This document shows, piece after piece, positions 1 to 64,000 of a DNA stretch of 64,000 nucleotides. The notes under the pieces are model-generated. The model made no database searches, had not been told where the DNA came from, and saw nothing but the letters and a program-made list of their open reading frames with translations. This DNA comes from Chitinispirillaceae bacterium (GTDB lineage: Bacteria; Fibrobacterota; Chitinivibrionia; Chitinivibrionales; Chitinispirillaceae). Positions within the stretch are counted from its first letter, which is position 1. Every line of letters starts with the position of its first letter. A program made the translations under genes and the position numbers. The DNA lies in assembly GCA_016929415.1 (NCBI GenBank), contig JAFGIW010000157.1, positions 1 through 64,000 on the forward strand. Reading direction: 5' to 3'.

Positions 1-3000
1 CCAGTAGGTGCCCGGAGTAAGCGTTTTAGTCTGGTACGAGTTTACATAGGTAGTGGTTTGCGGTACCCCGGTGAAATCGATGTTGCTGCTCGACAATGTT
101 GAAGGCAGCACATCCGCGGGGAAAGTGTAGTATTGCATTATCGAAGGACAGGTAGCACCACTCTGCAGCGTAACCGTTGATGCAGACTTTATAAAGTCAG
201 AGCAATTCGAATAGTTTCGAAGCAGTACCGGCCCTCTGCTTTCGATGCTTTTTACTTTCCCCTGAACGCCGACAGTTACCCCGAGACCGGTTCCCGAAGC
301 GGTTGCGCACTTGCCCGAGCCGCAGATAAGTTCGGTACGGTCGGCCAGGTCAACTTGATTGAAGCCGTATACCGCATACCCTGAAATTGTACCGGGAATA
401 ATGACCGGTTCGCACCCTGAGGAAACGCCGTTTGCGGTAACGGAAGAGCTGTCAAGATGCCATGTAAGTGCAGAGCCGTCGAAATTGACCGTAAAGACAT
501 CGGAATGAGTTCCCGGTTCGAAAAACGTAGGGCGAACAAGAACATCGAGCGCCGAGCCATGGTACATGAAATAGTTCCTGCTTCCATGCTGCAGAACGAC
601 GGTTTCGCTGTTGGTACTTGTGTACCCGAAATGAGCGGTATAGGTGCCGTCGCAGTTGTTCACGACACTGTCGAGGCGGGGAATAACGGGAACCCATGGA
701 ACCGTAACCCTGTCGACAATGTCAAATATAAAAGTGCCGGGCCCGGTGGTTCCGAACTGCTGGAAGATGGTACCGATGATCGCGTCCTGGGGACCGAAAT
801 TGACGGTATAAATAGTGGTATAAGTAATATTGTCAAGACTGTACGATGCGATAACCTGTCCCGTTTCGTCACGTATGATGCTGAGGTAGAGGTTCGCAGG
901 AGTGCCGATATCGTATATATAAAGAGTGTCTCGGTTTCCGCCCTGCACACTTCTGAAAGAGAAAATAATCTTATCTTCATCCGTATAGGACAATGTCGCG
1001 GCGACATCGTTAGCAGCGGTACTGTTTCTGATCTCGACACCGGCCGCATAACTACCAGTTGAAGAGATGCTTTTAACCTTGATGGTATGCGAACAATAAC
1101 CGACGATGGGAACGTAAGAGATACCGGTGCCGCAATCGACAGTTGAAGGGCAATTGTCGGGGTTAGGGTTTTCATTCACCTGAGTACCTTCATCGCCAGT
1201 ATATTCAGTTTTCGGATCAGTAACGTTTTGTTGCCCATCAGCCCAAACCTCCTCGAACCCCTCCCCCCGTTCCACGTTAATCACGTAACCCGTATCATGC
1301 TCCGTCGTCACGTTCCCCGCCTTGTCTCGTGCGATATACTCCACGGTATACTTGCCGGTAGGCAGGGCGGGAAACAGCATCTTGCGGTGAATGGCGGCCG
1401 TGTACCATGGGGTACGCGGTTCGATATAGCAGGTGGTGGGGTCCAGTTGCCCGTCGGAACCGATGAAATTGGTATCGTTATTGAGAAACAGGGTGTTGTT
1501 CCACATGTCCCGGTAAACCGGGATGGAGTTGACCGTGAGAAAACCGGTATCCAGAATGACGGAGATATTGAATATATTAAACTTTTGATGAAAACGCACT
1601 TCCAGTTCGAATGTCTCCGAGTCGAAGCGGTCGCCGAACGTACCCGACAGGCTTGCCGGCCCGGGACGGTAACTCATGGAAAATTTTTCGGTGTTTCTGC
1701 GGAGGTAGGGCTGGTGGCTGTTGTCCGGGTCGCCCCAGTTTTTGAGAATGGTCAACGACGGCGGCGTGCGATCGACGATGAAATAGGCGGGGTCGGTGGT
1801 TACTTCATCGGCGGTTCCGGTCACGCCTGCCTTGTCGAGGCCGGTGATGACCGCGCAATAAAGCCCGTCGGGCGGGGGATTGATACTGTCGAACGGATTA
1901 CCCTGGTTGTTTTCGAACGGCCACTGGTAGGTTATTTCTCCGTAATAAAGAGGAAACTTCTGGGGCGAATCGCTTGCGTAACCGCGATCGACGGAGTACA
2001 GCAACTGGTCCGCAGCGGGATTGAATTGATAACCGGCTACCTTGTAAATCCTGATTTCGAGTTTCTTTGGAACCGTGAACCGGTGCTGCATGTTGTCGGA
2101 AAGGGTAAAGCTCAGCAGTACCGGTTTCGTCACGAGTTTTCCCGAGTCGTTGAACTGTGGAGAATAGTATTCGATGGCAGCCATTTCCGAAATATCGTTA
2201 GTAACGTCGACCTCGCCGTCGAAATCGTTGTCGATGCCGTCGCAGTCGGCGGGACGGAATTCGGCATAGTTGGATCGGTAATTATTGCATGCGTCGATCG
2301 CCGAATCGCATGCTCCGGAACTCAGGCCCAGTCCGCCGCATACGGATGCACTGTCGCATGAGGCAGGCAGGGAGTCGTTGGCTATGCCGCACGAATCGTT
2401 GACGTCGACAATGCCGTCGTGGTTGTAATCCCCTTTTAGCGGCGGAGAAAAAACGTTCAGCGTCACCTTTTCATTGTCGATGAAGAATACGATATAGTCA
2501 TTAAGCTCCATACCGGAAGTAGTGTCGAAAAACCGGAAGTGCATGTCCTGTTTTTCCGCGACGTCGCCGCCAACATTTCTAAGGATTGACGGATCGAGCT
2601 TGAATCGCAGGAGGGTGTGGCCGGGCATGGAGGGATTTTCTACCGCGCAGAAATCGCCTGTTCCGAGCAGATTGCAGTCGGCGGATTCGGTGAAACGAAG
2701 CTCGTTGGGAGGATCGCAGGAATCGACTTCACCCTGTACGATCCAGATGCCGTCGGAGGCGGGATACCGTGTGACGGGATCCCTTATGCCGATATAGACG
2801 TATTTCGCTTCACTTCCAGAGATATTCCAGCGCATGGGGCTGGAAATGAATTCTTCGATTTTAGCATAACCGGCGGAGTCGGCCTCGAACAGACTCAACT
2901 CCCTGCCGCAAATTACCGTTGCTGCGGCGCACAAAGGATCCATGCTTACCGGGCATGTCGCGTCCGCTTTTTGCGCGGTTATGGTAACGGTGTTGCGGCC

Positions 3001-5706
3001 CGGCTGGATTTTACATGAAAGGTCCGGCGTAAAGAACCAGCTTCCGCCCGGCCAGTCGTTTTCGGTTATGCGGCGGTCGTGGTCGCGGTCCACGTACCTG
3101 CTCGCCCATTTGCCGTAATGCTGATAAAAAACCATGGGGAATTTCGCGCCGTTGACCGACACGGTGCATGCAAGCTGGTTCATGAAATAATTCTTGATAT
3201 AACCGACCATTCTGACGGCATTACCGGTGGTCGCATTGGTTCTAATGAATCCGAAATCGTCGATCTTCGGCCACTCAACCGCGGGATTCCCGGAGTCCTT
3301 CATGCCTTTGAAAGAAACGACAGGGTGCATTTTGAGATATCCATAATCGCTCAATGCCGCCTCATCAACCGCTTCGACGGGCTCGAACGACTCGGTGGAG
3401 TCTTCGTCAACCACGCCGACATGATTCGCTCCGATGGCATGGGTGAATTTTATTTCGGGATTCCTGTTGAGCCTTCTTATTAAATCGTCTTTAACGGTTT
3501 TCGGCATTGAGGAGTGAAAAGGATCGCCCATGGTGTGGTATTTTGTAGTGACTTTGAACCGCTGCTGGTCCATGTCTGAATAAATGTTGTCCATACGCTG
3601 GCTGTTTTTATGGACGATCAGATCGGAGTTGAACGCCCATGCGCTCAGTATGGCGCAGTCTGCCGTAAGGGCGGCCCAGCCGTGGAGCTTGCACGGGTTG
3701 CATGCGAATGGAAACGGAATGAAGCATCGGGCGACTTGAAAAGCGTGGAAACCGTGGGAAACGGCGCCTATCGCCGCGAATAAGATCCCAAGATCCTCCG
3801 TGATGCCGACATAGTTAACATAGGGTATTTTCCCGCCCGGCTTCTGTGAAAAGTGTATGCAGTTCGACTGGTTTGAATAAGAAGGGGAAACGCCGTCTCC
3901 CTTCATGGAGGCGAGGAAATCGCTTCCGGGATTCATGTCGTCAGAGATAGGTACGCCCGTTCTGACGTATTTGTCCTGGATATATGTTTCGTTTAAAAAT
4001 TTTTCTATTGAAGGCAGGAACATATGATAGACCGCGGTCGCGACGGGATCGCATACATCGACCGCGAAAACGGTTTTGAACACCGTCGGCAGGGCTTCCA
4101 TTATGAGATGTACGGCGAGCCACTGCCATTTGGAGTACTTGACATCGAAACCGACGTCGGAAGAGGAAAGGGGTGAGCCGTCGAACGGCGCATCGACGGT
4201 TTGAATCAGGTTGACGTGATCGCGTAAAAGTACGCCCAGACCCGTGATTATTCCCGGAGAAGAATACAATTTCATGTAACCGTTGTCGCCGTCATTATAG
4301 TAAATTGAATCGTTTTTCAACGCATTGGTGACGATGATGCCGGCATTGCTGTGGGCGATTATATTGATTTTCGCCGTGGGATCGTGCAGCCACTTCCAGT
4401 CACCGTAGTATTCGTTAAGCAGTTGTACGATGCGCATACGGATGATCTGCGTCTGGCCGCCGTAGGGGCTGTTATTGATGGTTAAGTGAGGATAATATGT
4501 TGAGAAAATCGGATTTTTAAGAGTGTAACAGGGGCCCCAGTATATCGAAGAACATATTGAAGTATCATAACCGGCCGGAGGACATACTTCCTTGGCATCG
4601 GCGCTTCCGTCATCGGATTCGAAGGAGTAACTTGAACTGTAATGTTCGACATAGGTATGGTTTGAATCGGTATAGCTGCTATCCTCCTCGTAAGGAAAGT
4701 ACCTCTCATGATCGAGATTATTGAAATGGCCGGCGTTTGCCTTATAATCCAGGAATGGAGTTCTTCCGGGTGCGCCGAAGATGTTTTCGGCGAGATGCTC
4801 CGCAATTTTTGAATTATCGGAATCGGTGGAATAACTTTTGATTTTCGTGGAAACGTAAAGTACGTCCCTGTCAGCGGGATCGTCCCCCTTTGCGGTAAAG
4901 ACACCCCACGTATGAGGAGTGGCATTGTATCCGTGAACCAGTAAAACGGGATAGGGACGGTAATAGAAATCGTCCATGGGAACCGGGTAATCCCAGCAGG
5001 GGCCGGAGCCGGAGCATGAATTGGTTGCCGCTGAGGCGGTTGCGGTTACTGAATAGGTTGTTAGATGCCAGGTAATTTCTGAGCCGTAAAAAGTTACATC
5101 GAAACAGCCGGGGTGAGAACCGGGACTAAAATTTTCGTAAGAATAACTTGTGGAAACCCTGTTGCCGCTGCGGTCGGTAAAATAGTTCCAGTGGTTATTC
5201 GGATAAACAACAGGGGAAGGCATGGTCTGAAGGACGCCGGTATTGTTTTCATAACCGAAATGTGCCGTATAACTTCCGTCGCAATTGTTGGTAACGCCCT
5301 GGAGCGTCGGCTTAACCGCATGGCAATTGTCGTACACGGCGACATTGCCGTCGAGATGGAATATGGCCCTGAACGGTTTATAACGGGAAAAGGGAAAAAT
5401 ACTGTCGACAGTATCTGGAGTGAATGTATAGTCGGGAGTTACGGGCAACTTCCACAAATCAGATTTATCTAAAATGCGGGAACCGTCCGCGTCCTCAATT
5501 GTAATATAAAAACAATTACTTTCTCTGTAATAAATACGGACATCGAAAGCATTCGGGTTTTGAAAACCGAAATTTATGCGATCCATTCCTCCGGGGATAC
5601 TTGGGTCGGCGCATTCGACTATTGTAATGGTAGGTACCAGGCTGTCTCTTCCGTAGACCAGTTGCATTACGAACATAACCAGCATTGCGAACAACCTTCT
5701 TTTCAT
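1..5706 (-). CDS. Giant secreted lipase-like alpha/beta hydrolase, 3' end outside window
   Basis: The frame is open without a stop from the ATG at 5706 to the window edge, so at least 1902 residues are present and the C-terminus is missing. The start has a GGAGGG ribosome site and a signal peptide (residues 1-19). A hydrolase domain is indicated by LLVHGYNATPHTW near residue 258 and a nucleophile elbow AHSNAG with Ser453. His762, in an ANHVGVV context, is a candidate catalytic histidine. Asp-rich calcium-loop sequences lie near residues 1090 (GDYNHDGIVD) and 1155 (DCDGIDNDFDG). A module of roughly 75 residues with NNCDG-YTAHFGY...TWHL occurs twice, at Cys142-Trp213 and Cys1685-Trp1749. The protein is probably exported to the cell surface and acts on ester or lipid substrates. 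The fold call is good; the substrate is unknown. It lies 43 bases after the LolA-like gene, so the two may be co-transcribed. Confidence 0.85.
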   Translation of the reverse strand, partial: MKRRLFAMLVMFVMQLVYGRDSLVPTITIVECADPSIPGGMDRINFGFQNPNAFDVRIYYRESNCFYITIEDADGSRILDKSDLWKLPVTPDYTFTPDTVDSIFPFSRYKPFRAIFHLDGNVAVYDNCHAVKPTLQGVTNNCDGSYTAHFGYENNTGVLQTMPSPVVYPNNHWNYFTDRSGNRVSTSYSYENFSPGSHPGCFDVTFYGSEITWHLTTYSVTATASAATNSCSGSGPCWDYPVPMDDFYYRPYPVLLVHGYNATPHTWGVFTAKGDDPADRDVLYVSTKIKSYSTDSDNSKIAEHLAENIFGAPGRTPFLDYKANAGHFNNLDHERYFPYEEDSSYTDSNHTYVEHYSSSYSFESDDGSADAKEVCPPAGYDTSICSSIYWGPCYTLKNPIFSTYYPHLTINNSPYGGQTQIIRMRIVQLLNEYYGDWKWLHDPTAKINIIAHSNAGIIVTNALKNDSIYYNDGDNGYMKLYSSPGIITGLGVLLRDHVNLIQTVDAPFDGSPLSSSDVGFDVKYSKWQWLAVHLIMEALPTVFKTVFAVDVCDPVATAVYHMFLPSIEKFLNETYIQDKYVRTGVPISDDMNPGSDFLASMKGDGVSPSYSNQSNCIHFSQKPGGKIPYVNYVGITEDLGILFAAIGAVSHGFHAFQVARCFIPFPFACNPCKLHGWAALTADCAILSAWAFNSDLIVHKNSQRMDNIYSDMDQQRFKVTTKYHTMGDPFHSSMPKTVKDDLIRRLNRNPEIKFTHAIGANHVGVVDEDSTESFEPVEAVDEAALSDYGYLKMHPVVSFKGMKDSGNPAVEWPKIDDFGFIRTNATTGNAVRMVGYIKNYFMNQLACTVSVNGAKFPMVFYQHYGKWASRYVDRDHDRRITENDWPGGSWFFTPDLSCKIQPGRNTVTITAQKADATCPVSMDPLCAAATVICGRELSLFEADSAGYAKIEEFISSPMRWNISGSEAKYVYIGIRDPVTRYPASDGIWIVQGEVDSCDPPNELRFTESADCNLLGTGDFCAVENPSMPGHTLLRFKLDPSILRNVGGDVAEKQDMHFRFFDTTSGMELNDYIVFFIDNEKVTLNVFSPPLKGDYNHDGIVDVNDSCGIANDSLPASCDSASVCGGLGLSSGACDSAIDACNNYRSNYAEFRPADCDGIDNDFDGEVDVTNDISEMAAIEYYSPQFNDSGKLVTKPVLLSFTLSDNMQHRFTVPKKLEIRIYKVAGYQFNPAADQLLYSVDRGYASDSPQKFPLYYGEITYQWPFENNQGNPFDSINPPPDGLYCAVITGLDKAGVTGTADEVTTDPAYFIVDRTPPSLTILKNWGDPDNSHQPYLRRNTEKFSMSYRPGPASLSGTFGDRFDSETFELEVRFHQKFNIFNISVILDTGFLTVNSIPVYRDMWNNTLFLNNDTNFIGSDGQLDPTTCYIEPRTPWYTAAIHRKMLFPALPTGKYTVEYIARDKAGNVTTEHDTGYVINVERGEGFEEVWADGQQNVTDPKTEYTGDEGTQVNENPNPDNCPSTVDCGTGISYVPIVGYCSHTIKVKSISSTGSYAAGVEIRNSTAANDVAATLSYTDEDKIIFSFRSVQGGNRDTLYIYDIGTPANLYLSIIRDETGQVIASYSLDNITYTTIYTVNFGPQDAIIGTIFQQFGTTGPGTFIFDIVDRVTVPWVPVIPRLDSVVNNCDGTYTAHFGYTSTNSETVVLQHGSRNYFMYHGSALDVLVRPTFFEPGTHSDVFTVNFDGSALTWHLDSSSVTANGVSSGCEPVIIPGTISGYAVYGFNQVDLADRTELICGSGKCATASGTGLGVTVGVQGKVKSIESRGPVLLRNYSNCSDFIKSASTVTLQSGATCPSIMQYYTFPADVLPSTLSSSNIDFTGVPQTTTYVNSYQTKTLTPGTYW

Positions 5707-5749
5707 AAGACCCTCCTCGTAAAAGATGGTGTAATGATTTGTTGCATGG

Positions 5750-6454
5750 TTAAAAAATCCGGAAAAACGAGCTTTTCTTTTTACCCTTTTTATAGTCGAA
5801 CAAATGGACCCGTGAAAACCCGAAGTTCCCCATGACGGTATTCACCTCATCGAGCACCGGGGAACCTTCGAAAAGCGTGTACCGGTAACCGATCCGGAAC
5901 ATTCCCGCCACGGGTGAAGGGAATTCCATGCGTTTGATGACGAACGCCTTCGGGTCGATGTAAAAAGTAAATGGAAACGTCTGTTTGCCGTTTTCTATAT
6001 CCATTTTGACGACCACCGCGGTGCTGTCTTCGCGGACGATGTCGAAATCGCCTTTTTTCAGGTATGACAGGAGGTCCGGCGACGACATTGAAGATGAACC
6101 GGACCGGCCTGACGGAACGCCCGCGCTGGAAGCGACGGAGCGGGTGACGTCGCCGTTGGCCGCTTTTGTCCAGGTGGTGTCGCCGCAGGTGCTGACCGAC
6201 ATTTTCGATACGAGGAAATCGACCCTGCTTCTGTTCGGCGGAGAAAAGTAGAACATGCCCGAATCGGCGGTCGATTTGTTCTGAAAGGAAGTTTTAGAAG
6301 AGAAACGCGCCGAAAAGCCGAATTTAGGCGGATTGGCGCGTTTTCCCGCCTGATTGATCAGTTCCTCTTTGGTTACTGCGTTCGTGGAAACAGGCCAGAG
6401 CAGAAGAAATAAAAAGAGCGGAAAACGGATCGTCGCGGCGCGAACGCCTGTCAT
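5750..6454 (-). CDS. LolA-like outer-membrane lipoprotein carrier/sorting protein
   Basis: This 234-residue protein has an N-terminal signal peptide (residues 1-26, ending near TNA). The pattern is typical of LolA/LolB-like half-barrels: residues 55-80 resemble 'GMFYFSPPNRSRVDFL', followed by a single-Trp strand, and the middle has 'FPFTFYIDPKAFVIKRMEF' with a later 'MGNFGFSRVHLFDYKKG' strand. LolA family proteins shuttle lipoproteins through the periplasm, but outlying members next to secreted proteins often have other lipid-related roles. The start at 6454 is supported by AAAGGGGG a few bases upstream. It is the first gene of a leftward pair with the giant hydrolase. The family assignment is moderately sure; the specific role is not known. 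Confidence 0.6.
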   Translation of the reverse strand: MTGVRAATIRFPLFLFLLLWPVSTNAVTKEELINQAGKRANPPKFGFSARFSSKTSFQNKSTADSGMFYFSPPNRSRVDFLVSKMSVSTCGDTTWTKAANGDVTRSVASSAGVPSGRSGSSSMSSPDLLSYLKKGDFDIVREDSTAVVVKMDIENGKQTFPFTFYIDPKAFVIKRMEFPSPVAGMFRIGYRYTLFEGSPVLDEVNTVMGNFGFSRVHLFDYKKGKKKSSFFRIF

Positions 6455-6777
6455 TGATTCCCCCTTTGATGGAAAATCCGGTTCAACGTTTCGGTGAGGT
6501 ATTCGGGAAGAGCGCCGAAGTGGCGGAATGAGGAAATTACGCGGCGCGCCGCGGGACGGAGCCGGAAAATGCCCTCCCCCCGTTTACATTTAATAATCCG
6601 GGCGGGACGGAAGCGGTTGGAAGAGTGTTGCGCGGTGCGTGATGAAGCGGCATGGGTGGCCTCTGCGTCTGGTGGTGTTATACGTATTCCAAAAGGGAAT
6701 TACGTACGGTAGTAAGATAATTCCGGTTTCCGTAGAAAAGCAAACTGTTTTTTTTCCCGCTTCCCGCGGGCGGCAGG
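6455..6777. other. Intergenic region between LolA-like and Mth938-like genes
   Basis: These 323 bases hold no convincing gene. A stretch around 6513 looks like the 5' end of a leucine tRNA but has no matching T-arm or acceptor strand. The promoter for the LolA-like/hydrolase pair should lie here; I could not pick a clear -35/-10 pair. No good terminator is visible after the Mth938-like gene. Confidence 0.5.
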
Positions 6778-7224
6778 TCACTTGACCTTCAGCAGGAGCG
6801 CCGCCGTTTTTCCTTCCCCGCGAAGGGTAGTATAACGGTCTATCGCTTCGCGGGAAGGGTAGAAGTGGGGTTCGAACCGGCGGTCGCGGCACCGTTGCAC
6901 AAGTTCAGGTTTGAATTTGATTTCAACACTGTCGTCGAACCCGGTCCCGATCAGCAGAGGGAGAAGGCCGCTGTCTTTATTGTAGTAGCCGGAAAAATGG
7001 TTTTCAAACCAGTAGGTGATGTTTGATTGGAGCCCGAGGTCGGACTCAAGATGAAGGCCGCCGGCCGGGTCGATATAACAATCGAAGAGAATTACGGGAA
7101 TTTTATTGTAGACCACGAATCCTTTACGGGTAATACCAAAACGTCCGGAAGGGCTGGTAAACCAGTAGACAGCGCCGGCGATGACAAACAGCATCAGCAC
7201 TTTATGCTTGAACAGCCATGACAT
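6778..7224 (-). CDS. Membrane-anchored Mth938-like (DUF498) domain protein
   Basis: This protein has 148 residues. One transmembrane segment near the N-terminus (residues ~8-25) is followed by a soluble domain. The C-terminal half carries the Mth938/DUF498 pattern: LLPLLIGTG near residue 88 and a closing block, REAIDRYTTLRGEGKTAALL, matching the usual 'acrTYNvLlaEGRrVaaaL'. The family includes the mitochondrial assembly factor NDUFAF3 and archaeal Mth938; its biochemical function is unsettled. A membrane anchor is uncommon for the family. The gene starts 16 bases after the sigma-factor stop codon, so the two are probably one transcript. Confidence 0.65.
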   Translation of the reverse strand: MSWLFKHKVLMLFVIAGAVYWFTSPSGRFGITRKGFVVYNKIPVILFDCYIDPAGGLHLESDLGLQSNITYWFENHFSGYYNKDSGLLPLLIGTGFDDSVEIKFKPELVQRCRDRRFEPHFYPSREAIDRYTTLRGEGKTAALLLKVK

Positions 7225-7240
7225 GCATCAGAGTATACGG

Positions 7241-8080
7241 TTATGACGTACGGGAGTCATCTATAAAAGGAGAGAGCTGCGCCCGCGAAGAGGGGTTCTG
7301 GAACAGTTTGCGCAGCGACCGGTCGCGGATGAGTCTGACCCGTTCACGGGTCAGTTTCAACTCCTTGCCTATCTCCTCAAGGGTGAACTGGCGGGAAAAG
7401 TTCAGTCCATAATACATCCGTAGAATGCGTTCTTCCCTGCTGGTGATATTCTGCAGGACGCCGTCAAGCACGGAACCCAGTTCACGCCGTTCGCTCTCTC
7501 CGTCCTGATCGGGGTCTTCCCCTAAAATATCCTGAAGTGTCGTGGAACTGTTCTCGTCCTGATTGTTGGTCACCAGTGGTGCATCAAGAGAGATTCCACG
7601 AACCTTTTCCATGATTTCGACGATCTCCGTTTCGTGATCGCAGAACGGATGCATTATAATGGTCTTCTCAAAATTTCCGAGATTGCGGTCGAGTGCCTGT
7701 TTGAATTTGTTGATGAGAGCGATCTTATTCGGCGGAATGCGCACCGTTCCGGCCTGTTCGAAGAGCGCTTTCTGTATCGATTGCCTGATCCACCAGACCG
7801 CATAGGAGATAAACTTGACATTCATCCCCATATCAAATCGTTTTGCCGCTTTCAGAAGACCGACATTGCCCTCGTTGATCAGCTCAAGGTAGCTCAAACC
7901 CCGGCCGCGATAACGGCGGGCAACACTCACGACGAAACGGAGATTTGCAGTGATAAGTTCGTTTATCGCACCTTCTTCACTCTGCTGAACACGAAAAACA
8001 AGTTCACGTTCCTGCGGTTCGGTAAGAACTCGATACCGGTTTATGTCCCGGAAATAAAGTGTTTCAGCTTTTGTTGACAT
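7241..8080 (-). CDS. Sigma-70 family RNA polymerase sigma factor, group-2-like
   Basis: This 279-residue sigma factor has regions 1.2, 2, 3 and 4 but no region 1.1, and is shorter than housekeeping RpoD. Region 2 is clear (ELITANLRFVVSVARRYRGRG; LIEL-type core 'ELINEGNVGLLKAAKRFD'; then 'KFISYAVWWIRQSIQKAL' covering 2.3-2.4). Region 4 has a good helix-turn-helix, 'FTLEEIGKELKLTRERVRLI'. It directs polymerase to a subset of promoters, perhaps stationary-phase or glycogen-related given the adjacent glgC. It is not certain whether this is the principal sigma or an alternative one; the missing 1.1 region favours the latter. No Shine-Dalgarno sequence precedes the ATG, and the upstream DNA is AT-rich. 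Confidence 0.9.
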   Translation of the reverse strand: MSTKAETLYFRDINRYRVLTEPQERELVFRVQQSEEGAINELITANLRFVVSVARRYRGRGLSYLELINEGNVGLLKAAKRFDMGMNVKFISYAVWWIRQSIQKALFEQAGTVRIPPNKIALINKFKQALDRNLGNFEKTIIMHPFCDHETEIVEIMEKVRGISLDAPLVTNNQDENSSTTLQDILGEDPDQDGESERRELGSVLDGVLQNITSREERILRMYYGLNFSRQFTLEEIGKELKLTRERVRLIRDRSLRKLFQNPSSRAQLSPFIDDSRTS

Positions 8081-8291
8081 AGTAATGATAATTTAACCGT
8101 TTTAATTACGATGTATAACAAATTATTGTCTTGAAATTACATTAATAATAAGCCCTCTCGCCAGTAGAAAGTGAACAATGTAGTATTATCAGCTCTCCGA
8201 CCTTTTAAATAGCGGATATAACATTTTTGGTCGGTAGAAGATAATCGTTTTACTATAAAGTATACCATCATACAACATTTACGACAATAGA

Positions 8292-9554
8292 TCAAACCAA
8301 CAGGTTACGGGATGCTTGACCGATAACCACAATACCTGATTCACTGACAAAGAAACGCTTCCTGTCCTTTTCCAGATCGAATCCGATACGCTCATCCGGA
8401 TCGATCTTGATTCCACGATCGATAATGGCCCGTTGAATATGTGCCTTTGCACCGACCTCCACATCAGGAAAAAGGATCGAATCCTCAACCTGTGCCAGAC
8501 TGTGCACGCGGACACCGCGGGAGAGTATCGATCTGATCACAAGGCCGCCGCTTATAATGCATCCGCCCGATACGATGGAATCGAGTGCCTCACCTTTCCG
8601 TTGTTCTTCTCCCGCGCCGTCGAAAACGAATTTTGCCGGCGGCGACTGCCCCGGAGCGGTACGGATCGGCCAGAATTCGTTGTAAAGGTTAATTTCGGGA
8701 AGGACATCACGAAGGGTCATGTTGGCCGCATAATAGGCATCAAGCGTCCCGACATCCTGCCAGTACATGCTCTGCTCCGGCAGTTCACCGGGGATGCTGT
8801 TATGGGAAAAATCGTAGACGTAAATAGGATAGTCGGGATAGATTTTCGGGATCACATCCTTTCCGAAATCGTGCGATGAGGCGGTAACCGATGCATCGTT
8901 GAAAAGCTCGCGTACCAGGAACTTTTTGTTGAAAATGTAATTTCCCATCGAGACGAGCGCCATTTCGGGGTTGCCGGGCATCGGGCGGGGGTGCTTCGGT
9001 TTCTCCTCGAAACCGATCATGCGGCCGCTGTGGTCTATTTCGATGATGCCGAACCCTGAGGCCGCGGCAAGGGGCCGGGGAATCGCGACGATGGTGGCCA
9101 CCGCGCCTACCTGACGGTGGAAATCAAGCATCTGCGAGATGTCCATTTTGTAAATGTGGTCGGCGCCGAACACCGCGATATAATCGGGGTTCTCATCCTC
9201 GATGAGATTGATATTCTGAAAAACCGCGTCGGCGGTGCCTTGATACCATTTTTTCCCGGTCCTCATCTGCGCCGGAACCGGATCGATGAACTGTCCGAGC
9301 ATGCGGCTGAGGTTCCAGCCGGCGGTAAGGTGTTTGATCAGGGAGTCGGATTTGAACTGGGTGAGAACTTTTATTTTAAAAATGCCGGAATTGATGAAAT
9401 TGTTAAGGACAAAATCGATGATGCGGTATTTACCGCCGAAATAAACTGCGGGTTTGGCCCGTTCCTGTGTCAAGGTATAGAGGCGCGAACCCTCGCCTCC
9501 CGCCATGACCATGCCTAATACATTGGGGTAGCCGGCACTGTGTTGAAAATGCAT
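8292..9554 (-). CDS. glgC: Glucose-1-phosphate adenylyltransferase
   Basis: This 420-residue enzyme makes ADP-glucose from glucose-1-phosphate and ATP, the committed step of bacterial glycogen synthesis. The nucleotide-binding loop GMVMAGGEGSRLYTLT lies near residue 14, followed by the conserved 'ERAKPAVYFGGKYRIIDF' block. Further motifs are the metal/sugar segment 'VFGADHIYKMD' and 'GFEEKPKHP'. The C-terminal left-handed beta-helix contains 'SIVSGGCIISGGLVIRSILSRGVRVHSLAQVEDSI'. Length is normal. The start at 9554 has only a weak ribosome site. No other glycogen gene is in the window; the next leftward gene is the sigma factor, about 210 bases away. Confidence 0.95.
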   Translation of the reverse strand: MHFQHSAGYPNVLGMVMAGGEGSRLYTLTQERAKPAVYFGGKYRIIDFVLNNFINSGIFKIKVLTQFKSDSLIKHLTAGWNLSRMLGQFIDPVPAQMRTGKKWYQGTADAVFQNINLIEDENPDYIAVFGADHIYKMDISQMLDFHRQVGAVATIVAIPRPLAAASGFGIIEIDHSGRMIGFEEKPKHPRPMPGNPEMALVSMGNYIFNKKFLVRELFNDASVTASSHDFGKDVIPKIYPDYPIYVYDFSHNSIPGELPEQSMYWQDVGTLDAYYAANMTLRDVLPEINLYNEFWPIRTAPGQSPPAKFVFDGAGEEQRKGEALDSIVSGGCIISGGLVIRSILSRGVRVHSLAQVEDSILFPDVEVGAKAHIQRAIIDRGIKIDPDERIGFDLEKDRKRFFVSESGIVVIGQASRNLLV

Positions 9555-9950
9555 AGGGTGACTCTTATCCGGTTGAAGTACGAAAAGAAATCGATTGCCT
9601 GATCGATGGGGTGCCGCGGGAGTCGAACACCGTCGTCCGGTATCTGAAAACGGACATCGGAGAACGTTGATATAAAAAAGACGGTAGTACGGAGAGAGTT
9701 TCCAAACAGTACAAAAAGGAGAGGAAGAACATCAAAGTACAACTGCCGCCTGCCATCCGCATCCGGTCGGGTGAATAAATCAAGATAGTATTTTATAAAT
9801 ATACTTTATTCTCCAATAATCGTCAAAGAGGGCGTTGAAGGTGCCATTTGACATACGAATGCGCGGGAATGAATTTTTTAGGCCGGGGGGGCTTTCGAGG
9901 AGGCGGTGGGCCCCCGGTCCGCCCTGACCCTTTCAAAGGAACGGAATCTC
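9555..9950. other. Divergent intergenic region glgC / nfeD
   Basis: This 396-base region separates glgC (leftward) from the NfeD operon (rightward). The stretch 9780-9815 is very AT-rich and likely holds the glgC promoter. A TTGACA hexamer at 9848-9853 is a possible -35 for nfeD, but no good -10 sits 17 bases on. A short gene-like frame at ~9576-9670 lacks a start codon and is not called. Confidence 0.4.
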
Positions 9951-11417
9951 ATGAAACATGTCATTTCCATTACGGCGCTGCTGTTATGGAGTTGTATCTG
10001 CAACACGAATTCGCACGGCGATAGTCTGTCGACGAAAAAAGACGTAACCGTCATCGTCATTCCGGTTGAGGGGAACGTCAATGCTGCGCTGGCGGCATTT
10101 ATCTCGCGTGCCATCCGGGAGGGAGGTGAATATCCCGATCGCGTCTATGTCCTTGAAATGGACAGTTTCGGAGGTGAGGTCGATGCGGCGTTTCAGATTG
10201 TCGATACCCTGGTCAATGTCCGCAACGCGAAAACCATCGCCTATGTGAAAACCAAGGCAATCAGTGCCGGTGCGCTCATCGCACTTGCATGCGATAAAAT
10301 GGTCATGCGAAAGAGCACAACCATCGGGGATGTGGCCCCCCTCACCATGTCGAAAGAAGGCCCGAAAATGCTCGGTGAAAAATTCCAGTCGCCGATACGG
10401 GCGAAATTCCGGACGCTTGCCAAACGGAACGGCTACCCGCAGACACTCACCGAGGCCATGGTCACCGAAGGGCTGGCGGTGTATAAGGTTGAGCTTCCCG
10501 ATACGGTGCTCTATCTCGATTCGACCGAGCTTGCCGACCTGTCGGCGGAGCGTAAGAAAAAAATTATCAAAACCACAACAGTTGTAAAAAAGAGCGAGCT
10601 TTTAACCATGGATGATTCGGAAGCGCACGATCTCGGGTTTTCGAAAGGGAGCGTTGAATCGTTCGATGAGATGCTTGCACTTACGGGACTTACGGGCGCC
10701 ACAGTCATCAGAAATCAGAGGAGCTGGTCGGAGATCATGGTCGCGTTTATCGCCACCATTGCGCCGATCCTGATGATGATCGGGTTGGCTGCGCTCTATA
10801 TCGAGCTTCGGACACCCGGTTTCAGCGTTCCGGGGATTGTAGGAATTGTCTGTCTGGCAATTGTCTTTTTAAGCCAGTATTTGGTCGGGCTGGCTGATTA
10901 TACGGAACTGCTGCTTCTGGCGATCGGCTTTGTGCTTCTGGCGGTGGAGATATTCGTACTTCCCGGCTTTGGCGTCGTGGGTATCGCGGGGATTCTGGTA
11001 ATCATGATTGCCATGGTCCTTTCACTCCAGAGTTTTGTTCTTCCCCGGCCTGAATTTCCCTGGGAGAAGCAGGCGCTCATTCGTAACCTGATCTACGCAA
11101 GCGGCAGCCTGGTCGGAGCTATTGTAATCATCGTACTGTTTTTCCGATATGCATTCCCCCGGTTGGGCGCTGTTGTAAGCGGACCCTATCTGAATGCCAC
11201 CCTGAGAGACGCACACGCCGCTTCCGGATCGGAGCAGCAGCTTCATACGGGTGATCGCGGTGTCGTGGTTACCGCACTGCGGCCTTCGGGAAAAGCGCAG
11301 ATCAACAAGGTCGTGTATGACGTGGTTGCAGAAAGTATGTTTATCGAAAAGGGAGAACCGGTGGTAGTCAGCGAGATTGCAGGGAATCGAATCGTTGTTG
11401 TGAAGGAGCCCGCCTGA
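9951..11417 (+). CDS. NfeD-family membrane-bound ClpP-like serine protease
   Basis: This is a long NfeD-type protein of 488 residues. A signal peptide or lipoprotein signal (LLWSC, Cys15) is followed by a ClpP-class protease domain (residues ~33-240). That domain has 'EMDSFGGEVDAA' and the nucleophile motif KAISAGALIALA with Ser105. Four to five transmembrane helices follow (residues ~255-395), then a C-terminal OB-fold NfeD domain ('GDRGVVVTALRPSGKAQI'). The ATG at 9951, with AAAGGA upstream, was preferred over the upstream GTG at 9906 because it puts the signal sequence at the N-terminus. NfeD proteases work with stomatin/flotillin partners. The stop overlaps the next start (TGATG), and floA follows two genes on. 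Confidence 0.9.
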   Translation: MKHVISITALLLWSCICNTNSHGDSLSTKKDVTVIVIPVEGNVNAALAAFISRAIREGGEYPDRVYVLEMDSFGGEVDAAFQIVDTLVNVRNAKTIAYVKTKAISAGALIALACDKMVMRKSTTIGDVAPLTMSKEGPKMLGEKFQSPIRAKFRTLAKRNGYPQTLTEAMVTEGLAVYKVELPDTVLYLDSTELADLSAERKKKIIKTTTVVKKSELLTMDDSEAHDLGFSKGSVESFDEMLALTGLTGATVIRNQRSWSEIMVAFIATIAPILMMIGLAALYIELRTPGFSVPGIVGIVCLAIVFLSQYLVGLADYTELLLLAIGFVLLAVEIFVLPGFGVVGIAGILVIMIAMVLSLQSFVLPRPEFPWEKQALIRNLIYASGSLVGAIVIIVLFFRYAFPRLGAVVSGPYLNATLRDAHAASGSEQQLHTGDRGVVVTALRPSGKAQINKVVYDVVAESMFIEKGEPVVVSEIAGNRIVVVKEPA

Positions 11418-11908
11418 TGGCAGGAGAGCTTGTCTGGCCGATCGTACTGCAACTGCTCGGGGTCGTGGTCGTCATCGCGGAATTCATACTGCCCTCAATG
11501 GGGCTTTTGTCCGTTACCGCAGTCGGGCTGTTCGGCTATTCACTGTTTCTTGTCTTTTCGAAGGTCTCCCCCATGGCGGGCACGACCTTCGTGATTATTG
11601 ACGTCTGCCTGATTCCACTGCTCGTGATCGTGGGAATCAAGGCGCTCGCCGCCTCGCCCGTAACGCTGCGCGCATCGCTCAAGGCCAAAAACGGTGTAAA
11701 GTCGCAACCTCCGGAGTGGGCGGCGCTCGTCGGAGCGGCCGGGAGCGCAGTCACCGACCTGCATCCCGCCGGTACCGCGATTATCAATGGCAAACGGTAT
11801 GACGTGGTGAGCAGGGGCGATTTCATCCCCGGAGGGAGCGCGGTGGCCGTTGTGTCGGTGGAGGGAAACCGGATCGTGGTGACACAGGGGGAGACGGGCG
11901 GGGAATAG
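11417..11908 (+). CDS. Short NfeD-like protein (two transmembrane helices plus OB fold)
   Basis: This 163-residue protein lacks the protease domain. It has hydrophobic segments at residues ~8-30 and ~35-75, then a soluble OB-type domain ending with the NfeD signature 'TAIINGKRYDVVSRGDFIPGGSAVAVVSVEGNRIVV'. It is translationally coupled to the long NfeD by a one-base stop/start overlap. In many bacteria such an NfeD1b protein is encoded beside floA and contributes to flotillin-like membrane microdomains. The family call is strong; its exact role in the complex is inference. Confidence 0.85.
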   Translation: MAGELVWPIVLQLLGVVVVIAEFILPSMGLLSVTAVGLFGYSLFLVFSKVSPMAGTTFVIIDVCLIPLLVIVGIKALAASPVTLRASLKAKNGVKSQPPEWAALVGAAGSAVTDLHPAGTAIINGKRYDVVSRGDFIPGGSAVAVVSVEGNRIVVTQGETGGE

Positions 11909-12023
11909 GCAATAGGGAATAGCAAGGAAGCAAGAAGGGGGGAATGCGGTTTTTTTTCTCTCCCTCCTGACTATTAATTACTGATTAAAACCATCCACTT
12001 TTTTTCTGAAAGGAACCGCTCTT

Positions 12024-13007
12024 ATGAACATCAACATCATCCTGCTGCTTGTTCTGGTTGTTGCGGCGCTCATTGTCTTTTTCTTCGTCGGATCGGCCTT
12101 ATCGCTCTGGATGCAGGCGCTTATTTCGGGGGCGCGGGTCGGGCTGCTCAACATCGTCTTTATGCGCTTCCGTAAAGTTCCATCGAAGTTGATCGTCGAA
12201 ACGAAGATCATGGCGGTCAAGGCGGGCATTGAAATCGGAAGCGACGAGCTGGAGTCACATTTTCTTGCCGGCGGAAATGTCCTGCGGGTCGTCCAGGCGC
12301 TCATCGCCGCCGACAAGGCGAATATCCCCTTACCCTTCAAGCGTGCCGCCGCGATCGATCTGGCGGGCCGCAATGTACTCGAGGCGGTCCAGATGAGCGT
12401 CAACCCGAAGGTCATCGAGACACCGCGCGTCGCCGCGATGGCAAAGGACGGCATCCAGTTGACCGCGATCACCCGCGTGACGGTCCGGGCGAACCTCGAC
12501 CGCCTGGTGGGCGGCGCCGGAGAGGAGACGGTACTCGCGCGGGTGGGCGAGGGTATTGTAACGACGATCGGTTCCGCGATAAGCCATAAACAGGTGCTTG
12601 AGAACCCCGACTCAATTTCAAAAAGAGTGCTGGAAAAGGGACTCGACGCGGGGACGGCCTTCGAGATACTCTCCATTGATATCGCGGATGTTGACGTAGG
12701 AAAGAATATCGGAGCCGAACTCGAAACCGACCGGGCCGAGGCCGACAAGAAAATCGCGCAGGCGAAGGCCGAGGAGCGCCGCGCCATGGCAATTGCAGTC
12801 GAGCAGGAGATGATGGCGCGGGTCCAGGAGATGCGCGCCAAGGTAGTGGAGGCTGAAGCCCAGATTCCCATGGCCATGGCCGATGCGTTTCGCAAAGGCA
12901 ACCTCGGCATCATGGATTACTACCGTATGAAAAATATCTCCGCCGATACGCAGATGCGCGAGTCTCTCGGCGCAGGCGACGGCCCGGCGGAGCAGAAGGC
13001 GAAATAG
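12024..13007 (+). CDS. floA: Flotillin-like protein FloA
   Basis: This 327-residue protein of normal family length has an N-terminal hydrophobic hairpin or transmembrane segment (residues ~5-27). A band-7-like domain follows, containing '[27 protein letters not shown]' and '[28 protein letters not shown]'. The C-terminus is a charged Ala/Glu/Lys coiled coil (residues ~235-300) including '[19 protein letters not shown]'. FloA scaffolds membrane microdomains and affects fluidity and secretion. AAAGGA lies upstream of the ATG. It follows the two nfeD genes, the standard partner arrangement. Confidence 0.95.
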
Positions 13008-13012
13008 CGGCA

Positions 13013-13159
13013 ATGCGGATTGTTGTAATACTCATATTTGCGCTGCAGTACCCGCCGCTCGACGCGCATCAGAAAATGTCGGCGCGGAACGATACGTCGG
13101 AGGTTCCTTTACGCGCTTCCGTGCATGGTGAAAGGATGCAACAGTATGGACCTGTCTGA
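13013..13159 (+). CDS. Possible 48-residue small protein after floA
   Basis: This small frame starts six bases after the floA stop and ends inside the next gene, overlapping its start by 14 bases in another frame. The predicted peptide begins MRIVVILIFALQYPP, a short hydrophobic run, then becomes polar. No clear ribosome site precedes it, although coupling to floA is possible. It may be a real operon microprotein or chance. I do not recognise it. Confidence 0.3.
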   Translation: MRIVVILIFALQYPPLDAHQKMSARNDTSEVPLRASVHGERMQQYGPV

Positions 13160-13619
13160 TTCACTCGATATCCTGATCCCTGTTTTATTCTTTATTATAT
13201 GGGTGATTGTCGGCATCGCCGCCAAGGGGAAAAGGCGGACGAAAGCCGGCGCCCCTTCCGTAAAGCCCGCCGCGCCCCGGTCGCGGCCGGCAGGCGGCAT
13301 GGGGGAGTTGAGAAAAACGCTTCAGAAGGTACTCGAGGAGATGCAGGTCTTGCCCGAGCAGCCTGAAATGCAAGCACTACCCGCAGAGCGTGAAATCGCC
13401 GAAACCGCAATGAAAGAGACCTCGGCGGCAGTCCCCGAATATGCTCTTACAGCCGGGGAATCGAACGTGAGCCTCGAAACCACCGCGAGGAGAATACCGG
13501 TATCGGTCAGCGCCCCGACGGTTGCTCACCCGACAGTCCGGAAGATACCTTTGTCGGAAGTGCGCAGGGGGATCGTCTGGTCGGAGGTAGTGCAGCCGCC
13601 GCTTGCACTGAGGGAGTAG
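13146..13619 (+). CDS. Single-pass membrane protein with Pro/Ala-rich cytoplasmic tail, unknown
   Basis: This 157-residue protein starts at the ATG at 13146 (AAAGGA nine bases upstream). That start was chosen over an upstream one at 13038, which would add an Arg-rich, non-natural-looking extension. One transmembrane segment (residues ~8-24, 'ILIPVLFFIIWVIVGIAA') is followed by basic residues and a long low-complexity Ala/Glu/Pro tail. No known domain is seen. Its place at the end of the nfeD-nfeD-floA run suggests a microdomain accessory, by context only. Confidence 0.65.
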   Translation: MDLSDSLDILIPVLFFIIWVIVGIAAKGKRRTKAGAPSVKPAAPRSRPAGGMGELRKTLQKVLEEMQVLPEQPEMQALPAEREIAETAMKETSAAVPEYALTAGESNVSLETTARRIPVSVSAPTVAHPTVRKIPLSEVRRGIVWSEVVQPPLALRE

Positions 13620-13701
13620 GGGGAGGGGAGAGGATGAAGGCGGAAGGATGAGTTGCGACGCGAACGTGTAGGGTATTCATCCTGCTCAAGAACAGGCTTT
13701 C

Positions 13702-13884
13702 TAACCCGAATTATTCATAAACTTTTCTACTGCGGCGCTGGACTGCCCGTCATCTCGGGCCGTCCTCGCTCGTTGCATCCTTGAAATACTGCAAGTATTC
13801 CTCCGGTGCGTCTCGCTGCGAGTGGCCCGATATAACGGCCATTGCAGCGCCTCGTGACGAAAACTTATGAATAATTCGGGCTAA
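13702..13884. repeat. MITE-like palindromic repeat element
   Basis: The outer arms are near-perfect inverted repeats: CCCGAATTATTCATAAAC at 13705-13722 against its complement ending at 13880. The symmetry continues inward through CTTTTC and a GCGCTG motif, about 35 positions per arm with few mismatches. The ~110-base centre is itself an imperfect palindrome, with GGGCCGTCCTCGCTCGT facing ACGCACC...GAGTGGCCC around CTTGAAATACTGCAAGTATTC. There is no coding frame. This architecture fits a non-autonomous miniature inverted-repeat element or REP-type sequence able to fold into one long hairpin. No second copy was noticed in the window. Confidence 0.75.
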
Positions 13885-13927
13885 ATTTCTCCCGTCCTGA
13901 TGCACGGCCGTACCTTATTACCTGCGG

Positions 13928-14953
13928 TTACTGATAATATGACAGATTTTCCGCAGTGACGATATCGATGGGCATGTGCACCTCGGCGGCGCAGGGTTCC
14001 TTGAGCACGAGGTGCCGGAAGAGGGTAGTGACACCCGCATACCCCTGTTCCCGTGTATTCTGGCTGAGGATGAAATCGATCGCCCCTTCCTCGATGAGCC
14101 GTTTGTTTTCCCAGGTGCAGTCGTAGCCGACAATCCACTTTGCGTGTCCTTTTCCATTAAGCACTTTTGCCACCCGGTGCGTTTCCGCATTGGTCACGAA
14201 GAAGCCGATGCAATTCCCGGTTATAGAGTCGATCGACCTGATGTTACCGGCAAAGGTCCGGTCGTCGGCCCCGCCATCCACATCGAAGACGTGTAGTTTT
14301 ATCGACGGCGTGTCGTTGAAAAACGAGGAAAATCCCCTCACCCGCTCATTGATATGAAAATTGTTGCGAAGCATCCGAAGAACGGCGATATCACCACTCC
14401 CCTGCACCAGCATCCGCATGAGCTTCGCCCCGCACACGCCGCTCTGGAACGAGTCCTGCCCGATTACCGCGAGCGGCGCGGTACCGGGAATCGTCGAATC
14501 CACATACACATAGGGTACCCCGGGGGGGATCGATTTGACGAACGCAAGGCTTGCGTCAAAGAGTACCGGCGCGATGATCAGCCCCCCCATGCGCTGCGAA
14601 AGCGCCTCTTTTCCCGCGCTCAAGAACGAGGCTTCGGTGTATTTGTTAAAATAGAAATAGTGCCGGTGGACGTTGAACGAGACGAGTTCCCCCTCCGCCT
14701 GGTCGATCCCTTTGCGCATGATGTCCCAGTAGCTGCCGTCCTGTTCGGGAAACGGTATGATCACCCCGAAGTGGTGGGTGGTCTGAAGGGACAGGTTCCG
14801 GGCATGTATGTTCGTTTTGTAGCCGGTCGTGCGGATGATGGATTTGATTTTGTTTTCGGTTTCTTTGGATACCCTTCCGCGACCGTGTATCACCCTATCC
14901 ACGGTACCTATGGAAAGTCCGGCCCGCCGGGCGATTTCTTTGATGGTTATCAT
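13928..14953 (-). CDS. LacI-family transcriptional regulator
   Basis: The start chosen at 14953 gives 341 residues and puts the LacI-type helix-turn-helix at residues 2-22 ('ITIKEIARRAGLSIGTVDRVI'), as usual for the family. A longer in-frame start at 15097 would add 48 unlikely residues. The hinge region is followed by a periplasmic-binding-protein-like sugar domain ('FGVIIPFPEQDGSYWDIMRKGI', then 'GQDSFQSGVCGAKLMRML' and 'FFVTNAETHRVAKVL'). It should bind a small sugar-like effector. A perfect LacI-type palindrome lies about 260 bases upstream, suggesting autoregulation or control of the rightward transcript. No catabolic sugar gene is adjacent. Confidence 0.88.
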   Translation of the reverse strand: MITIKEIARRAGLSIGTVDRVIHGRGRVSKETENKIKSIIRTTGYKTNIHARNLSLQTTHHFGVIIPFPEQDGSYWDIMRKGIDQAEGELVSFNVHRHYFYFNKYTEASFLSAGKEALSQRMGGLIIAPVLFDASLAFVKSIPPGVPYVYVDSTIPGTAPLAVIGQDSFQSGVCGAKLMRMLVQGSGDIAVLRMLRNNFHINERVRGFSSFFNDTPSIKLHVFDVDGGADDRTFAGNIRSIDSITGNCIGFFVTNAETHRVAKVLNGKGHAKWIVGYDCTWENKRLIEEGAIDFILSQNTREQGYAGVTTLFRHLVLKEPCAAEVHMPIDIVTAENLSYYQ

Positions 14954-15054
14954 CTGTACTTTGCAGCAAAAAAAGGCGGTTGTGTTGTGACTGATCCCGT
15001 TAAATAATGATGTCGCGCTTGGAGGAAATTTTCCAGTCCCCATCCTGTACCGGA

Positions 15055-15123
15055 TTACAGGGGGAACGCCACCTGAGTGCAGACATTCAGCATGCATCCC
15101 CCTTTAGCGGCATGCATGAACAT
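15055..15123 (-). CDS. Short leader peptide (22 residues) upstream of the LacI-family gene
   Basis: This leftward mini-frame starts with ATG at 15123 and stops with TAA. It has the strongest ribosome site of the region, GGAGGAAAGGAG seven bases before the ATG. The LacI-family start, 102 bases further on, has almost none. The peptide begins MFMHAAKGG and contains two Cys. A leader whose translation controls access to, or stability of, the downstream message is a reasonable guess. It could also be a chance frame that happens to sit behind a good ribosome site. Confidence 0.4.
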   Translation of the reverse strand: MFMHAAKGGCMLNVCTQVAFPL

Positions 15124-15215
15124 CCTGCAACTCCTTTCCTCCCATCATTGATCGTATCATCAACAAACACCAACCGCCCGATTGTTTTTCTTGGAAGTAT
15201 TTATTTTTTAAATTT

Positions 15216-15235
15216 TTGCGTTAACGTTAACGCAA
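15216..15235. promoter_or_regulatory. Perfect 20-bp LacI-family operator palindrome
   Basis: TTGCGTTAACGTTAACGCAA is its own reverse complement, with the central CG pair typical of LacI/GalR-family operators. It lies between the LacI-family gene and the rightward secreted-protein gene. It ends five bases before a rightward TATAAT, so a bound repressor would cover the -35 region. Confidence 0.8.
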
Positions 15236-15246
15236 CATTCTATAAT
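15216..15246 (+). promoter_or_regulatory. Candidate rightward promoter overlapping the operator
   Basis: A TATAAT at 15241-15246 follows the palindrome. The only -35-like hexamer (TTGCGT, 15216-15221) is 19 bases upstream and inside the operator. It is a plausible repressed promoter transcribing toward the DUF6515-type gene, with a ~250-base leader. Confidence 0.45.
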
Positions 15247-15507
15247 ATACTTTTTTTTTGTGAGAAAACCATTTTTAATTGAGAAGGCAGGTAGCAGTTG
15301 CTACTGCGGAGGGTAGGACGCGCAGGCAGGCGCGGGCGGCAGTGATGGGGGGAGAAGACGCCAGGTCCTCATTTTTACATTTTCAGAGATCAATTGATTA
15401 GGTTATACTTCTTCCATCACGTCCCCTTGGTGAGCGGTTTTTCCGGATCGCCTCGTCTATACTGCAGAAATCGATCAAACGACACCACCTCAACAAAGGA
15501 GTTGAAT

Positions 15508-16053
15508 ATGAAACTGCACCATGTAACGAACGGAATGATGGTTATGGCACTGACCGCATCGGTTCTTTTCTCCGGAGCGGTTGCGACGACGGCCAGTGAC
15601 CGGGACGGCGGGCAACGGCGTGGTGAACCACGAAACGAGCAACGCGACCAGAAAAATCAACGCAGTCCCTCCTCGCGGCGGGGGAGTCAGGCAAGAACAG
15701 TATATCAAAATAAAGCCGTTGTGCATGCACCTTCGCAAAGGATAATCCATGTTCTTCCCGCCGGTTATCGCACCATCCGTACGGGCGATCACTCTTATTA
15801 CTATTATAAAGGCGTTTTCTACAACCGGAATCCCCATGGGTATGTGATAGTGGGCGCACCGCGGTTTCATCGTCTTCCGCAGCATGCACGGCGTGTCGTG
15901 GTCAACAGGATCGTGTACTATGTCTGTGATGACGTCTACTACTGTTCGCGGGGCGGCTATTATGAAATCTGTGAAGTGCCGCATGTCGAACACAGCATCG
16001 AGTTTAAGGCGGGTCCGGTTAGAATCGTGCTTACCGACAGCAGGGGTTATTGA
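15508..16053 (+). CDS. Secreted DUF6515-like small protein
   Basis: The ATG at 15508 (AAAGGAGT upstream) gives 181 residues. The signal peptide covers residues ~1-27. A highly charged, disordered Arg/Gln/Asp stretch follows (~30-65). The folded part, 'HVLPAGYRTIRTGDHSYYYYKGVFYNRNPHGYVIV', resembles the Tyr-rich DUF6515-type repeats found in small exported proteins. Near the C-terminus lies a Cys- and Tyr-containing segment (VYYVCDDVYYC). Its function is unknown; an envelope or surface role is likely. It stands alone, ended by a good terminator, with the LacI-family operator upstream. Confidence 0.7.
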   Translation: MKLHHVTNGMMVMALTASVLFSGAVATTASDRDGGQRRGEPRNEQRDQKNQRSPSSRRGSQARTVYQNKAVVHAPSQRIIHVLPAGYRTIRTGDHSYYYYKGVFYNRNPHGYVIVGAPRFHRLPQHARRVVVNRIVYYVCDDVYYCSRGGYYEICEVPHVEHSIEFKAGPVRIVLTDSRGY

Positions 16054-16376
16054 TCAATAGAGGGCTGAAGCGGAAGTGGAAAACAGCGGGCAGCCATGGT
16101 TGAATCGGTTGCGGACTGAGCTGCAAGCCGGATGGGACTCTCATCCGGCTTTTTTATTATACGGGGTATCCCCTCCTCCACCTCTCCAATCCTCCAACCC
16201 TCCAACCCCTGCTGTTCCTCTTGCATCATACCCAACCGTATTTTATGTTACTGTATCGGTTTGATTTCTCCCGGCCCATAAATGATATTCCTCATTTCCC
16301 TGTCGGTAGTCGGGCGAAGCGCATTCAAACTGAACTCAGTTTTTCAACGATGCCACCTTTTTCTGCGAGGTAATCC
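16054..16376. other. Intergenic region with terminator and polypyrimidine tract
   Basis: After the terminator at 16125-16157, the stretch 16171-16208 is almost pure C/T with repeated CCTCCAAC-type units. No gene is seen. The promoter of the alcohol dehydrogenase operon should lie between 16210 and 16370; I could not assign one confidently. Confidence 0.5.
16125..16157 (+). terminator. Rho-independent terminator
   Basis: A ten-base-pair stem AAGCCGGATG / CATCCGGCTT with a 7-base loop is followed by a T run. It lies 72 bases after the DUF6515-type gene. Confidence 0.88.
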
Positions 16377-17345
16377 ATGAGAGCTATCCAGTTTACCGAA
16401 CCTATGAACGTCGCGATGTTGACCGGTGCCCCCATTCCGGAACCCGCTGAGGGCGAAGTACAGGTAAAGTGTACGTATGTCGGAATGTGCGGCAGCAATA
16501 TGGGACAGTATACGGGGGAGGGCTTGTGGGGAAAAATGCCCTATCCTGTTCCCATCGGAAATGCCGGCCATGAGAATATCGGTTATATTTCCAAATCGCG
16601 TCACCCGCAGTGGAAAGAGGGAGCCCTCGTTCTTGCGCAGCCGGAGGGTTATTACGGGTTCGCCGAGTATATCGTCTGCCGTCCGCCCGCTATCGCGCTT
16701 CTGCCCCAGGATGCTCCCGATCCCTGTTCGCTGATCATCGCTCAGCCGCTTGCAACAGTGTTGCGCGCGCTTTCATGCACCCAGGATACCGTGATCAACA
16801 AGACCTGCGCGGTCGTCGGCCAGGGATCGATGGGGCTGGTTTTCACCCATACCCTGCGCCTCATGGGCGCACGTAAGGTGATCGCCGTCGATCTCATCGA
16901 CTGGCGCCTGCAATGGTCAAAACGCTTTCACGCGGACGCCGTCGTCGACGCTTCGAAAGAGGATGTTGTCGCGGCGGTCAAAGAAATCACCGAAGGTCGG
17001 ATGTGTGATTTCGTCGTTGACGCGGCCGGCAAGGAAAAGTCGCTGCAGAGCGCCGCTTTCTGCATAAAAAAATTCGGGCGGCTGTTGATGTTCGGCATGC
17101 CTCATTACGACATGCAGCAGTTTCCCTGGTACCATGTGTTCCGCGCCAATATCCAGATCAATACCTGCGTGGGGCCGGAGTGCGGCGATTATTTCCAGAC
17201 TGCGGCCGATATGGTTCTTGATGACCGCGCATCGATTCTTACCGGCATCGTAACCCCCCGCATGCCGTGGGATAAGGCGCCCGAGGCGTTCGAGCTCTAT
17301 GCAACCCACGCGAAAGACGCCATCAAGGTGACGCTTGAACTTTAA
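16377..17345 (+). CDS. Zinc-type medium-chain alcohol dehydrogenase
   Basis: This 322-residue MDR enzyme should oxidise a secondary alcohol or polyol-like substrate with NAD(P). Catalytic-zinc ligands are visible: Cys38 in GMCGS and His65-Glu66 in GNAGHE. The structural-zinc loop with four cysteines is absent, which shortens the protein. The Rossmann motif is 'CAVVGQGSMGLVFTHTLRLMGARKVIAVD'. It is the first gene of a tight four-gene run with a hydratase/dehydrogenase fusion, a dehydratase-type Fe-S protein and an activase. Its substrate may therefore be a hydroxyacyl-CoA or hydroxy acid, but this is inference. It resembles 6-hydroxycyclohexene-carbonyl-CoA dehydrogenases only at superfamily level. 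Confidence 0.8.
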   Translation: MRAIQFTEPMNVAMLTGAPIPEPAEGEVQVKCTYVGMCGSNMGQYTGEGLWGKMPYPVPIGNAGHENIGYISKSRHPQWKEGALVLAQPEGYYGFAEYIVCRPPAIALLPQDAPDPCSLIIAQPLATVLRALSCTQDTVINKTCAVVGQGSMGLVFTHTLRLMGARKVIAVDLIDWRLQWSKRFHADAVVDASKEDVVAAVKEITEGRMCDFVVDAAGKEKSLQSAAFCIKKFGRLLMFGMPHYDMQQFPWYHVFRANIQINTCVGPECGDYFQTAADMVLDDRASILTGIVTPRMPWDKAPEAFELYATHAKDAIKVTLEL

Positions 17346-17364
17346 ACGGGGGAATCAGTCGGAG

Positions 17365-19434
17365 ATGATCGATTATTCGACCAGCGGAAATATCGTCCTG
17401 TTGCGGCTCAACGATCCGCCGCTCAATGTGCTGACCTTTGAAATGCTCAACGCGCTCTCCGCCGCCGTCGACCGCGCCAACGACGATCCGGAGGTAGGCG
17501 GCATCGTTATTACCGGGACGTCAGATTATTTCTCCGCAGGAGCCGATGTCAACCTTTTCAAAACCGTTTTCTCCGAAGCACATGCGGCCACGATTTCACG
17601 ACGGTTTCAGGAGACCTTCGACCATGTCGAGCAGTCGGAGAAACCAGTTTGCGCGGCCATCGCGGGATCGGTGACGGGGGGCGCCCTCGAGCTTGCCCTT
17701 GCCGGCCACTACCGCGTCTGCGCGGCAACCACCCGCTGCAGCATGCCGGAAGTCAATCTCGGCATTCTTCCAGGCGCCGGCGGCACGCAGCGGCTGCCGC
17801 GCCTGATCGGTCCCGATGCCGCGCTCGATATGCTTCTGTCTGCGCGGCCGGTCGATGCGAAGGAGGCGCTCATCATCGGTCTTGTCGACGCGCTCTGCGA
17901 ACCTTCAGAACTCATTGCCGCCGCGCAGAAACTTGTGACGCGCGGGAAAAAGCCGCCGGCCGGCAGCGGGCGGACCGATAAGATCGCCGATGCGGCGGCC
18001 AATGCCGCGGCTTTCGAAAAAGCCCGGCGAAAAGCCGCTGAAACGCGTCCGGAGATCATCGCCCCGTATAAAATCATCGAGGCGGTCACCACCGGCATTA
18101 CCGGATCGTATGCGGAAGGCCTTGTAAAAGAGCAGACAGGGTTCGCGCAGTGCATGGCTACCCCCGCGGCGCGCAATAAAATCCATCTTTTCTTCGCCAC
18201 CCGCGCGACCGGAAAGGTTTACGGCCTCCCTTCAGCCGAACCCGCGGCAATCGCCACGACGGCAGTCATCGGCATGGGCTCCATGGGAACCGGCATCGCA
18301 CAGGTATTCGCGGTTTCAGGGAAAAAGACGCTCGTGCTCGATAGTGACGACAAGACTGCGGAGAAAGGGGTCGCCCGGATCGCGGAGTCCCTCGAACGGA
18401 AGGTACAACGCGGATCCACGACCCGGCAGAAGGCGGATACAGTGCTCGGCCGGATATCGGTTGCAAAGAACTGGGACGAACTCGCGTCGGCGGATCTGAT
18501 CATCGAGGCGGTATTTGAGAATATCGAAATCAAACAGGCGCTGATGGAGAAAATCGGTGCAGTCTGCACTTCGCAAACCATTGTGGCGTCCAACACCTCC
18601 ACCATTGACCTCGATTGCCTCGCCGAAAAACTCCCACGGCCGCAGCGTCTTGTCGGGCTGCACTTTTTCAATCCGGCGCACAGCATGCCGCTGGTTGAAG
18701 TTATACGATGCGATACGACCGATCCCGCGGTTGTCGCCTCGGCGATGCGGTTCATGAAAGACCTCAGGAAAACGCCCGTTCTGGTGAACAACAGCGTCGG
18801 TTTTGTCGTCAACCGTCTCTTCATTCCCTATCTTATCGAAGCGTTTCAGCTTCTCGAAGAGGGGGCGCAGCCCGAAGAGATCGACGCCGCCATGGTTGCA
18901 TTCGGATTTTCGATGGGGCCGCTCACGCTCATCGACATGGCCGGCATCGACATCCTGTTCTTTACCGATCGGATGATGCATGCCGCGTATCCCTCCCATA
19001 TTCCCCTCTCGCGCATCGCGACGAGCATGGTTGACGAGGGGCTTCTCGGACAGAAGGCGGGATGCGGCGTCTATCTTTACGAGAAGGGTGACCGGACGCC
19101 GAAAAAGAGCGGCCGCACCGAAACGATCATCGCCCGCGTCCGCGGTGAACCGGGCGGAGAACTCCGCACCTTTACCCGCGAAGAGATCACCGACCGGCTT
19201 GTTTTCCGTATGGTAGCCGAAGGATTCCACGTTGTCGAGGAGGAGATCGCCCGGCGGGAAACCGACATCGACGTCGCGATGGTGCTCGGCGCCGGGTTTC
19301 CCGACTTCCGCGGCGGGGTGATCAACTACGCGCGCGACCTCGGCCTCCAAGAGGTCGTCGCGCGGCTTTCGGCGCTCGCCGCCGCCTGCGGGGAGCGCTA
19401 TCAACCTTGTTATTATTTACTTTCAAAACAATAG
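17365..19434 (+). CDS. Enoyl-CoA hydratase / 3-hydroxyacyl-CoA dehydrogenase fusion (FadB/FadJ-like)
   Basis: The ATG at 17365 starts a 689-residue bifunctional enzyme of FadJ size. The N-terminal crotonase domain (~1-200) has the oxyanion-hole 'FSAGADVNLF' and both catalytic acids, Glu109 (TGGALEL) and Glu129 (MPEVNLGILPGAGGTQRLPR). The 3-hydroxyacyl-CoA dehydrogenase domain starts near residue 293 with 'TAVIGMGSMGTGIAQVF' and contains 'LVGLHFFNPAHSMPLVEVI' with the catalytic His. Two C-terminal helical domains follow. It hydrates enoyl-CoA and oxidises the 3-hydroxyacyl-CoA. No thiolase is in the operon, which argues against ordinary fatty-acid beta-oxidation. The start lies 20 bases after the dehydrogenase stop. 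Confidence 0.92.
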   Translation: MIDYSTSGNIVLLRLNDPPLNVLTFEMLNALSAAVDRANDDPEVGGIVITGTSDYFSAGADVNLFKTVFSEAHAATISRRFQETFDHVEQSEKPVCAAIAGSVTGGALELALAGHYRVCAATTRCSMPEVNLGILPGAGGTQRLPRLIGPDAALDMLLSARPVDAKEALIIGLVDALCEPSELIAAAQKLVTRGKKPPAGSGRTDKIADAAANAAAFEKARRKAAETRPEIIAPYKIIEAVTTGITGSYAEGLVKEQTGFAQCMATPAARNKIHLFFATRATGKVYGLPSAEPAAIATTAVIGMGSMGTGIAQVFAVSGKKTLVLDSDDKTAEKGVARIAESLERKVQRGSTTRQKADTVLGRISVAKNWDELASADLIIEAVFENIEIKQALMEKIGAVCTSQTIVASNTSTIDLDCLAEKLPRPQRLVGLHFFNPAHSMPLVEVIRCDTTDPAVVASAMRFMKDLRKTPVLVNNSVGFVVNRLFIPYLIEAFQLLEEGAQPEEIDAAMVAFGFSMGPLTLIDMAGIDILFFTDRMMHAAYPSHIPLSRIATSMVDEGLLGQKAGCGVYLYEKGDRTPKKSGRTETIIARVRGEPGGELRTFTREEITDRLVFRMVAEGFHVVEEEIARRETDIDVAMVLGAGFPDFRGGVINYARDLGLQEVVARLSALAAACGERYQPCYYLLSKQ

Positions 19435-19444
19435 GAGTCGTAGA

Positions 19445-20671
19445 ATGGCAGAAACCGTCGAACCGAAAAAATTCGCCGCCACCAAGGTGATGAAGGAGAT
19501 CATGGACAGGTATTTCAACAGGCTCATGGGCCCCGGATCGGAAGGGAAAAAAATCGCCTACTGCACCAGCGTGGGGCCGGCCGAACTGTTGTACGCCCTG
19601 GGGTTCGAAGTGTACTTTCCCGAAAACTACGGCGCCATGCTCGGGTCGTCACGCACGGCCACCGATATGATCCCGCTGGCCAACGCCCGCGGTTATTCGC
19701 CCGACATCTGCTCCTATTTGACAAGCGACATCGGATCGTACCTCAAGGGCGAAGGCCCGTTTCGGAAGATGGGTTTTTCCGGTCCGCCGAAGGCCGATGT
19801 GCTGGTTTACAACACCAACCAGTGCCGCGACGTGAAAGACTGGTTCGAGTTTTACGGCCGGGAATGGAAGGTTCCGTGCGTGGGCATCCATACTCCCCGC
19901 GCCATCGGTGATGCCGACGAGGTGATCATCGGCACGGTTTCCCGTCAGATCGAAGCGCTGGTAAAACCCCTCGAAACGGTCGCCGGGGAGCGACTCGACA
20001 TGGACCGGTTCAGAGAGGTCATCACCCTCTCCCGCACATGCACCGAACTCTGGAACGGGGTGCTTCAGACCGCGGCAAACATCCCCGCCCCGCTTTCTTT
20101 TTTCGACGGCACCATCCATATGGGACCCGCCGTCGTGCTGCGCGGCACGCAGGATGCGGTCGATTATTACAAGGTGCTCCTCCCCGAGCTCAGAAAGCGC
20201 ATCGCCGAAGGCGTGGGAGCTGTTGACGGAGAAAAATATCGCATCTACTGGGAAGGCATGCCGATCTGGGGGAAGCTCAAGAACCTCGCCGTCCAATTCA
20301 TCGAACTCAAGACCGCGGTCGTCGCCTCGACCTACTGCAACAGCTGGATCTTCGAAGACCTCGATCCCGACAAACCTTTCGAAGGCATGGCGCGCGCCTA
20401 CACCAACCTCTTTATATGCCGCGACGACCAGTGGAAGGAGGAGTATATCCGGCGGATGATCCGCACCTTTAAAATCGACGGCATACTCTACCATAACGCG
20501 AAAACCTGTCCCAACAACTCCAACAGCAGCTACAGCATGCCGCAGCGGCTTCAGGAGAAGACAGGCAAGCCGTTCGTCATCATCGACGGCGACCTCAACG
20601 ACCTTCGCTGCTACTCCGAGGAACAGTCGCGCACCAATATCGAAGCGTTCATCGAGCAGCTCTCGCAATAG
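19445..20671 (+). CDS. 2-Hydroxyacyl-CoA dehydratase D-component / double-cubane-type Fe-S protein
   Basis: This 408-residue member of the HgdB/BcrB superfamily has nine cysteines: 40, 89, 127, 145, 199, 298, 325, 355 and 389. Cys89 (DICSYL), Cys127 (NTNQCRD) and Cys355 (KTCPNNS) sit where the family's three cluster ligands lie. 'AYCTSVGPAELL' at 39-50 is the usual N-terminal block. Classical dehydratases and benzoyl-CoA reductases need two different subunits of this fold; here there is only one, with its activase next door. That is the arrangement of YjiM/YjiL and of double-cubane cluster proteins. It would carry out ATP-driven low-potential reduction or dehydration. The substrate is unknown. 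The start has GGAG at normal spacing. Confidence 0.82.
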   Translation: MAETVEPKKFAATKVMKEIMDRYFNRLMGPGSEGKKIAYCTSVGPAELLYALGFEVYFPENYGAMLGSSRTATDMIPLANARGYSPDICSYLTSDIGSYLKGEGPFRKMGFSGPPKADVLVYNTNQCRDVKDWFEFYGREWKVPCVGIHTPRAIGDADEVIIGTVSRQIEALVKPLETVAGERLDMDRFREVITLSRTCTELWNGVLQTAANIPAPLSFFDGTIHMGPAVVLRGTQDAVDYYKVLLPELRKRIAEGVGAVDGEKYRIYWEGMPIWGKLKNLAVQFIELKTAVVASTYCNSWIFEDLDPDKPFEGMARAYTNLFICRDDQWKEEYIRRMIRTFKIDGILYHNAKTCPNNSNSSYSMPQRLQEKTGKPFVIIDGDLNDLRCYSEEQSRTNIEAFIEQLSQ

Positions 20672-20685
20672 GCAGGAAAATCCGC

Positions 20686-21456
20686 ATGGAGTACTTCGGG
20701 GGAATCGATATCGGCTCATCCACCGCGAAACTGGTGATTGTCGATACCGCGGGCCGTATCGTTGCGAAGGCGCTACGACGCTCGGGTATCGATTACGGAA
20801 AAACCGCGGAGGAGCTGCGTGCGGCCGTCTGCGCAAGCGCGGGGATCGACCGCTCCGCCTTCGGGCGGATCATCTCCACCGGCTACGGCCGCGACAATGT
20901 GCCGTGGGCGGACGGCAAAATGACCGAAATCGCCTGTCACGGCAAAGGGGCCTTCTTCCTTTTCCGCAGGCGCATGACGGTGATCGACATCGGCGCGCAG
21001 GACAGCAAGGTGATTCACCTTGACGACACCGGCAGACGGACCGGTTTCAAGATGAACCGCAAATGCGCCGCCGGCACCGGCGCCTTCATCGAAGAGGTCG
21101 CGCACAAGCTTGCGCTTGATAGAGCGGAACTCAACGGCCTCGCCGAACGCTCCACCAGAAAGGTCGAACTCGGCAGCTTCTGCACGGTCTTCGCCGCAAC
21201 CGAGGTCATCGAAAAGATCCGCGCCGGGGTGGCGGTTGAAGACATCGTCCGCGGCGCCTTCAGCTCGGTGGCGAAGCGGATCGTCGAAATGGACGCTGTT
21301 GACGGAATGCTGGTCACGACCGGCGGCGTGGTGGCGCACAATCCGTTCCTCGCGAAAATGCTTGGCGAGGCGTTTTCGACGGAAGCGTTCATCGCGCCGG
21401 ATGCGCAGTACATGGGAGCCTTCGGAGCGGCGCTGCTGGCGGGGGAGACGGGGTGA
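20686..21456 (+). CDS. Acyl-CoA dehydratase activase (HgdC/BcrD-like ATPase)
   Basis: This 256-residue ASKHA-fold ATPase supplies ATP-gated low-potential electrons to the neighbouring dehydratase-type protein. The phosphate-binding loop is 'GGIDIGSSTAKLVIVD' at residues 5-20. 'VIDIGAQDSKVI' and 'VTTGGVVAHNPFL' are further ATPase motifs. The cluster ligands, one [4Fe-4S] shared across the homodimer, are Cys127 in RKCAAGTGAF and Cys166 in GSFCTVFA. It starts 14 bases after the dehydratase stop and is the last gene of the operon. Family assignment is secure. Confidence 0.95.
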   Translation: MEYFGGIDIGSSTAKLVIVDTAGRIVAKALRRSGIDYGKTAEELRAAVCASAGIDRSAFGRIISTGYGRDNVPWADGKMTEIACHGKGAFFLFRRRMTVIDIGAQDSKVIHLDDTGRRTGFKMNRKCAAGTGAFIEEVAHKLALDRAELNGLAERSTRKVELGSFCTVFAATEVIEKIRAGVAVEDIVRGAFSSVAKRIVEMDAVDGMLVTTGGVVAHNPFLAKMLGEAFSTEAFIAPDAQYMGAFGAALLAGETG

Positions 21457-21851
21457 CCTTCGTTGCGGCGCATGTCGTGTGAGTGATGATCGTTTCTTCG
21501 CAGTGAAAGAGAGAAATAAGGACCTTCGTTTTTCATAGTGTTCTCCTCCGCCCAAAGTTTCAAAAAATCGTACACCAAGAGAGCGCCATCCGATTTTATT
21601 CTGAACGGTAGTCCTCTGCATGCATCAATCCGTTTCTGATACCGAACAGGACATATTCCGGTGCGACATCGATCAAACAGTTTCCCATGCACTTTCGCAA
21701 CGAAGTATGTTGATTTTCTAACCAATCGATACATGTCATTATTTTGGATATCCGGTTCCATACAATACATTCAAACGTTCTTAAATTGGTATAATAGAAT
21801 TATGGATGATGACCGTACCTCTGCTGGCGGCACCTCACAGGAGATTTCCCT
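21457..21851. other. Intergenic region after the dehydratase operon
   Basis: These 395 bases change from GC-rich to AT-rich at about 21660. No gene is supported; a 64-codon frame from 21661 overlaps the next gene's start and reads like noise. An extended -10 promoter at 21787-21795 is listed separately. Confidence 0.5.
21787..21795 (+). promoter_or_regulatory. Extended -10 promoter for the lectin-like orphan
   Basis: TGGTATAAT is an ideal extended -10 box, and no good -35 is needed. It lies 56 bases before the ATG at 21852, which has an AGGAGA ribosome site. Confidence 0.5.
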
Positions 21852-22448
21852 ATGATTAAAAGAAGCAACCCGATCGGAAGAACTCAATGGGATTTAATCA
21901 ACCAAATCTGGGAATCAGCCCCCTGGAAAATATTAAACCGCGTCGCCACGCTGTTGATAATCATTTGCATACTATTCTTTTTATATATTCAGGTATTTCC
22001 GGTTCCGGAATTAATCGATAAATGTCTCTACAGATGTATGTCAAAAATTTCAGTAACGAAGGAATATGCATTAACTGTCCCTGCAAATGCATTATGGATT
22101 AATTCCGGGATTACGGTGCATGAAAATGACTCGATTGAAATACTGGTTTCCGGATCAGTCAATGTGGCAATACATCGTTGTGTCGAAAATGCAATCGCCG
22201 ATGTGTTGCCGCAGAATCCCTGGGTCAATTATACTGCGGTATATGGAGATCAACCTCCTTCGTTGCTGCCGGACAAGATTCGGAAATATTTTTGCGCAAT
22301 CAGGCGAGACGTTCCGTTTGGCATACTGCTTATGTATATCTGGGACGGGAAAGGTGCGCCACCTTCCCATTCTAATCCCTTTGTCGATTCGAATTTTGTG
22401 AAGGATATAATGCCGAAATTTATTGACTTTTATCTTGATACCTCGTAG
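21852..22448 (+). CDS. Membrane-anchored protein with PA-IL-like lectin fold segment, unknown
   Basis: This 198-residue protein has a single transmembrane anchor at ~30-52 ('NRVATLLIIICILFFLYIQV'). The extracellular part includes 'TVPANALWINSGITVHENDSI' at ~75-95 followed by 'EILVSGSVNV'. This resembles the N-terminal strands of PA-IL/LecA-like calcium-dependent galactose-binding folds ('W.dTGi.v..Gd.i.i.asG'). Four cysteines could pair outside the cell. Codon use is AT-rich compared with the preceding operon, hinting at acquisition. The lectin call is tentative. Confidence 0.55.
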   Translation: MIKRSNPIGRTQWDLINQIWESAPWKILNRVATLLIIICILFFLYIQVFPVPELIDKCLYRCMSKISVTKEYALTVPANALWINSGITVHENDSIEILVSGSVNVAIHRCVENAIADVLPQNPWVNYTAVYGDQPPSLLPDKIRKYFCAIRRDVPFGILLMYIWDGKGAPPSHSNPFVDSNFVKDIMPKFIDFYLDTS

Positions 22449-22603
22449 CTTGCTGCGGGGTAGTCCATTTTTTCTCATGCTGCTACACACATTTTTTATT
22501 CAACAGCCTCACCCCTCACTTCGGGAATATCGTTCATCAATTCAATCAGCACAATCACCTTTTCCTGTAAAGGACGAAACGTTTTATCCTCCAACCACCC
22601 GCA

Positions 22604-22954
22604 TCAATCAATCAGCGATTCATATGGAATGCCGATTTTATGATGCAAATTTCTGATCATTTTTAATGTCAACGGTTTTTTGCGTAATAGGACCTCCGAA
22701 ACCCTGTTTTTCCCGCCCATGATGGGGGCAAGGTCGATTTTCCTTAATCCCTTCTGTTCCATTCTGAATTTTATCGCATCAACAGGGTCGGGTGGATCGA
22801 TAGGATAATGTTTGTCTTCATATGCTTCAATGAGGGTAATCAATATTTCAAGGTTATCCCCGTCGGGTGTATTCGGTTCGGCATTCCAAAGGCTTTGAAC
22901 TTCCTTCAATGCGGCTTTGTAATCTTTTCCCGTTTTAATGGGTTTAATATTCAT
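22604..22954 (-). CDS. higA: HigA-type antitoxin (Xre-like helix-turn-helix)
   Basis: The ATG at 22954 (GAGGAGG nine bases upstream) gives 116 residues, preferred to an upstream start at 22987. The C-terminal half has the HigA helix-turn-helix, 'GLRKIDLAPIMGGKNRVSEVL', then 'RKKPLTLKMIRNLHHKIGIP'. The N-terminal half ('YKAALKEVQSLWNAEP...LEILITLIEAYEDKHYPI') is the acidic family segment before the DNA-binding part. It neutralises HigB and represses the operon. Its start lies inside the toxin's 3' end (11-base overlap), the usual toxin-first HigBA order. Confidence 0.9.
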   Translation of the reverse strand: MNIKPIKTGKDYKAALKEVQSLWNAEPNTPDGDNLEILITLIEAYEDKHYPIDPPDPVDAIKFRMEQKGLRKIDLAPIMGGKNRVSEVLLRKKPLTLKMIRNLHHKIGIPYESLID

Positions 22955-23258
22955 TTGTCCATACCTCCTCGGCGTTAATTTTATCATATTGTTGGTGCGT
23001 ACCTATAAAACAGATGTACATGCACCGAAATTTAAAATTAACAGAAACGATCAATCGATATTTATTTCCGGCGATATTGAAAACCAGCCGTTTATTTCCA
23101 ATAATACTCACATTCCTGAATTGAGTTTTTACGTCATTTGGGGATTTCCAATCTGCCTTTGATGCTTCCTTATACCATTCTTTTAGTGGTTGTTCGGAGT
23201 CTTTATAGGCATGTTTTACCCAAAAATTCTTTAAGGTGGATTTTGCAATGATTCGCAT
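22944..23258 (-). CDS. higB: HigB-type mRNA interferase toxin
   Basis: This 104-residue RelE/ParE-superfamily toxin cleaves ribosome-bound mRNA. Family features are the N-terminal 'MRIIAKSTLKNFWVKH', central 'ADWKSPNDVKTQF' and 'IGNKRLVFNIAGNKYRLIVSVNF', and the terminal 'CFIGTHQQYDKI' with the conserved His near residue 88. Length is normal and the gene looks intact. It precedes and overlaps higA. A perfect inverted repeat lies 18 bases upstream of the ATG, where the complex should bind. Confidence 0.92.
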   Translation of the reverse strand: MRIIAKSTLKNFWVKHAYKDSEQPLKEWYKEASKADWKSPNDVKTQFRNVSIIGNKRLVFNIAGNKYRLIVSVNFKFRCMYICFIGTHQQYDKINAEEVWTNEY

Positions 23259-23580
23259 ATTTTAATATAACTTAAAGTTCCAAGATTTGGAACTATTTAG
23301 TGGAAGAAATGAAGAAGGCATGGAACTTTCCAGTCGTTGGTAACAGCTAAAACATCATTTCCGCTCGATTTTGCTCAATACACCTCGCAGGTTGAATATT
23401 CAATATAAAAGGTTTTTAATCTCAAGACACAATCCACTGTGGGGAAAGGATGAATACGCGGGCGGCGGTACTCTATGTAAGGGATAACGCCATGATATTC
23501 AAGGGGATCAAAGCCTTACCCCGGCGTGTGTTGTTCCCGATTCCACGTAAATTGCCCGGTACCGGACGTGGGGGAGTACC
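23259..23580. other. Intergenic region higB / UPF0182
   Basis: Apart from the higBA operator at 23276-23294, this 322-base AT-rich stretch shows no gene. It lies between the higBA promoter and the 3' end of the leftward UPF0182 gene. Confidence 0.5.
23276..23294. promoter_or_regulatory. higBA operator (inverted repeat)
   Basis: AGTTCCAAGATTTGGAACT is two perfect 8-base arms around GAT, 18 bases before the higB start. This position is typical of HigA/HigBA autorepression. The role is inferred from position. Confidence 0.7.
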
Positions 23581-26316
23581 TCACTTCACCTTGTTCCTCA
23601 TCTCTCCTATCAGTCGTTCCACCTTTTTCATCGCTTCGCCGTAAGCGGCCCAGTCACCCTTTTTAAGCCGATCCTGACCCGCCGCGAACTGCCGGTCGGC
23701 CTCCTCAATCAGCCCTTTAAGGTTTCTGGCGAAGGGCGTCGTCTCCCCGGCAACCGTAGGTGCCGATGCAGACGACGCACCTGTTTCTTCCTCGGCAGCG
23801 CCGAAGATCCGGCCGAGGGAAGCGGCGAGGGTCGGTTCCATGGCGATGCTGTTTTCGAAGGCGACGATCACCCGCTTGAGTTCGGGAACGCCGCCGCCGC
23901 TCTCGGAGGTAAGGTAGAGCGGCTGGACGTACAGCAGTGATTGATCGACGGGAATGACGAGCAGGCTGCCCCGTATCACCCGCGAGCCGCCCTGGTTCCA
24001 GAGGGTGAGCTGCTTCGAGATTTCCGGGTCCTGGTTGATGCGCGACTCTATCTGCGACGGGCCGTAGACCAGTTTCTGTTTCGGAAAGTCGAACACCAGG
24101 AGCGTGCCGTAGTTCGGTTCGTCGCAGCGTGCGGCGAGCCAGGCGATCATGTTTTCTTTTTTCGAGGGGCAGAACGGCACCATGAGGATGAACTCCTCCC
24201 TGACACCGACTTCGGCGAGTTTCATGATTGTATAGTACGGTTTCATGGGGCCGGAGTTGTCTTCATCAAAACTTGCGGGTATGCGCCACACGTCTTCTTT
24301 GTTGTAAAACACCTGCGGATCGGTCATGTGGTAGACCGCATAGATCCGTGCCTGGACGGTGAACAGGGTCTGCGGATAGCGTATATGGCTGCGAAGATCG
24401 GAAGGCATGTCGGAAAGCGGTTTGAATACTCCGGGAAAGATCCGTGCATAGGTTTGAATGATCGGATCTTCCGGATCGGCAATATACAGATGCAGCGACC
24501 CGTCGTATGCATCGATGACCGCCTTGACGGAGTTGCGGATATAATTCCCCAGTCCCGCAACCGCGGTGGAGTAGGGATAGGCGCTGCTGACCGTATACCC
24601 GTCGAGAATCCAGACCAGTCTTCCGTCGCCGGCGATCACCATGTACGGGTCATTGTCGGCGTGGAGGAACGGGACCGCTTTGCGGAACCTTTCGAGCACC
24701 TGACGGTGATACATGATTCTGCTCTGCGGGCTGATATCCGACCGCAGCAGGATCTTGAGTTCCCCGAACCGCAGTGCGAAGAGCGCCTTCCTGATGATCC
24801 CGCCCATGGGAACACCTCCCGTTCCTTCGTACACCGTATACACATTTTCATTTCCCGAGGGGTAGTCGAACTCCTTTGCTCCGGTATTGACTATTGCGTA
24901 TCCGGCGTCCGATTCGCCGTAATAAATCTGCGGCCTCGTTACGGAGAGCGGAATGGTCGACGACGGCGGGATGTTCTTGATGAAGAAGTCGGGCAGCCCT
25001 TCGGCCGTCACTTCGTTGACCGGGCCCATGCAGAGACCGTACCCGTGCGTGTAGGTAAGACGCTCGTTGATCCATATGCGGCTCGGCAGGCTCGACGGCA
25101 CCAGTTCGCGCGGGGAAAGCATGACCTGGCGGTAGGTGCCGTTGATGGTGTACCGGTCGTTGTCCACGTCGAGGAATTCGTAATAGGTCCTGATCTCCTG
25201 GAGCTGGCTGTAGGTGGCGAGCAGCGGCGCGTGCTCCCAGAGCCGGATGTTGTCGATCGTCTGCTTGTTGGAATCGAGTGATGCGGCGCTCATGTCGTCG
25301 ACCGGCACGAAATGCTTTGTTTCAATTTTGTCAAGTCCATAGGCGGCGCGGGTGTTGTCGATGCTCCAGCGGATGTACGGGGCTTCTTTGTTCAGTTCGT
25401 CGGGGGCAACCACGAATTTCTGGAGCGACACGGTAATGATAAAACCGAGACCGGCGCCGGCGATAAGCAGGAGCGCCGCCCCGACAAGCAACCGGAAAGA
25501 TTTGCCGAATATTGCGGCCCACACCATGATCGCCGCGGCGATACTCACCCACCGCAGCACGCCAAGCAACGGGATTGCCGCCTTGATACGGGCATATCCC
25601 GCGCCGTTCATCAGTTCGTCCGTGGAGGTCACCATCTGGTAGATCGTGAATTGGAACAGGACGTACAGGGACCCGGCGAGCAGTCCCAGCAGTACCAGGA
25701 GCTGCGTCCGTGCCGGCCGGGAAATATGGACGCGCCGTCCGTCGAACAGCAGGTTTCGGTGCAGCAGAAAATAGATGCCGCATCCTCCAAATGCCGCAGC
25801 AAGCGACGCAACAACTGCAAAATAGACAAAACGCAGGAAGGGAAGCTGAAAAACGTAGAATCCGATATCCCTGCCGAAGAGCTGGTCTTTTACGCCAAAC
25901 GGGACCGCATTCGTTGCCTTAAGGACGACCTCCCAGTAGCGTGAGGCCCACGACCCGATGAAGAGCGCGGCGGTTGCCGCAAACAGCAGCAGCAGGGTTT
26001 TCAGGTCGGGAAGTTTACCGAGGATTAATTCGGTCTGGGGATCGAGCGATCCGGCGAACTGTTTTGAACGTTTGCCGAAGTGTGCGGCAATGATGAAATT
26101 GACCGCTATCACGATCAGCGCTCCGATCCCGGTCGCGAAGCCGCAACCGAGTTTCGTAAAGAGTGCCTTCAGGAAAACCGGCACCAGGTTGATCTCCCTG
26201 AACCAGAGGTAATCGGTGAAAAGGGTCACCAGTTTTCCGGAAAAGATCAGCGCCAGAAAAACGGCAATGAGTATGATAAATCCCGGGCCTTTCCTGTTCA
26301 TCGAAGAAATTCGCAT
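23581..26316 (-). CDS. UPF0182 family membrane protein
   Basis: The ATG at 26316, with AAAGGAG upstream, gives 911 residues; an in-frame start 31 codons further up was rejected. Seven transmembrane helices occupy residues ~15-320, for example 'FIILIAVFLALIFSGKL' and 'LLVGAALLLIAGAGLGFI'. A large extracytoplasmic domain follows with family motifs 'APYIRWSIDNTRAAYGLD' and 'WINERLTYTHGYGL', and later 'RLVWILDGYTVSSAYPYS'. The C-terminal ~100 residues form a low-complexity then helical tail ('RQFAAGQDRLKKGDWAAYGEAMKK'). UPF0182 proteins are widespread but have no settled function. The gene stands alone or leads nothing obvious. Confidence 0.93.
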   Translation of the reverse strand: MRISSMNRKGPGFIILIAVFLALIFSGKLVTLFTDYLWFREINLVPVFLKALFTKLGCGFATGIGALIVIAVNFIIAAHFGKRSKQFAGSLDPQTELILGKLPDLKTLLLLFAATAALFIGSWASRYWEVVLKATNAVPFGVKDQLFGRDIGFYVFQLPFLRFVYFAVVASLAAAFGGCGIYFLLHRNLLFDGRRVHISRPARTQLLVLLGLLAGSLYVLFQFTIYQMVTSTDELMNGAGYARIKAAIPLLGVLRWVSIAAAIMVWAAIFGKSFRLLVGAALLLIAGAGLGFIITVSLQKFVVAPDELNKEAPYIRWSIDNTRAAYGLDKIETKHFVPVDDMSAASLDSNKQTIDNIRLWEHAPLLATYSQLQEIRTYYEFLDVDNDRYTINGTYRQVMLSPRELVPSSLPSRIWINERLTYTHGYGLCMGPVNEVTAEGLPDFFIKNIPPSSTIPLSVTRPQIYYGESDAGYAIVNTGAKEFDYPSGNENVYTVYEGTGGVPMGGIIRKALFALRFGELKILLRSDISPQSRIMYHRQVLERFRKAVPFLHADNDPYMVIAGDGRLVWILDGYTVSSAYPYSTAVAGLGNYIRNSVKAVIDAYDGSLHLYIADPEDPIIQTYARIFPGVFKPLSDMPSDLRSHIRYPQTLFTVQARIYAVYHMTDPQVFYNKEDVWRIPASFDEDNSGPMKPYYTIMKLAEVGVREEFILMVPFCPSKKENMIAWLAARCDEPNYGTLLVFDFPKQKLVYGPSQIESRINQDPEISKQLTLWNQGGSRVIRGSLLVIPVDQSLLYVQPLYLTSESGGGVPELKRVIVAFENSIAMEPTLAASLGRIFGAAEEETGASSASAPTVAGETTPFARNLKGLIEEADRQFAAGQDRLKKGDWAAYGEAMKKVERLIGEMRNKVK

Positions 26317-26440
26317 ATCTGCTCCTTTGCATGGATAACGGGGAATCGATACCTGAAATATATATTGAAACCCCTGCACGGAGCGGGCAGGGGCACGCCG
26401 GAGAGGCAAATTGACGGAATCGGAATTGCCGGGCGGTCTC

Positions 26441-26728
26441 TTACAGCCTCACCCGCGCCGCCCGCACCACCGCACCGGTGGCGCAATCCACCAGCCGCAT
26501 GTGGCAGAGCCGCATTGACCCCAGAAAATGGAGGCGGGCGAGTATCATGTAATCCGCGTTGAGCAGCCTGCCGACATCGACCGCCGGTTGGTCTTCAGTC
26601 AATCCGCTCAGACTGATCGCCTTCTCCTTGAGCAGCTCGGCGAGCCGCTGCCGTTCGATATCTCCTCTATTCATTTCATGGCGGGTCGCGATCCGCCCGT
26701 CTTCCTTCTCCCCCCCCCCCTTTTTCAT
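26441..26728 (-). CDS. CsgG/FlgO-like C-terminal fragment behind a poly-G tract
   Basis: Starting at the ATG at 26728 (GGGAAAGG nine bases upstream) this encodes 95 residues. The C-terminal 60 residues, 'LTEDQPAVDVGRLLNADYMILARL' and 'MRLCHMRLVDCATGAVVRAA', match the last part of CsgG/LpoB/FlgO-like domains. The normal signal peptide and N-terminal half are missing. Codons 3-7 run through eleven consecutive G bases (C on the plus strand, 26710-26720). A one-base slip there would shift the frame. It may be a decayed outer-membrane gene or a phase-variable short protein; a remnant is more likely. Confidence 0.45.
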   Translation of the reverse strand: MKKGGGEKEDGRIATRHEMNRGDIERQRLAELLKEKAISLSGLTEDQPAVDVGRLLNADYMILARLHFLGSMRLCHMRLVDCATGAVVRAARVRL

Positions 26729-26815
26729 ATTAAATACCTTTCCCCCCATTCCGTAATTATTTTTAACAGATCAATATTATATGAATGAATAATCCCTCCC
26801 GGGAGCCTGAATGCA

Positions 26816-28327
26816 ATGAAAAAGCTTATTTTGTTGATAACGTTACTGAGTCTGACTCCGCTCGCCGCCGATGATTTCCAGCTTCCGGTTACCTACGATA
26901 CCCTGAAGAACGGACTTCGCGTCATCATCGTTCCCGATACCAATGTCGCAATAGTTTCATGCCGGCTCTACTATTTTGTCGGATCGATGTATGAAGGCCC
27001 GGGAACGAGCGGCCTTTCCCACATGTTCGAACACATGATGTTCAAAGGCACGAAGCGGCTCGGTACCTCAGATTACCGCAAAGAGGTGCCGATCATGCGT
27101 AAAATCGATTCGCTTGAAACCGGAATAGCGGCGATTCAACAGAAAAATGAAGGAAACAGCGATTCCCTGAACAGGGTGCTGCACGATCAGGTGATGGCAC
27201 TGCTCGACAAGCAGCGTAAGCTTATTAAAAAGGACGAAATCTGGGAGCTCTATCAGAACAACGGCGGGACCCGGCTCAACGCCTGGACGGCGGATGATAT
27301 GACCGCCTACATCGTCACCCTTCCCCGCAACAAAGTCGAGCTGTTTTACTGGATCGAATCCGATCGTATGCGGGAGCCGGTATTGCGGGAGTTCTACAGC
27401 GAACGCGAGGTCGTGACGGAAGAGCGACGCATGCGCTATGATAACCGCCCGATCGGAAAATACTGGGAGCGGCTCAATACGCTTTTTTATATTGCCCATC
27501 CCTACCGGCTCCCGACGATCGGCTGGGCGTCGGATATACAGGCGTACACGCGGCGGAAATTGGAGGAACACGTAAAGCGCTTTTACACTCCCGACAATGC
27601 GCTTATTGTGCTGGTGGGCAATATCGACCCGAAGGCTGCACGAAAAAACATCGAACGTTATTTCGGTTCCATCCCGCGTGCAAAGGTCCCTAAAGCGGAG
27701 GTGGTCACCCGTGAACCGCAACCCATCGGCACCACCCGTTTTACCGTTCGCGACGACGGCGAGCCGCGTCTGGACATGATTTTTCATGTTCCCGGCTACC
27801 CCGACGATGCGCTCTACAAACTCGACATCGTCGAAGGCATCTTTTCCGGTCGCAGCGGACGGCTCTACCGGCGACTTGTCGACAAGGAGGGGCTCTGCAC
27901 CGACGCCGGGGCGGGCAACAACATCCGCCTGCATAACGGTGAATTCCATATATGGGCCGAACTGAAAAACGATACCGACCCCGCGAAGGTCGAGGCGATC
28001 ATCAGGGAGGAGTTAAAAAAGATTTCGAAAAAGCGCCCCACCGAAAAGGAGATCATGCGCATCGGCAACGAAATCAGGATGTCGTTCATCTCGGGGCTCA
28101 AGAGCCTCGAAGGGCTTTCCGACCGTCTCGCCTGGTTCGAACGGCTCCGCAGCTGGAAAGACCTGCTCTCGTATCCGGCGATGATCGCCGCGGTAAAGCC
28201 GGAGGAGATTCCAAGGGTCGCATCAGTCTATCTCAATCCCGACCTCGCGACAATCGGCCTGCTGCTTCCGAAGAAGGATGCCGCGGCGGATGCGAAAAGC
28301 GGCAACCCCAAACCGGTGAAACGTTAG
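26816..28327 (+). CDS. M16 family zinc metalloprotease (active subunit)
   Basis: This 503-residue secreted or periplasmic peptidase has a signal peptide at ~1-18. The inverted zinc motif HxxEH is intact: His69, Glu72, His73 in SHMFEHMMF. The distal glutamate lies in 'FYSEREVVTEERRMR' around residues 196-203. A helical insertion of about 60 residues (85-145) separates them. The C-terminal half has a second M16 fold ('DDALYKLDIVEGIFSGRSGRLYRRL'). It degrades peptides or processes proteins together with the next gene, an M16 homologue without the zinc motif. This is the usual two-subunit arrangement. Confidence 0.93.
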   Translation: MKKLILLITLLSLTPLAADDFQLPVTYDTLKNGLRVIIVPDTNVAIVSCRLYYFVGSMYEGPGTSGLSHMFEHMMFKGTKRLGTSDYRKEVPIMRKIDSLETGIAAIQQKNEGNSDSLNRVLHDQVMALLDKQRKLIKKDEIWELYQNNGGTRLNAWTADDMTAYIVTLPRNKVELFYWIESDRMREPVLREFYSEREVVTEERRMRYDNRPIGKYWERLNTLFYIAHPYRLPTIGWASDIQAYTRRKLEEHVKRFYTPDNALIVLVGNIDPKAARKNIERYFGSIPRAKVPKAEVVTREPQPIGTTRFTVRDDGEPRLDMIFHVPGYPDDALYKLDIVEGIFSGRSGRLYRRLVDKEGLCTDAGAGNNIRLHNGEFHIWAELKNDTDPAKVEAIIREELKKISKKRPTEKEIMRIGNEIRMSFISGLKSLEGLSDRLAWFERLRSWKDLLSYPAMIAAVKPEEIPRVASVYLNPDLATIGLLLPKKDAAADAKSGNPKPVKR

Positions 28328-28365
28328 CGGTATTTTCATCTATCAACAGGAGCATCGTTCTCTTT

Positions 28366-29832
28366 ATGAAAACAATTTCCCACATCGCATCCGTTTTTCT
28401 GGTACTGGCAATCGGGGCGGGCATCGCACGATCGGCATCGAAGAACGCGGCAGTACCGGTCCATCCGTCGAAAATCGCCTTTGATTCGCTTGACTGGGCG
28501 GTACCGCTCGGCGGGCCTTACCGCAGTGAACTGAAAAGCGGCTGCATTGCCTATATCGCCGAGGATTCACTGCTGCCGCTGGTCATGATTACCGCCTATA
28601 TCCGCCACGGCTCGCTCATCGATCCGCCGGGGAAGGAGGGGCTCACCTCGCTGCTGGCGACGATGCTGCTGAGCGGCGGCACGAAAAAATTTCCGGCGGA
28701 CACCCTCGATGACCTTATCGGCCTTCTTGCATTGCGCTTCAGATTCTCCGCCGGCGAAACGCAGGTTACCTTCAGCGGTTCGTTCCTCTCCGAATACGGT
28801 GAAAACGCCTTGACCATTCTTGAAGAGCTGTTCTTTCATCCGGTTTTTAATGAAAAGAAATTTGAAAGAGAGCGCAGAATAATGCTCGAAGCGATCAAAC
28901 ACCGCTTCGATAATCCGGGGCCGACCCTCAGCGCCGCGTTCGGGAAGTGCATGTATCCCGGGCAGCCGCCGAGCCGCATGAGCAGTGAATCATCAATCAA
29001 AAAAATCAAGCGAAGCGATCTCGTCGAACTGCACCGGCGAATCTTCACCCCTGACAATATCATCTTCTGTATCGCCGGGAAATTCGACCGTGATACGATG
29101 AAGACGCGTCTGGAAAACCTCTTCGCGGCGGTCCCCGCCGCTGGGCGCAGTGTCGATCTTCCGAAAGTCTCAATTAACCGGAAACCGGCCTGCCTTCTTG
29201 TTCATAAAGCCATCTCGCAGGCGTATGTCCGTCTCGGCTTGCCGCTTTTTCAACGTCCGCATCCCGATTTTTACCCGATGTCGGTACTGAACCTTGTCCT
29301 GGGGGGCGACGGTTTTACCTCACGTCTCGGAAAGACGATACGCTCCGATGCCGGACTGACCTATTCAATCCATTCGGAGGCCGAATCGAATTACAGCTAT
29401 CCGGCGCCGTTCTACATAAGCTTTTTCACCAAGAATGCCAGCTTTGCGCAGGCGGTGACGCTTTCGCTCAAAGAGGTGCGGAACCTTGTCGAGCACGGCG
29501 TTACCGACGAGGAGCTCGCCAACGCCAAATCGACGCTCATCGACGAACTTCCCTCCATGTTCCGTTCCCCCGACGATATTGTTTCCACCTATGGCTGGAA
29601 CGAATATTATCATCGTGCACCGGATCATTTTAAGGTCTACCCCGAAAAGTTACGGGCCATCACCCGCGATGATATCGCACGGGTGGCGCGGCAGTATCTC
29701 AACGTCGACAGCATGACCCTGACCGTCGTGGGCGATACCACCGCGCTCCTGCATCTCAAAGCGGACGGATTCTCACTTGCCAAACTTTCCCGGAAGACCG
29801 TTCTTCCGGATCAACTGCCATCCCTTCCCTGA
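28366..29832 (+). CDS. M16 family protein, inactive (non-catalytic) subunit
   Basis: The ATG at 28366 gives 488 residues with a signal peptide (~1-24). It has the M16 fold ('GKEGLTSLLATMLLSGGTKKFPADTLDDLI' where HxxEH should be), but the zinc-binding His and Glu residues are replaced. The C-terminal domain carries the typical R/Y loop: 'LNLVLGGDGFTSRLGKTIRSDAGLTYSIHS'. It is expected to pair with the preceding active subunit, 38 bases upstream, and help hold the substrate peptide. The role is inferred from the common alpha/beta arrangement of bacterial M16B pairs. Confidence 0.9.
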   Translation: MKTISHIASVFLVLAIGAGIARSASKNAAVPVHPSKIAFDSLDWAVPLGGPYRSELKSGCIAYIAEDSLLPLVMITAYIRHGSLIDPPGKEGLTSLLATMLLSGGTKKFPADTLDDLIGLLALRFRFSAGETQVTFSGSFLSEYGENALTILEELFFHPVFNEKKFERERRIMLEAIKHRFDNPGPTLSAAFGKCMYPGQPPSRMSSESSIKKIKRSDLVELHRRIFTPDNIIFCIAGKFDRDTMKTRLENLFAAVPAAGRSVDLPKVSINRKPACLLVHKAISQAYVRLGLPLFQRPHPDFYPMSVLNLVLGGDGFTSRLGKTIRSDAGLTYSIHSEAESNYSYPAPFYISFFTKNASFAQAVTLSLKEVRNLVEHGVTDEELANAKSTLIDELPSMFRSPDDIVSTYGWNEYYHRAPDHFKVYPEKLRAITRDDIARVARQYLNVDSMTLTVVGDTTALLHLKADGFSLAKLSRKTVLPDQLPSLP

Positions 29833-29855
29833 CATTTTTACAAAGGAAACTTCGT

Positions 29856-30329
29856 ATGAAGATAGGCATCATCGTCCATTCGCAATCGGGATATACCGCA
29901 AAAGTCGCCCGCCTGCTCGGGGCCGGATTTTCGAAAAGGGGTGACGATACGGAGACCGTCCTGTTGCGGACGGTCGGCAAGGTCGCCCCGCGTTCAACGT
30001 CGTTTGAGATCAGGAACGCCCCCGCGGTCGAGGACTACGATCTCATTATTCTCGGCGCCCCGGTGTGGGCCTTCAGTGCTTCGCCGGTGATCATGAAATA
30101 CCTCGGGCAACTGGGGAGGCTCACCGGGAAAAAGGTACTCTGTTTCGTCACGAAAGCGCTGCCGTTTCTCTGGACCGGGGGAACGCAGGCACTTGGCCTG
30201 ATGGAAGGGGAACTCGCACTTTCCGGCGCCGATATACTGCCCGGCGAGATCATCCGGGCGCCGGCATATCGCAGCGAAGCGAAACTGCGGCCGGTGATCG
30301 ACCGCATCGTCGCGGCATGCACGGCCTGA
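29856..30329 (+). CDS. Flavodoxin-like protein
   Basis: This 157-residue flavodoxin-fold protein should bind FMN and carry electrons. The phosphate-binding loop is 'VHSQSGYTAKVA' near residues 7-18, matching the 'S.TG.T..vA' pattern. 'YDLIILGAPVWAFSASPVIMKYL' covers the 60-75 loop with a Trp that could stack on the isoalloxazine. Length fits a short flavodoxin. It lies 23 bases after the M16 pair, and the next gene faces it. In this organism it could supply the dehydratase activase, but that is speculation. Confidence 0.85.
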   Translation: MKIGIIVHSQSGYTAKVARLLGAGFSKRGDDTETVLLRTVGKVAPRSTSFEIRNAPAVEDYDLIILGAPVWAFSASPVIMKYLGQLGRLTGKKVLCFVTKALPFLWTGGTQALGLMEGELALSGADILPGEIIRAPAYRSEAKLRPVIDRIVAACTA

Positions 30330-30345
30330 AACCGCTTTCCGTGGC

Positions 30346-31662
30346 CTACAGCAGGTTGGCGGCAAGCTCGGAAAGCCGCGAGCGTTCTCCTTTTGTAAAC
30401 ATTACGTTCGCCGTTATGTCCTCCTTCTTGAGCCGCTCGACAACGTAGGACAGCCCGTTGCTCGACGAATCGATGTACGGGTTGTCAATCTGATAGGGGT
30501 CGCCGGTCACCACGATCTTGGTTCCCTCGCCCACGCGGGTGATGATCGTCTTGATTTCGTGGGGCGTGAGGTTCTGGGCTTCGTCGATGATCAGGTACTG
30601 GTTATGGATCGACCGGCCGCGGATGTAGGTAAGCGGCTCGATGACGAGTATCCCCATATCGACAAGCTCGCGGAACCCCCTGATGGTGCGGTTCGCACGG
30701 TTGCCCTGCCGCATGATAAGTTCGACATTGTCGGCGATCGGATACATCCAGGGGGTGAGCTTCTCCTCGACCGTTCCGGGGAGGTAGCCGATATCCTTTC
30801 CCATCGGCAGCGTGGGACGTGAAACCAGGATCCGGGAATAGACGTTTTCATCCACTGTTTTATAAAGACTCGCCGCAACCGCGAGCAGGGTCTTGCCCGT
30901 CCCGGCCTTTCCCACCAGCGTTACCAGCTGGATCGAGTCGTCGAGAAGCGCGTCCATGGCGAAAAGCTGCTCCCGGTTGCGTGGAGTGATCCGCCATGCG
31001 CCCTCGCGCTCTTCGGAAATGATCCGGACCACGGCGCCGTGGCGCTGCTCGAAACGGCCGTATGCCGCTGCCGACTTATCGGAAGTACTCTTTAAAACGA
31101 CATACTCATGGGGCAGCAGCGGGACATCGATCGGAAGACGGCCGCTCGTACGGTACCGCCGCAGCTGCTCGTCGGTGCAGTCGATCTCGCGCAGCCCGGT
31201 ATAGAGCTCTTCGATGGCAACGGCGTCCGGCTCGTAGTCCTCGACCACAAGCCCCAGCGCGTCCGCCTTGATACGCAGGTTGATATCTTTACTTACAAAA
31301 ACGGTCGGAACGGCGCCCGCCTGCTCCTTCGCTTCGAGCGCAACGGCGAGGATCATGTTGCTGCGGCTTCGGTCGCGCAGCTCTTCGGGGAGCCGCCGCA
31401 GGGCCGTGCCGGTGCTCATCCTGATGGAAAGCATGCCTCCGCCGTCGAGCGGTATCCCCGATGAAACCGACGCCCGCTGGCGCAGCATGTCGAGAATGCG
31501 CGACGTCTGGCGGGCGCTCCTGCCGATCTCGGTCAGGTCCTTTTTGAAATGGTCGATATCTTCAATGACGGGGATGGGGATGATGACATTGTTTTCCCCG
31601 AAGTTAAACAGCGCCCCCGCATCATGAAGAAGAACGGTGGTATCAAGAATGTAATTTATCAT
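30346..31662 (-). CDS. PIN domain-PhoH family ATPase (YlaK-like)
   Basis: The ATG at 31662 gives 438 residues; a longer frame upstream has no domain support. An N-terminal PIN nuclease domain (~1-130, 'INYILDTTVLLHDAGAL', with Asp7 as a metal ligand) is fused to a PhoH ATPase domain (~240-438). The ATPase has Walker A 'LVGKAGTGKTLLAVAAS', Walker B 'YLIIDEAQNLTPHEIKTII' and 'IVVTGDPYQIDNPYID'. Such PhoH2-like fusions act as RNA helicase/ribonucleases. The gene converges on flavodoxin with only 16 bases between stops, so its 3' end may overlap that transcript. Confidence 0.93.
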   Translation of the reverse strand: MINYILDTTVLLHDAGALFNFGENNVIIPIPVIEDIDHFKKDLTEIGRSARQTSRILDMLRQRASVSSGIPLDGGGMLSIRMSTGTALRRLPEELRDRSRSNMILAVALEAKEQAGAVPTVFVSKDINLRIKADALGLVVEDYEPDAVAIEELYTGLREIDCTDEQLRRYRTSGRLPIDVPLLPHEYVVLKSTSDKSAAAYGRFEQRHGAVVRIISEEREGAWRITPRNREQLFAMDALLDDSIQLVTLVGKAGTGKTLLAVAASLYKTVDENVYSRILVSRPTLPMGKDIGYLPGTVEEKLTPWMYPIADNVELIMRQGNRANRTIRGFRELVDMGILVIEPLTYIRGRSIHNQYLIIDEAQNLTPHEIKTIITRVGEGTKIVVTGDPYQIDNPYIDSSSNGLSYVVERLKKEDITANVMFTKGERSRLSELAANLL

Positions 31663-31960
31663 GCGCACTGTCCCGTATGTTTCATCACCCCGGGTGTTCC
31701 GGAAACTGCGGCGGAACCGTGAAAGGCCGGGAGCATGGAATAAATATAGTATTTTCAATGCATCCTGAGATTCGGTTGTCGACCGCTGCCGGATGCCTCC
31801 ATAACCCGACGCAACCCGTCCGCCCGTTCGCCGGTAAAACTGCACTCTTTTTCCGGGCATTAATTAAATTACTACCTCCGGTCCGATACGCCGGTCAACG
31901 ATGTCGGTAACTTCGATTGTCACTGTATGTAACCATAGATATCAATTCCCGGAGCAACCA

Positions 31961-34585
31961 ATGCAATCAAAGCGCATCGATGATCTTGCACGCAAATTGG
32001 AAGCCGCCCGATCGGAACTGCGGAAACTTGAAGCCTCCACCGGAGAACTCAACCGCGTAAAAGAGGAACTCAAAGAGAGTGAGAAGCGGTACCGGGCAAT
32101 CTTCGAATATACCGGAACCGCCATGATCGTGATTGATGAAGATATGACGATCACCATGGCCAACCATAAGCTCGAGGAATTTACCGGGTATGCTCAGAAA
32201 GAGATCCTTAAAAGGCATAAATGGACTGAATTCGTTGTCCCCGACGACATCGAGCGGATGACGGAGTACCACCGGAATCGACGCGCTGATCCGCAGTCGG
32301 TTCCGAGCGGGTACGAATTCAGACTCACCCATCGCGACGGTACGATCAGGGACATGTTCCTTAATGTCACGATGATCCCCGGAAGCGAAAAGAGCCTCGT
32401 CTCGCTTGTCGATATTACCCGTCTGAAACGTTCCGAGCGCGCATTGCGGGAGAGCGAACGACGCTACCGGGAACTCTTTGAGAATGCCACCGATATAGTT
32501 TTCACCACCGACATTGAGGGTAATTTTACTTCGGCGAATTTTTCCGCGCTCACCACCTTCGGCTACACGGTTGACGATATCACAAGAACCAACATCAGAC
32601 AGTTGATCGATCCCTCGTATCACCAGCTGGTCATGGGAAAACTTGCCGATAAACGCTCACTCGCCGCTTCGTCGGACCGTTATGAGATCCTCGCACGCAC
32701 CCGCGACGAAAAACCGGTCTGGGTCGAACTGAGCACCCGTCTTATCCGTGAAGCCGACCGCTTGGTCGGCATCCAGGGGATCGCCCGGGACATCACCGAA
32801 CGGAAAAGCCACGAGGAACAGTTGCGCGAGAGCAGGCAGCGGTTCAAGGAGACGGCCGACCTGCTTCCGGGGATCATCTGCGAAATAGACCTGTCGATGA
32901 AGCTGACCTACGTCAATGAAATGGGCATCTCGTCGTTCGGATTTTCGCACGAGGATTTCGAGCGCGGGGTATCGGTGTTCGATCTGGTACCCGAAAACGA
33001 TCTCGAACGGTTCAGACGGGATATCTACAACGTTACCCATGGCGATTTCGGCAACCCGAAGCTCTATGAACTTTACCGTAAAGACCGGTCGAAAGTCCAG
33101 CTCATCATCAATTCGGCCCCGATCGTCAGGAATGGCGCGGTCGTCGGTATCCGCAGCTGCCTGACCGACATCTCCGATCGCGTGCGCGCCGAGAACCAGC
33201 TGCGCGAGAGTGAGGCGCGCTTCCGGTCGGTGTACGACTCTTCGCCGATCGGCATAGCGCTTTACAATCCCGACGGGAAACTGCTCGATCATAACGGATC
33301 GTTCGCCCGCATGTTCAGCAGCCCGCAATCCCCGGCATTTCCCGATCCGCTCTTCGGCGCCACCGGCATCGACCCGGGTCTGCGCAAACAGCTTCTTCAG
33401 GGCAGTCCGATCAACACCGAAACCGCGTTTTCGGACGATCGGAAAAAACCCTCCGCGCAACGATGGTTCGAATGGTACCTGTCGGCCATCGGTCTTCCCG
33501 GAGCCGGACCTTCGATGTATCTCGCACAGGTTCAGGAGGTGACATCGCGCAAGGAGGCGGACGAAGCGCGCCTGCAGAAAGAGCGCGAGGCGACCGCCCG
33601 CGCCGAGGCGCTCGTCGCCGGACTGCGCCGGGAGCTGCGTGAATATACCGGGCTCCACAATATTATAAGTCGCAGTTCCGAAATGAAGCAGATCTTCGAT
33701 ATCCTTCCCGAGGTGGCGCAGGCTGCGGCCACCGTACTGGTGAGCGGCGACAGCGGCACCGGCAAGGAACTTATCGCCCGTTCCCTCCACGAACTGAGCA
33801 ATCGTAAAGAGAAACCCTTCGTCGCCATCAACTGCAGCGCACTTCCCGACACTCTTCTCGAATCGGAACTTTTCGGGTATAAGGCGGGCGCTTTTACCGA
33901 TGCGAGAAAGGACAAACCGGGACGATTCGCGCTTGCCGACGGCGGCACGGTCTTTCTCGACGAAATCGGCGACATCTCTCCCGCCATGCAGGTCAAGCTG
34001 CTGCGCGTACTGCAGGAGAAAGTCTATGAACCGCTCGGCGCCACGCAGCCGGTCAAGGCGGACGTACGGGTCATCGTGGCGACCAATAAGAACCTCGCGG
34101 AGATGGTCGATCTGGGCGCCTTCAGGGAAGACCTTTACTACCGCATCAACGTGGTGAGCGTCCGCCTGCCCGCGCTCAGAGAGCGGAGATGTGATATCCC
34201 GCTGCTCTGCGACCACTTCATCGAACGGTTCAACACGCGTTACGATAAAAAAATAAAGGGCCTTTCGGAGGAGGCGCTCCAGCTGCTCATGGCGCACGAT
34301 TTTCCCGGCAATATCCGGGAGCTGGAAAACATCATCGAACATGCTTTCATTTTTTGTAAATGCGACTACATCGACAGCGTCCATCTTCCCGCCTTGTTCA
34401 GACAGCGGTACGACACCTCGGACACCGCGGCATTCGCGGGAATCAAAGGTTTCGATGAACTTGAACGGATGTTTATTAACTCGGTGCTGAAAGAATGCGG
34501 CGGGAACAGGGTCACCGCATGTAAACGTCTCGGCGTCCACAAGGCGACCCTTTTCAGGAAGCTCAGGCAGCTTGGAATCACGTAA
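31961..34585 (+). CDS. Four-PAS sigma54-type enhancer-binding transcriptional regulator
   Basis: The ATG at 31961 (GGAG upstream) gives 874 residues. A short coiled coil (~1-45) leads into four PAS domains at ~46-160, 168-285, 295-410 and 420-535. The AAA+ domain (~565-800) has Walker A 'SGDSGTGKELIARSLHE' and Walker B 'DGGTVFLDEIGDIS'. A Fis-type helix-turn-helix ends the protein ('NRVTACKRLGVHKATLFRKL'). The sigma54-contact loop reads GAFTDA instead of GAFTGA. No receiver domain is present, so input must come through the PAS sensors. Redox or small-molecule sensing is plausible. It is followed after ~200 bases by mltG. Confidence 0.92.
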   Translation: MQSKRIDDLARKLEAARSELRKLEASTGELNRVKEELKESEKRYRAIFEYTGTAMIVIDEDMTITMANHKLEEFTGYAQKEILKRHKWTEFVVPDDIERMTEYHRNRRADPQSVPSGYEFRLTHRDGTIRDMFLNVTMIPGSEKSLVSLVDITRLKRSERALRESERRYRELFENATDIVFTTDIEGNFTSANFSALTTFGYTVDDITRTNIRQLIDPSYHQLVMGKLADKRSLAASSDRYEILARTRDEKPVWVELSTRLIREADRLVGIQGIARDITERKSHEEQLRESRQRFKETADLLPGIICEIDLSMKLTYVNEMGISSFGFSHEDFERGVSVFDLVPENDLERFRRDIYNVTHGDFGNPKLYELYRKDRSKVQLIINSAPIVRNGAVVGIRSCLTDISDRVRAENQLRESEARFRSVYDSSPIGIALYNPDGKLLDHNGSFARMFSSPQSPAFPDPLFGATGIDPGLRKQLLQGSPINTETAFSDDRKKPSAQRWFEWYLSAIGLPGAGPSMYLAQVQEVTSRKEADEARLQKEREATARAEALVAGLRRELREYTGLHNIISRSSEMKQIFDILPEVAQAAATVLVSGDSGTGKELIARSLHELSNRKEKPFVAINCSALPDTLLESELFGYKAGAFTDARKDKPGRFALADGGTVFLDEIGDISPAMQVKLLRVLQEKVYEPLGATQPVKADVRVIVATNKNLAEMVDLGAFREDLYYRINVVSVRLPALRERRCDIPLLCDHFIERFNTRYDKKIKGLSEEALQLLMAHDFPGNIRELENIIEHAFIFCKCDYIDSVHLPALFRQRYDTSDTAAFAGIKGFDELERMFINSVLKECGGNRVTACKRLGVHKATLFRKLRQLGIT

Positions 34586-34795
34586 CAGGGCGGGATGTGC
34601 CCCCGCCGAAACCACCGGCCTCCGCCGCGGCCATCCGGGGCGGGAGTTATTTTCCACCGGAAAAAGGTGAATTCAGATCCAGTGATGACCCGCTCGCTCT
34701 TCCGATATTTCATCAGACTTTACTTGAATGGTATTATTTTTATCCTGTTCATTGCAGGTTACGTCATTTTTTTTACCGTAAAGGTTTTTCGATTG

Positions 34796-35836
34796 ATGCA
34801 GAGAAGAAAATGGATGCCCGTTGCCGCGGCTGTTTTTATTGCCGTTGCCGCAGCGCTCGTTTTCACCGGACGCGCGCTCCTTTTTCCCTTCGGCAGCGAC
34901 CGCCGGCCCGTTGAGCTCGTCATTGCACCGAAAATGCCGCTTCGCGCCATCGCCGATACCCTGAAGCGGCAGCAGGTGATCAGGTCCTCCCGCGCGCTGA
35001 TCCTCTGGATGCGCATGAAAAAGACGGAACGGACCATTCAGGCCGGTCTGGTGATTGTCGAGCGGGGCGACGGGGTCATCAGGGCAGGTGCAAAATTGCT
35101 GCAATCCCGGCCGATTGAAATCAGCCTGATGGTTCCCGAAGGGTTGACGATAGAACAAACCGCCCGCCATATATCCCGGACCATCGCCATCGATACCGCC
35201 CGGTTTATCGCCCTCTGTTACGATTCGGCATTCATCGCGCAATGTGATGTCGCGGCGGCTTCGCTGGAAGGGTATCTTTTTCCCGACACCTATCGTCTTC
35301 ACGAAGAGGTCACCGTCACCGATATTATCAGGCGCATGGTGGCGAAACATCAGTCGGTATGGTCAACGCTCTCCCCGCGACCCGACATCGCGGGAAAAAT
35401 TTCCCCCCACCAGTTGGTAATCCTCGCTTCGATTGTCGAGCGTGAAGCGACGTTGCTCTCAGAACAGCCCCATATTGCCGGTGTTTTTCACAACCGGCTA
35501 AGGCGGGGAGTTCCCCTCGGCGCTGACCCGACCGTTCGCTACGCGCTGAAAAAATTCGGCGGGCCGCTGCGGGTATCCGAACTCAACAGCCCCTCTCCCT
35601 ACAACACGCGCCGGTTCACCGGTCTGCCGCCGGGACCGATCTGTTCACCCGGCAAAGGGGCGCTTGCGGCGGCGGTACAACCGCTTGAGACGAAAGATCT
35701 CTATTTCGTCGCCAAGTGGGACGGATCGGGCGGACATGATTTTTCGGAAACGAGCGCGCAGCATGAACGGAAAAAAAGGGAGATCCGCCGCCGTAATGAG
35801 CTTCAATTGCGTAGAAAGACCTCCGGTGAGAACTGA
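34796..35836 (+). CDS. mltG: Endolytic murein transglycosylase MltG
   Basis: This enzyme cleaves nascent glycan strands at the inner membrane. The start at 34796 (AAAGG upstream) gives 346 residues with one N-terminal transmembrane helix, as in the family. An alternative ATG at 34685 would add a second hydrophobic helix. A LysM-like segment (~50-110) is followed by the YceG domain. That domain has 'EGYLFPDTYRL' and the catalytic region 'ILASIVEREATLLSEQPHIAGVFHNRL', whose Glu is the proposed catalytic residue, then 'GADPTVRYAL', 'SPYNTRRFTGLPPGPI' and 'YFVAKWDGSGGHDFSET'. It is separated from the following thioredoxin by 34 bases. Confidence 0.92.
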   Translation: MQRRKWMPVAAAVFIAVAAALVFTGRALLFPFGSDRRPVELVIAPKMPLRAIADTLKRQQVIRSSRALILWMRMKKTERTIQAGLVIVERGDGVIRAGAKLLQSRPIEISLMVPEGLTIEQTARHISRTIAIDTARFIALCYDSAFIAQCDVAAASLEGYLFPDTYRLHEEVTVTDIIRRMVAKHQSVWSTLSPRPDIAGKISPHQLVILASIVEREATLLSEQPHIAGVFHNRLRRGVPLGADPTVRYALKKFGGPLRVSELNSPSPYNTRRFTGLPPGPICSPGKGALAAAVQPLETKDLYFVAKWDGSGGHDFSETSAQHERKKREIRRRNELQLRRKTSGEN

Positions 35837-35870
35837 CGCTATCTCTTTACGGAAGGTGAAATAAGGGACC

Positions 35871-36317
35871 ATGATGACGGGTAGAAGTCACTTTTTATTC
35901 CTTCTGTTCTTTTGTGCCGGTATGTCGTCGCCTTCCGGCCAACCGCTCACACCCCCGGCTGATTCGTCGCAGGCCATCGCCGACCGCATCATCAAGTCCG
36001 AAGCGCCGGTATTTCTCGACTTCTGGGCGGTGTGGTGCGGGCCGTGCCGGATGCTCAATCCCATTATTGAAGAATTGGAGAAGGAGTATGGGAACAAAAT
36101 CCTTTTTGTCAAGGTCAACGTCGACATCCACCGTGCATTGAGCGCCTATTTCGGCGTCAGCTCGATTCCGGCGGTGTATATTATCCACCGGAAAAACGTG
36201 GTTCAGGCGCTCCCGGGCGTACAACCGAAAGAGCGGTATGCCGCGGCTCTCGATGCGGTGCTCAAGGCACCGCACCCTGCCGATACTCCAGCGGCCCCTC
36301 CCGCGGATGCACGGTGA
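35871..36317 (+). CDS. Exported thioredoxin
   Basis: This 148-residue thioredoxin-fold protein has an N-terminal hydrophobic signal ('HFLFLLFFCAGMSS'; Cys15 could be lipid-modified). The classic active site is FWAVWCGPCRML, with Cys56 and Cys59. The cis-proline motif is 'SIPAVYIIH'. Like cytosolic thioredoxins but exported, it could keep periplasmic disulfides reduced or act in cytochrome maturation. The Pro/Ala-rich C-terminal tail is an addition. Its stop overlaps the GTG start of the U32 gene by four bases, indicating translational coupling. Confidence 0.9.
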   Translation: MMTGRSHFLFLLFFCAGMSSPSGQPLTPPADSSQAIADRIIKSEAPVFLDFWAVWCGPCRMLNPIIEELEKEYGNKILFVKVNVDIHRALSAYFGVSSIPAVYIIHRKNVVQALPGVQPKERYAAALDAVLKAPHPADTPAAPPADAR

Positions 36318-37558
36318 ACCGGCCGGAGCTGCTTGCCCCTGCCGGGGATTTCGCCTCGGTCGACGCGGCACTCGACCATGGCGCCGATGCGGTCTACGCC
36401 GGCATCGGCCCCTTCAACCTGCGTGCCCATGCCCCGAACTTCACCCCGGATGATCTTCCGGAACTGCTCGAACGCATTCATGCCCGTCAGAGAAAACTGT
36501 ATGTTGCGTTCAACATCATGCCCGATCGGCAGCGGCTCACCGCCATGGAGAAGCTGCTGCGGAAGCTCGCGGGAGCCGGGACGCTCCCCGACGCCTTCAT
36601 CGTCAGCGACCCCGGGGTCATTCAGTTCTGTAAAGAAATAGCATTGCCGTCGTCCCTCCATCTCAGCACGCAGACGGGAACCTTCAACGAACGTTCCCTC
36701 GCCTTCTGGAAAGAGCAGGGCATACAAAGGGTCATCCTTCCCCGCGAACTCCCGCTCACGCAGATTGCCGGCCTTGCCGCGTCGGGACTTCTGGAAACCG
36801 AGGCGTTCATCCATGGGGCCATGTGTGTCTCCATCTCCGGACGGTGTCTGATGGGTGCGTACCTGGAAGGGCGGCACCCGAACCGCGGCGATTGTCCGCA
36901 GCCGTGCCGGTGGAAGTATCGCATCACACCGGTCTCTGAAAACGACGATTCTGTTTCGGAGGTTAAACGGCTCGATGTGGAAGAGAATGAGGAAGGCGCT
37001 TATCTGCTCAATTCATGCGATTTATGTACCATCGGGATCCTGCCTGATATCATCCGCAGCGGAGTGACCGCATTGAAAATCGAAGGGAGAAATAAAAGCG
37101 CCCACTATGTGGCCGCAGTCGTCAAAACCTATCGCGCGGCGATGGATGCATGGTTTTCCCATCCCGGAACTTATTCGGTCGCCGGGGAATGGAAGAGGCT
37201 GCTCGAGTCGATCGAACACCGGCCTTACACCACCGGTTTTTATACCGGTGAGATTTCCATGCAGGAGGTTTTTATCTCAAAAGCGGCATCGGCAACACGA
37301 ATCGTCGGTGTTGTCAAAGCGCTCCTGCCGGAAGGACTCCCGGTGATTGATGTCAAAAACAGTTTCACGATCAGGGAACCGCTCGAGATACTGCCGGTCA
37401 ATCAGACCAGAATGCCGTTTCCCGTTACTGTTTCAAGACTCACCGACCTCAGCGGCAATGAAATCAGCAGGGCTCTCTCAAACCGGCTTGTCGTCGCTCA
37501 TGGCGCAGCCTGTATTCAAACAGGCGATATATTGCGCCGAAATGAGGGGAATCATTGA
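36314..37558 (+). CDS. U32 family peptidase-like protein (TrhP/YegQ-type RNA hydroxylation)
   Basis: This 414-residue protein starts at a GTG overlapping the thioredoxin stop. 'ELLAPAGDFASVDAALDHGADAVYAG' opens the U32 TIM-barrel-like domain. The cysteine-rich motifs that ligate an Fe-S cluster in this family are present: 'CVSISGRCLMG', 'NRGDCPQPCRWKY' and 'CDLCTIGILPDIIRSGV'. The block 'ALKIEGRNKSAHYVAAVVKTYRAAMD' is strongly YegQ-like. TrhP makes 5-hydroxyuridine in tRNA using a prephenate-derived pathway; RlhA acts on 23S rRNA. Length and motifs favour TrhP over UbiU/UbiV, though exact RNA specificity cannot be read from sequence. Confidence 0.87.
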   Translation: MNRPELLAPAGDFASVDAALDHGADAVYAGIGPFNLRAHAPNFTPDDLPELLERIHARQRKLYVAFNIMPDRQRLTAMEKLLRKLAGAGTLPDAFIVSDPGVIQFCKEIALPSSLHLSTQTGTFNERSLAFWKEQGIQRVILPRELPLTQIAGLAASGLLETEAFIHGAMCVSISGRCLMGAYLEGRHPNRGDCPQPCRWKYRITPVSENDDSVSEVKRLDVEENEEGAYLLNSCDLCTIGILPDIIRSGVTALKIEGRNKSAHYVAAVVKTYRAAMDAWFSHPGTYSVAGEWKRLLESIEHRPYTTGFYTGEISMQEVFISKAASATRIVGVVKALLPEGLPVIDVKNSFTIREPLEILPVNQTRMPFPVTVSRLTDLSGNEISRALSNRLVVAHGAACIQTGDILRRNEGNH

Positions 37559-37950
37559 CATCAATGGCCGTTCCGCAGCCATTGCGACCGGCGTTCAATC
37601 GACATTTTCCATTCTATAGTTTATTTTCAAGGTGTTTTTAAACATCGTCTCATCTGAAATCTGATAAAACCTGTCATAGGAAAAATTGGGATGCTTTGCG
37701 AAATGACGGGGAGTGTATTCTTCAGGAATACATTTTTCATCTGAAAATGGTTAAACCGGTAGAAAAAAACATGAATGCGTGTTACAATATAAGTGTTTGG
37801 TAGTATATTATAAATGAACGTATTTTAAATACTTATACACTTATTTTTAAGACCGGATATCAATGAAGACTATTATTGTGAACGCCGGTATCAGCCGTTC
37901 ATCAGATAATAAGGGGCATTTTGCCATATTAAATCCAAAGGAGTATTCCT
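37559..37950. other. AT-rich intergenic region before the VWA adhesin
   Basis: These 392 bases contain a weak terminator-like hairpin at 37714-37737. A very AT-rich stretch at 37795-37850 probably holds the adhesin promoter. A short frame from 37863 overlaps the adhesin start and is not supported. Confidence 0.45.
37714..37737 (+). terminator. Weak terminator-like hairpin
   Basis: TGTATTC / GAATACA arms around a five-base loop are followed by TTTTT. It is about 155 bases downstream of the U32 gene. The stem is short and AT-rich, so activity is uncertain. Confidence 0.4.
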
Positions 37951-40908
37951 ATGAAGACAACGGTAATCAGAAGCATCCTTATCGCAACAGGTACAATTCT
38001 GGGGGCGATGGTATCTTCGGTTTTCGGCCAGATAGACCAGACCATCTGGTACCAATACTGTGTGGCAGAACCCGATACCACCTGTTTTGAACCGAAGGAG
38101 GGCGTGATCGATTCGGTCGGACGTGATGTCAGTGCTCTGGGCGGTACGTTCCGTTTCTGTCTTCAGCTCGATACGATCGATTCGGGATATGCGCCGGTGC
38201 GCGTGGTGCTCGTACTTGACGAATCGGGGAGCATGTGCCAGAATCCGGGCGACTCGATAGACGGATGCTGCACCACGGGAGACGGTACCGGCAACTGCAT
38301 GATGAACGATCCCGACGACATGCGCGTTCAGGCGGCGATCACCTTTGTCGACAGTCTGGCTGCAAAAAGTCCGGAGTCGCAGATCGGCGTTGTCCGTTAT
38401 GCTCAGCGAGCAACTACGCATGATCCCATTTCCCTCGGCACTGCCGCCAATATCGAGCAAATCCACCGCTGGATTCAGGATGCCGGGTGTCTGGATTACC
38501 GCAGCAGCCCGAGCCCCGCTCCCGCGGCCACGGGAGGGCTGGCTAAGACTGCGGGGAGCAAGGCAACCTATCTCGGGGTGGGGATGCAGGCGGGACTGGA
38601 TGCGGTTGATGATAATTATGACGAGATTCCCGCTGGAATGACGCGCCATATCATTCAGCTCACCGACGGCGCATGGGATGACGTTGACGCCCGTACCGCC
38701 ACTCCCGATACGATCATCAGCCGATACAAGGAAAGATTTCCCGACAGGGCGGTCCCGAAGATTCACGGGGTATTTCTCTCGAATGTCGAGTTGCACACGG
38801 CGCACAGTTATCCTCCGGAAGGGTGTTCCAATACCGACCCGGTCATTCTCGACAAGCTTCAGCGCGCTTCGCAGGGGCTGACCGGCGGTCTCTATTTCCC
38901 CGGTTCGACGCCGCAGACGGTCATTGAAAACTTTCTGACCTTGCTCGATACGATCGCCCGGACCGCCGCGCAGCGCCTGAGCTCGTTAACCGTCACCAAC
39001 ACCACGAACGGTGAAACGAGCACCAACGCCACGATCCGGCAGGTCGGCGATTCCCCCACCTGGGAGACGACGCTTCAGAAGCTGCCGCTTGAAAAGGGAG
39101 CGAATGTCCTGACGGTCCAGCGTATCATAGTCTTGCCCAACGGCGGCGATTCGACGGTTACCACCACGGTAACCGTCATCCGCAGCGACCGGTACCGTGA
39201 AGCAATCGATTGGGGCCTTTTCAAGGAGTATTGCGAGCTGGTAAACGCCAACATCAGAATCACCGTAACACCGGATACACAGAAACAGACCCAGCCTTTC
39301 GATGTCAATGTGAAGATTACGGACGCAACCAATTTTACCCTCGATACGGTCCAGGCGAGGCTTTTCACCCGTTTTCCCGACAACGAGCCGGGTGTTCTGG
39401 CCACGTTCCATCTTGACGGCGATCTCGCCAACGCAAGCGGGGGAGAGGCGGGTGTAGGGTCCCCGAACTTCACCACTACCAGCATGCTTTTCGGCAGCGG
39501 GGCCATTAACACGGGCTCATTTACCTATTCGCTTCCCCAGCTCGCCGATGCCTTTGTCATTGAGGAGTGGGTAAAACCGGGCGGCAACAGCGCGGCCGTC
39601 CTGTTCTCCGGCGGCGGTATCGAGATAGGCGTCACTGCGGGAATGAGACTGTATCTTAAGAGCGGCGGCACTATAATCGACACCGCGGCTATTCCGCTGG
39701 ATGACGGCGTCTGGTCGCACATCGGCGTTGCCCGCGCCAATGGAAAGGTAACGCTGTTCATCAACGGGGTCGCCGTTACCAATCCGGTTGACTTTGCCGT
39801 ACCGATCGCCGGTGGTGCGATGACCATAAGCAACCCCCAGCGGTGGATCGTCGATGAGGTCCGTTTCAGCAATACCGACCGGATGACCAACGACGGGGCG
39901 ACCCAGATGCTCATCATTCCCACGGTGGCCAATACGGGATGGAATGTGCAGGGGAACGCCTCCTCCAAGTTCATGGTGAAGATTCCGCCATCCGCCTGGA
40001 CCGACAGCGGCACATCGCTCGATTTTACCTTTACAAGTCCGGTGGCGGGACGGATTCTCATCAATATACGCCAGAAGGAAACCGGCGATGTGGGCACCGG
40101 ATGGTCGAAGAACGGCAACCCGGTGTTCGTGGCGGCGGATCTTGAACCGCCGTACGTCAAGCAGGCCATCCTTACCCCCGGCCCGATGGAGGGGAATGAA
40201 AGCCGCGACCGGCTGCGCATTATATTCAATGAAGGCGTCAATTGTGAAATATTGACGAAAGACAGTGATCCGTCCCACACCTTCCTGATTTCGCGCGGTC
40301 AGAGCGATATGACGGCGCTCCTGCGGGGCTCCCGATATGATACCTCAACGATCAACTGTGAAAAAAACGGCTACATCACCGAGGTTACCCTTCTGGTCTT
40401 CACCGGCATTGCGCCCTCAAGCGACAGCATCCGCATCATCAGCGCCGCGGCGGTGGACTCCGCCGGCAACGCGTCTCCCGTTGAAAACGGCAGAAAAGGG
40501 GATGTCGTCTGGGGGCCGGGAGCGTTTACCGAGGTTATTCCGGTCAAATCGGAGGGCGAGGATCCGATGGTCATCACTAAGAGAATTCAAGACGAACTGG
40601 GTATTAAGGAAAATACGGGAAAAGTCATCGGTATCAACACGCTGAAGCCGTTCGACACGGTGAAAGTCAATGGAGAAGATGCATTCGGGACGGCGACGAT
40701 CTATGATGCGGTCGGCAATCTGGTCAATACCGATCTGCCCATTAAAAAGAGCGCCAGGAGCGACCGGGTCTATTACGTTGTCTGGGACGGTACCAACCGG
40801 AACGGGCGGCGGGTCGGCCGGGGCTCCTATCTGATCCGGTTCGCGTTCAGGCAGGAAGGCGTTCAGGGCATGCAGAACAAGAAATTCGCCATCGGCTGGA
40901 AAAAATAG
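37951..40908 (+). CDS. Secreted VWA-LamG surface protein with FlgD/T9SS-like C-terminal domain
   Basis: This 985-residue protein has a signal peptide (~1-26). The von Willebrand A domain (~84-330) has an intact MIDAS DxSxS at Asp90-Ser94 (VLDESGSM) and 'QLTDGAWDD' for the later metal ligands. A LamG/concanavalin-like region (~490-660) includes 'FVIEEWVKPGG' and 'DGVWSHIGVARANGKVTLFINGV'. The C-terminus (~895-985, 'YYVVWDGTNRNGRRVGRGSYLIRF') is a FlgD Ig-like fold of the type used as a type IX secretion sorting domain. It is likely a surface adhesin or matrix protein. A strong terminator follows directly. Confidence 0.88.
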   Translation: MKTTVIRSILIATGTILGAMVSSVFGQIDQTIWYQYCVAEPDTTCFEPKEGVIDSVGRDVSALGGTFRFCLQLDTIDSGYAPVRVVLVLDESGSMCQNPGDSIDGCCTTGDGTGNCMMNDPDDMRVQAAITFVDSLAAKSPESQIGVVRYAQRATTHDPISLGTAANIEQIHRWIQDAGCLDYRSSPSPAPAATGGLAKTAGSKATYLGVGMQAGLDAVDDNYDEIPAGMTRHIIQLTDGAWDDVDARTATPDTIISRYKERFPDRAVPKIHGVFLSNVELHTAHSYPPEGCSNTDPVILDKLQRASQGLTGGLYFPGSTPQTVIENFLTLLDTIARTAAQRLSSLTVTNTTNGETSTNATIRQVGDSPTWETTLQKLPLEKGANVLTVQRIIVLPNGGDSTVTTTVTVIRSDRYREAIDWGLFKEYCELVNANIRITVTPDTQKQTQPFDVNVKITDATNFTLDTVQARLFTRFPDNEPGVLATFHLDGDLANASGGEAGVGSPNFTTTSMLFGSGAINTGSFTYSLPQLADAFVIEEWVKPGGNSAAVLFSGGGIEIGVTAGMRLYLKSGGTIIDTAAIPLDDGVWSHIGVARANGKVTLFINGVAVTNPVDFAVPIAGGAMTISNPQRWIVDEVRFSNTDRMTNDGATQMLIIPTVANTGWNVQGNASSKFMVKIPPSAWTDSGTSLDFTFTSPVAGRILINIRQKETGDVGTGWSKNGNPVFVAADLEPPYVKQAILTPGPMEGNESRDRLRIIFNEGVNCEILTKDSDPSHTFLISRGQSDMTALLRGSRYDTSTINCEKNGYITEVTLLVFTGIAPSSDSIRIISAAAVDSAGNASPVENGRKGDVVWGPGAFTEVIPVKSEGEDPMVITKRIQDELGIKENTGKVIGINTLKPFDTVKVNGEDAFGTATIYDAVGNLVNTDLPIKKSARSDRVYYVVWDGTNRNGRRVGRGSYLIRFAFRQEGVQGMQNKKFAIGWKK

Positions 40909-40929
40909 TTCAACCTGTTTTTTGGCGGC

Positions 40930-40969
40930 AAAAAGACTGCCCCTTGTTTACGGGGAGCAGTCTTTTTTT
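40930..40969. terminator. Bidirectional rho-independent terminator
   Basis: AAAAGACTGC pairs with GCAGTCTTTT, with extra C/G pairs at the top, flanked by A and T runs. It serves the adhesin (rightward) and the dihydrouridine synthase gene, whose TAA stop lies within the T run (leftward). Confidence 0.9.
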
Positions 40970-41915
40970 ATACCGCGCCCCGGCGGGCAAATGCTTCGTC
41001 AACTTTCCGGCGATACATCTCTATGGTGATGCAACGCTGAATCGACATGAGCACATCATGGCTCTTTTGAAAATTGCCTGAGAAGTACGCCCAGAACTCT
41101 TTCATTCTGCCGAGCAGGTGTGCAGGCCCATGGAGAAGAACGCCGTTACGTGCAAACAGTTCATCGTGGAAATCGCGCAGCACTATATAGTCGACATGCC
41201 GGTTATGGCCGTTACGGATTGACTCAAGGAGGAATGGATTCCGTGCGACACCCCGTCCGATCATCCACCGGGAGATCTGCGGAAATCGCCCTCTCCGGTC
41301 GCGGAAATCATCGATCGAAGCGATATCTCCGTTGTATACCACCGGATGGCGGCAGAGGTCGGCTGCGGTTTCAAACCGGTCGAGGTCGACACTGCCGCTA
41401 TAACCCTGCCTGCCGGTGCGGGGATGAATGATGACGTTTGAAAGGGGGAAGCGGTTGAGCACCGGCATCAGCCGCTTCAGTTCGTCTCCGTCATCAAGCC
41501 CGAGGCGAACCTTTATTGACAGCGGACCGGGGAGTGCGGGTATTACCCGTTCAAGAAACCGGGCAATAAATTCCGGATAGGGCAACAGCCCGCATCCCCG
41601 TTTCTTACGGGTCACCTGCGGGTGGGGGCACCCGAGGTTCCAGTTGATTGACTGGTAACCGAGTGCGTGCAGGTGCCGTGCAAGCAAGAGAAAATCATCG
41701 GGATCATTGCCGAGGATCTGCGGGATAAGACGCAAACGGTCATTCTCCTCACCGGTAACATCTTTTATATGTGATGGAGCTATACCCCTGCCTTTGACCG
41801 TGGTGATAAAGGGTGTGAGCATGTAGTCGAACCTGCCGAAACAGCGTTCGAATGCTGCGCGGAAAATATGGTCGGTGACGCCGCGCAGGGGAGCGAGGAA
41901 TAGTAGTAACTGCAT
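40968..41915 (-). CDS. tRNA-dihydrouridine synthase
   Basis: The ATG at 41915 gives 315 residues and starts 'MQLLLFLAPLRGVTDHIFR', the normal family N-terminus. FMN-binding TIM-barrel features include 'SINWNLGCPHPQVTRKKRGCGLL', where the Cys after the NLG turn and the later GCG are characteristic. 'LSIKVRLGLDD' carries the conserved Lys. 'IIHPRTGRQGYSGSVD' and 'VVYNGDIASIDDF', and finally 'WMIGRGVARNPFL', are also present. It reduces specific uridines in tRNA D-loops. It lies 102 bases downstream of recQ. The subfamily (DusA/B/C) is not decided. Confidence 0.93.
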   Translation of the reverse strand: MQLLLFLAPLRGVTDHIFRAAFERCFGRFDYMLTPFITTVKGRGIAPSHIKDVTGEENDRLRLIPQILGNDPDDFLLLARHLHALGYQSINWNLGCPHPQVTRKKRGCGLLPYPEFIARFLERVIPALPGPLSIKVRLGLDDGDELKRLMPVLNRFPLSNVIIHPRTGRQGYSGSVDLDRFETAADLCRHPVVYNGDIASIDDFRDRRGRFPQISRWMIGRGVARNPFLLESIRNGHNRHVDYIVLRDFHDELFARNGVLLHGPAHLLGRMKEFWAYFSGNFQKSHDVLMSIQRCITIEMYRRKVDEAFARRGAV

Positions 41916-42017
41916 CGCAAAAAGATAGTTCCCTCCGGTACACTGCCACAAGAGCGCAATATCCGCACGCGGGCAATCGGATGCGTCCCGGTGTGCACGC
42001 CGGGACGCGGCATCGGC

Positions 42018-43895
42018 CTATCGGCAATCCTCAGCCGCTTCTGTTCCCGACCGGTGCCGCATCCAGGCCCGCGCCGCCGGACGTGACGCCCGGAACGCGG
42101 CAATGACGGCAAGAAACCGTGCCCCGAACCGTTCAAGCTTGACGGTGCCGATGCCGTTTACGTCGAGCATCTCATTCCCGGTAGCCGGCATTCTTCGCGC
42201 CATATCATGGAGTGTGCGGTCGGAGAAGATGATATAGGGCGGCACCGACCACTCCTCGGCAAGCCGGCGGCGCTCCCTGCGCAGCAGTTCAAAGAGATCG
42301 GGGTCAGCGCCGGAGGGTTCAGGCAAAGACCGCTTTTCCGTCTCGACCTTTTTACGCACCATCGCCGCGGTAGCGTTGCCGTGAAGCACTTCCCGCGCCG
42401 CAGGGGTAAGTTTTACCGTCGGATACTGCCCGTCGGTTAATTCGCAGATACCCTGCCCCAGCAGCGCGTCGAACATTTCACGCCATTGCCGTTTCGGAAT
42501 TTCATGCCCCACGCCGTAGGTCTTCAGCCGGTCGTGGCCGAAACTGCGTATCTGGCGGGTGTCGGCGCCCCATACGATGTTGATGAGATGGTTCATTCCG
42601 AACCGCTCCCCCGTTCTGATGATCGCCGAAAGGAGCATCTGCGCTTCTTTTGTTATGTCAACCGATTCATGGATCCCGTCGCAGATGTCGCATCCGCCGC
42701 ACCGTTCACCCGGCAGCCGCTCGCCGAAATGAGACAGAAGCGTCCTTCGGCGGCAGGTGCATTGCGACGCAAAGGCGACCATATCGGCAAGTGCGATCCG
42801 GTGCTGCCGGGCGATCTTTTCATCCTCGATCTGATCGATGAACCAGCGCAGGCGGGGGACGTCGCCTCTCCCGAAAAGCAACAGACAGTGCGCCGGGTCG
42901 CCGTCGCGGCCGGCTCTGCCGGTCTCCTGATAGTAGTGTTCCAGCGAACGGGGAAGGTCGCCGTGAACGACGTAACGGACATTCGATTTGTCAATACCCA
43001 TGCCGAAGGCGATGGTCGCGACAACCACCTCCACGCGGTCGCGGGAAAACGCCTCCTGATTGTTCCTGCGAACCGCATCGTCGAGTCCCGCATGGTACGG
43101 CAGCACGCTGATGCCTTCGGCACGCAACGCTTCGGCGGTGGATTCAACGCTCTCGCGCGTGGTGCGGTAGACAATGCCCGATTCACCCCGGTTCTTTTTG
43201 ACGAATGATATTATCTGACGGTCGGCGTCGGTTTTGGGAACCACCTCATAGAAGAGATTGCCCCGGTTGAACGACCCGCAATAACGAAACGGATCGCGCA
43301 GCCCCAGCATCCGCACGATTTCCTGCTGCATGGCGCTGGTAGCGGATGCGGTAAACGCTGCAAGCGGGACATGGGGGAGCTGCTTTACGATTTCCGAAAG
43401 CAGCAGATAATCGGGACGGAAATCGTGCCCCCACGAGCAGATGCAGTGCGCTTCGTCGATGGCGAACAGCGAGAGAGCGCCTTGCTTCAGAAAATCCATG
43501 AATTGTTCGAGCGCAAGCCGTTCAGGGGACACATAGAGCAGGTCGAGTTCGCGCTTTATAAGCGATTGACGTATATTGCGACGCTCCCGCTCAAACTGCG
43601 AGCTGTTGAGACACGCCGCGCGGATGCCGTTTGCGCAGGCGGCATCAACCTGGTCTTTCATCAGCGCAATGAGCGGAGAGACAACGATGCAGGTTCCCGG
43701 CATGAGGCATGCGGGCAATTGATAACAGAGCGATTTACCGCCGCCGGTCGGCATGACGGCGAGCACATCCCTCTTTTGCATGATCGCCCGGACGATAGCT
43801 TCCTGTCCGGGACGGAAGCTGCTGAAGCCGAATATCCGTTCAAGTGCGGTGGAGACGGGTTTTTCGGCAATAGTCATCACTTCACGGAGATCCAT
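42018..43895 (-). CDS. recQ: ATP-dependent DNA helicase RecQ
   Basis: This 625-residue 3'-5' helicase has the full RecQ layout. Motif I is 'AVMPTGGGKSLCYQLP' near residue 50. The DEAH box sits in 'FAIDEAHCICSWGHDFRP'. 'IAFGMGIDKSNVRYVVHGDLP' and 'YYQETGRAGRDGDPAHCLL' are motifs V and VI. The RQC zinc site includes 'CTCRRRTLLSHF' and 'CGGCDICDG'. A winged-helix region and one HRDC domain (~545-610, ending 'GIGTVKLERFGARFLAVI') complete it. It acts in recombination repair. The start at 43895 has AAAGGG upstream. No damage-inducible operator was seen. Confidence 0.96.
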   Translation of the reverse strand: MDLREVMTIAEKPVSTALERIFGFSSFRPGQEAIVRAIMQKRDVLAVMPTGGGKSLCYQLPACLMPGTCIVVSPLIALMKDQVDAACANGIRAACLNSSQFERERRNIRQSLIKRELDLLYVSPERLALEQFMDFLKQGALSLFAIDEAHCICSWGHDFRPDYLLLSEIVKQLPHVPLAAFTASATSAMQQEIVRMLGLRDPFRYCGSFNRGNLFYEVVPKTDADRQIISFVKKNRGESGIVYRTTRESVESTAEALRAEGISVLPYHAGLDDAVRRNNQEAFSRDRVEVVVATIAFGMGIDKSNVRYVVHGDLPRSLEHYYQETGRAGRDGDPAHCLLLFGRGDVPRLRWFIDQIEDEKIARQHRIALADMVAFASQCTCRRRTLLSHFGERLPGERCGGCDICDGIHESVDITKEAQMLLSAIIRTGERFGMNHLINIVWGADTRQIRSFGHDRLKTYGVGHEIPKRQWREMFDALLGQGICELTDGQYPTVKLTPAAREVLHGNATAAMVRKKVETEKRSLPEPSGADPDLFELLRRERRRLAEEWSVPPYIIFSDRTLHDMARRMPATGNEMLDVNGIGTVKLERFGARFLAVIAAFRASRPAARAWMRHRSGTEAAEDCR

Positions 43896-44134
43896 TTCAT
43901 CCCTTTCACGATACTGTATGCAGGTTAAAATTAATTTTCCCGCCCGGACGTTCGGGAAGAAATCTTGATTAAAATTCGACCACCTGCGTCCGATAGCTTC
44001 GCGAACTATCCCGCTTTCGAAGTAACGGCACCGTCACTTTTTCTTTTCCCCTTGGTCCGTTCCGGAGTATTTTTGCCTGATCCGGAGTATGGATACGCAA
44101 CGATGTTTAAATTACCTCGACTTTTTCTGTCATT

Positions 44135-45178
44135 ATGATGCGTACTGAAGATTTCAACTACCATCTTCCCGGAGACCTCATCGCGCGGAAACCTGTGGAA
44201 CCGCGTGACACCTGCCGGCTGCTGGTGATGTCCCGGAAGGAGGGTACATGCAGGCACTTTCGGTTTCGTGACCTTCCCTCACTGGTCGCTCCGGGCGACC
44301 GGCTCGTGTTCAATGATACCCGGGTGATCCCCGCTCGCGTTTTTGCCCGCAAACCGACCGGCGGCAGGATCGAACTTTTTTTCCTCGAGAAAACCGATAC
44401 GGCGACATGGAAAGCACTTGTCAGGCCCGGACGCCGCGTCGGCGCCGGGATGGCGCTTGCCCTTGAGGAGGAGCCGTCGATACGGCTGCGTGTTATTGCC
44501 GTTTTACCGGACGGGGGCCGGTTGGTGCAGGCGGACTCCGCAGCCGGAGGAGCCTGCATCGAATCGATCATGGAGCGCTATGGTCACACACCGCTTCCCA
44601 ATTACATCAATCGTGACGATGAACCATACGACAGGGAGGCCTACCAGACAATATATGCAGCAATGCCGGGAGCGGTAGCCGCGCCCACCGCAGGGCTCCA
44701 TTTTACCTCGCCCCTCATGGAGGAGCTGCAGGGCAGAGGGGTCGATTTTTCCTATTTGACACTGCATGTCGGCATCGGGACCTTTCGTCCGGTTAAAGTT
44801 GACAATCCCGCGGACCATCCGATGCACGAAGAACGTTTTTCCATTTCGCCGGAAACCGTCGACCGGATCGAGAAGACGCGCGCCGACGGCGGCCGGATCA
44901 TCGCCGTCGGGACAACCGTCGTTCGTGTTCTTGAGCACTGCCATGCAGCGGACGGCCGGTTGCTGGCGCAGAACGGCACCACCCGAATCATGATTCTTCC
45001 CCCCTGGCGGTTTGGCCTGGTTGATGGTTTGATCACCAATTTTCACCTGCCGAAATCGACGCTTCTGATGTTGGTGAGCGCATTTGCCGGGCAAGAACAG
45101 GTGCTCCATGCCTACCGGGAAGCGATTGCCGAATCATACCGTTTTTACAGTTATGGTGATGCAATGTTTATTCATTAG
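44135..45178 (+). CDS. queA: S-adenosylmethionine:tRNA ribosyltransferase-isomerase
   Basis: This 347-residue enzyme transfers the ribosyl part of SAM to preQ1-tRNA, forming epoxyqueuosine. It begins 'MRTEDFNYHLPGDLIARKPVEPRD', the QueA signature. The 'DRLVFNDTRVIPARVFARK' and 'AAPTAGLHFTSPLMEELQGRGV' blocks and 'GTFRPVKVDN' / 'LITNFHLPKSTLLMLVSAF' follow. Length is typical. Two consecutive ATG codons at 44135 and 44138 are both possible starts. No other queuosine gene is nearby. A clear promoter for the next gene begins within 15 bases of its stop. Confidence 0.97.
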   Translation: MMRTEDFNYHLPGDLIARKPVEPRDTCRLLVMSRKEGTCRHFRFRDLPSLVAPGDRLVFNDTRVIPARVFARKPTGGRIELFFLEKTDTATWKALVRPGRRVGAGMALALEEEPSIRLRVIAVLPDGGRLVQADSAAGGACIESIMERYGHTPLPNYINRDDEPYDREAYQTIYAAMPGAVAAPTAGLHFTSPLMEELQGRGVDFSYLTLHVGIGTFRPVKVDNPADHPMHEERFSISPETVDRIEKTRADGGRIIAVGTTVVRVLEHCHAADGRLLAQNGTTRIMILPPWRFGLVDGLITNFHLPKSTLLMLVSAFAGQEQVLHAYREAIAESYRFYSYGDAMFIH

Positions 45179-45192
45179 CACGGAAAAGGTTA

Positions 45193-45222
45193 TTGACACC
45201 CCCTTTTGCGGTGTGGTATCTT
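45193..45222 (+). promoter_or_regulatory. Sigma70-type promoter for the orphan gene
   Basis: TTGACA at 45193-45198 and TATCTT at 45217-45222 are 18 bases apart. The transcription start would be near 45230, giving an ~80-base leader that contains the hairpin at 45254-45282. Confidence 0.65.
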
Positions 45223-45253
45223 ATATTTAATACTTGGCGTATAATTATGGGAG

Positions 45254-45282
45254 GCCCGTATAGATTACGGGCTTCATTTTTT
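45254..45282 (+). terminator. Terminator-like hairpin in the leader (possible attenuator)
   Basis: GCCCGTA / TACGGGC arms around TAGAT are followed by TTCATTTTTT. It sits downstream of the promoter and upstream of the ribosome site of the 45310 gene. It may therefore stop most transcripts before the gene. Confidence 0.55.
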
Positions 45283-45309
45283 ACACCTGTTTACGGTGAG
45301 GAGTTTCCA

Positions 45310-45975
45310 ATGAGTCTCGATCATGCCATGAACATTTCAATCGACAGCGCGGCCTGGCAGGATTACCGGGCGTCCAATACCGCCATGATCGTTTTTTACG
45401 CTACCGACCCGGTTTCTGAATATCCCATTCGTGAGATCCCGGAGGAGTTGCCGACCGAGATTCTGCCCGAGCCGAATTACGAGACGGGAACCTATGGCTT
45501 TTTCGGGTGCGGAAAAAGCAAGATCAGGACGGCCTTCGTCAAGGCGAAAGTCAGAAACCTTCTGTTCGTAACCAAATACGTCGGTACGAATGCTGCCTGT
45601 AAAGACCGGTTTTTTATTACCGGCTGGTACCGGATACATAAGACCGCCGACGTCAAAAAACTGCATATCCGCTACTCTTCCGATTACTCATGTCTCGATG
45701 AGGATGTCTGTTACGCCCTCCGTGCCGATACCATCCACTTCGTTTCCATCGAAAACGCCTTTGAAGTCACCCCGGAAGTGCTGAAATCGTGGGGCTACAA
45801 GGCCAGATTGACAAAACAGACCCGGATCATCCTCGCCGAAGAGCAGGCCGCGGCGATTATTGATCATCTCCGGTCGAAACCCGATATTACCGAAACCCTC
45901 ATTGCGGAAACCGAACGGCTCTGGCCCCATACCGCCGCCCCCATGGAAGAGGAGGAAGAACCGGCGGAAGTCTGA
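45310..45975 (+). CDS. Orphan 221-residue protein, possibly PUA/EVE-like
   Basis: The ATG at 45310 has a GAGGAG ribosome site and gives 221 residues; an upstream in-frame start lies within the promoter and was rejected. I do not recognise a family with confidence. The central part, 'RNLLFVTKYVGTNAACKDRFFITGWYRI', looks like a small beta-barrel of the EVE/PUA type (nucleic-acid or modified-base binding). The C-terminus is helical and ends in a run of glutamates. Seven cysteines are present; the pairs near 'SSDYSCLDEDVCYAL' could bind metal. It is transcribed alone behind its own promoter and hairpin leader. Confidence 0.75.
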   Translation: MSLDHAMNISIDSAAWQDYRASNTAMIVFYATDPVSEYPIREIPEELPTEILPEPNYETGTYGFFGCGKSKIRTAFVKAKVRNLLFVTKYVGTNAACKDRFFITGWYRIHKTADVKKLHIRYSSDYSCLDEDVCYALRADTIHFVSIENAFEVTPEVLKSWGYKARLTKQTRIILAEEQAAAIIDHLRSKPDITETLIAETERLWPHTAAPMEEEEEPAEV

Positions 45976-46012
45976 TCGATGAAGGAGATGGCGGGAAACG
46001 GCCGACGCTTCG

Positions 46013-46861
46013 TCATTCCGCAAGTTTAACAATAAGTTGATCCGATATCTTCTCGTGCAGTTTTTTTTCGATCACCGAGACGAGTGTCATGTTCGAGAAG
46101 GCGCAGCCGGAGCACTGCCCCTGCAATTTGACATAGGCGGTGTTGCCCTCAAGGTCGACCAGTTCGCAACTGCCGCCGTCCTGTGCAAGTATCGGCCCGA
46201 CATCCCGTGCGAGCACCTCGCGGATGCGATCGATTTTCTGGAGGGTCGTCAGGTGCTTTGCTTTGGAAACGGGGATGGCCGGCGAAGGCGTTTTCCCGTT
46301 AACCCGGTCGATGATTTTCTGTATTTCGCCGTGACATCCACCGCATCCGCCACCCGCTTTTGTAAAATTCGTGACGTCGTCGATGGTGGTAAGGCCGTTC
46401 TCTATCACTGCATGCTCGATTTCGGATTCGGTGATATTGAAACAGGTACAAATGACGCGTCCCTGCTTCTGGGCCGGTTGCGCGATTTTCCCGTCGCTTT
46501 CATAAAAAGTAATGGCTGCCTCCAGCGCCTCCTGTCCCATAACGCTGCAGTGCATTTTTTCCCGCGGTAATCCTCCCAGTGCATCGGCTATGTCCTTGTT
46601 GGAAATTTTTTTTATCTCTTCGAGCGTCTTCCCTTTGCACATCTCGGTGAGTACCGAGGCCGATGCAATGGCACTGCCGCAGCCGAACGTTTTAAATTTG
46701 ATATCACTCACCCGGCCGGTGGCGTCGAGTTTAAAGGTAAGCCGCAGTGCATCACCGCAGATAATGTTTCCGATCTCACCGAAACCGTCGGGATGCTCGA
46801 TTTCTCCGACATTACGGGGATGAAGGTAATGATCACGTACTTTCTCGGTATATTCCCACAT
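46013..46861 (-). CDS. nifU: Three-domain NifU iron-sulfur cluster scaffold
   Basis: This 282-residue protein has the complete NifU layout. The IscU-like domain (~1-125) has the three Cys in 'GNIICGDALRLTF', 'FGCGSAIASAS' and 'MHCSVMG'. The central [2Fe-2S] ferredoxin-like domain has 'VICTCFN' and 'GGGCGGCHGEI'. The C-terminal Nfu domain has 'GQCSGCAFSNMTL'. It builds Fe-S clusters and hands them to apoproteins. No nifS or nitrogenase genes lie in the window, so it is better read as general or anaerobic Fe-S assembly, as in Epsilonproteobacteria. CAGGAG precedes the start. It lies 15 bases after the NrnA-like gene in the same operon. Confidence 0.95.
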   Translation of the reverse strand: MWEYTEKVRDHYLHPRNVGEIEHPDGFGEIGNIICGDALRLTFKLDATGRVSDIKFKTFGCGSAIASASVLTEMCKGKTLEEIKKISNKDIADALGGLPREKMHCSVMGQEALEAAITFYESDGKIAQPAQKQGRVICTCFNITESEIEHAVIENGLTTIDDVTNFTKAGGGCGGCHGEIQKIIDRVNGKTPSPAIPVSKAKHLTTLQKIDRIREVLARDVGPILAQDGGSCELVDLEGNTAYVKLQGQCSGCAFSNMTLVSVIEKKLHEKISDQLIVKLAE

Positions 46862-46876
46862 GCATAACTCCTGAAC

Positions 46877-47917
46877 CTAAATCAATTTTTCCGGTTGAAC
46901 GTCCTCTATCTTAAAAAGCCTTTTAAAAACTATTTCGAAGTGCTCCATTTTGTTATTGGCAGTTTCATCGGGTAAAATTTGGACGCGACCTGCGGCTGCC
47001 CGTCCATGACCTCCGCCGCTGCCCCCCAGCAGTCGAACCAGCTGTTCCGCTTGAATTCCTGCGGTATTCTTATTTTTCGACCGGATGGAGAAAAAGATCT
47101 GGTTTCTGAATATTCCGGAACTGATCATCCATTCAATTTTCTCAAGACTGTGAAACAGATCCGCCATTTCAGCGACATAGTCGGGTGTTGAGACACTTCC
47201 AAGGTGAATGTATCCCAGATTTTCATAGCTGACGGCGGACTGCGTCGCGCGGTGAAGAAGACGGAAAAATTCAACGTCACGGTCAGGATATTCGATATAT
47301 GAAAGCAGCTGGTGGTCGATGAGACCGAAGAGATATTTATAACAATCGAGATCGAATGATGAGACATCACGCCGCATATCGCCCGTATCGGTTTTAATGC
47401 CGTAAAAAAGCGCTGTAGCAAGCTTCGATGGAATCGGGCAACCTGCTTCAAGAAGGTACTTTGTGATCAGCGTTGACGTCGCGCCGATGTTGTTTCTTAT
47501 ATCTTGAAAACAGCGGATATTCCCGTCCGGCGGCGCAGGATGGTGATCGATCACCGCATCAACAACAACAGGGGCGGGCAAAGAGATGTTTCCTTTCCCC
47601 GGGAATGAATCGACCAGAATGATTTTTTCAAACTCTTTGACATCGATGAGAACAAAAGGCACCATGGCGATATCAAGAAACCGGACCATGGCACGGTTTT
47701 CCGCCCTTCCGACGAATCCGCCGAATGAGATCACCGGCGACGGAACGCCCCAGAAACTGCAAAGATGCGATATGCCGAATGCCGAGGCGATGCAATCGGG
47801 GTCCGGGTAGTCGTGGGTGAGTATGAGCACCGATTGTGCCGGGAGAATGCACTCTTTGAACTGAGCGGTCTTACTGCCGAAATCGGTAGTTTTAAGGGTT
47901 TTTGCCTGTTTCTGCAT
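46877..47917 (-). CDS. DHH/DHHA1 phosphoesterase (NrnA-like)
   Basis: This 346-residue protein has the RecJ-type DHH domain: 'LTHDYPDPDCIASAFG' (Asp39, Asp41), 'KIILVDSFPG', 'DAVIDHHPAPP' and 'GIKTDTGDMRRD'. The DHHA1 domain ends with the glycine-rich 'LLGGSGGGHGRAAAGRVQI'. The family includes nano-RNases and pAp phosphatases (NrnA) and cyclic-dinucleotide hydrolases. A cytoplasmic role in degrading short RNA or nucleotide second messengers is likely. Which of these substrates is used cannot be told from the sequence. It is upstream of nifU in a two-gene operon; the upstream region is shared with a divergent phosphoesterase. Confidence 0.9.
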   Translation of the reverse strand: MQKQAKTLKTTDFGSKTAQFKECILPAQSVLILTHDYPDPDCIASAFGISHLCSFWGVPSPVISFGGFVGRAENRAMVRFLDIAMVPFVLIDVKEFEKIILVDSFPGKGNISLPAPVVVDAVIDHHPAPPDGNIRCFQDIRNNIGATSTLITKYLLEAGCPIPSKLATALFYGIKTDTGDMRRDVSSFDLDCYKYLFGLIDHQLLSYIEYPDRDVEFFRLLHRATQSAVSYENLGYIHLGSVSTPDYVAEMADLFHSLEKIEWMISSGIFRNQIFFSIRSKNKNTAGIQAEQLVRLLGGSGGGHGRAAAGRVQILPDETANNKMEHFEIVFKRLFKIEDVQPEKLI

Positions 47918-48091
47918 GGGAATAATTTTTTGAATGATAAACCTTTAGCATATGGAAAAACTGTTTCGCTCGCGCCGGGGGCATTTTATATTTGCATAAA
48001 TGTTCAAGATAATATAATATATAAATTTATGAATGGTTGATACAAACGGAGACGGATTGTTTTACCACCATTCATGATGGGAATGACTAAA

Positions 48092-48823
48092 ATGCGCTAT
48101 GCAATCATTTCGGATATCCATGGAAATGTCGAGGCTCTACAGGCGGTAATAAATGATATCAATAAAAGATCAATCGACTCGATCATCTGCCTCGGCGATA
48201 TCGTCGGCTACTATCCCGATCCGGAACGCTGCATCGACCTCGTGAAAAAAGAGGTGGATTACTGCGTGGCGGGGAACCACGATTACGCGGCGATCGGCCG
48301 TATCGACACCCAGAATTTCACCTATTACGCCTACGCCGCCATGGAGTGGACAAAACAGAATATCTCCGAACGGGCGAAGGAGTACCTCCGGTCGCTGCCG
48401 CTCACCGTCACGCTCGAAAACATGTTCTTCACCCATTCTTCGCCGTCGAACCCGCAGGACTGGGTGTACGTCTTTCCCGACAGTGAAGAGACGGTGTTCG
48501 AGGCGTTCAACAGCCTGATGTACGGCCTCAATTTCATCGGCCATACCCACTGGCCCTCGATCATGATCCAGGAGGAGGACCGCATCATCCTCCATTCGGA
48601 ACATACCATCGATGTCATCGATTCGCATTTCTACCTCATCAATGTCGGCAGCGTCGGTCAGCCGCGCGATTTCGACTCGCGGTCGTGCTATGCGCTCTAC
48701 GACACTGAAAGTAAAGAAATCATGCTCGTGCGGGTCGAGTATGATTTCCGCAGCACCCAGAAAAAGATCAGGGAAAAGCACCTGCCCATGTTCCTGGCCG
48801 AACGGCTGGAGAAGGGGAGGTAG
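48092..48823 (+). CDS. Calcineurin-like metallophosphoesterase
   Basis: Started at 48092 to begin 'MRYAIISDIHGNVEALQAV', giving 243 residues; two ATGs up to 18 bases upstream are alternatives. All motifs of the binuclear-metal phosphoesterase fold are visible: D-x-H (Asp8, His10), 'ICLGDIVGYYPDP', 'VAGNHDYAA', 'FFTHSSP' and 'FIGHTHWP'. The last block, 'LINVGSVGQPRDFDSRSCYALYD', is typical of the YfcE/ApaH-like branch. The substrate is unknown (nucleotides, phosphodiesters or phosphoproteins). It is divergent from the NrnA-like gene. Confidence 0.9.
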   Translation: MRYAIISDIHGNVEALQAVINDINKRSIDSIICLGDIVGYYPDPERCIDLVKKEVDYCVAGNHDYAAIGRIDTQNFTYYAYAAMEWTKQNISERAKEYLRSLPLTVTLENMFFTHSSPSNPQDWVYVFPDSEETVFEAFNSLMYGLNFIGHTHWPSIMIQEEDRIILHSEHTIDVIDSHFYLINVGSVGQPRDFDSRSCYALYDTESKEIMLVRVEYDFRSTQKKIREKHLPMFLAERLEKGR

Positions 48824-49152
48824 GGGGGAAGCCTAATTTCCCCGATGTTCAGCGGTGGGCGCTTACGATAAATAATTTTTCAATGTTGGTCCCTAAATTA
48901 TATTTATTATATGTGGAGTTTTTTTGCCATATCATTTAGGGATGGAATGTAGTTGTTTTCAAATACAATAAACGGTTGTTATCTGGTAAATAGCAGTATG
49001 AATATGGCGTTATAAGAAAAAAATATCATTCTGTAGCATCCGTTGTTTCATGAGGTAAATTATTGTCGGTTCAGGTTCCGATATCGTAAAGAAATCTGAA
49101 CCGTTACTGAATCAGTGTCAGGGCTATATTTTTATCGGGAAACTGCTCGAAC
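48824..49152. other. AT-rich control region upstream of the acyl-ACP reductase gene
   Basis: These 329 bases have no gene. They hold two inverted repeats: CCCTAAAT / ATTTAGGG (48891-48941, with a T7 run in the loop) and GGTTCAG / CTGAACC (49068-49102). The promoter of the lipid cluster must lie here; I cannot choose a single -35/-10 pair. Confidence 0.5.
48891..48941. repeat. Inverted repeat upstream of the acyl-ACP reductase cluster
   Basis: Perfect eight-base arms CCCTAAAT and ATTTAGGG enclose a further partial pairing ATATG/CATAT around GTTTTTTTG. It may be an operator, a hairpin or the rightward terminator of the phosphoesterase gene. Confidence 0.4.
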
Positions 49153-50265
49153 GTGAAAACCGTTACTGCTGCAGAAAAAGTCGCTTTCATCGCCCATCCT
49201 GTCGATTTGGGAATCTTCAGGTCATACATCGCCTCGCTCAGGCCCGACAAGCATTACGATGACAGGCTCCTGATCAAGCTGTTCGAATGGACCCCCCCGT
49301 ATGCGGTCAAACAGTTTTCCTCCTTGAGCCTTGACGGACACCGGGCCGTTGATGCACGGCTCTACATGGTGCCGTTTCTGCCTGAAATGCAGGCGATCAG
49401 CGTAAAAAAGGTAATTGACAAGATCGATACAGCGCTGGCGCTGGCCAAAGCGCAGGGATGCACCGTCGCCGCCATGGGCGGGTTCACCTCCATCGTCCTG
49501 CAGAACCTCGAGGAAAATTATTCCCGCAGGCACGGCATCAGGATCACCTCGGGCAATACCTTGACGGCGTCCATCATCATCAGGTCCATCGAGGAGATCG
49601 CCGGCCGGTTCGGCCTCGATATTGCGTCGTCCACGATGGCGATTATCGGCGCTTCGGGGGATATCGGCAGCGCCTGTATGGGCTATTTCTGCCAAAAGGT
49701 GAAGAAAATGTATCTCACGGCGCGCAGCGTTCCAACCCTTGCTGAGGTGGTGCGACACTGCCGCGATTCCGCAACGGCGGAGATGGTGATTTCAGACAAC
49801 AATACCGAAGCAATCGAACAATCCGACTTCTGTATTTTCGTCACGAGCGCGTATGTCAGCCTTTTTACCGAGAAGGATTTCAAGCCCGGTACCATTGTCT
49901 GTGACGCATCGGCGCCGCCGAATGTGAAATTCGACTCGGGAATACGTGACGATGTTTTTATCTATCATGGCGGTATAGCGGCCATTCCATTTCCGCTGGA
50001 AGTAGATTTCGACATCGGCCTCTCGTCGCCCCTGACGTTTTACGGATGCCAGCTCGAAGGCCTGCTTCTGGGCCTGCATCCGGAGTTGCCGTGTTCGTGG
50101 GGAAGGGGGAATATCACACAGGAGAGGCTTGCTCGTTTTCTTGCTCTTTTGGATCAGTATCCTCTATTACATCCGGTGTATTCATTCGGTAACCTCTACT
50201 ACAGTGAGGAAATGGTCGATACTTATGCCCAACGGTGGCGGCCTCGACTTTATGCAGTTGCTTGA
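49153..50265 (+). CDS. Acyl-ACP reductase-like protein (fatty-aldehyde forming, AAR family)
   Basis: This 370-residue protein resembles cyanobacterial long-chain acyl-[ACP] reductase, which makes fatty aldehyde with NADPH. Shared blocks are 'AAMGGFTSIVLQNLEE' (107-121) and 'RITSGNTLTASIIIRS' (130-145), the Rossmann loop 'AIIGASGDIGSACMG' (163-177), and 'CSWGRGNITQERLARF' (314-329). Cys299 (FYGCQLE) stands where AAR has its thioester-forming catalytic Cys. It starts at GTG 49153 with a weak ribosome site. The following gene is an acyl carrier protein, 43 bases on, which fits the substrate. No aldehyde-deformylating oxygenase is present, so alkane formation is not expected. Confidence 0.85.
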   Translation: MKTVTAAEKVAFIAHPVDLGIFRSYIASLRPDKHYDDRLLIKLFEWTPPYAVKQFSSLSLDGHRAVDARLYMVPFLPEMQAISVKKVIDKIDTALALAKAQGCTVAAMGGFTSIVLQNLEENYSRRHGIRITSGNTLTASIIIRSIEEIAGRFGLDIASSTMAIIGASGDIGSACMGYFCQKVKKMYLTARSVPTLAEVVRHCRDSATAEMVISDNNTEAIEQSDFCIFVTSAYVSLFTEKDFKPGTIVCDASAPPNVKFDSGIRDDVFIYHGGIAAIPFPLEVDFDIGLSSPLTFYGCQLEGLLLGLHPELPCSWGRGNITQERLARFLALLDQYPLLHPVYSFGNLYYSEEMVDTYAQRWRPRLYAVA

Positions 50266-50308
50266 TAAACTTGACTATTTTGAAATGAAAAGGGGAGATC
50301 GTTTCTTC

Positions 50309-50554
50309 ATGGATGAGAAATTGAAAGAGCGCATTGACGGCATCATACTTTCCGACATCGGTATCGATCCGGCCACCATCGATGCCGACAAACCGATCAG
50401 GGACCAGATCAGCCTAGATTCCATGCAGTTTGTCAGCCTGATCGCGAAACTTGAGATAGAACTGGATGTTGAATTGCCGATTGCGATCATGCAGGTCAAC
50501 ACCCTACGCGAATTCTATGGCGCGATTCAGCAGGCACTCAGGGAACGTAATTAA
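50309..50554 (+). CDS. Acyl carrier protein
   Basis: The ATG at 50309 (GGGGAG upstream) gives an 81-residue carrier protein; longer frames start inside the reductase gene. Ser38 in SLDSMQF is the 4'-phosphopantetheine site, with Met in place of the usual Leu. Helix III ends 'ELDVELPIAIMQVNTLREFY'. The protein is acidic, as the family is. It probably tethers the acyl chain used by the upstream reductase and charged by the downstream AMP ligase. It is separate from the primary fatty-acid ACP, which would lie with fab genes elsewhere. Composition is close to the genome norm, unlike the next gene. Confidence 0.9.
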   Translation: MDEKLKERIDGIILSDIGIDPATIDADKPIRDQISLDSMQFVSLIAKLEIELDVELPIAIMQVNTLREFYGAIQQALRERN

Positions 50555-50611
50555 TTCTGTATTAAACGGCATGGTTTGATAGAGAGGACCCGACACGGGG
50601 AATTATTGCCG

Positions 50612-51556
50612 ATGAAGATATTCATAACCGGCAGTACGGGTTTTATTGGAAGCCATTTTATCAAACAGATCGCCGGCAAGGGGCATAAGTTGGTTTGCCT
50701 CGTTCGCGAAACAAGCAACCTTGAAACCTTGAATAAATATAAGTGCACGCTTGTTTATGGCGATGTAACCGATAAAGATTCTGTTAATCGCGGTATGAAA
50801 GGTTGTGACTGCGCGGTCAATCTTGCGGGCATTTACTCTTTATGGGAGAGGGATTCTTCAATTTATTATAAAGTAAATGTACTAGGTACGCGCTATGTAA
50901 TGGAAGCATCGCTTGAAAACAACCTTGAAAAGGTCGTTCATGTAAGCACCGTTGCAATTTATGGGAAGCCGGAAGAAATCCCTTTTGTCGAATCGAGCAC
51001 TCCGGGCCCTGTCCGGTTCAGCGAGTATGCCCGGACAAAGTACGCGGGGGAAATAATCGCTTGGGATTTATTTAAAAAAAACAAATTGCCGTTGGTGGTG
51101 ATTTATCCTGCCGTGGTCATCGGACCTGGAGATACAAAAGTGGCTGAACAATATGCACGATTAATAAGAGATAGTAAACTCCCGGCATTGGCATGCGTTA
51201 ATTCGAAAATTACCTGGGTACATGTCGATGATGTCGCGTCGGCGATAGAAAAAGCATTGGTGAAGGATAATAATATCGGAATGAAATATATCATCGGCAA
51301 GGAGCAGATCACCATTGGTGATTATTTTAAAAACCTTTTCACGAATACTTCAGTTAAATTACCACACATCATACTGCCGGATTGGCTGGCTGTTGCGCTC
51401 AGTACGATACTGACGATCATTGCCGATATTACAGGGAGACCCCCGTTATGGGGAATGTCGAAAGATCAAATATCAACAATGAAAACCGGCATCAGCGCCG
51501 ATGGAAGCTTGGTTGAGAGAGAACTCAATCTCCATTATAGCAGCGTTTTAAAGTAG
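50612..51556 (+). CDS. Extended short-chain dehydrogenase (NAD-dependent epimerase / 3beta-HSD-like)
   Basis: The ATG at 50612 gives 314 residues. The nucleotide-binding loop is 'FITGSTGFIGSHF' (residues 4-16). The catalytic set is Ser112 (HVSTVAIYG), Tyr139 and Lys143 (YARTK). 'NVLGTRYVMEASLENN' and 'ITWVHVDDVASAIEKAL' are typical of extended SDRs of the dihydroflavonol reductase/3beta-HSD/HpnA group. It probably reduces a ketone or acts on a lipid-linked sugar. Beside an aldehyde-forming reductase, a lipid carbonyl is the more natural substrate, by context only. The gene is AT-rich, the first one in the foreign-looking stretch. Confidence 0.85.
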   Translation: MKIFITGSTGFIGSHFIKQIAGKGHKLVCLVRETSNLETLNKYKCTLVYGDVTDKDSVNRGMKGCDCAVNLAGIYSLWERDSSIYYKVNVLGTRYVMEASLENNLEKVVHVSTVAIYGKPEEIPFVESSTPGPVRFSEYARTKYAGEIIAWDLFKKNKLPLVVIYPAVVIGPGDTKVAEQYARLIRDSKLPALACVNSKITWVHVDDVASAIEKALVKDNNIGMKYIIGKEQITIGDYFKNLFTNTSVKLPHIILPDWLAVALSTILTIIADITGRPPLWGMSKDQISTMKTGISADGSLVERELNLHYSSVLK

Positions 51557-51663
51557 ATATTCGGAGTGTATAAAAATAATTGCCCTGTTATTGTAATGCG
51601 TGTTACTATCGATGTAGTGGATTACGGTAGCGGTAGTTGCGTTATCGAAGCGGAGGGGATAGC

Positions 51664-53037
51664 TTGAAACGGCTTACCGATTATCTGCAGCCTGGAACCG
51701 TCTACTTTAGAAACCGAGCTTTCGGACCAGTGGAGATCATGGCTGGTATTGACGCCGTCGCTCGGTATCTTTCCGACAATCTCACGTCACAATCACCTTT
51801 TGTCTACCTTTTCGCCTCGAACCATGTCAAAACGGTGCTTGCATTTTTCGGCATTATAAAAGCGCAACGTATCTGCGTGGTCGTCGATCCGGGTATCGGC
51901 CGATTGGAGCTGCAGGAAATGATGCGGGATACTCCGCCGGCAGCCTGTGTACGTATTGACGAAGCTGCTATAACTTGGGATTTTAACAAGGAAATCGAAA
52001 TCACGGCTACAGTATGGGCTGATGATGGCAGTGAGGATCTCAGTGATGTGTGCATGATGATGTATACTGCGGCTGAAGACGGGTATGCGAAAGCAGCAAT
52101 GCTGACTCATGAAAATATTGCATCAGATGCAGGCGCAATTGCATCCGGTAATCATGTCGATTATGTAAGTATGTCGATGGCGGTTCTTCCTTTCAGTCAT
52201 GCATTCGGGTTGCAGACAGGCGTCATTACGCCGCTTTTAAGCGGAGGAAATACGATATTTGTTGCAAACGAAGATTTTTCAAAGCCTCGACATATTATTA
52301 ATCTGATTATGTCATTAGATGTCACCCATTACTATTCAATCCCTGCATTATATTACCTGCTTGGAAAAGCATTGCGTTATGGTGGAACAATTCGAACCGT
52401 GCGAAGTTTTATCAGCGGTGGTTATACGCTTTCCGATATTATCCGTGATCGCTTTCTCAATTCGTATGGTATCTGCATCCGTCAAGGATATGGGCTTACC
52501 GAAGCTTCCCCAGTCTGTTCATGGGTGTTTTTCGATGCGCCGGATCGAACGAAATCCATAGGCAAACCGATAAGCTGTTGTGAAATGAAAATTGCACAGC
52601 ATGAAGGATTGATCGCTACAAATTCGGAGACAGGTGAGATTGTAGTGCGTGGAACGAATGTCATGAAAGGATATTATCACAACCTGGAAGCGACGGAAAG
52701 GGTAATAAAGGATGGTTGGTTACTTACCGGAGATCTTGGATACAGGGATAGTAACGGGTATTTCTATTTTATCGGAACGAATAAGCGCATGATCAATTAT
52801 GGGGGTGTTAAAATTTTTCCTAATGAGGTGGAACGGTTGATGAAGATGAATGAAAATGTGATAAACGCTGCTTTCTATGCAGAAAAGAACCCGCTTATGC
52901 ATGAACTTGTTGGTGCCCGTGTTACATTAAAAGTTAATTCATTGGAATTCCAACTCAAGTTTCGACAATGGCTGAAAGGCAATCTGACTGATTATAAAAT
53001 ACCAAAACGAATTCATTTTAACACTATTGATGAATAA
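51664..53037 (+). CDS. AMP-dependent acyl-activating enzyme with degenerate P-loop
   Basis: This 457-residue ANL-superfamily ligase is read from a TTG at 51664, six bases after GGAGGGG; the upstream TTG at 51637 has no ribosome site. The phosphate loop, normally 'YTSGTTGxPKG', reads YTAAEDGYAKAAMLTHEN at residues 134-151, retaining the Lys but losing the Ser/Gly and Pro. Other motifs are sound: 'QGYGLTEASPVC' (A5), 'GWLLTGDLGYRD' (A7), 'KRMINYGGVKIFPNEVE' (A8) and a terminal Lys in 'DYKIPKRI' (A10). It should adenylate a fatty acid and load the neighbouring ACP. Reduced or altered activity is possible given the P-loop. Confidence 0.88.
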   Translation: MKRLTDYLQPGTVYFRNRAFGPVEIMAGIDAVARYLSDNLTSQSPFVYLFASNHVKTVLAFFGIIKAQRICVVVDPGIGRLELQEMMRDTPPAACVRIDEAAITWDFNKEIEITATVWADDGSEDLSDVCMMMYTAAEDGYAKAAMLTHENIASDAGAIASGNHVDYVSMSMAVLPFSHAFGLQTGVITPLLSGGNTIFVANEDFSKPRHIINLIMSLDVTHYYSIPALYYLLGKALRYGGTIRTVRSFISGGYTLSDIIRDRFLNSYGICIRQGYGLTEASPVCSWVFFDAPDRTKSIGKPISCCEMKIAQHEGLIATNSETGEIVVRGTNVMKGYYHNLEATERVIKDGWLLTGDLGYRDSNGYFYFIGTNKRMINYGGVKIFPNEVERLMKMNENVINAAFYAEKNPLMHELVGARVTLKVNSLEFQLKFRQWLKGNLTDYKIPKRIHFNTIDE

Positions 53038-53073
53038 CATTTTTATCGATATGAAACCTTAAGGGAATGGTAT

Positions 53074-54717
53074 ATGGGGGATAGAATATTGCTTACAACG
53101 GTGTTCAAGCCCTTTGCTGTCGATGATATGTTCAGTAGGAAGGAAAATATTCCTGAATTAATGATGTCACAAATAACCTGTGTTCAGGGGATTTTCAGTT
53201 ACCGAGCGTGGCATGCCAATTCCGGGTTACATATGATTGCAGCCAATTGCGGACATGAAACAACTGTTATGGAATGGCCTTCACTCGATGAATTTCGGAC
53301 TGATCTGCGTCGAAATACTTATAAATATATTGGTATTAGTTTTATTCCGTCAACATTTAATAAGATGAAGAAAATGGTAGAGACAGTACGGGAGGTCTCC
53401 CCTTTGAGTAAAATAATTATCGGAGGATATGGCACTATGGTGCCGAATATTGAAAGTATAGTCGATGTTGATTATGTATGCAAAGGGGAAGGAATTCGAT
53501 TTATACGAAATATTTTAAAGGAATCACCCCTCTTCAATTTCAACCACCCGACTGTAACGAGTTCAATAGTTGAATTTCTTGGAATACCAGTACCGTTTGT
53601 TCGTGTTGGTCAGATTGTTACCGGGCTTGGTTGCCAATATGGTTGTGAGTTTTGTGTTACCAGCGCTTTTTTTCACTGCGTTTATCAGCCATTTCTGACA
53701 AAAGGTGAGCAGATCTATAACCTTATTGAAGAACAATGTCAATATTCAGGTTTAAAAAACTTTTGGATTATCGATGAAAATTTTCTTTTTAACAGGGAGC
53801 GTATTGATGAGTTTCATAATGCCATATACCGTAGGGGAAGGAAAATACCTGATTATTCGATTGATATGATATGGAGTACGAGCGACCTCGTTACATCCTA
53901 TACACCGCTGCAGCTGGCTGAAATAGGAGTAACAAAATGTTGGATGGGCTATGAGTCGATGTTCACAGATTATAAAAAAAACAGAAAAACAGATTTCAGT
54001 AGGTTAATCAAGGAATTAAATGAGGTGGGGATTTCAGTACTGCTTTCATGTACGGCATTCGTCGATTTTCATGATGAAAATAGATGGAAAGAAGAGTTGG
54101 ATCATTTTATACGATTGGGACAAGCATATTCTCAGCTTTTACCGCTTTGTGCATTTCCGGGAACACCGTTATACAAGGAAATGGATAAGGCAGGAAGATT
54201 GATCGATGGCATAGCTTGGGAGGATAAACATGCGCTTACTCACTCATTTCACAAACACGATAAGATCCCGATATGGAGGCAAAAGAATTTGATTCATGAT
54301 GCATATTGTAAAGAGTATGAAGAGAATGGACCGAGTCAGATAAGGGACTTGCGAACTCGGTTAAAGGGGTATGAAAACATGGTTCAATCGGGAAGCGAAG
54401 TATTAGCCAAGAGGGCGGAGTATTTAAAATATCATCTGATCAATCAAGTACCATGGGTTCTGGCAGCACGAAATCATGCAAAAACCGAACATCAAATATT
54501 TGTTGATATGGCAATAGCTGAACTTGAACGTGTTATCGGGAAAGAATATATTAAAAAAGCTGATATGGCATACCATTACATAGATAGATTGATTCGTAAA
54601 AACCTTAAGGAAAGAAATGGTGTGGAAGTAACCGAGAGGGAACCCGGAACAAGAATAAGCATTTATGACGGATGCCATTCCTCACCGATGCTGGTAAAAA
54701 ATCCGGCGGTATGGTGA
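53074..54717 (+). CDS. Radical SAM protein with N-terminal B12-binding-like domain
   Basis: This 547-residue protein has an N-terminal Rossmann-type cobalamin-binding-like domain (~1-165; 'KIIIGGYGTMVPN' and 'DYVCKGEG') without the DxHxxG histidine. A radical SAM barrel follows, with Cys187, Cys191 and Cys194 in GLGCQYGCEFCVTS. The C-terminal ~150 residues are helical. Similar architectures include methylases and cyclases such as BchE and HpnR that act on lipids and tetrapyrroles. Within this cluster it may methylate, desaturate or otherwise modify the acyl chain or aldehyde. That is inference; no substrate is visible. Composition is AT-rich. It lies 36 bases after the ligase. Confidence 0.88.
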   Translation: MGDRILLTTVFKPFAVDDMFSRKENIPELMMSQITCVQGIFSYRAWHANSGLHMIAANCGHETTVMEWPSLDEFRTDLRRNTYKYIGISFIPSTFNKMKKMVETVREVSPLSKIIIGGYGTMVPNIESIVDVDYVCKGEGIRFIRNILKESPLFNFNHPTVTSSIVEFLGIPVPFVRVGQIVTGLGCQYGCEFCVTSAFFHCVYQPFLTKGEQIYNLIEEQCQYSGLKNFWIIDENFLFNRERIDEFHNAIYRRGRKIPDYSIDMIWSTSDLVTSYTPLQLAEIGVTKCWMGYESMFTDYKKNRKTDFSRLIKELNEVGISVLLSCTAFVDFHDENRWKEELDHFIRLGQAYSQLLPLCAFPGTPLYKEMDKAGRLIDGIAWEDKHALTHSFHKHDKIPIWRQKNLIHDAYCKEYEENGPSQIRDLRTRLKGYENMVQSGSEVLAKRAEYLKYHLINQVPWVLAARNHAKTEHQIFVDMAIAELERVIGKEYIKKADMAYHYIDRLIRKNLKERNGVEVTEREPGTRISIYDGCHSSPMLVKNPAVW

Positions 54718-54934
54718 ATATTTCGGAAAAATAAAAGAAGTTAAGGGATAGTAAAACTCTGTAAATGAATGTGTTTTCAAGTGGTTACTATCATTGGATT
54801 GCTTTTATAACAACATTAGAAAATACAATTAAATAAATTAGCGGTCGGCGTGCAGGCAGGTGATTTCCAATAAATCCGACCAATTAATCCAAAAGTGTTG
54901 AAAGAAAGTGAAACAACCGTTTAAATACAGAATA

Positions 54935-54963
54935 TTGACTTTTATATTTATATGTAATAAAAT
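54935..54963 (+). promoter_or_regulatory. Promoter placing the kinase message near-leaderless
   Basis: TTGACT at 54935-54940 and TAAAAT at 54958-54963 are 17 bases apart. The expected start of transcription is only 3-5 bases before the ATG at 54973. No ribosome site is present there. Confidence 0.45.
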
Positions 54964-54972
54964 CAATAAGCT

Positions 54973-57900
54973 ATGGTAGGTATTAAACAAAAATATGATT
55001 TTCTTACCACTGTCTCCAAGAGTAGCGATAGTAATGTATTGCTGGTGCAGCATAAAGAGTCATTGACAAAATATCTTTTAAAGTTAATTAAATCGAGCAA
55101 TAATGACTTAAATAAAATTGAGATAAAAAAACGATTTTATCATGAAATAAACATCGTTTCATCTTTCGATCATCCCAATATCGGAAAACCGATTGATACA
55201 CAAATTGATGAAGATGCTTTTGCCATTATTTATCCTTATGAAAAAGGAAACACCCTTGCCCAGCTATTTCATAACAGGGAAACATTCACGGAAAGTGATT
55301 CATTGCATATAATAAAACAGCTATTATTTGCATTGGAATACATTCACGAAAGAGGAATCGTTCATGCTGATATTAATCCGTATAATATTTATGTAACTGA
55401 AGAAAAAGGGGTATATTTATTAGATTTTGGATTGTCAATGACTGAAGAAGAAGCAAATAAAATACCGGAAGGTAGAATTGTCGGAACATTTCCATATTTG
55501 GCTCCGGAACAAATGGGCTTCACAAAATTTAAGATTGATAGGCGTACCGACCTTTTCTGCACTGTGATCATTCTTTATAAAATGATTGCGGGTAAGTTGC
55601 CGTTTCAAATGCAGGAGGATTCAATAAAAGATCTCCTTGATGCAGCAATAAAAAGGGACATCGTCGGCATAAAACATATCCCGCAATATTTAAATGAAAT
55701 AATTATAAAGGGATTACGTCCTACGCCAGCAGACCGATATCAAACTGTAGAAGGGCTTCTTTACGATTTGTCCATTGCTATTGATAAGATTAAAACCAAT
55801 AATAATGAATGCTTTGTAATTGGACAAAAAGATGCTATAGCCGCAATAAATCGAAAGAGACTATTCGTTGTCCGTGAAAATGAATTGGCTCTATTACAAA
55901 ATGGTATTAAGCATGTAGTAAAAGAAAAAGAAGCGTCTTATTTATTGTATGGAAAATCAGGGATTGGAAAGACAGAACTTGTAAAGGAATTTAAAATAAA
56001 AGCAGATGAAATGAAAGTAGATTTTTTAACTGCTAGATGTAACCGGTTTACACCTACCCAGCCATATTCGATATATCGACAAATAATTATCGAATTTATA
56101 CTAAACAATACATGCGCTGATAAAGATGAGAAGAATTCTATCAGAAAATCAATAAATAAAGAGTGCCTTGAATATTCGGGGATAATTTGCAAAATCGTGC
56201 CGGAAATGAAGGATTTATTTGATACCGTTCACGAAATAGGCATAATCGAAAAGGATAAAGAGGCTGACCGAATAATTCATGTACTGACCGAATTTATTGA
56301 AAAACTATGTAAGTTAAAAAAAACAATTTTATTTATAGACGACTTCCAGTGGGTTGATAGAATAACATCTAACATTGTTTTAAATCTAATTGATCATCGT
56401 ATACCAATTATGGTGGTATGTAATTATAGAATCGCAGAAAACAATGAAAACCTATTTTGCTTTGAAAGAGATTTACGAACATGCGGATTTACTAAAATAA
56501 TTAAAGTTAATGAATTTACAATAAAAGAAACAACGGAACTTGTTTTAAAACGATTCGGTCAGATTGAGGAAGCTGATGAACTTATAAGGATGTTACATAC
56601 CAAGACGGACGGAGTTCCATTTGTCCTAACAGAAGCTATTAGGTATTTAGTAAACGATGCTCTTTTAACGGTAAGAGATAGAAGTTGGTTCTATAAAAAA
56701 GAAAGTGTTAGTGAATTGCCGGATAAATTCGACCCTGTTTCTCTTATTATGCAAAAATTAAATGGATTGAATGATGAAGAGAAGGAATTTCTAAAAGTAT
56801 CATCGCTTATCGAAGGGAAAATCGATTGTTCAATAATTGAAAAAATAATTAACAAAAAAACATGCTCCCTGTCTGTAATTGCATCACGACTTGAAAGTAT
56901 GGGGTTGATAGTAATGCAGATAAACGGGGGGTATACATTTATACATAACCGAATACAGGAATCAATTTCAGGTCGGATTGAAATAAATGAAAAGTATAAT
57001 TTATATGAATTGATCGGCGATATTTATTATAAAATTGCGATAACCGATAAAGAAAAAATATTTAATGCGGCAGAATATTTTTTAAAAAGTAAAAATGCAA
57101 AAAAAGCAATGGAAATTTGTTACCAGGCAGCACTATATGCGACTGAAAAGATAGCATTTGACGTCGCTATCCGTTATTTTAAAAGACTTACATTGCTAGC
57201 AGATCAAAAACAAGCAAAATCAATTACTTCTATCGATTTAATTCAAGCAAAAATTACATTTGGAGATGTTTTAGCATTAACAGGTGCAAACGAACAGGCT
57301 TTAAATGTATTTAATAAAATTTATTTTGAAGAAAAAACGATAAATAAATATCAAAAATTACAGGTCAGCTACAAAATAGGTTCAATCTATCATAATATCG
57401 GTGACTTTGAATTATCCACGCCATATTTTATATCCGCATTAAATTCATTAGGGATTAAAATACATAAGAACAACGTTTCCATTATACGTGGGTTGATGTT
57501 TGAAATAGTTAAACTATTTGTCAAGCCTATTTGGTTGACATTTTGTTTCAATCCAAAAAGTGATCAATGGAGATTGCTGAAGTTGCGGATACTTAATAAA
57601 TTGAGTTATTCAATGTATTTTAAGCATATGATTGCTTCAATGTATCTTCAGTTTCTCGCGAACAATTTGGCAGATCGTGTAGTGGATAGCTATGAAAAAG
57701 CAGAGGCATATTCGATGCATGGTATTGCATCATACCAAATATTTATGAAAAAAAGGGCTTTTAAATATCATAATAAGTCATCTGAAATTGCAAGAAAAAT
57801 ACATAGACAGGATGTCCTTGCATTTTCGAAATCCTTTGGCGGGCTATGTTATTATTATAACGGTTCATGGAGAAAAAGTGAAATATTATTATCTAAAAGT

Positions 57901-60114
57901 ATTGAACTATTTAGTTCAATTGGTGACTTAAATAGTCAAATAATAAGTAAAGAACACATTTGGAAAATTGACTTAATGAAAGGTAAAATTGAAACAATAC
58001 TTGATGACATGCAAAAGACAATTACGTTATGCAATAGGGTTCATGATCAATATTTTATGGTAGTGACAATGGCCGCTCAAAATCTGGTAAAATTTCTAAA
58101 AAATGGAAAACATGACAAAAAAGAATATGCCGAAATTCATGATCGCCTCAAGAAATTTGATTCTATTCTTTTTCATATCGAAGCTGGCAATTATCTTTTA
58201 AATAACGAAATCGAATTAGGGAAATATAAACGTGCTTATGAACGCGCAACTATACTATTACCATTAATATTAAAGAAATGTATAAACTCAGAATATCAGG
58301 TAAGAAGTTATAATTTGTTCTGTTATCTGATAGTGAAGGAGCTTCTTGATAGAAAAAGTGGAATTGCACAAATTGGCATCTCATCAAAAATACTTAAGAA
58401 AAAATTTATCAACAATAGCTTCATCCACTGGTTCTCATGTTTAAACTACCCAGCATACTGGGGCTCATACCATCGTAATCTCGCATGGTTTTGCGCATTG
58501 CAAAAGCACAAATGGCTTGCGCATCATTTCTTCAAAAAGGCTATCAAAGCTCATCATAAACTCGACATGCGTTACGAGGAAGCATGTTCCATCAGAGATT
58601 ATGGTCGTTTTCTTGATGATTTCTGTGATCTTCCGGGTGAAGCACGTGACCGTTATACCGAAGCGTATAAAATATTTCAATGGTGCGGTGCTAAATTAGA
58701 AACCGATCGTTTAGAAGAATACCTGCATACTCATCGGGACAGAAAACAGACATTTATTGGTCATATGATGGATACCGAAGTTGAACCGGTCTTTGATGTC
58801 GGTTCCTCCTCCGGCGTCAACCTCCTCCGTTTCGAAACCCTCGTTGACGTAAGCAAGACCATTACCGAGACCGACGACCCCTCGATCCTCATGCGCCAGA
58901 TTCTTTCAGCGATGATAACCGCGACAGGCGCGCAGTACGGCGGTCTTTTCATAAACAAATACGCCTACGACGGTCTCGAACCGATTGCAATGACGTTCGA
59001 GGGAAATGAAGTACCGATCAATGAAGTCCCTGTGTTTACGGACCTTATCAACAAGGTCAACGAAATCCACACGCTGCAGTGTACCGGCGAGACCGCCGTC
59101 GACAATGATACCGATACCGATTCCACCTACATCCGCTCCGACCTCTGCGTGCCGCTCAACTGGCGCGACAAATACCTCGGGTATGTGTATCTTGTCAATG
59201 ACCGGGTGCGCGGTCTGTTCGGCGAGGGGGCGCAGAAGGCGGCGATGGTGCTTGCCGCTCAGGCGGGCATTCTTCTTGAAAACGCCGCCCTGCTGAGAAA
59301 ACAGAGGGAGTTCAACGAGGAGTTGCAGCAGCAGGTGGCGTCTCAGACGAAGGATATTCTCCATAAAAACCAGCAGCTTGAGGATGCGAACCTGAAGCTG
59401 ATCGAATCGGAGCGGATGAAGGGTATTTTGAGCGGAACCCTTGTGCATGACATTAAAAACTATGCTGCGGGGATCACCGGCAACCTTATCTACCTCAGTC
59501 GGCGCATGGAGAGTGATCCGAAGGCGCAACGTGTTATAGATGTGGTGTGTGAAACCTGTACCGATATCACGAGCATGGCCTCCAACCTGCTCGATATCGC
59601 CAAGATGGATGACGGCAAATTGGTAGTGAAGGAAGAGCTGATCGACTTCCAGTTCTTCGAGGGCGTGGCTGAGAAATTCGGGAAGAGCGCGCTTTTTGAT
59701 GAGAAGGAAATCGTCACGAAAATCGTTCCGCCCGAAGAGGATTTCATTATATCCGCGGATGTTTATCTCATGGAGCGTGTGTTGCAGAACCTTTACAGCA
59801 ATGCGGCGAAATACGCGCCGAAAGGAAGTTCGGTCGAATTGCGGTTCCATCATGAGGGCGGGGAAAACATTGTCTGTTTCTTCAATTCCGGAACCCCGAT
59901 TCCCGATTCGGAAAAAGAGATTATGTTTGAGAAGTATGCGAGGCTTCAGACCCGGCAGTCACCCTACTCCAAAGGGCTCGGGCTGTTTTTCTGCAGGATG
60001 GTGGTGCAGGCTCACCACGGAAGGATATGGCTCGATACCGATCAGTCCGGGAACTATTTCAAACTGGCATTTCCCCGAAAAGATTTCATCAGAAGATTGA
60101 ACGCCGCTTCGTAA
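54973..60114 (+). CDS. Ser/Thr kinase-AAA ATPase-TPR-GAF-histidine kinase chimera
   Basis: This 1713-residue hybrid kinase reads in order as follows. A Ser/Thr protein kinase spans ~1-270, with catalytic 'HADINPYN' at 131-138 and DFG at 151. A STAND/AAA ATPase spans ~300-680, with Walker A GKSGIGKT at 327-334 and Walker B 'ILFIDDFQWVD' near 453. TPR-like helical repeats cover ~690-1250. A GAF domain covers ~1280-1440. The histidine kinase has phospho-acceptor His1492 in VHDIKNY, N-box 'NLYSNAAKYAP' near 1607 and G-box 'GLGLFFC' near 1664. The layout matches the HstK/PknK-type sensors of cyanobacteria and myxobacteria. Composition is about a third or less GC up to residue ~1270, then normal. 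It probably senses a state linked to the upstream lipid cluster. Confidence 0.9.
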   Translation: MVGIKQKYDFLTTVSKSSDSNVLLVQHKESLTKYLLKLIKSSNNDLNKIEIKKRFYHEINIVSSFDHPNIGKPIDTQIDEDAFAIIYPYEKGNTLAQLFHNRETFTESDSLHIIKQLLFALEYIHERGIVHADINPYNIYVTEEKGVYLLDFGLSMTEEEANKIPEGRIVGTFPYLAPEQMGFTKFKIDRRTDLFCTVIILYKMIAGKLPFQMQEDSIKDLLDAAIKRDIVGIKHIPQYLNEIIIKGLRPTPADRYQTVEGLLYDLSIAIDKIKTNNNECFVIGQKDAIAAINRKRLFVVRENELALLQNGIKHVVKEKEASYLLYGKSGIGKTELVKEFKIKADEMKVDFLTARCNRFTPTQPYSIYRQIIIEFILNNTCADKDEKNSIRKSINKECLEYSGIICKIVPEMKDLFDTVHEIGIIEKDKEADRIIHVLTEFIEKLCKLKKTILFIDDFQWVDRITSNIVLNLIDHRIPIMVVCNYRIAENNENLFCFERDLRTCGFTKIIKVNEFTIKETTELVLKRFGQIEEADELIRMLHTKTDGVPFVLTEAIRYLVNDALLTVRDRSWFYKKESVSELPDKFDPVSLIMQKLNGLNDEEKEFLKVSSLIEGKIDCSIIEKIINKKTCSLSVIASRLESMGLIVMQINGGYTFIHNRIQESISGRIEINEKYNLYELIGDIYYKIAITDKEKIFNAAEYFLKSKNAKKAMEICYQAALYATEKIAFDVAIRYFKRLTLLADQKQAKSITSIDLIQAKITFGDVLALTGANEQALNVFNKIYFEEKTINKYQKLQVSYKIGSIYHNIGDFELSTPYFISALNSLGIKIHKNNVSIIRGLMFEIVKLFVKPIWLTFCFNPKSDQWRLLKLRILNKLSYSMYFKHMIASMYLQFLANNLADRVVDSYEKAEAYSMHGIASYQIFMKKRAFKYHNKSSEIARKIHRQDVLAFSKSFGGLCYYYNGSWRKSEILLSKSIELFSSIGDLNSQIISKEHIWKIDLMKGKIETILDDMQKTITLCNRVHDQYFMVVTMAAQNLVKFLKNGKHDKKEYAEIHDRLKKFDSILFHIEAGNYLLNNEIELGKYKRAYERATILLPLILKKCINSEYQVRSYNLFCYLIVKELLDRKSGIAQIGISSKILKKKFINNSFIHWFSCLNYPAYWGSYHRNLAWFCALQKHKWLAHHFFKKAIKAHHKLDMRYEEACSIRDYGRFLDDFCDLPGEARDRYTEAYKIFQWCGAKLETDRLEEYLHTHRDRKQTFIGHMMDTEVEPVFDVGSSSGVNLLRFETLVDVSKTITETDDPSILMRQILSAMITATGAQYGGLFINKYAYDGLEPIAMTFEGNEVPINEVPVFTDLINKVNEIHTLQCTGETAVDNDTDTDSTYIRSDLCVPLNWRDKYLGYVYLVNDRVRGLFGEGAQKAAMVLAAQAGILLENAALLRKQREFNEELQQQVASQTKDILHKNQQLEDANLKLIESERMKGILSGTLVHDIKNYAAGITGNLIYLSRRMESDPKAQRVIDVVCETCTDITSMASNLLDIAKMDDGKLVVKEELIDFQFFEGVAEKFGKSALFDEKEIVTKIVPPEEDFIISADVYLMERVLQNLYSNAAKYAPKGSSVELRFHHEGGENIVCFFNSGTPIPDSEKEIMFEKYARLQTRQSPYSKGLGLFFCRMVVQAHHGRIWLDTDQSGNYFKLAFPRKDFIRRLNAAS

Positions 60115-60125
60115 TCCCTTATCAG

Positions 60126-61625
60126 TTATTCAATTACTCCCAGATAGTAGATATTTTCCTCATCAATAAAATGCTCGAAGATTTCCTCATTATGCGAAAT
60201 CATGAGGAGGCTGCCGCCCTGTGCCCGTTTTTCATCCAGGAGGTCGAGCACCTTTTTTACGCTGGTAAAATCGAGTCCGTTGAGCGGTTCGTCGAGGATG
60301 ATAAGGTCGGTACCGAGGATGAGGGTGCGAAGCAGGTTGAGACGCTGCTTCTGCCCGCCGCTCAAGTAGGCGACCTTTTTGCGGAGGAACGAATCAACGA
60401 TCGGACCGTCGAACAGTTCCGTCAAATGGTTGACAAGATCGCTCTCCGACGGGTGCTTTTTCAGCGGAAGGCCCTTGAAGGTCTCCCGGACGGTTGACGC
60501 AAGGTTAAGCGATTCGTCGGCGTGCTGGAAAACCATGCCCGCCCGTTTACCCCAGATCGAGGATGACCACAGCGACATCGGTGAACGGTCGGTTATGGAG
60601 ATTCCGTCAAGCGCCATCGAAAACCGCTCGGCGCGGTAGATGCCCATGATGATTTTGGCGAGGGTCGTTTTTCCTATTCCGCTCGGGGCCTTGAGATAGA
60701 CCATGTCGCCTTTGTTGATGAGGAGCGGCTGGAGGCGGGTACGTTGACTGTCGGCATAGATGGCCAGGCGGCGGCCGAAGATGGAAAATCGCGGCTGTAC
60801 CTCGAGTACCGGTTCCACGACGAGATGCTTTGACGGATGCGGCCGAGGTGCGGCGAGCCAGTCAAGATACTCCCCGGGGGAGAAATCATTCACCGTGACC
60901 TCGTCTTCATCGAGCCGCGAGAGCTCCTTGAAATGGACTCGTTCGATGAGCTGCCGGTGCCGGTTATAGATTTCGCTTATGATTGAATAGTCGTGGGTGA
61001 TGATAACGATGGTAAAGGGTTTTACTGCATATTTATTGAAAAGCAGTTCCAGAAAAAGGTTGCGAAAGGTATTGTCGAGGCTGCCGGTGGGTTCATCGAA
61101 TACGAAGTAGGTCGGTTCGCCGGAGGGCGGGGAGGCGATCCAGGCATCGATCCTTTTAAAAGCCATTGCCAGGAGGATGCGCTGCTTTTCACCGCCGCTC
61201 GGCCGGTAGGGTTTGGGGAACACGTCGAGCAATTTTCTGATCGCCGCATCGGACGATGTCTGCCAGAGCCATGAGAGGATATCCTCTTCGTGTATCCCGG
61301 CAAGGCTGCCCTCGTTGAGCTGATCGCTGATGGTCATAAGCGGATTGAGGTGCGACGACGGCTCCTGGAAGACGAAAAAGCTGTTGCGTTTGATTGCCTG
61401 CGTCCACGGATCGTTGAGATGGCTGCCGTAGGAGTTGTTGTTGATTTCAATCTGCAGGTCGGTATTGTTCATAAAGCCGTAGAGCGCTTTTGAGAGCACT
61501 GATTTCCCGATGCCCGATTCACCGAAAAGGAACGTGATGCAGTTGTCAAAAACCGGATACCCGGAGACCCGGACGATGGACCGGCCGGCCGTGGCAACGG
61601 AGATGTCGAAGCCCCGCCTGTTCAT
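60126..61625 (-). CDS. Peptide-type ABC transporter ATPase with two fused nucleotide-binding domains
   Basis: The ATG at 61625 overlaps the permease stop by four bases (ATGA) and gives 499 residues. NBD1 has Walker A 'LFGESGIGKSVLSKAL' (33-48), signature 'PSGGEKQR' (142-149) and Walker B 'TYFVFDEPTGSLDN'. NBD2 has Walker A 'KAPSGIGKTTLAKIIMG', signature 'LSGGQKQR' and Walker B 'LIILDEPLNGLD'. Fused DppD-DppF-like ATPases (as in GsiA/YejF) power dipeptide or nickel/peptide importers. It is the last gene of a leftward operon with two permeases. The substrate is unknown. Confidence 0.9.
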   Translation of the reverse strand: MNRRGFDISVATAGRSIVRVSGYPVFDNCITFLFGESGIGKSVLSKALYGFMNNTDLQIEINNNSYGSHLNDPWTQAIKRNSFFVFQEPSSHLNPLMTISDQLNEGSLAGIHEEDILSWLWQTSSDAAIRKLLDVFPKPYRPSGGEKQRILLAMAFKRIDAWIASPPSGEPTYFVFDEPTGSLDNTFRNLFLELLFNKYAVKPFTIVIITHDYSIISEIYNRHRQLIERVHFKELSRLDEDEVTVNDFSPGEYLDWLAAPRPHPSKHLVVEPVLEVQPRFSIFGRRLAIYADSQRTRLQPLLINKGDMVYLKAPSGIGKTTLAKIIMGIYRAERFSMALDGISITDRSPMSLWSSSIWGKRAGMVFQHADESLNLASTVRETFKGLPLKKHPSESDLVNHLTELFDGPIVDSFLRKKVAYLSGGQKQRLNLLRTLILGTDLIILDEPLNGLDFTSVKKVLDLLDEKRAQGGSLLMISHNEEIFEHFIDEENIYYLGVIE

Positions 61626-62494
61626 AAACGGTGCCTTTCGGCATACCCGCACGAAATCTGATAGACGGCGAGGAGCGTGATCACGATAAGAAAGGCGACC
61701 GTCAGGCCCTGCAGGTGCTGGAAAAAGAGCTGCGGCATATAGGCGGGATTGGTCAGCGTGTTGCCGATAGCCAGGATGTCCTGCTTGCTGTCCATTTTGG
61801 CAAGCAGGCTGCCGAGCGTCGTCGGCAGCGTGACTGCGTTAACGTCCGATGAGAGCCCCACGGAAATGATGAAATCAACGCTGCATTGCAGAAACATCGC
61901 GCTGCCGAAAACGGAGATCAGTTTGTTGAGGATGTGAATTCTGCTGTTCTTCCAGAAAATGTCGAAGTTAATGATCCGCCACTGCGAAACCCCGCAGACG
62001 CGCAGTGCATTGAAAAAGTCAAGTTTCGTGTAATGGTCGATCCGTTCCCGCAGGAGGTCGATCACCTCGGGCATGATGAAACCGCTCATGCATATCGACA
62101 TTAAAATAAAAGTGATCGCCTTGCCGGGGAGCAGACCGGCGGTCACCAGCGCCGCAATACCGATATACCCGAAAAGAATCCCCACGATCTGCGGAATCGA
62201 ACGGATGAGGTTCAGAAGAAATGAAAGCACATAGAATCCGGAGCGTTTTTTTACACTGCCGAGACGGTGAAAAGCCAGGGTCATTATCCATGCCATCGCA
62301 AGGGTGAAACCGACGGAAAGCAGGGCGATGAAAAGGGTATTGATGAAACCATTGATGATCCGTTCGAAGGCAGGGCGGTTCAGAAAGAGATAATCCCAGA
62401 TTCCCAGGCCGAAAAGCGCCCCGATCCAGATACAGAGCCATCGGCCGTCTTTTCCGGAAACGAATTTGACAAGCGGCGGTCTAGCGGTTTTCAT
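61622..62494 (-). CDS. ABC transporter permease (DppC-like)
   Basis: This 290-residue inner-membrane protein has about six hydrophobic segments, including 'INTLFIALLSVGFTLAMAWIMTLAF' and 'LTVAFLIVITLLAVYQISCG'. The cytoplasmic coupling loop resembles the EAA motif of peptide permeases: 'DFFNALRVCGVSQWRIINFDIFWKNS', where A-x-x-x-G is kept. It starts inside the preceding permease gene (14-base overlap) and ends in the ATPase start. The long DPP-type N-terminal domain is short here. Confidence 0.85.
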   Translation of the reverse strand: MKTARPPLVKFVSGKDGRWLCIWIGALFGLGIWDYLFLNRPAFERIINGFINTLFIALLSVGFTLAMAWIMTLAFHRLGSVKKRSGFYVLSFLLNLIRSIPQIVGILFGYIGIAALVTAGLLPGKAITFILMSICMSGFIMPEVIDLLRERIDHYTKLDFFNALRVCGVSQWRIINFDIFWKNSRIHILNKLISVFGSAMFLQCSVDFIISVGLSSDVNAVTLPTTLGSLLAKMDSKQDILAIGNTLTNPAYMPQLFFQHLQGLTVAFLIVITLLAVYQISCGYAERHRL

Positions 62495-63554
62495 AACGTC
62501 TCGATTCCCGGTGTACCAGAAGGTCGGTGGTGATCTCCGTCAATTTGACCGTGTAGAAAATGGCGAGCATGATGACGACCACCAGCGGATAGTTTTTATA
62601 GAGCAACTGACGGAGCAGCTCATAGGTCAGGTGGCCGTGGATGTTCAGGGCCATCTCGATGATGACCAGCCCGGTGATGAGAAACGACGCCTGTTCCTTG
62701 ATGGTGGAAAGGTACTGGAACCGGGCGTTGCGGAAGATATGGTCGAAAACATGGCCGGAAAACCGTTTCGCCGGATTGAAAACGGACCGCAGGGAGATGC
62801 CGTCCGGACCGGAGAGGGTATAATCGCTCCGCAGATTTTTCACCAGCGCGTTTTCCACATATCCCTTCCTGCTTTCGGCCACAAGAAAAGCGTAGAATTT
62901 ATTCATGTACATGATGAGCAGCCCGTTCGAAATGACCCCGAGAAGAATCATGAAGAAGGCGGAATCGGTATTGAATTCGGTGCGTATTGAATAGGCAATG
63001 ACGTAGGCCGGGGAGAAGAGCACGGCATAGGCGATCGTTTTTCCGGCGGTCTGGACGGCTCTGATAAACAAAGGTGCGCGGGGCCTGCCGAGCAGGTCAT
63101 GTTGCTGGCGGCGCTGCTGCTTGAAGATAAAGCGGAGCGATCCAAGCGTCTCCACGCCGTAATAGGTAAGCGCCATGACGATCAGATACATCAACAGGAA
63201 TTTGAGGTACATTCCGGCGATTTCCCGGAAGGTCGCGATGGAAAGCCGCTTTGTCCGGTACGACGACTGCATTGATTTATTGAAGGCGTCCTCCCTGAAA
63301 CGGATCAGTTCACTGATGAGCACGGCGTTGGTGTCGTGACGTCCCGGGTAATAAAGGTCCATGCAGTCGGCGAGAAGCGCCCGTTCGAAGGGGTCGTTTA
63401 TTTTTGATATCGGAGCGTCAAGGAGATCTTTAATCCCGGCGTATTGCCGCTCGTGCACGGCGGTCGCGCGATGCTCAAAGAGTAACAGGGCACCGATTAT
63501 AAGCAGCGTGACGAGGATAATACCGAGCATATGTTCGATGAGTCGTGCTCGCAT
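62481..63554 (-). CDS. ABC transporter permease (DppB-like, divergent)
   Basis: This 357-residue protein has an N-terminal transmembrane anchor (~8-27), an unusually long extracytoplasmic segment (~30-115) and four or five more membrane helices. The C-terminal end ('ALNIHGHLTYELLRQLLYKNYPLVVVIMLAIF', then 'KLTEITTDLL') resembles the closing part of DppB-type permeases ('GlG.ll..Ai...DyplV.g...l'). The EAA loop is poorly conserved. It starts five bases after the stop of the edge gene and overlaps the next permease. The family call rests on context as much as sequence. Confidence 0.7.
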   Translation of the reverse strand: MRARLIEHMLGIILVTLLIIGALLLFEHRATAVHERQYAGIKDLLDAPISKINDPFERALLADCMDLYYPGRHDTNAVLISELIRFREDAFNKSMQSSYRTKRLSIATFREIAGMYLKFLLMYLIVMALTYYGVETLGSLRFIFKQQRRQQHDLLGRPRAPLFIRAVQTAGKTIAYAVLFSPAYVIAYSIRTEFNTDSAFFMILLGVISNGLLIMYMNKFYAFLVAESRKGYVENALVKNLRSDYTLSGPDGISLRSVFNPAKRFSGHVFDHIFRNARFQYLSTIKEQASFLITGLVIIEMALNIHGHLTYELLRQLLYKNYPLVVVIMLAIFYTVKLTEITTDLLVHRESRRYENR

Positions 63555-63559
63555 ACCGG

Positions 63560-64000
63560 TTATCGCGGTCCTATGGTGATGGCGCCGTCCCGGTAGAGGG
63601 CTGCGAACGGTTTCCCCAGGAGGATATATTCAATATCGGCGAGGATGTGCCGGGTGCTCGTTTCAAGTTGACTGACTGTTGCATCGGATCCCTTGAGCGC
63701 ATACACATGCCGGTTTCCCGTCAATGAGTAATCCCAGTGCGGGATTGCCTTCTGCTGGCCGGTGATTGTGTTGAAAAAACGAAAAAGCGAATCGTAGCGT
63801 TCATTGACGTCAGCAAACCGTTTCATGATCCGGGTGTGCAGCATTGAAAAATCGTCCGGCTGATCGGCGGACTTTTTTTCAGGCATCCGGAATGCGCTCT
63901 TTGGAGCATTCGACCAGCCGTAAAACGGCTGTTTGCCCTGGCGGCAGAGGAAAGTCGTTCCGCGCCAGCCGAAAATACGGATTATGGTTTCGCCTTTTTT
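63560..64000 (-). CDS. Unrecognised gene, 5' part outside window
   Basis: The reading frame is open from the right edge to the TAA at 63560, giving the last 146 residues of a longer protein. Visible features are 'TIIRIFGWRGTTFLCRQGK' and 'QPFYGWSNAPKSAF' near the edge, a charged helical region and 'PHWDYSLTGNRHVYALKGS'. I do not recognise a family. It lies five bases before a peptide-type ABC permease and is clearly in that operon. It may therefore be a substrate-binding component or an enzyme acting on the transported compound. The real start is not in this sequence. Confidence 0.65.
   Translation of the reverse strand, partial: KKGETIIRIFGWRGTTFLCRQGKQPFYGWSNAPKSAFRMPEKKSADQPDDFSMLHTRIMKRFADVNERYDSLFRFFNTITGQQKAIPHWDYSLTGNRHVYALKGSDATVSQLETSTRHILADIEYILLGKPFAALYRDGAITIGPR

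Follow-up and report, generated by a model that had tools for sequence, protein, structure and literature searches.

Results and Discussion

Acyl-ACP reductase (AAR) is an enzyme known for alkane making, and the locus studied here raises the question of what such a reductase does when it is encoded together with its own acyl carrier protein (ACP) in a member of the Chitinispirillaceae. The window, by which we mean the whole 64,000-nucleotide stretch of DNA analysed, carries an AAR-type gene at the head of a cassette at 49.1–54.7 kb. We give an even chance to the reading that this cassette is a version of a modular locus for a lipid signal found in one bacterial order, with AAR standing in for a CqsA-type enzyme.

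The Cassette and Its Layout

The features of the cassette and its surroundings are collected in Table 1. Likely gene starts were chosen from reading frame and homology; for the ACP, the listed open reading frame begins upstream of the start at 50309 through read-through. Reading frames and homology confirmed the order in which the sequence-only reading had placed the five genes, all on the plus strand. One gene past the limit of that reading, a very large kinase gene begins 255 bp downstream of the radical SAM gene.

Table 1. Features of the cassette and its flanks in the window
Feature	Coordinates	Strand	Remarks
Calcineurin-like phosphoesterase	48074..48823	+	Left flank of the cassette
AAR-type acyl-ACP (thioester) reductase, 370 aa	49153..50265	+	Cys299, GASGDIG loop, SWGRGNI
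Acyl carrier protein, about 81 aa	50309..50554	+	Phosphopantetheine serine in SLDSM
Extended SDR	50612..51556	+	TGSTGFIG and YxxxK present; HpnA/OleD-like score below cut-offs
ANL-fold protein	51664..53037	+	A10 catalytic lysine missing; A3 P-loop is YTAAEDGYAKAA
B12-binding-like/radical SAM protein, 547 aa	53074..54717	+	CxxxCxxC present
Ser/Thr kinase–AAA_16–TPR-like region–(GAF-like)–histidine kinase, 1713 aa	54973..60114	+	
Low-G+C tract	50600..58570	none	43% falling to about 30%; window 52%

The comparison did not bear out the five genes as a conserved set, as their order was found in no other locus read. The nearest relative is L016, from a metagenome bin that carries the label Ca. Latescibacterota; its AAR is 85% identical to that of the window. 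Because its locus runs AAR–ACP–ANL–radical SAM with the SDR missing between ACP and ANL, the SDR gene looks optional rather than core. Within the order, eight genomes carry AAR: the window genome (G000), G007, G014, G025, G027, G031, G032, and G036. Most of the genomes compared are drafts in many contigs.

A Probable Aldehyde-Forming Reductase outside the Alkane Pathway

The catalytic Cys299 and the SWGRxNI motif, which the sequence-only reading had noted in the AAR homologue, are both where they were said to be. Aligned to AAR structures, Cys299 pairs with Cys294 of the Synechococcus enzyme, R318 with R314 of cyanobacterial AAR, and the GASGDIG sequence at 166–172 with the GATGDIG cofactor loop, so that the NADPH loop is retained (residue roles from PMC7089970). 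Every one of ten homologues from the order keeps the catalytic cysteine, as does each of the 29 AAR-family rows sampled. The window AAR matches the solved cyanobacterial AAR with E = 3.7e-24, and its AlphaFold model (mean pLDDT 86.8) superposes on 6jzu with a TM-score of 0.75/0.81, which excludes a chance resemblance. In a tree, the AAR clade of the order joins two cyanobacterial sequences (support 99/96, with long branches flagged). The window AAR scores 109.9 bits against TIGR04058, below the curated equivalog cut-off of 449.7.

The argument that this is not an alkane pathway also stood. A genome search did not find an aldehyde-deformylating oxygenase (ADO) in G000 or the seven other AAR genomes of the order, and the same search was positive in two genomes where AAR adjoins ADO. 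The residues that dock ADO are replaced in the window AAR (R73 by S83, R79 by D89), and Tyr247 of the cyanobacterial enzyme is an alanine. Because the cysteine, cofactor loop, and fold are kept while ADO and the docking residues are missing, the reaction is very probably that of a thioester to an aldehyde, but not for alkanes. The Ole olefin pathway, likewise set aside by the sequence-only reading, was considered and rejected, as the SDR has an HpnA/OleD-like score that falls below the cut-offs.

The sequence-only reading described an AAR outside Cyanobacteria. The homology is genuine, but the occurrence is not itself new: a profile search gave good matches in numerous genomes from other phyla, and PigE (PMC8341465), TamH (PMC9594044), and KecF (PMC6498172) are published reductases of the AAR family. 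Plasmids gave weak matches of at most 27% identity, mostly aminotransferase fusions of the PigE kind. Near AAR homologues in other phyla (L155, L159, L163) lies a conserved uncharacterised protein with the motif VS(V/I)SLGSS, for which the copy tested had no Pfam match.

Variable Candidate Finishing Enzymes and History of the Locus

Among the genomes searched, the radical SAM protein of the window has its sole orthologue in L016, and its next relatives are 34–36% identical. Other AAR loci of the order carry other enzymes: a different B12-radical SAM protein in G025, G031, and G014; a ThDP enzyme beside the kinase in G007, G014, and G031; and a reducing PKS between AAR and kinase in G032. A ThDP orthologue was not found in the window genome, where the best match is 27%. 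On its contig C27, the window genome encodes a 34% relative of the radical SAM protein (L106, 8513–10480) whose C-terminal extension is STAS-like by eye; similar proteins occur in G010, G015, and G027.

The flanks of the cassette are conserved where the cassette is missing. The phosphoesterase gene adjoins the kinase gene directly in G002, of the same genus, and in G003, of the same family, and the NifU and DHH genes to the left lie in the same order as in the window. Given this empty site with matching flanks, we consider that the cassette was gained or lost as a block. The apparent absence in G001 was discarded as evidence, as contig breaks there interrupt both the phosphoesterase and the kinase gene. 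At the position of the cassette, between phosphoesterase and kinase, G010 (L069, 8500–10998) and G008 (L070, 9185–11734) have a Radical_SAM_N2/DUF2344 gene immediately ahead of the kinase gene.

The low-G+C tract stops sharply partway through the kinase gene, whose first 3.6 kb have a G+C of about 32%; near 58.57 kb the value is back at 50%. Identity of the kinase to that of G002 jumps near this step. The G001 kinase gene, where its assembled part begins, has comparably low G+C, unlike that of G002. Recombination in the kinase gene is only suggested by this pattern. A chimeric kinase was dropped as a candidate, as a single history for both halves could not be rejected from their trees (AU p 0.31).

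A CqsA-Like Synthase in the Place of AAR

In G006 and G009, the ANL–ACP pair occurs without AAR. A CqsA-like enzyme is encoded adjoining it or at most about 8 kb away, as are two sensor histidine kinases. The two CqsA-like enzymes are 80% identical to each other. Their best solved match is the CAI-1 autoinducer synthase (E = 1.9e-52), and they match NF005526 with E = 4.3e-87 and 292 bits, below the cut-off of 428. The synthase was present only in these two genomes and found in no AAR genome, and the other genomes searched gave CqsA-like matches of only 29–33% identity; a PLP synthase of the CqsA/LqsA type was not found in the window. This alternation of AAR and CqsA-like enzyme beside the ANL–ACP pair is, like the gene content, motifs, and neighbourhoods described here, a direct observation, and it is our strongest reason for reading the AAR loci as signal loci.

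CqsA and LqsA make alpha-hydroxyketones, and the loci of this autoinducer class pair the synthase with a sensor kinase (PMC3376566). A sensor kinase also lies beside the loci studied here, both in the window and in G006 and G009. In prodigiosin synthesis, PigE reduces a thioester, and PigD uses pyruvate as the source of an acetyl unit that it adds to the carbon of an aldehyde (PMC8341465). Given the chemistry of PigD, an AAR acting with the ThDP enzyme of the relatives would be expected to yield the compound class of CqsA and LqsA, an alpha-hydroxyketone.

Sensor Kinases and SRPBCC-PilZ Proteins as Stable Neighbours

Five of the eight AAR genomes (G000, G007, G025, G031, and G032) encode an orthologue of the 1.7-kaa kinase no more than about 8 kb away from AAR. 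In G014 the contigs break between the two genes, and in G027 the kinase is on a separate contig. Genes for a receiver-histidine kinase and an SRPBCC-PilZ protein precede AAR in seven of the eight (G031, G025, G007, G014, G027, G036, and G032), with the ANL gene lying between them in G025. In the window genome this pair is unlinked, on contig C65 beside a glycosyltransferase and efflux set. All ten proteins checked carry the RxxxR and [DN]xSxxG motifs in their PilZ part.

Of 26 genomes, 11 have both the kinase and the SRPBCC-PilZ protein, 13 have neither, and each occurs without the other in one (Fisher p 2.7e-5, without correction for kinship). Outside the phylum, SRPBCC genes were at or near AAR in 4 of 18 loci, compared with one weak match in a 347-kb control. 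In G282, from another phylum, AAR is flanked by an SRPBCC gene before it and a 7TM-GAF-HD_5 sensor gene after it, with a gene for a FadL/TodX transporter just upstream. The kinase and the receiver-histidine kinase/SRPBCC pair persist in genomes where AAR was not found, such as G003 and G010, and they therefore have other inputs or uses. In G010 (L112, 6393–10704) the receiver-histidine kinase and SRPBCC-PilZ genes stand directly before fliD, hinting at a motility output.

From gene neighbourhoods, the tie to the kinase points to signalling rather than to bulk lipid. The main alternative is a pathway to a modified membrane or storage lipid, such as a fatty alcohol or an ether or wax precursor, that the neighbouring kinase merely regulates. 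AAR, SDR, and B12-radical SAM would all fit lipid tailoring, the reducing PKS of G032 agrees with it, and the radical SAM protein of the related locus L018 scores weakly with those of hopanoid and ladderane lipids. However, the signalling proteins are stable neighbours, the ANL–ACP pair alternates between AAR and a CqsA-like synthase, and the cassettes examined yielded no recognisable acyltransferase, glycerol-phosphate enzyme, or wax synthase. We consider this alternative unlikely, while taking it seriously.

A secondary metabolite of the tambjamine or prodigiosin type, in which an acid on ACP becomes an aldehyde and then a tailored amine or ketone of antibiotic or other ecological use, is less probable still. 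Such chemistry is performed by TamA (ANL–ACP) and TamH (transaminase–AAR) (PMC9594044), and relatives encode comparable fusions, ANL–transaminase–AAR in G003 and transaminase–AAR in G008. Against it, a class III transaminase was neither found in the window cassette nor recognised in the orthologous loci, and the ANL protein is without catalytic motifs. The G003 fusion (L074, 1051–5208) is one 1385-aa protein with AMP-binding, class III transaminase, and AAR-like domains, resembling TamA and TamH in one chain.

A Conserved ANL Family without the A3 and A10 Ligase Motifs

The sequence-only reading had the ANL protein load an acid onto ACP, a step not supported, given the loss of the A10 lysine and the A3 P-loop. 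The family of eight (from G000, L016, and six other genomes) was compared with seven canonical ANLs of the phylum. All eight members end just before the A10 motif, and the A3 loop (TSG[TS]TGxPKG), which reads TAAEDGYAKAA in the window, is replaced throughout by a conserved sequence of the type YTAAEDGYAKAA; the seven canonical proteins retain both motifs. The fold is kept (PDB match E = 7.5e-40), as are motifs A5 (YGLTE) and A7 (TGD), and an ACP gene accompanies the ANL gene in all eight loci. Members score 695–744 bits against at most 289 for other proteins, a gap that is partly built in, as the profile was made from the family itself; they occur in 7 of 392 genomes, all of this order.

With A10 and A3 missing across the family, ATP-driven loading of ACP by this protein is doubtful, and it is probably not a normal ligase. 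Its conservation argues for a function, not the usual one. That it is still an active ligase, leaving the route from acid through acyl-ACP to aldehyde unchanged, has the retained fold, A5, A7, and ACP partner in its favour and is very improbable against the loss of both catalytic motifs in every member. Between two AAR genes in G027 (L020, 1464–1730) lies an ACP in which threonine replaces the phosphopantetheine serine (CIDTM).

A Putative Fat-Derived Signal

What remains of the earlier pathway is an AAR-type thioester reductase with its own ACP; the ligase step and the fixed five-gene set do not. In the mechanism that we propose, ordinary fatty acid synthesis would supply acyl-ACP. AAR would move the acyl chain onto Cys299 and reduce it with NADPH to an aldehyde, the step best supported by homology, and finishing enzymes would then convert the aldehyde into a small lipid product. 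In relatives, the ThDP (acetolactate-synthase-like) enzyme may join aldehyde and pyruvate into an alpha-hydroxyketone; in the window, the SDR, the B12-radical SAM protein, or both could be the finishing enzymes. The ANL-like protein, which probably no longer adenylates, may bind or hand over acyl groups, although this is speculative. The product would be read by the adjacent Ser/Thr-His kinase together with the receiver-histidine kinase and SRPBCC-PilZ protein. We infer the class of the product, the sensing of a ligand, and what the ANL protein, SDR, and radical SAM protein do. Set beside its relatives, the cassette seems to make a chemical signal derived from fat and not an oil or an ordinary membrane lipid.

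Several observations weigh against a signal. A neighbouring kinase can regulate a pathway without sensing its product, and the window has neither a ThDP enzyme nor a CqsA-like gene, with its receiver-histidine kinase/SRPBCC pair unlinked. A bolder reading, which we put forward tentatively and as somewhat improbable, is that cells signal to one another through a system of a kind not described before: an aldehyde-forming AAR, working with finishing enzymes that can be exchanged, would take over from the CqsA/LqsA synthase, and the Ser/Thr-histidine kinase and the SRPBCC-PilZ protein (lipid-binding plus cyclic-di-GMP-type) would read the signal. If the lipid-signal reading of the locus is right, it would extend lipid quorum-type signalling to a poorly studied order, give AAR a signalling role, and mean that a synthase step has been swapped between unrelated enzymes on a common carrier module. 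It would also bring to light a conserved family of ANL proteins from which the ligase machinery has apparently been lost.

Comparison with Known Systems

Cyanobacterial AAR (TIGR04058; PDB 6jzq/6jzu) has the fold (TM-score about 0.8), catalytic cysteine, GxxGDIG loop, and SWGR motif in common with the window AAR, which differs in its identity of about 25%, its score of 110 bits against a cut-off of 450, and its lack of an ADO partner. The TamA/TamH (tambjamine) and PigD/PigE (prodigiosin) systems likewise reduce an ACP-bound acyl thioester with an AAR-type domain, and the ThDP partner of PigD/PigE recurs in G007 and G031; unlike them, the window has no transaminase, its ANL is without A3 and A10, and sensor kinases are attached.

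The Cqs/Lqs systems (CqsA/LqsA plus sensor kinase) resemble the present loci in that the gene for a lipid-product enzyme lies beside sensor kinases, and a CqsA-like synthase fills the same ANL–ACP context in G006 and G009. In the window, by contrast, AAR is in the place of CqsA and the kinase is a Ser/Thr-His fusion. HstK-type proteins are fusions of a Ser/Thr kinase and a histidine kinase, and as in the window kinase, both kinase types are found in one polypeptide; what sets the window kinase apart from them is its linkage to an AAR cassette.
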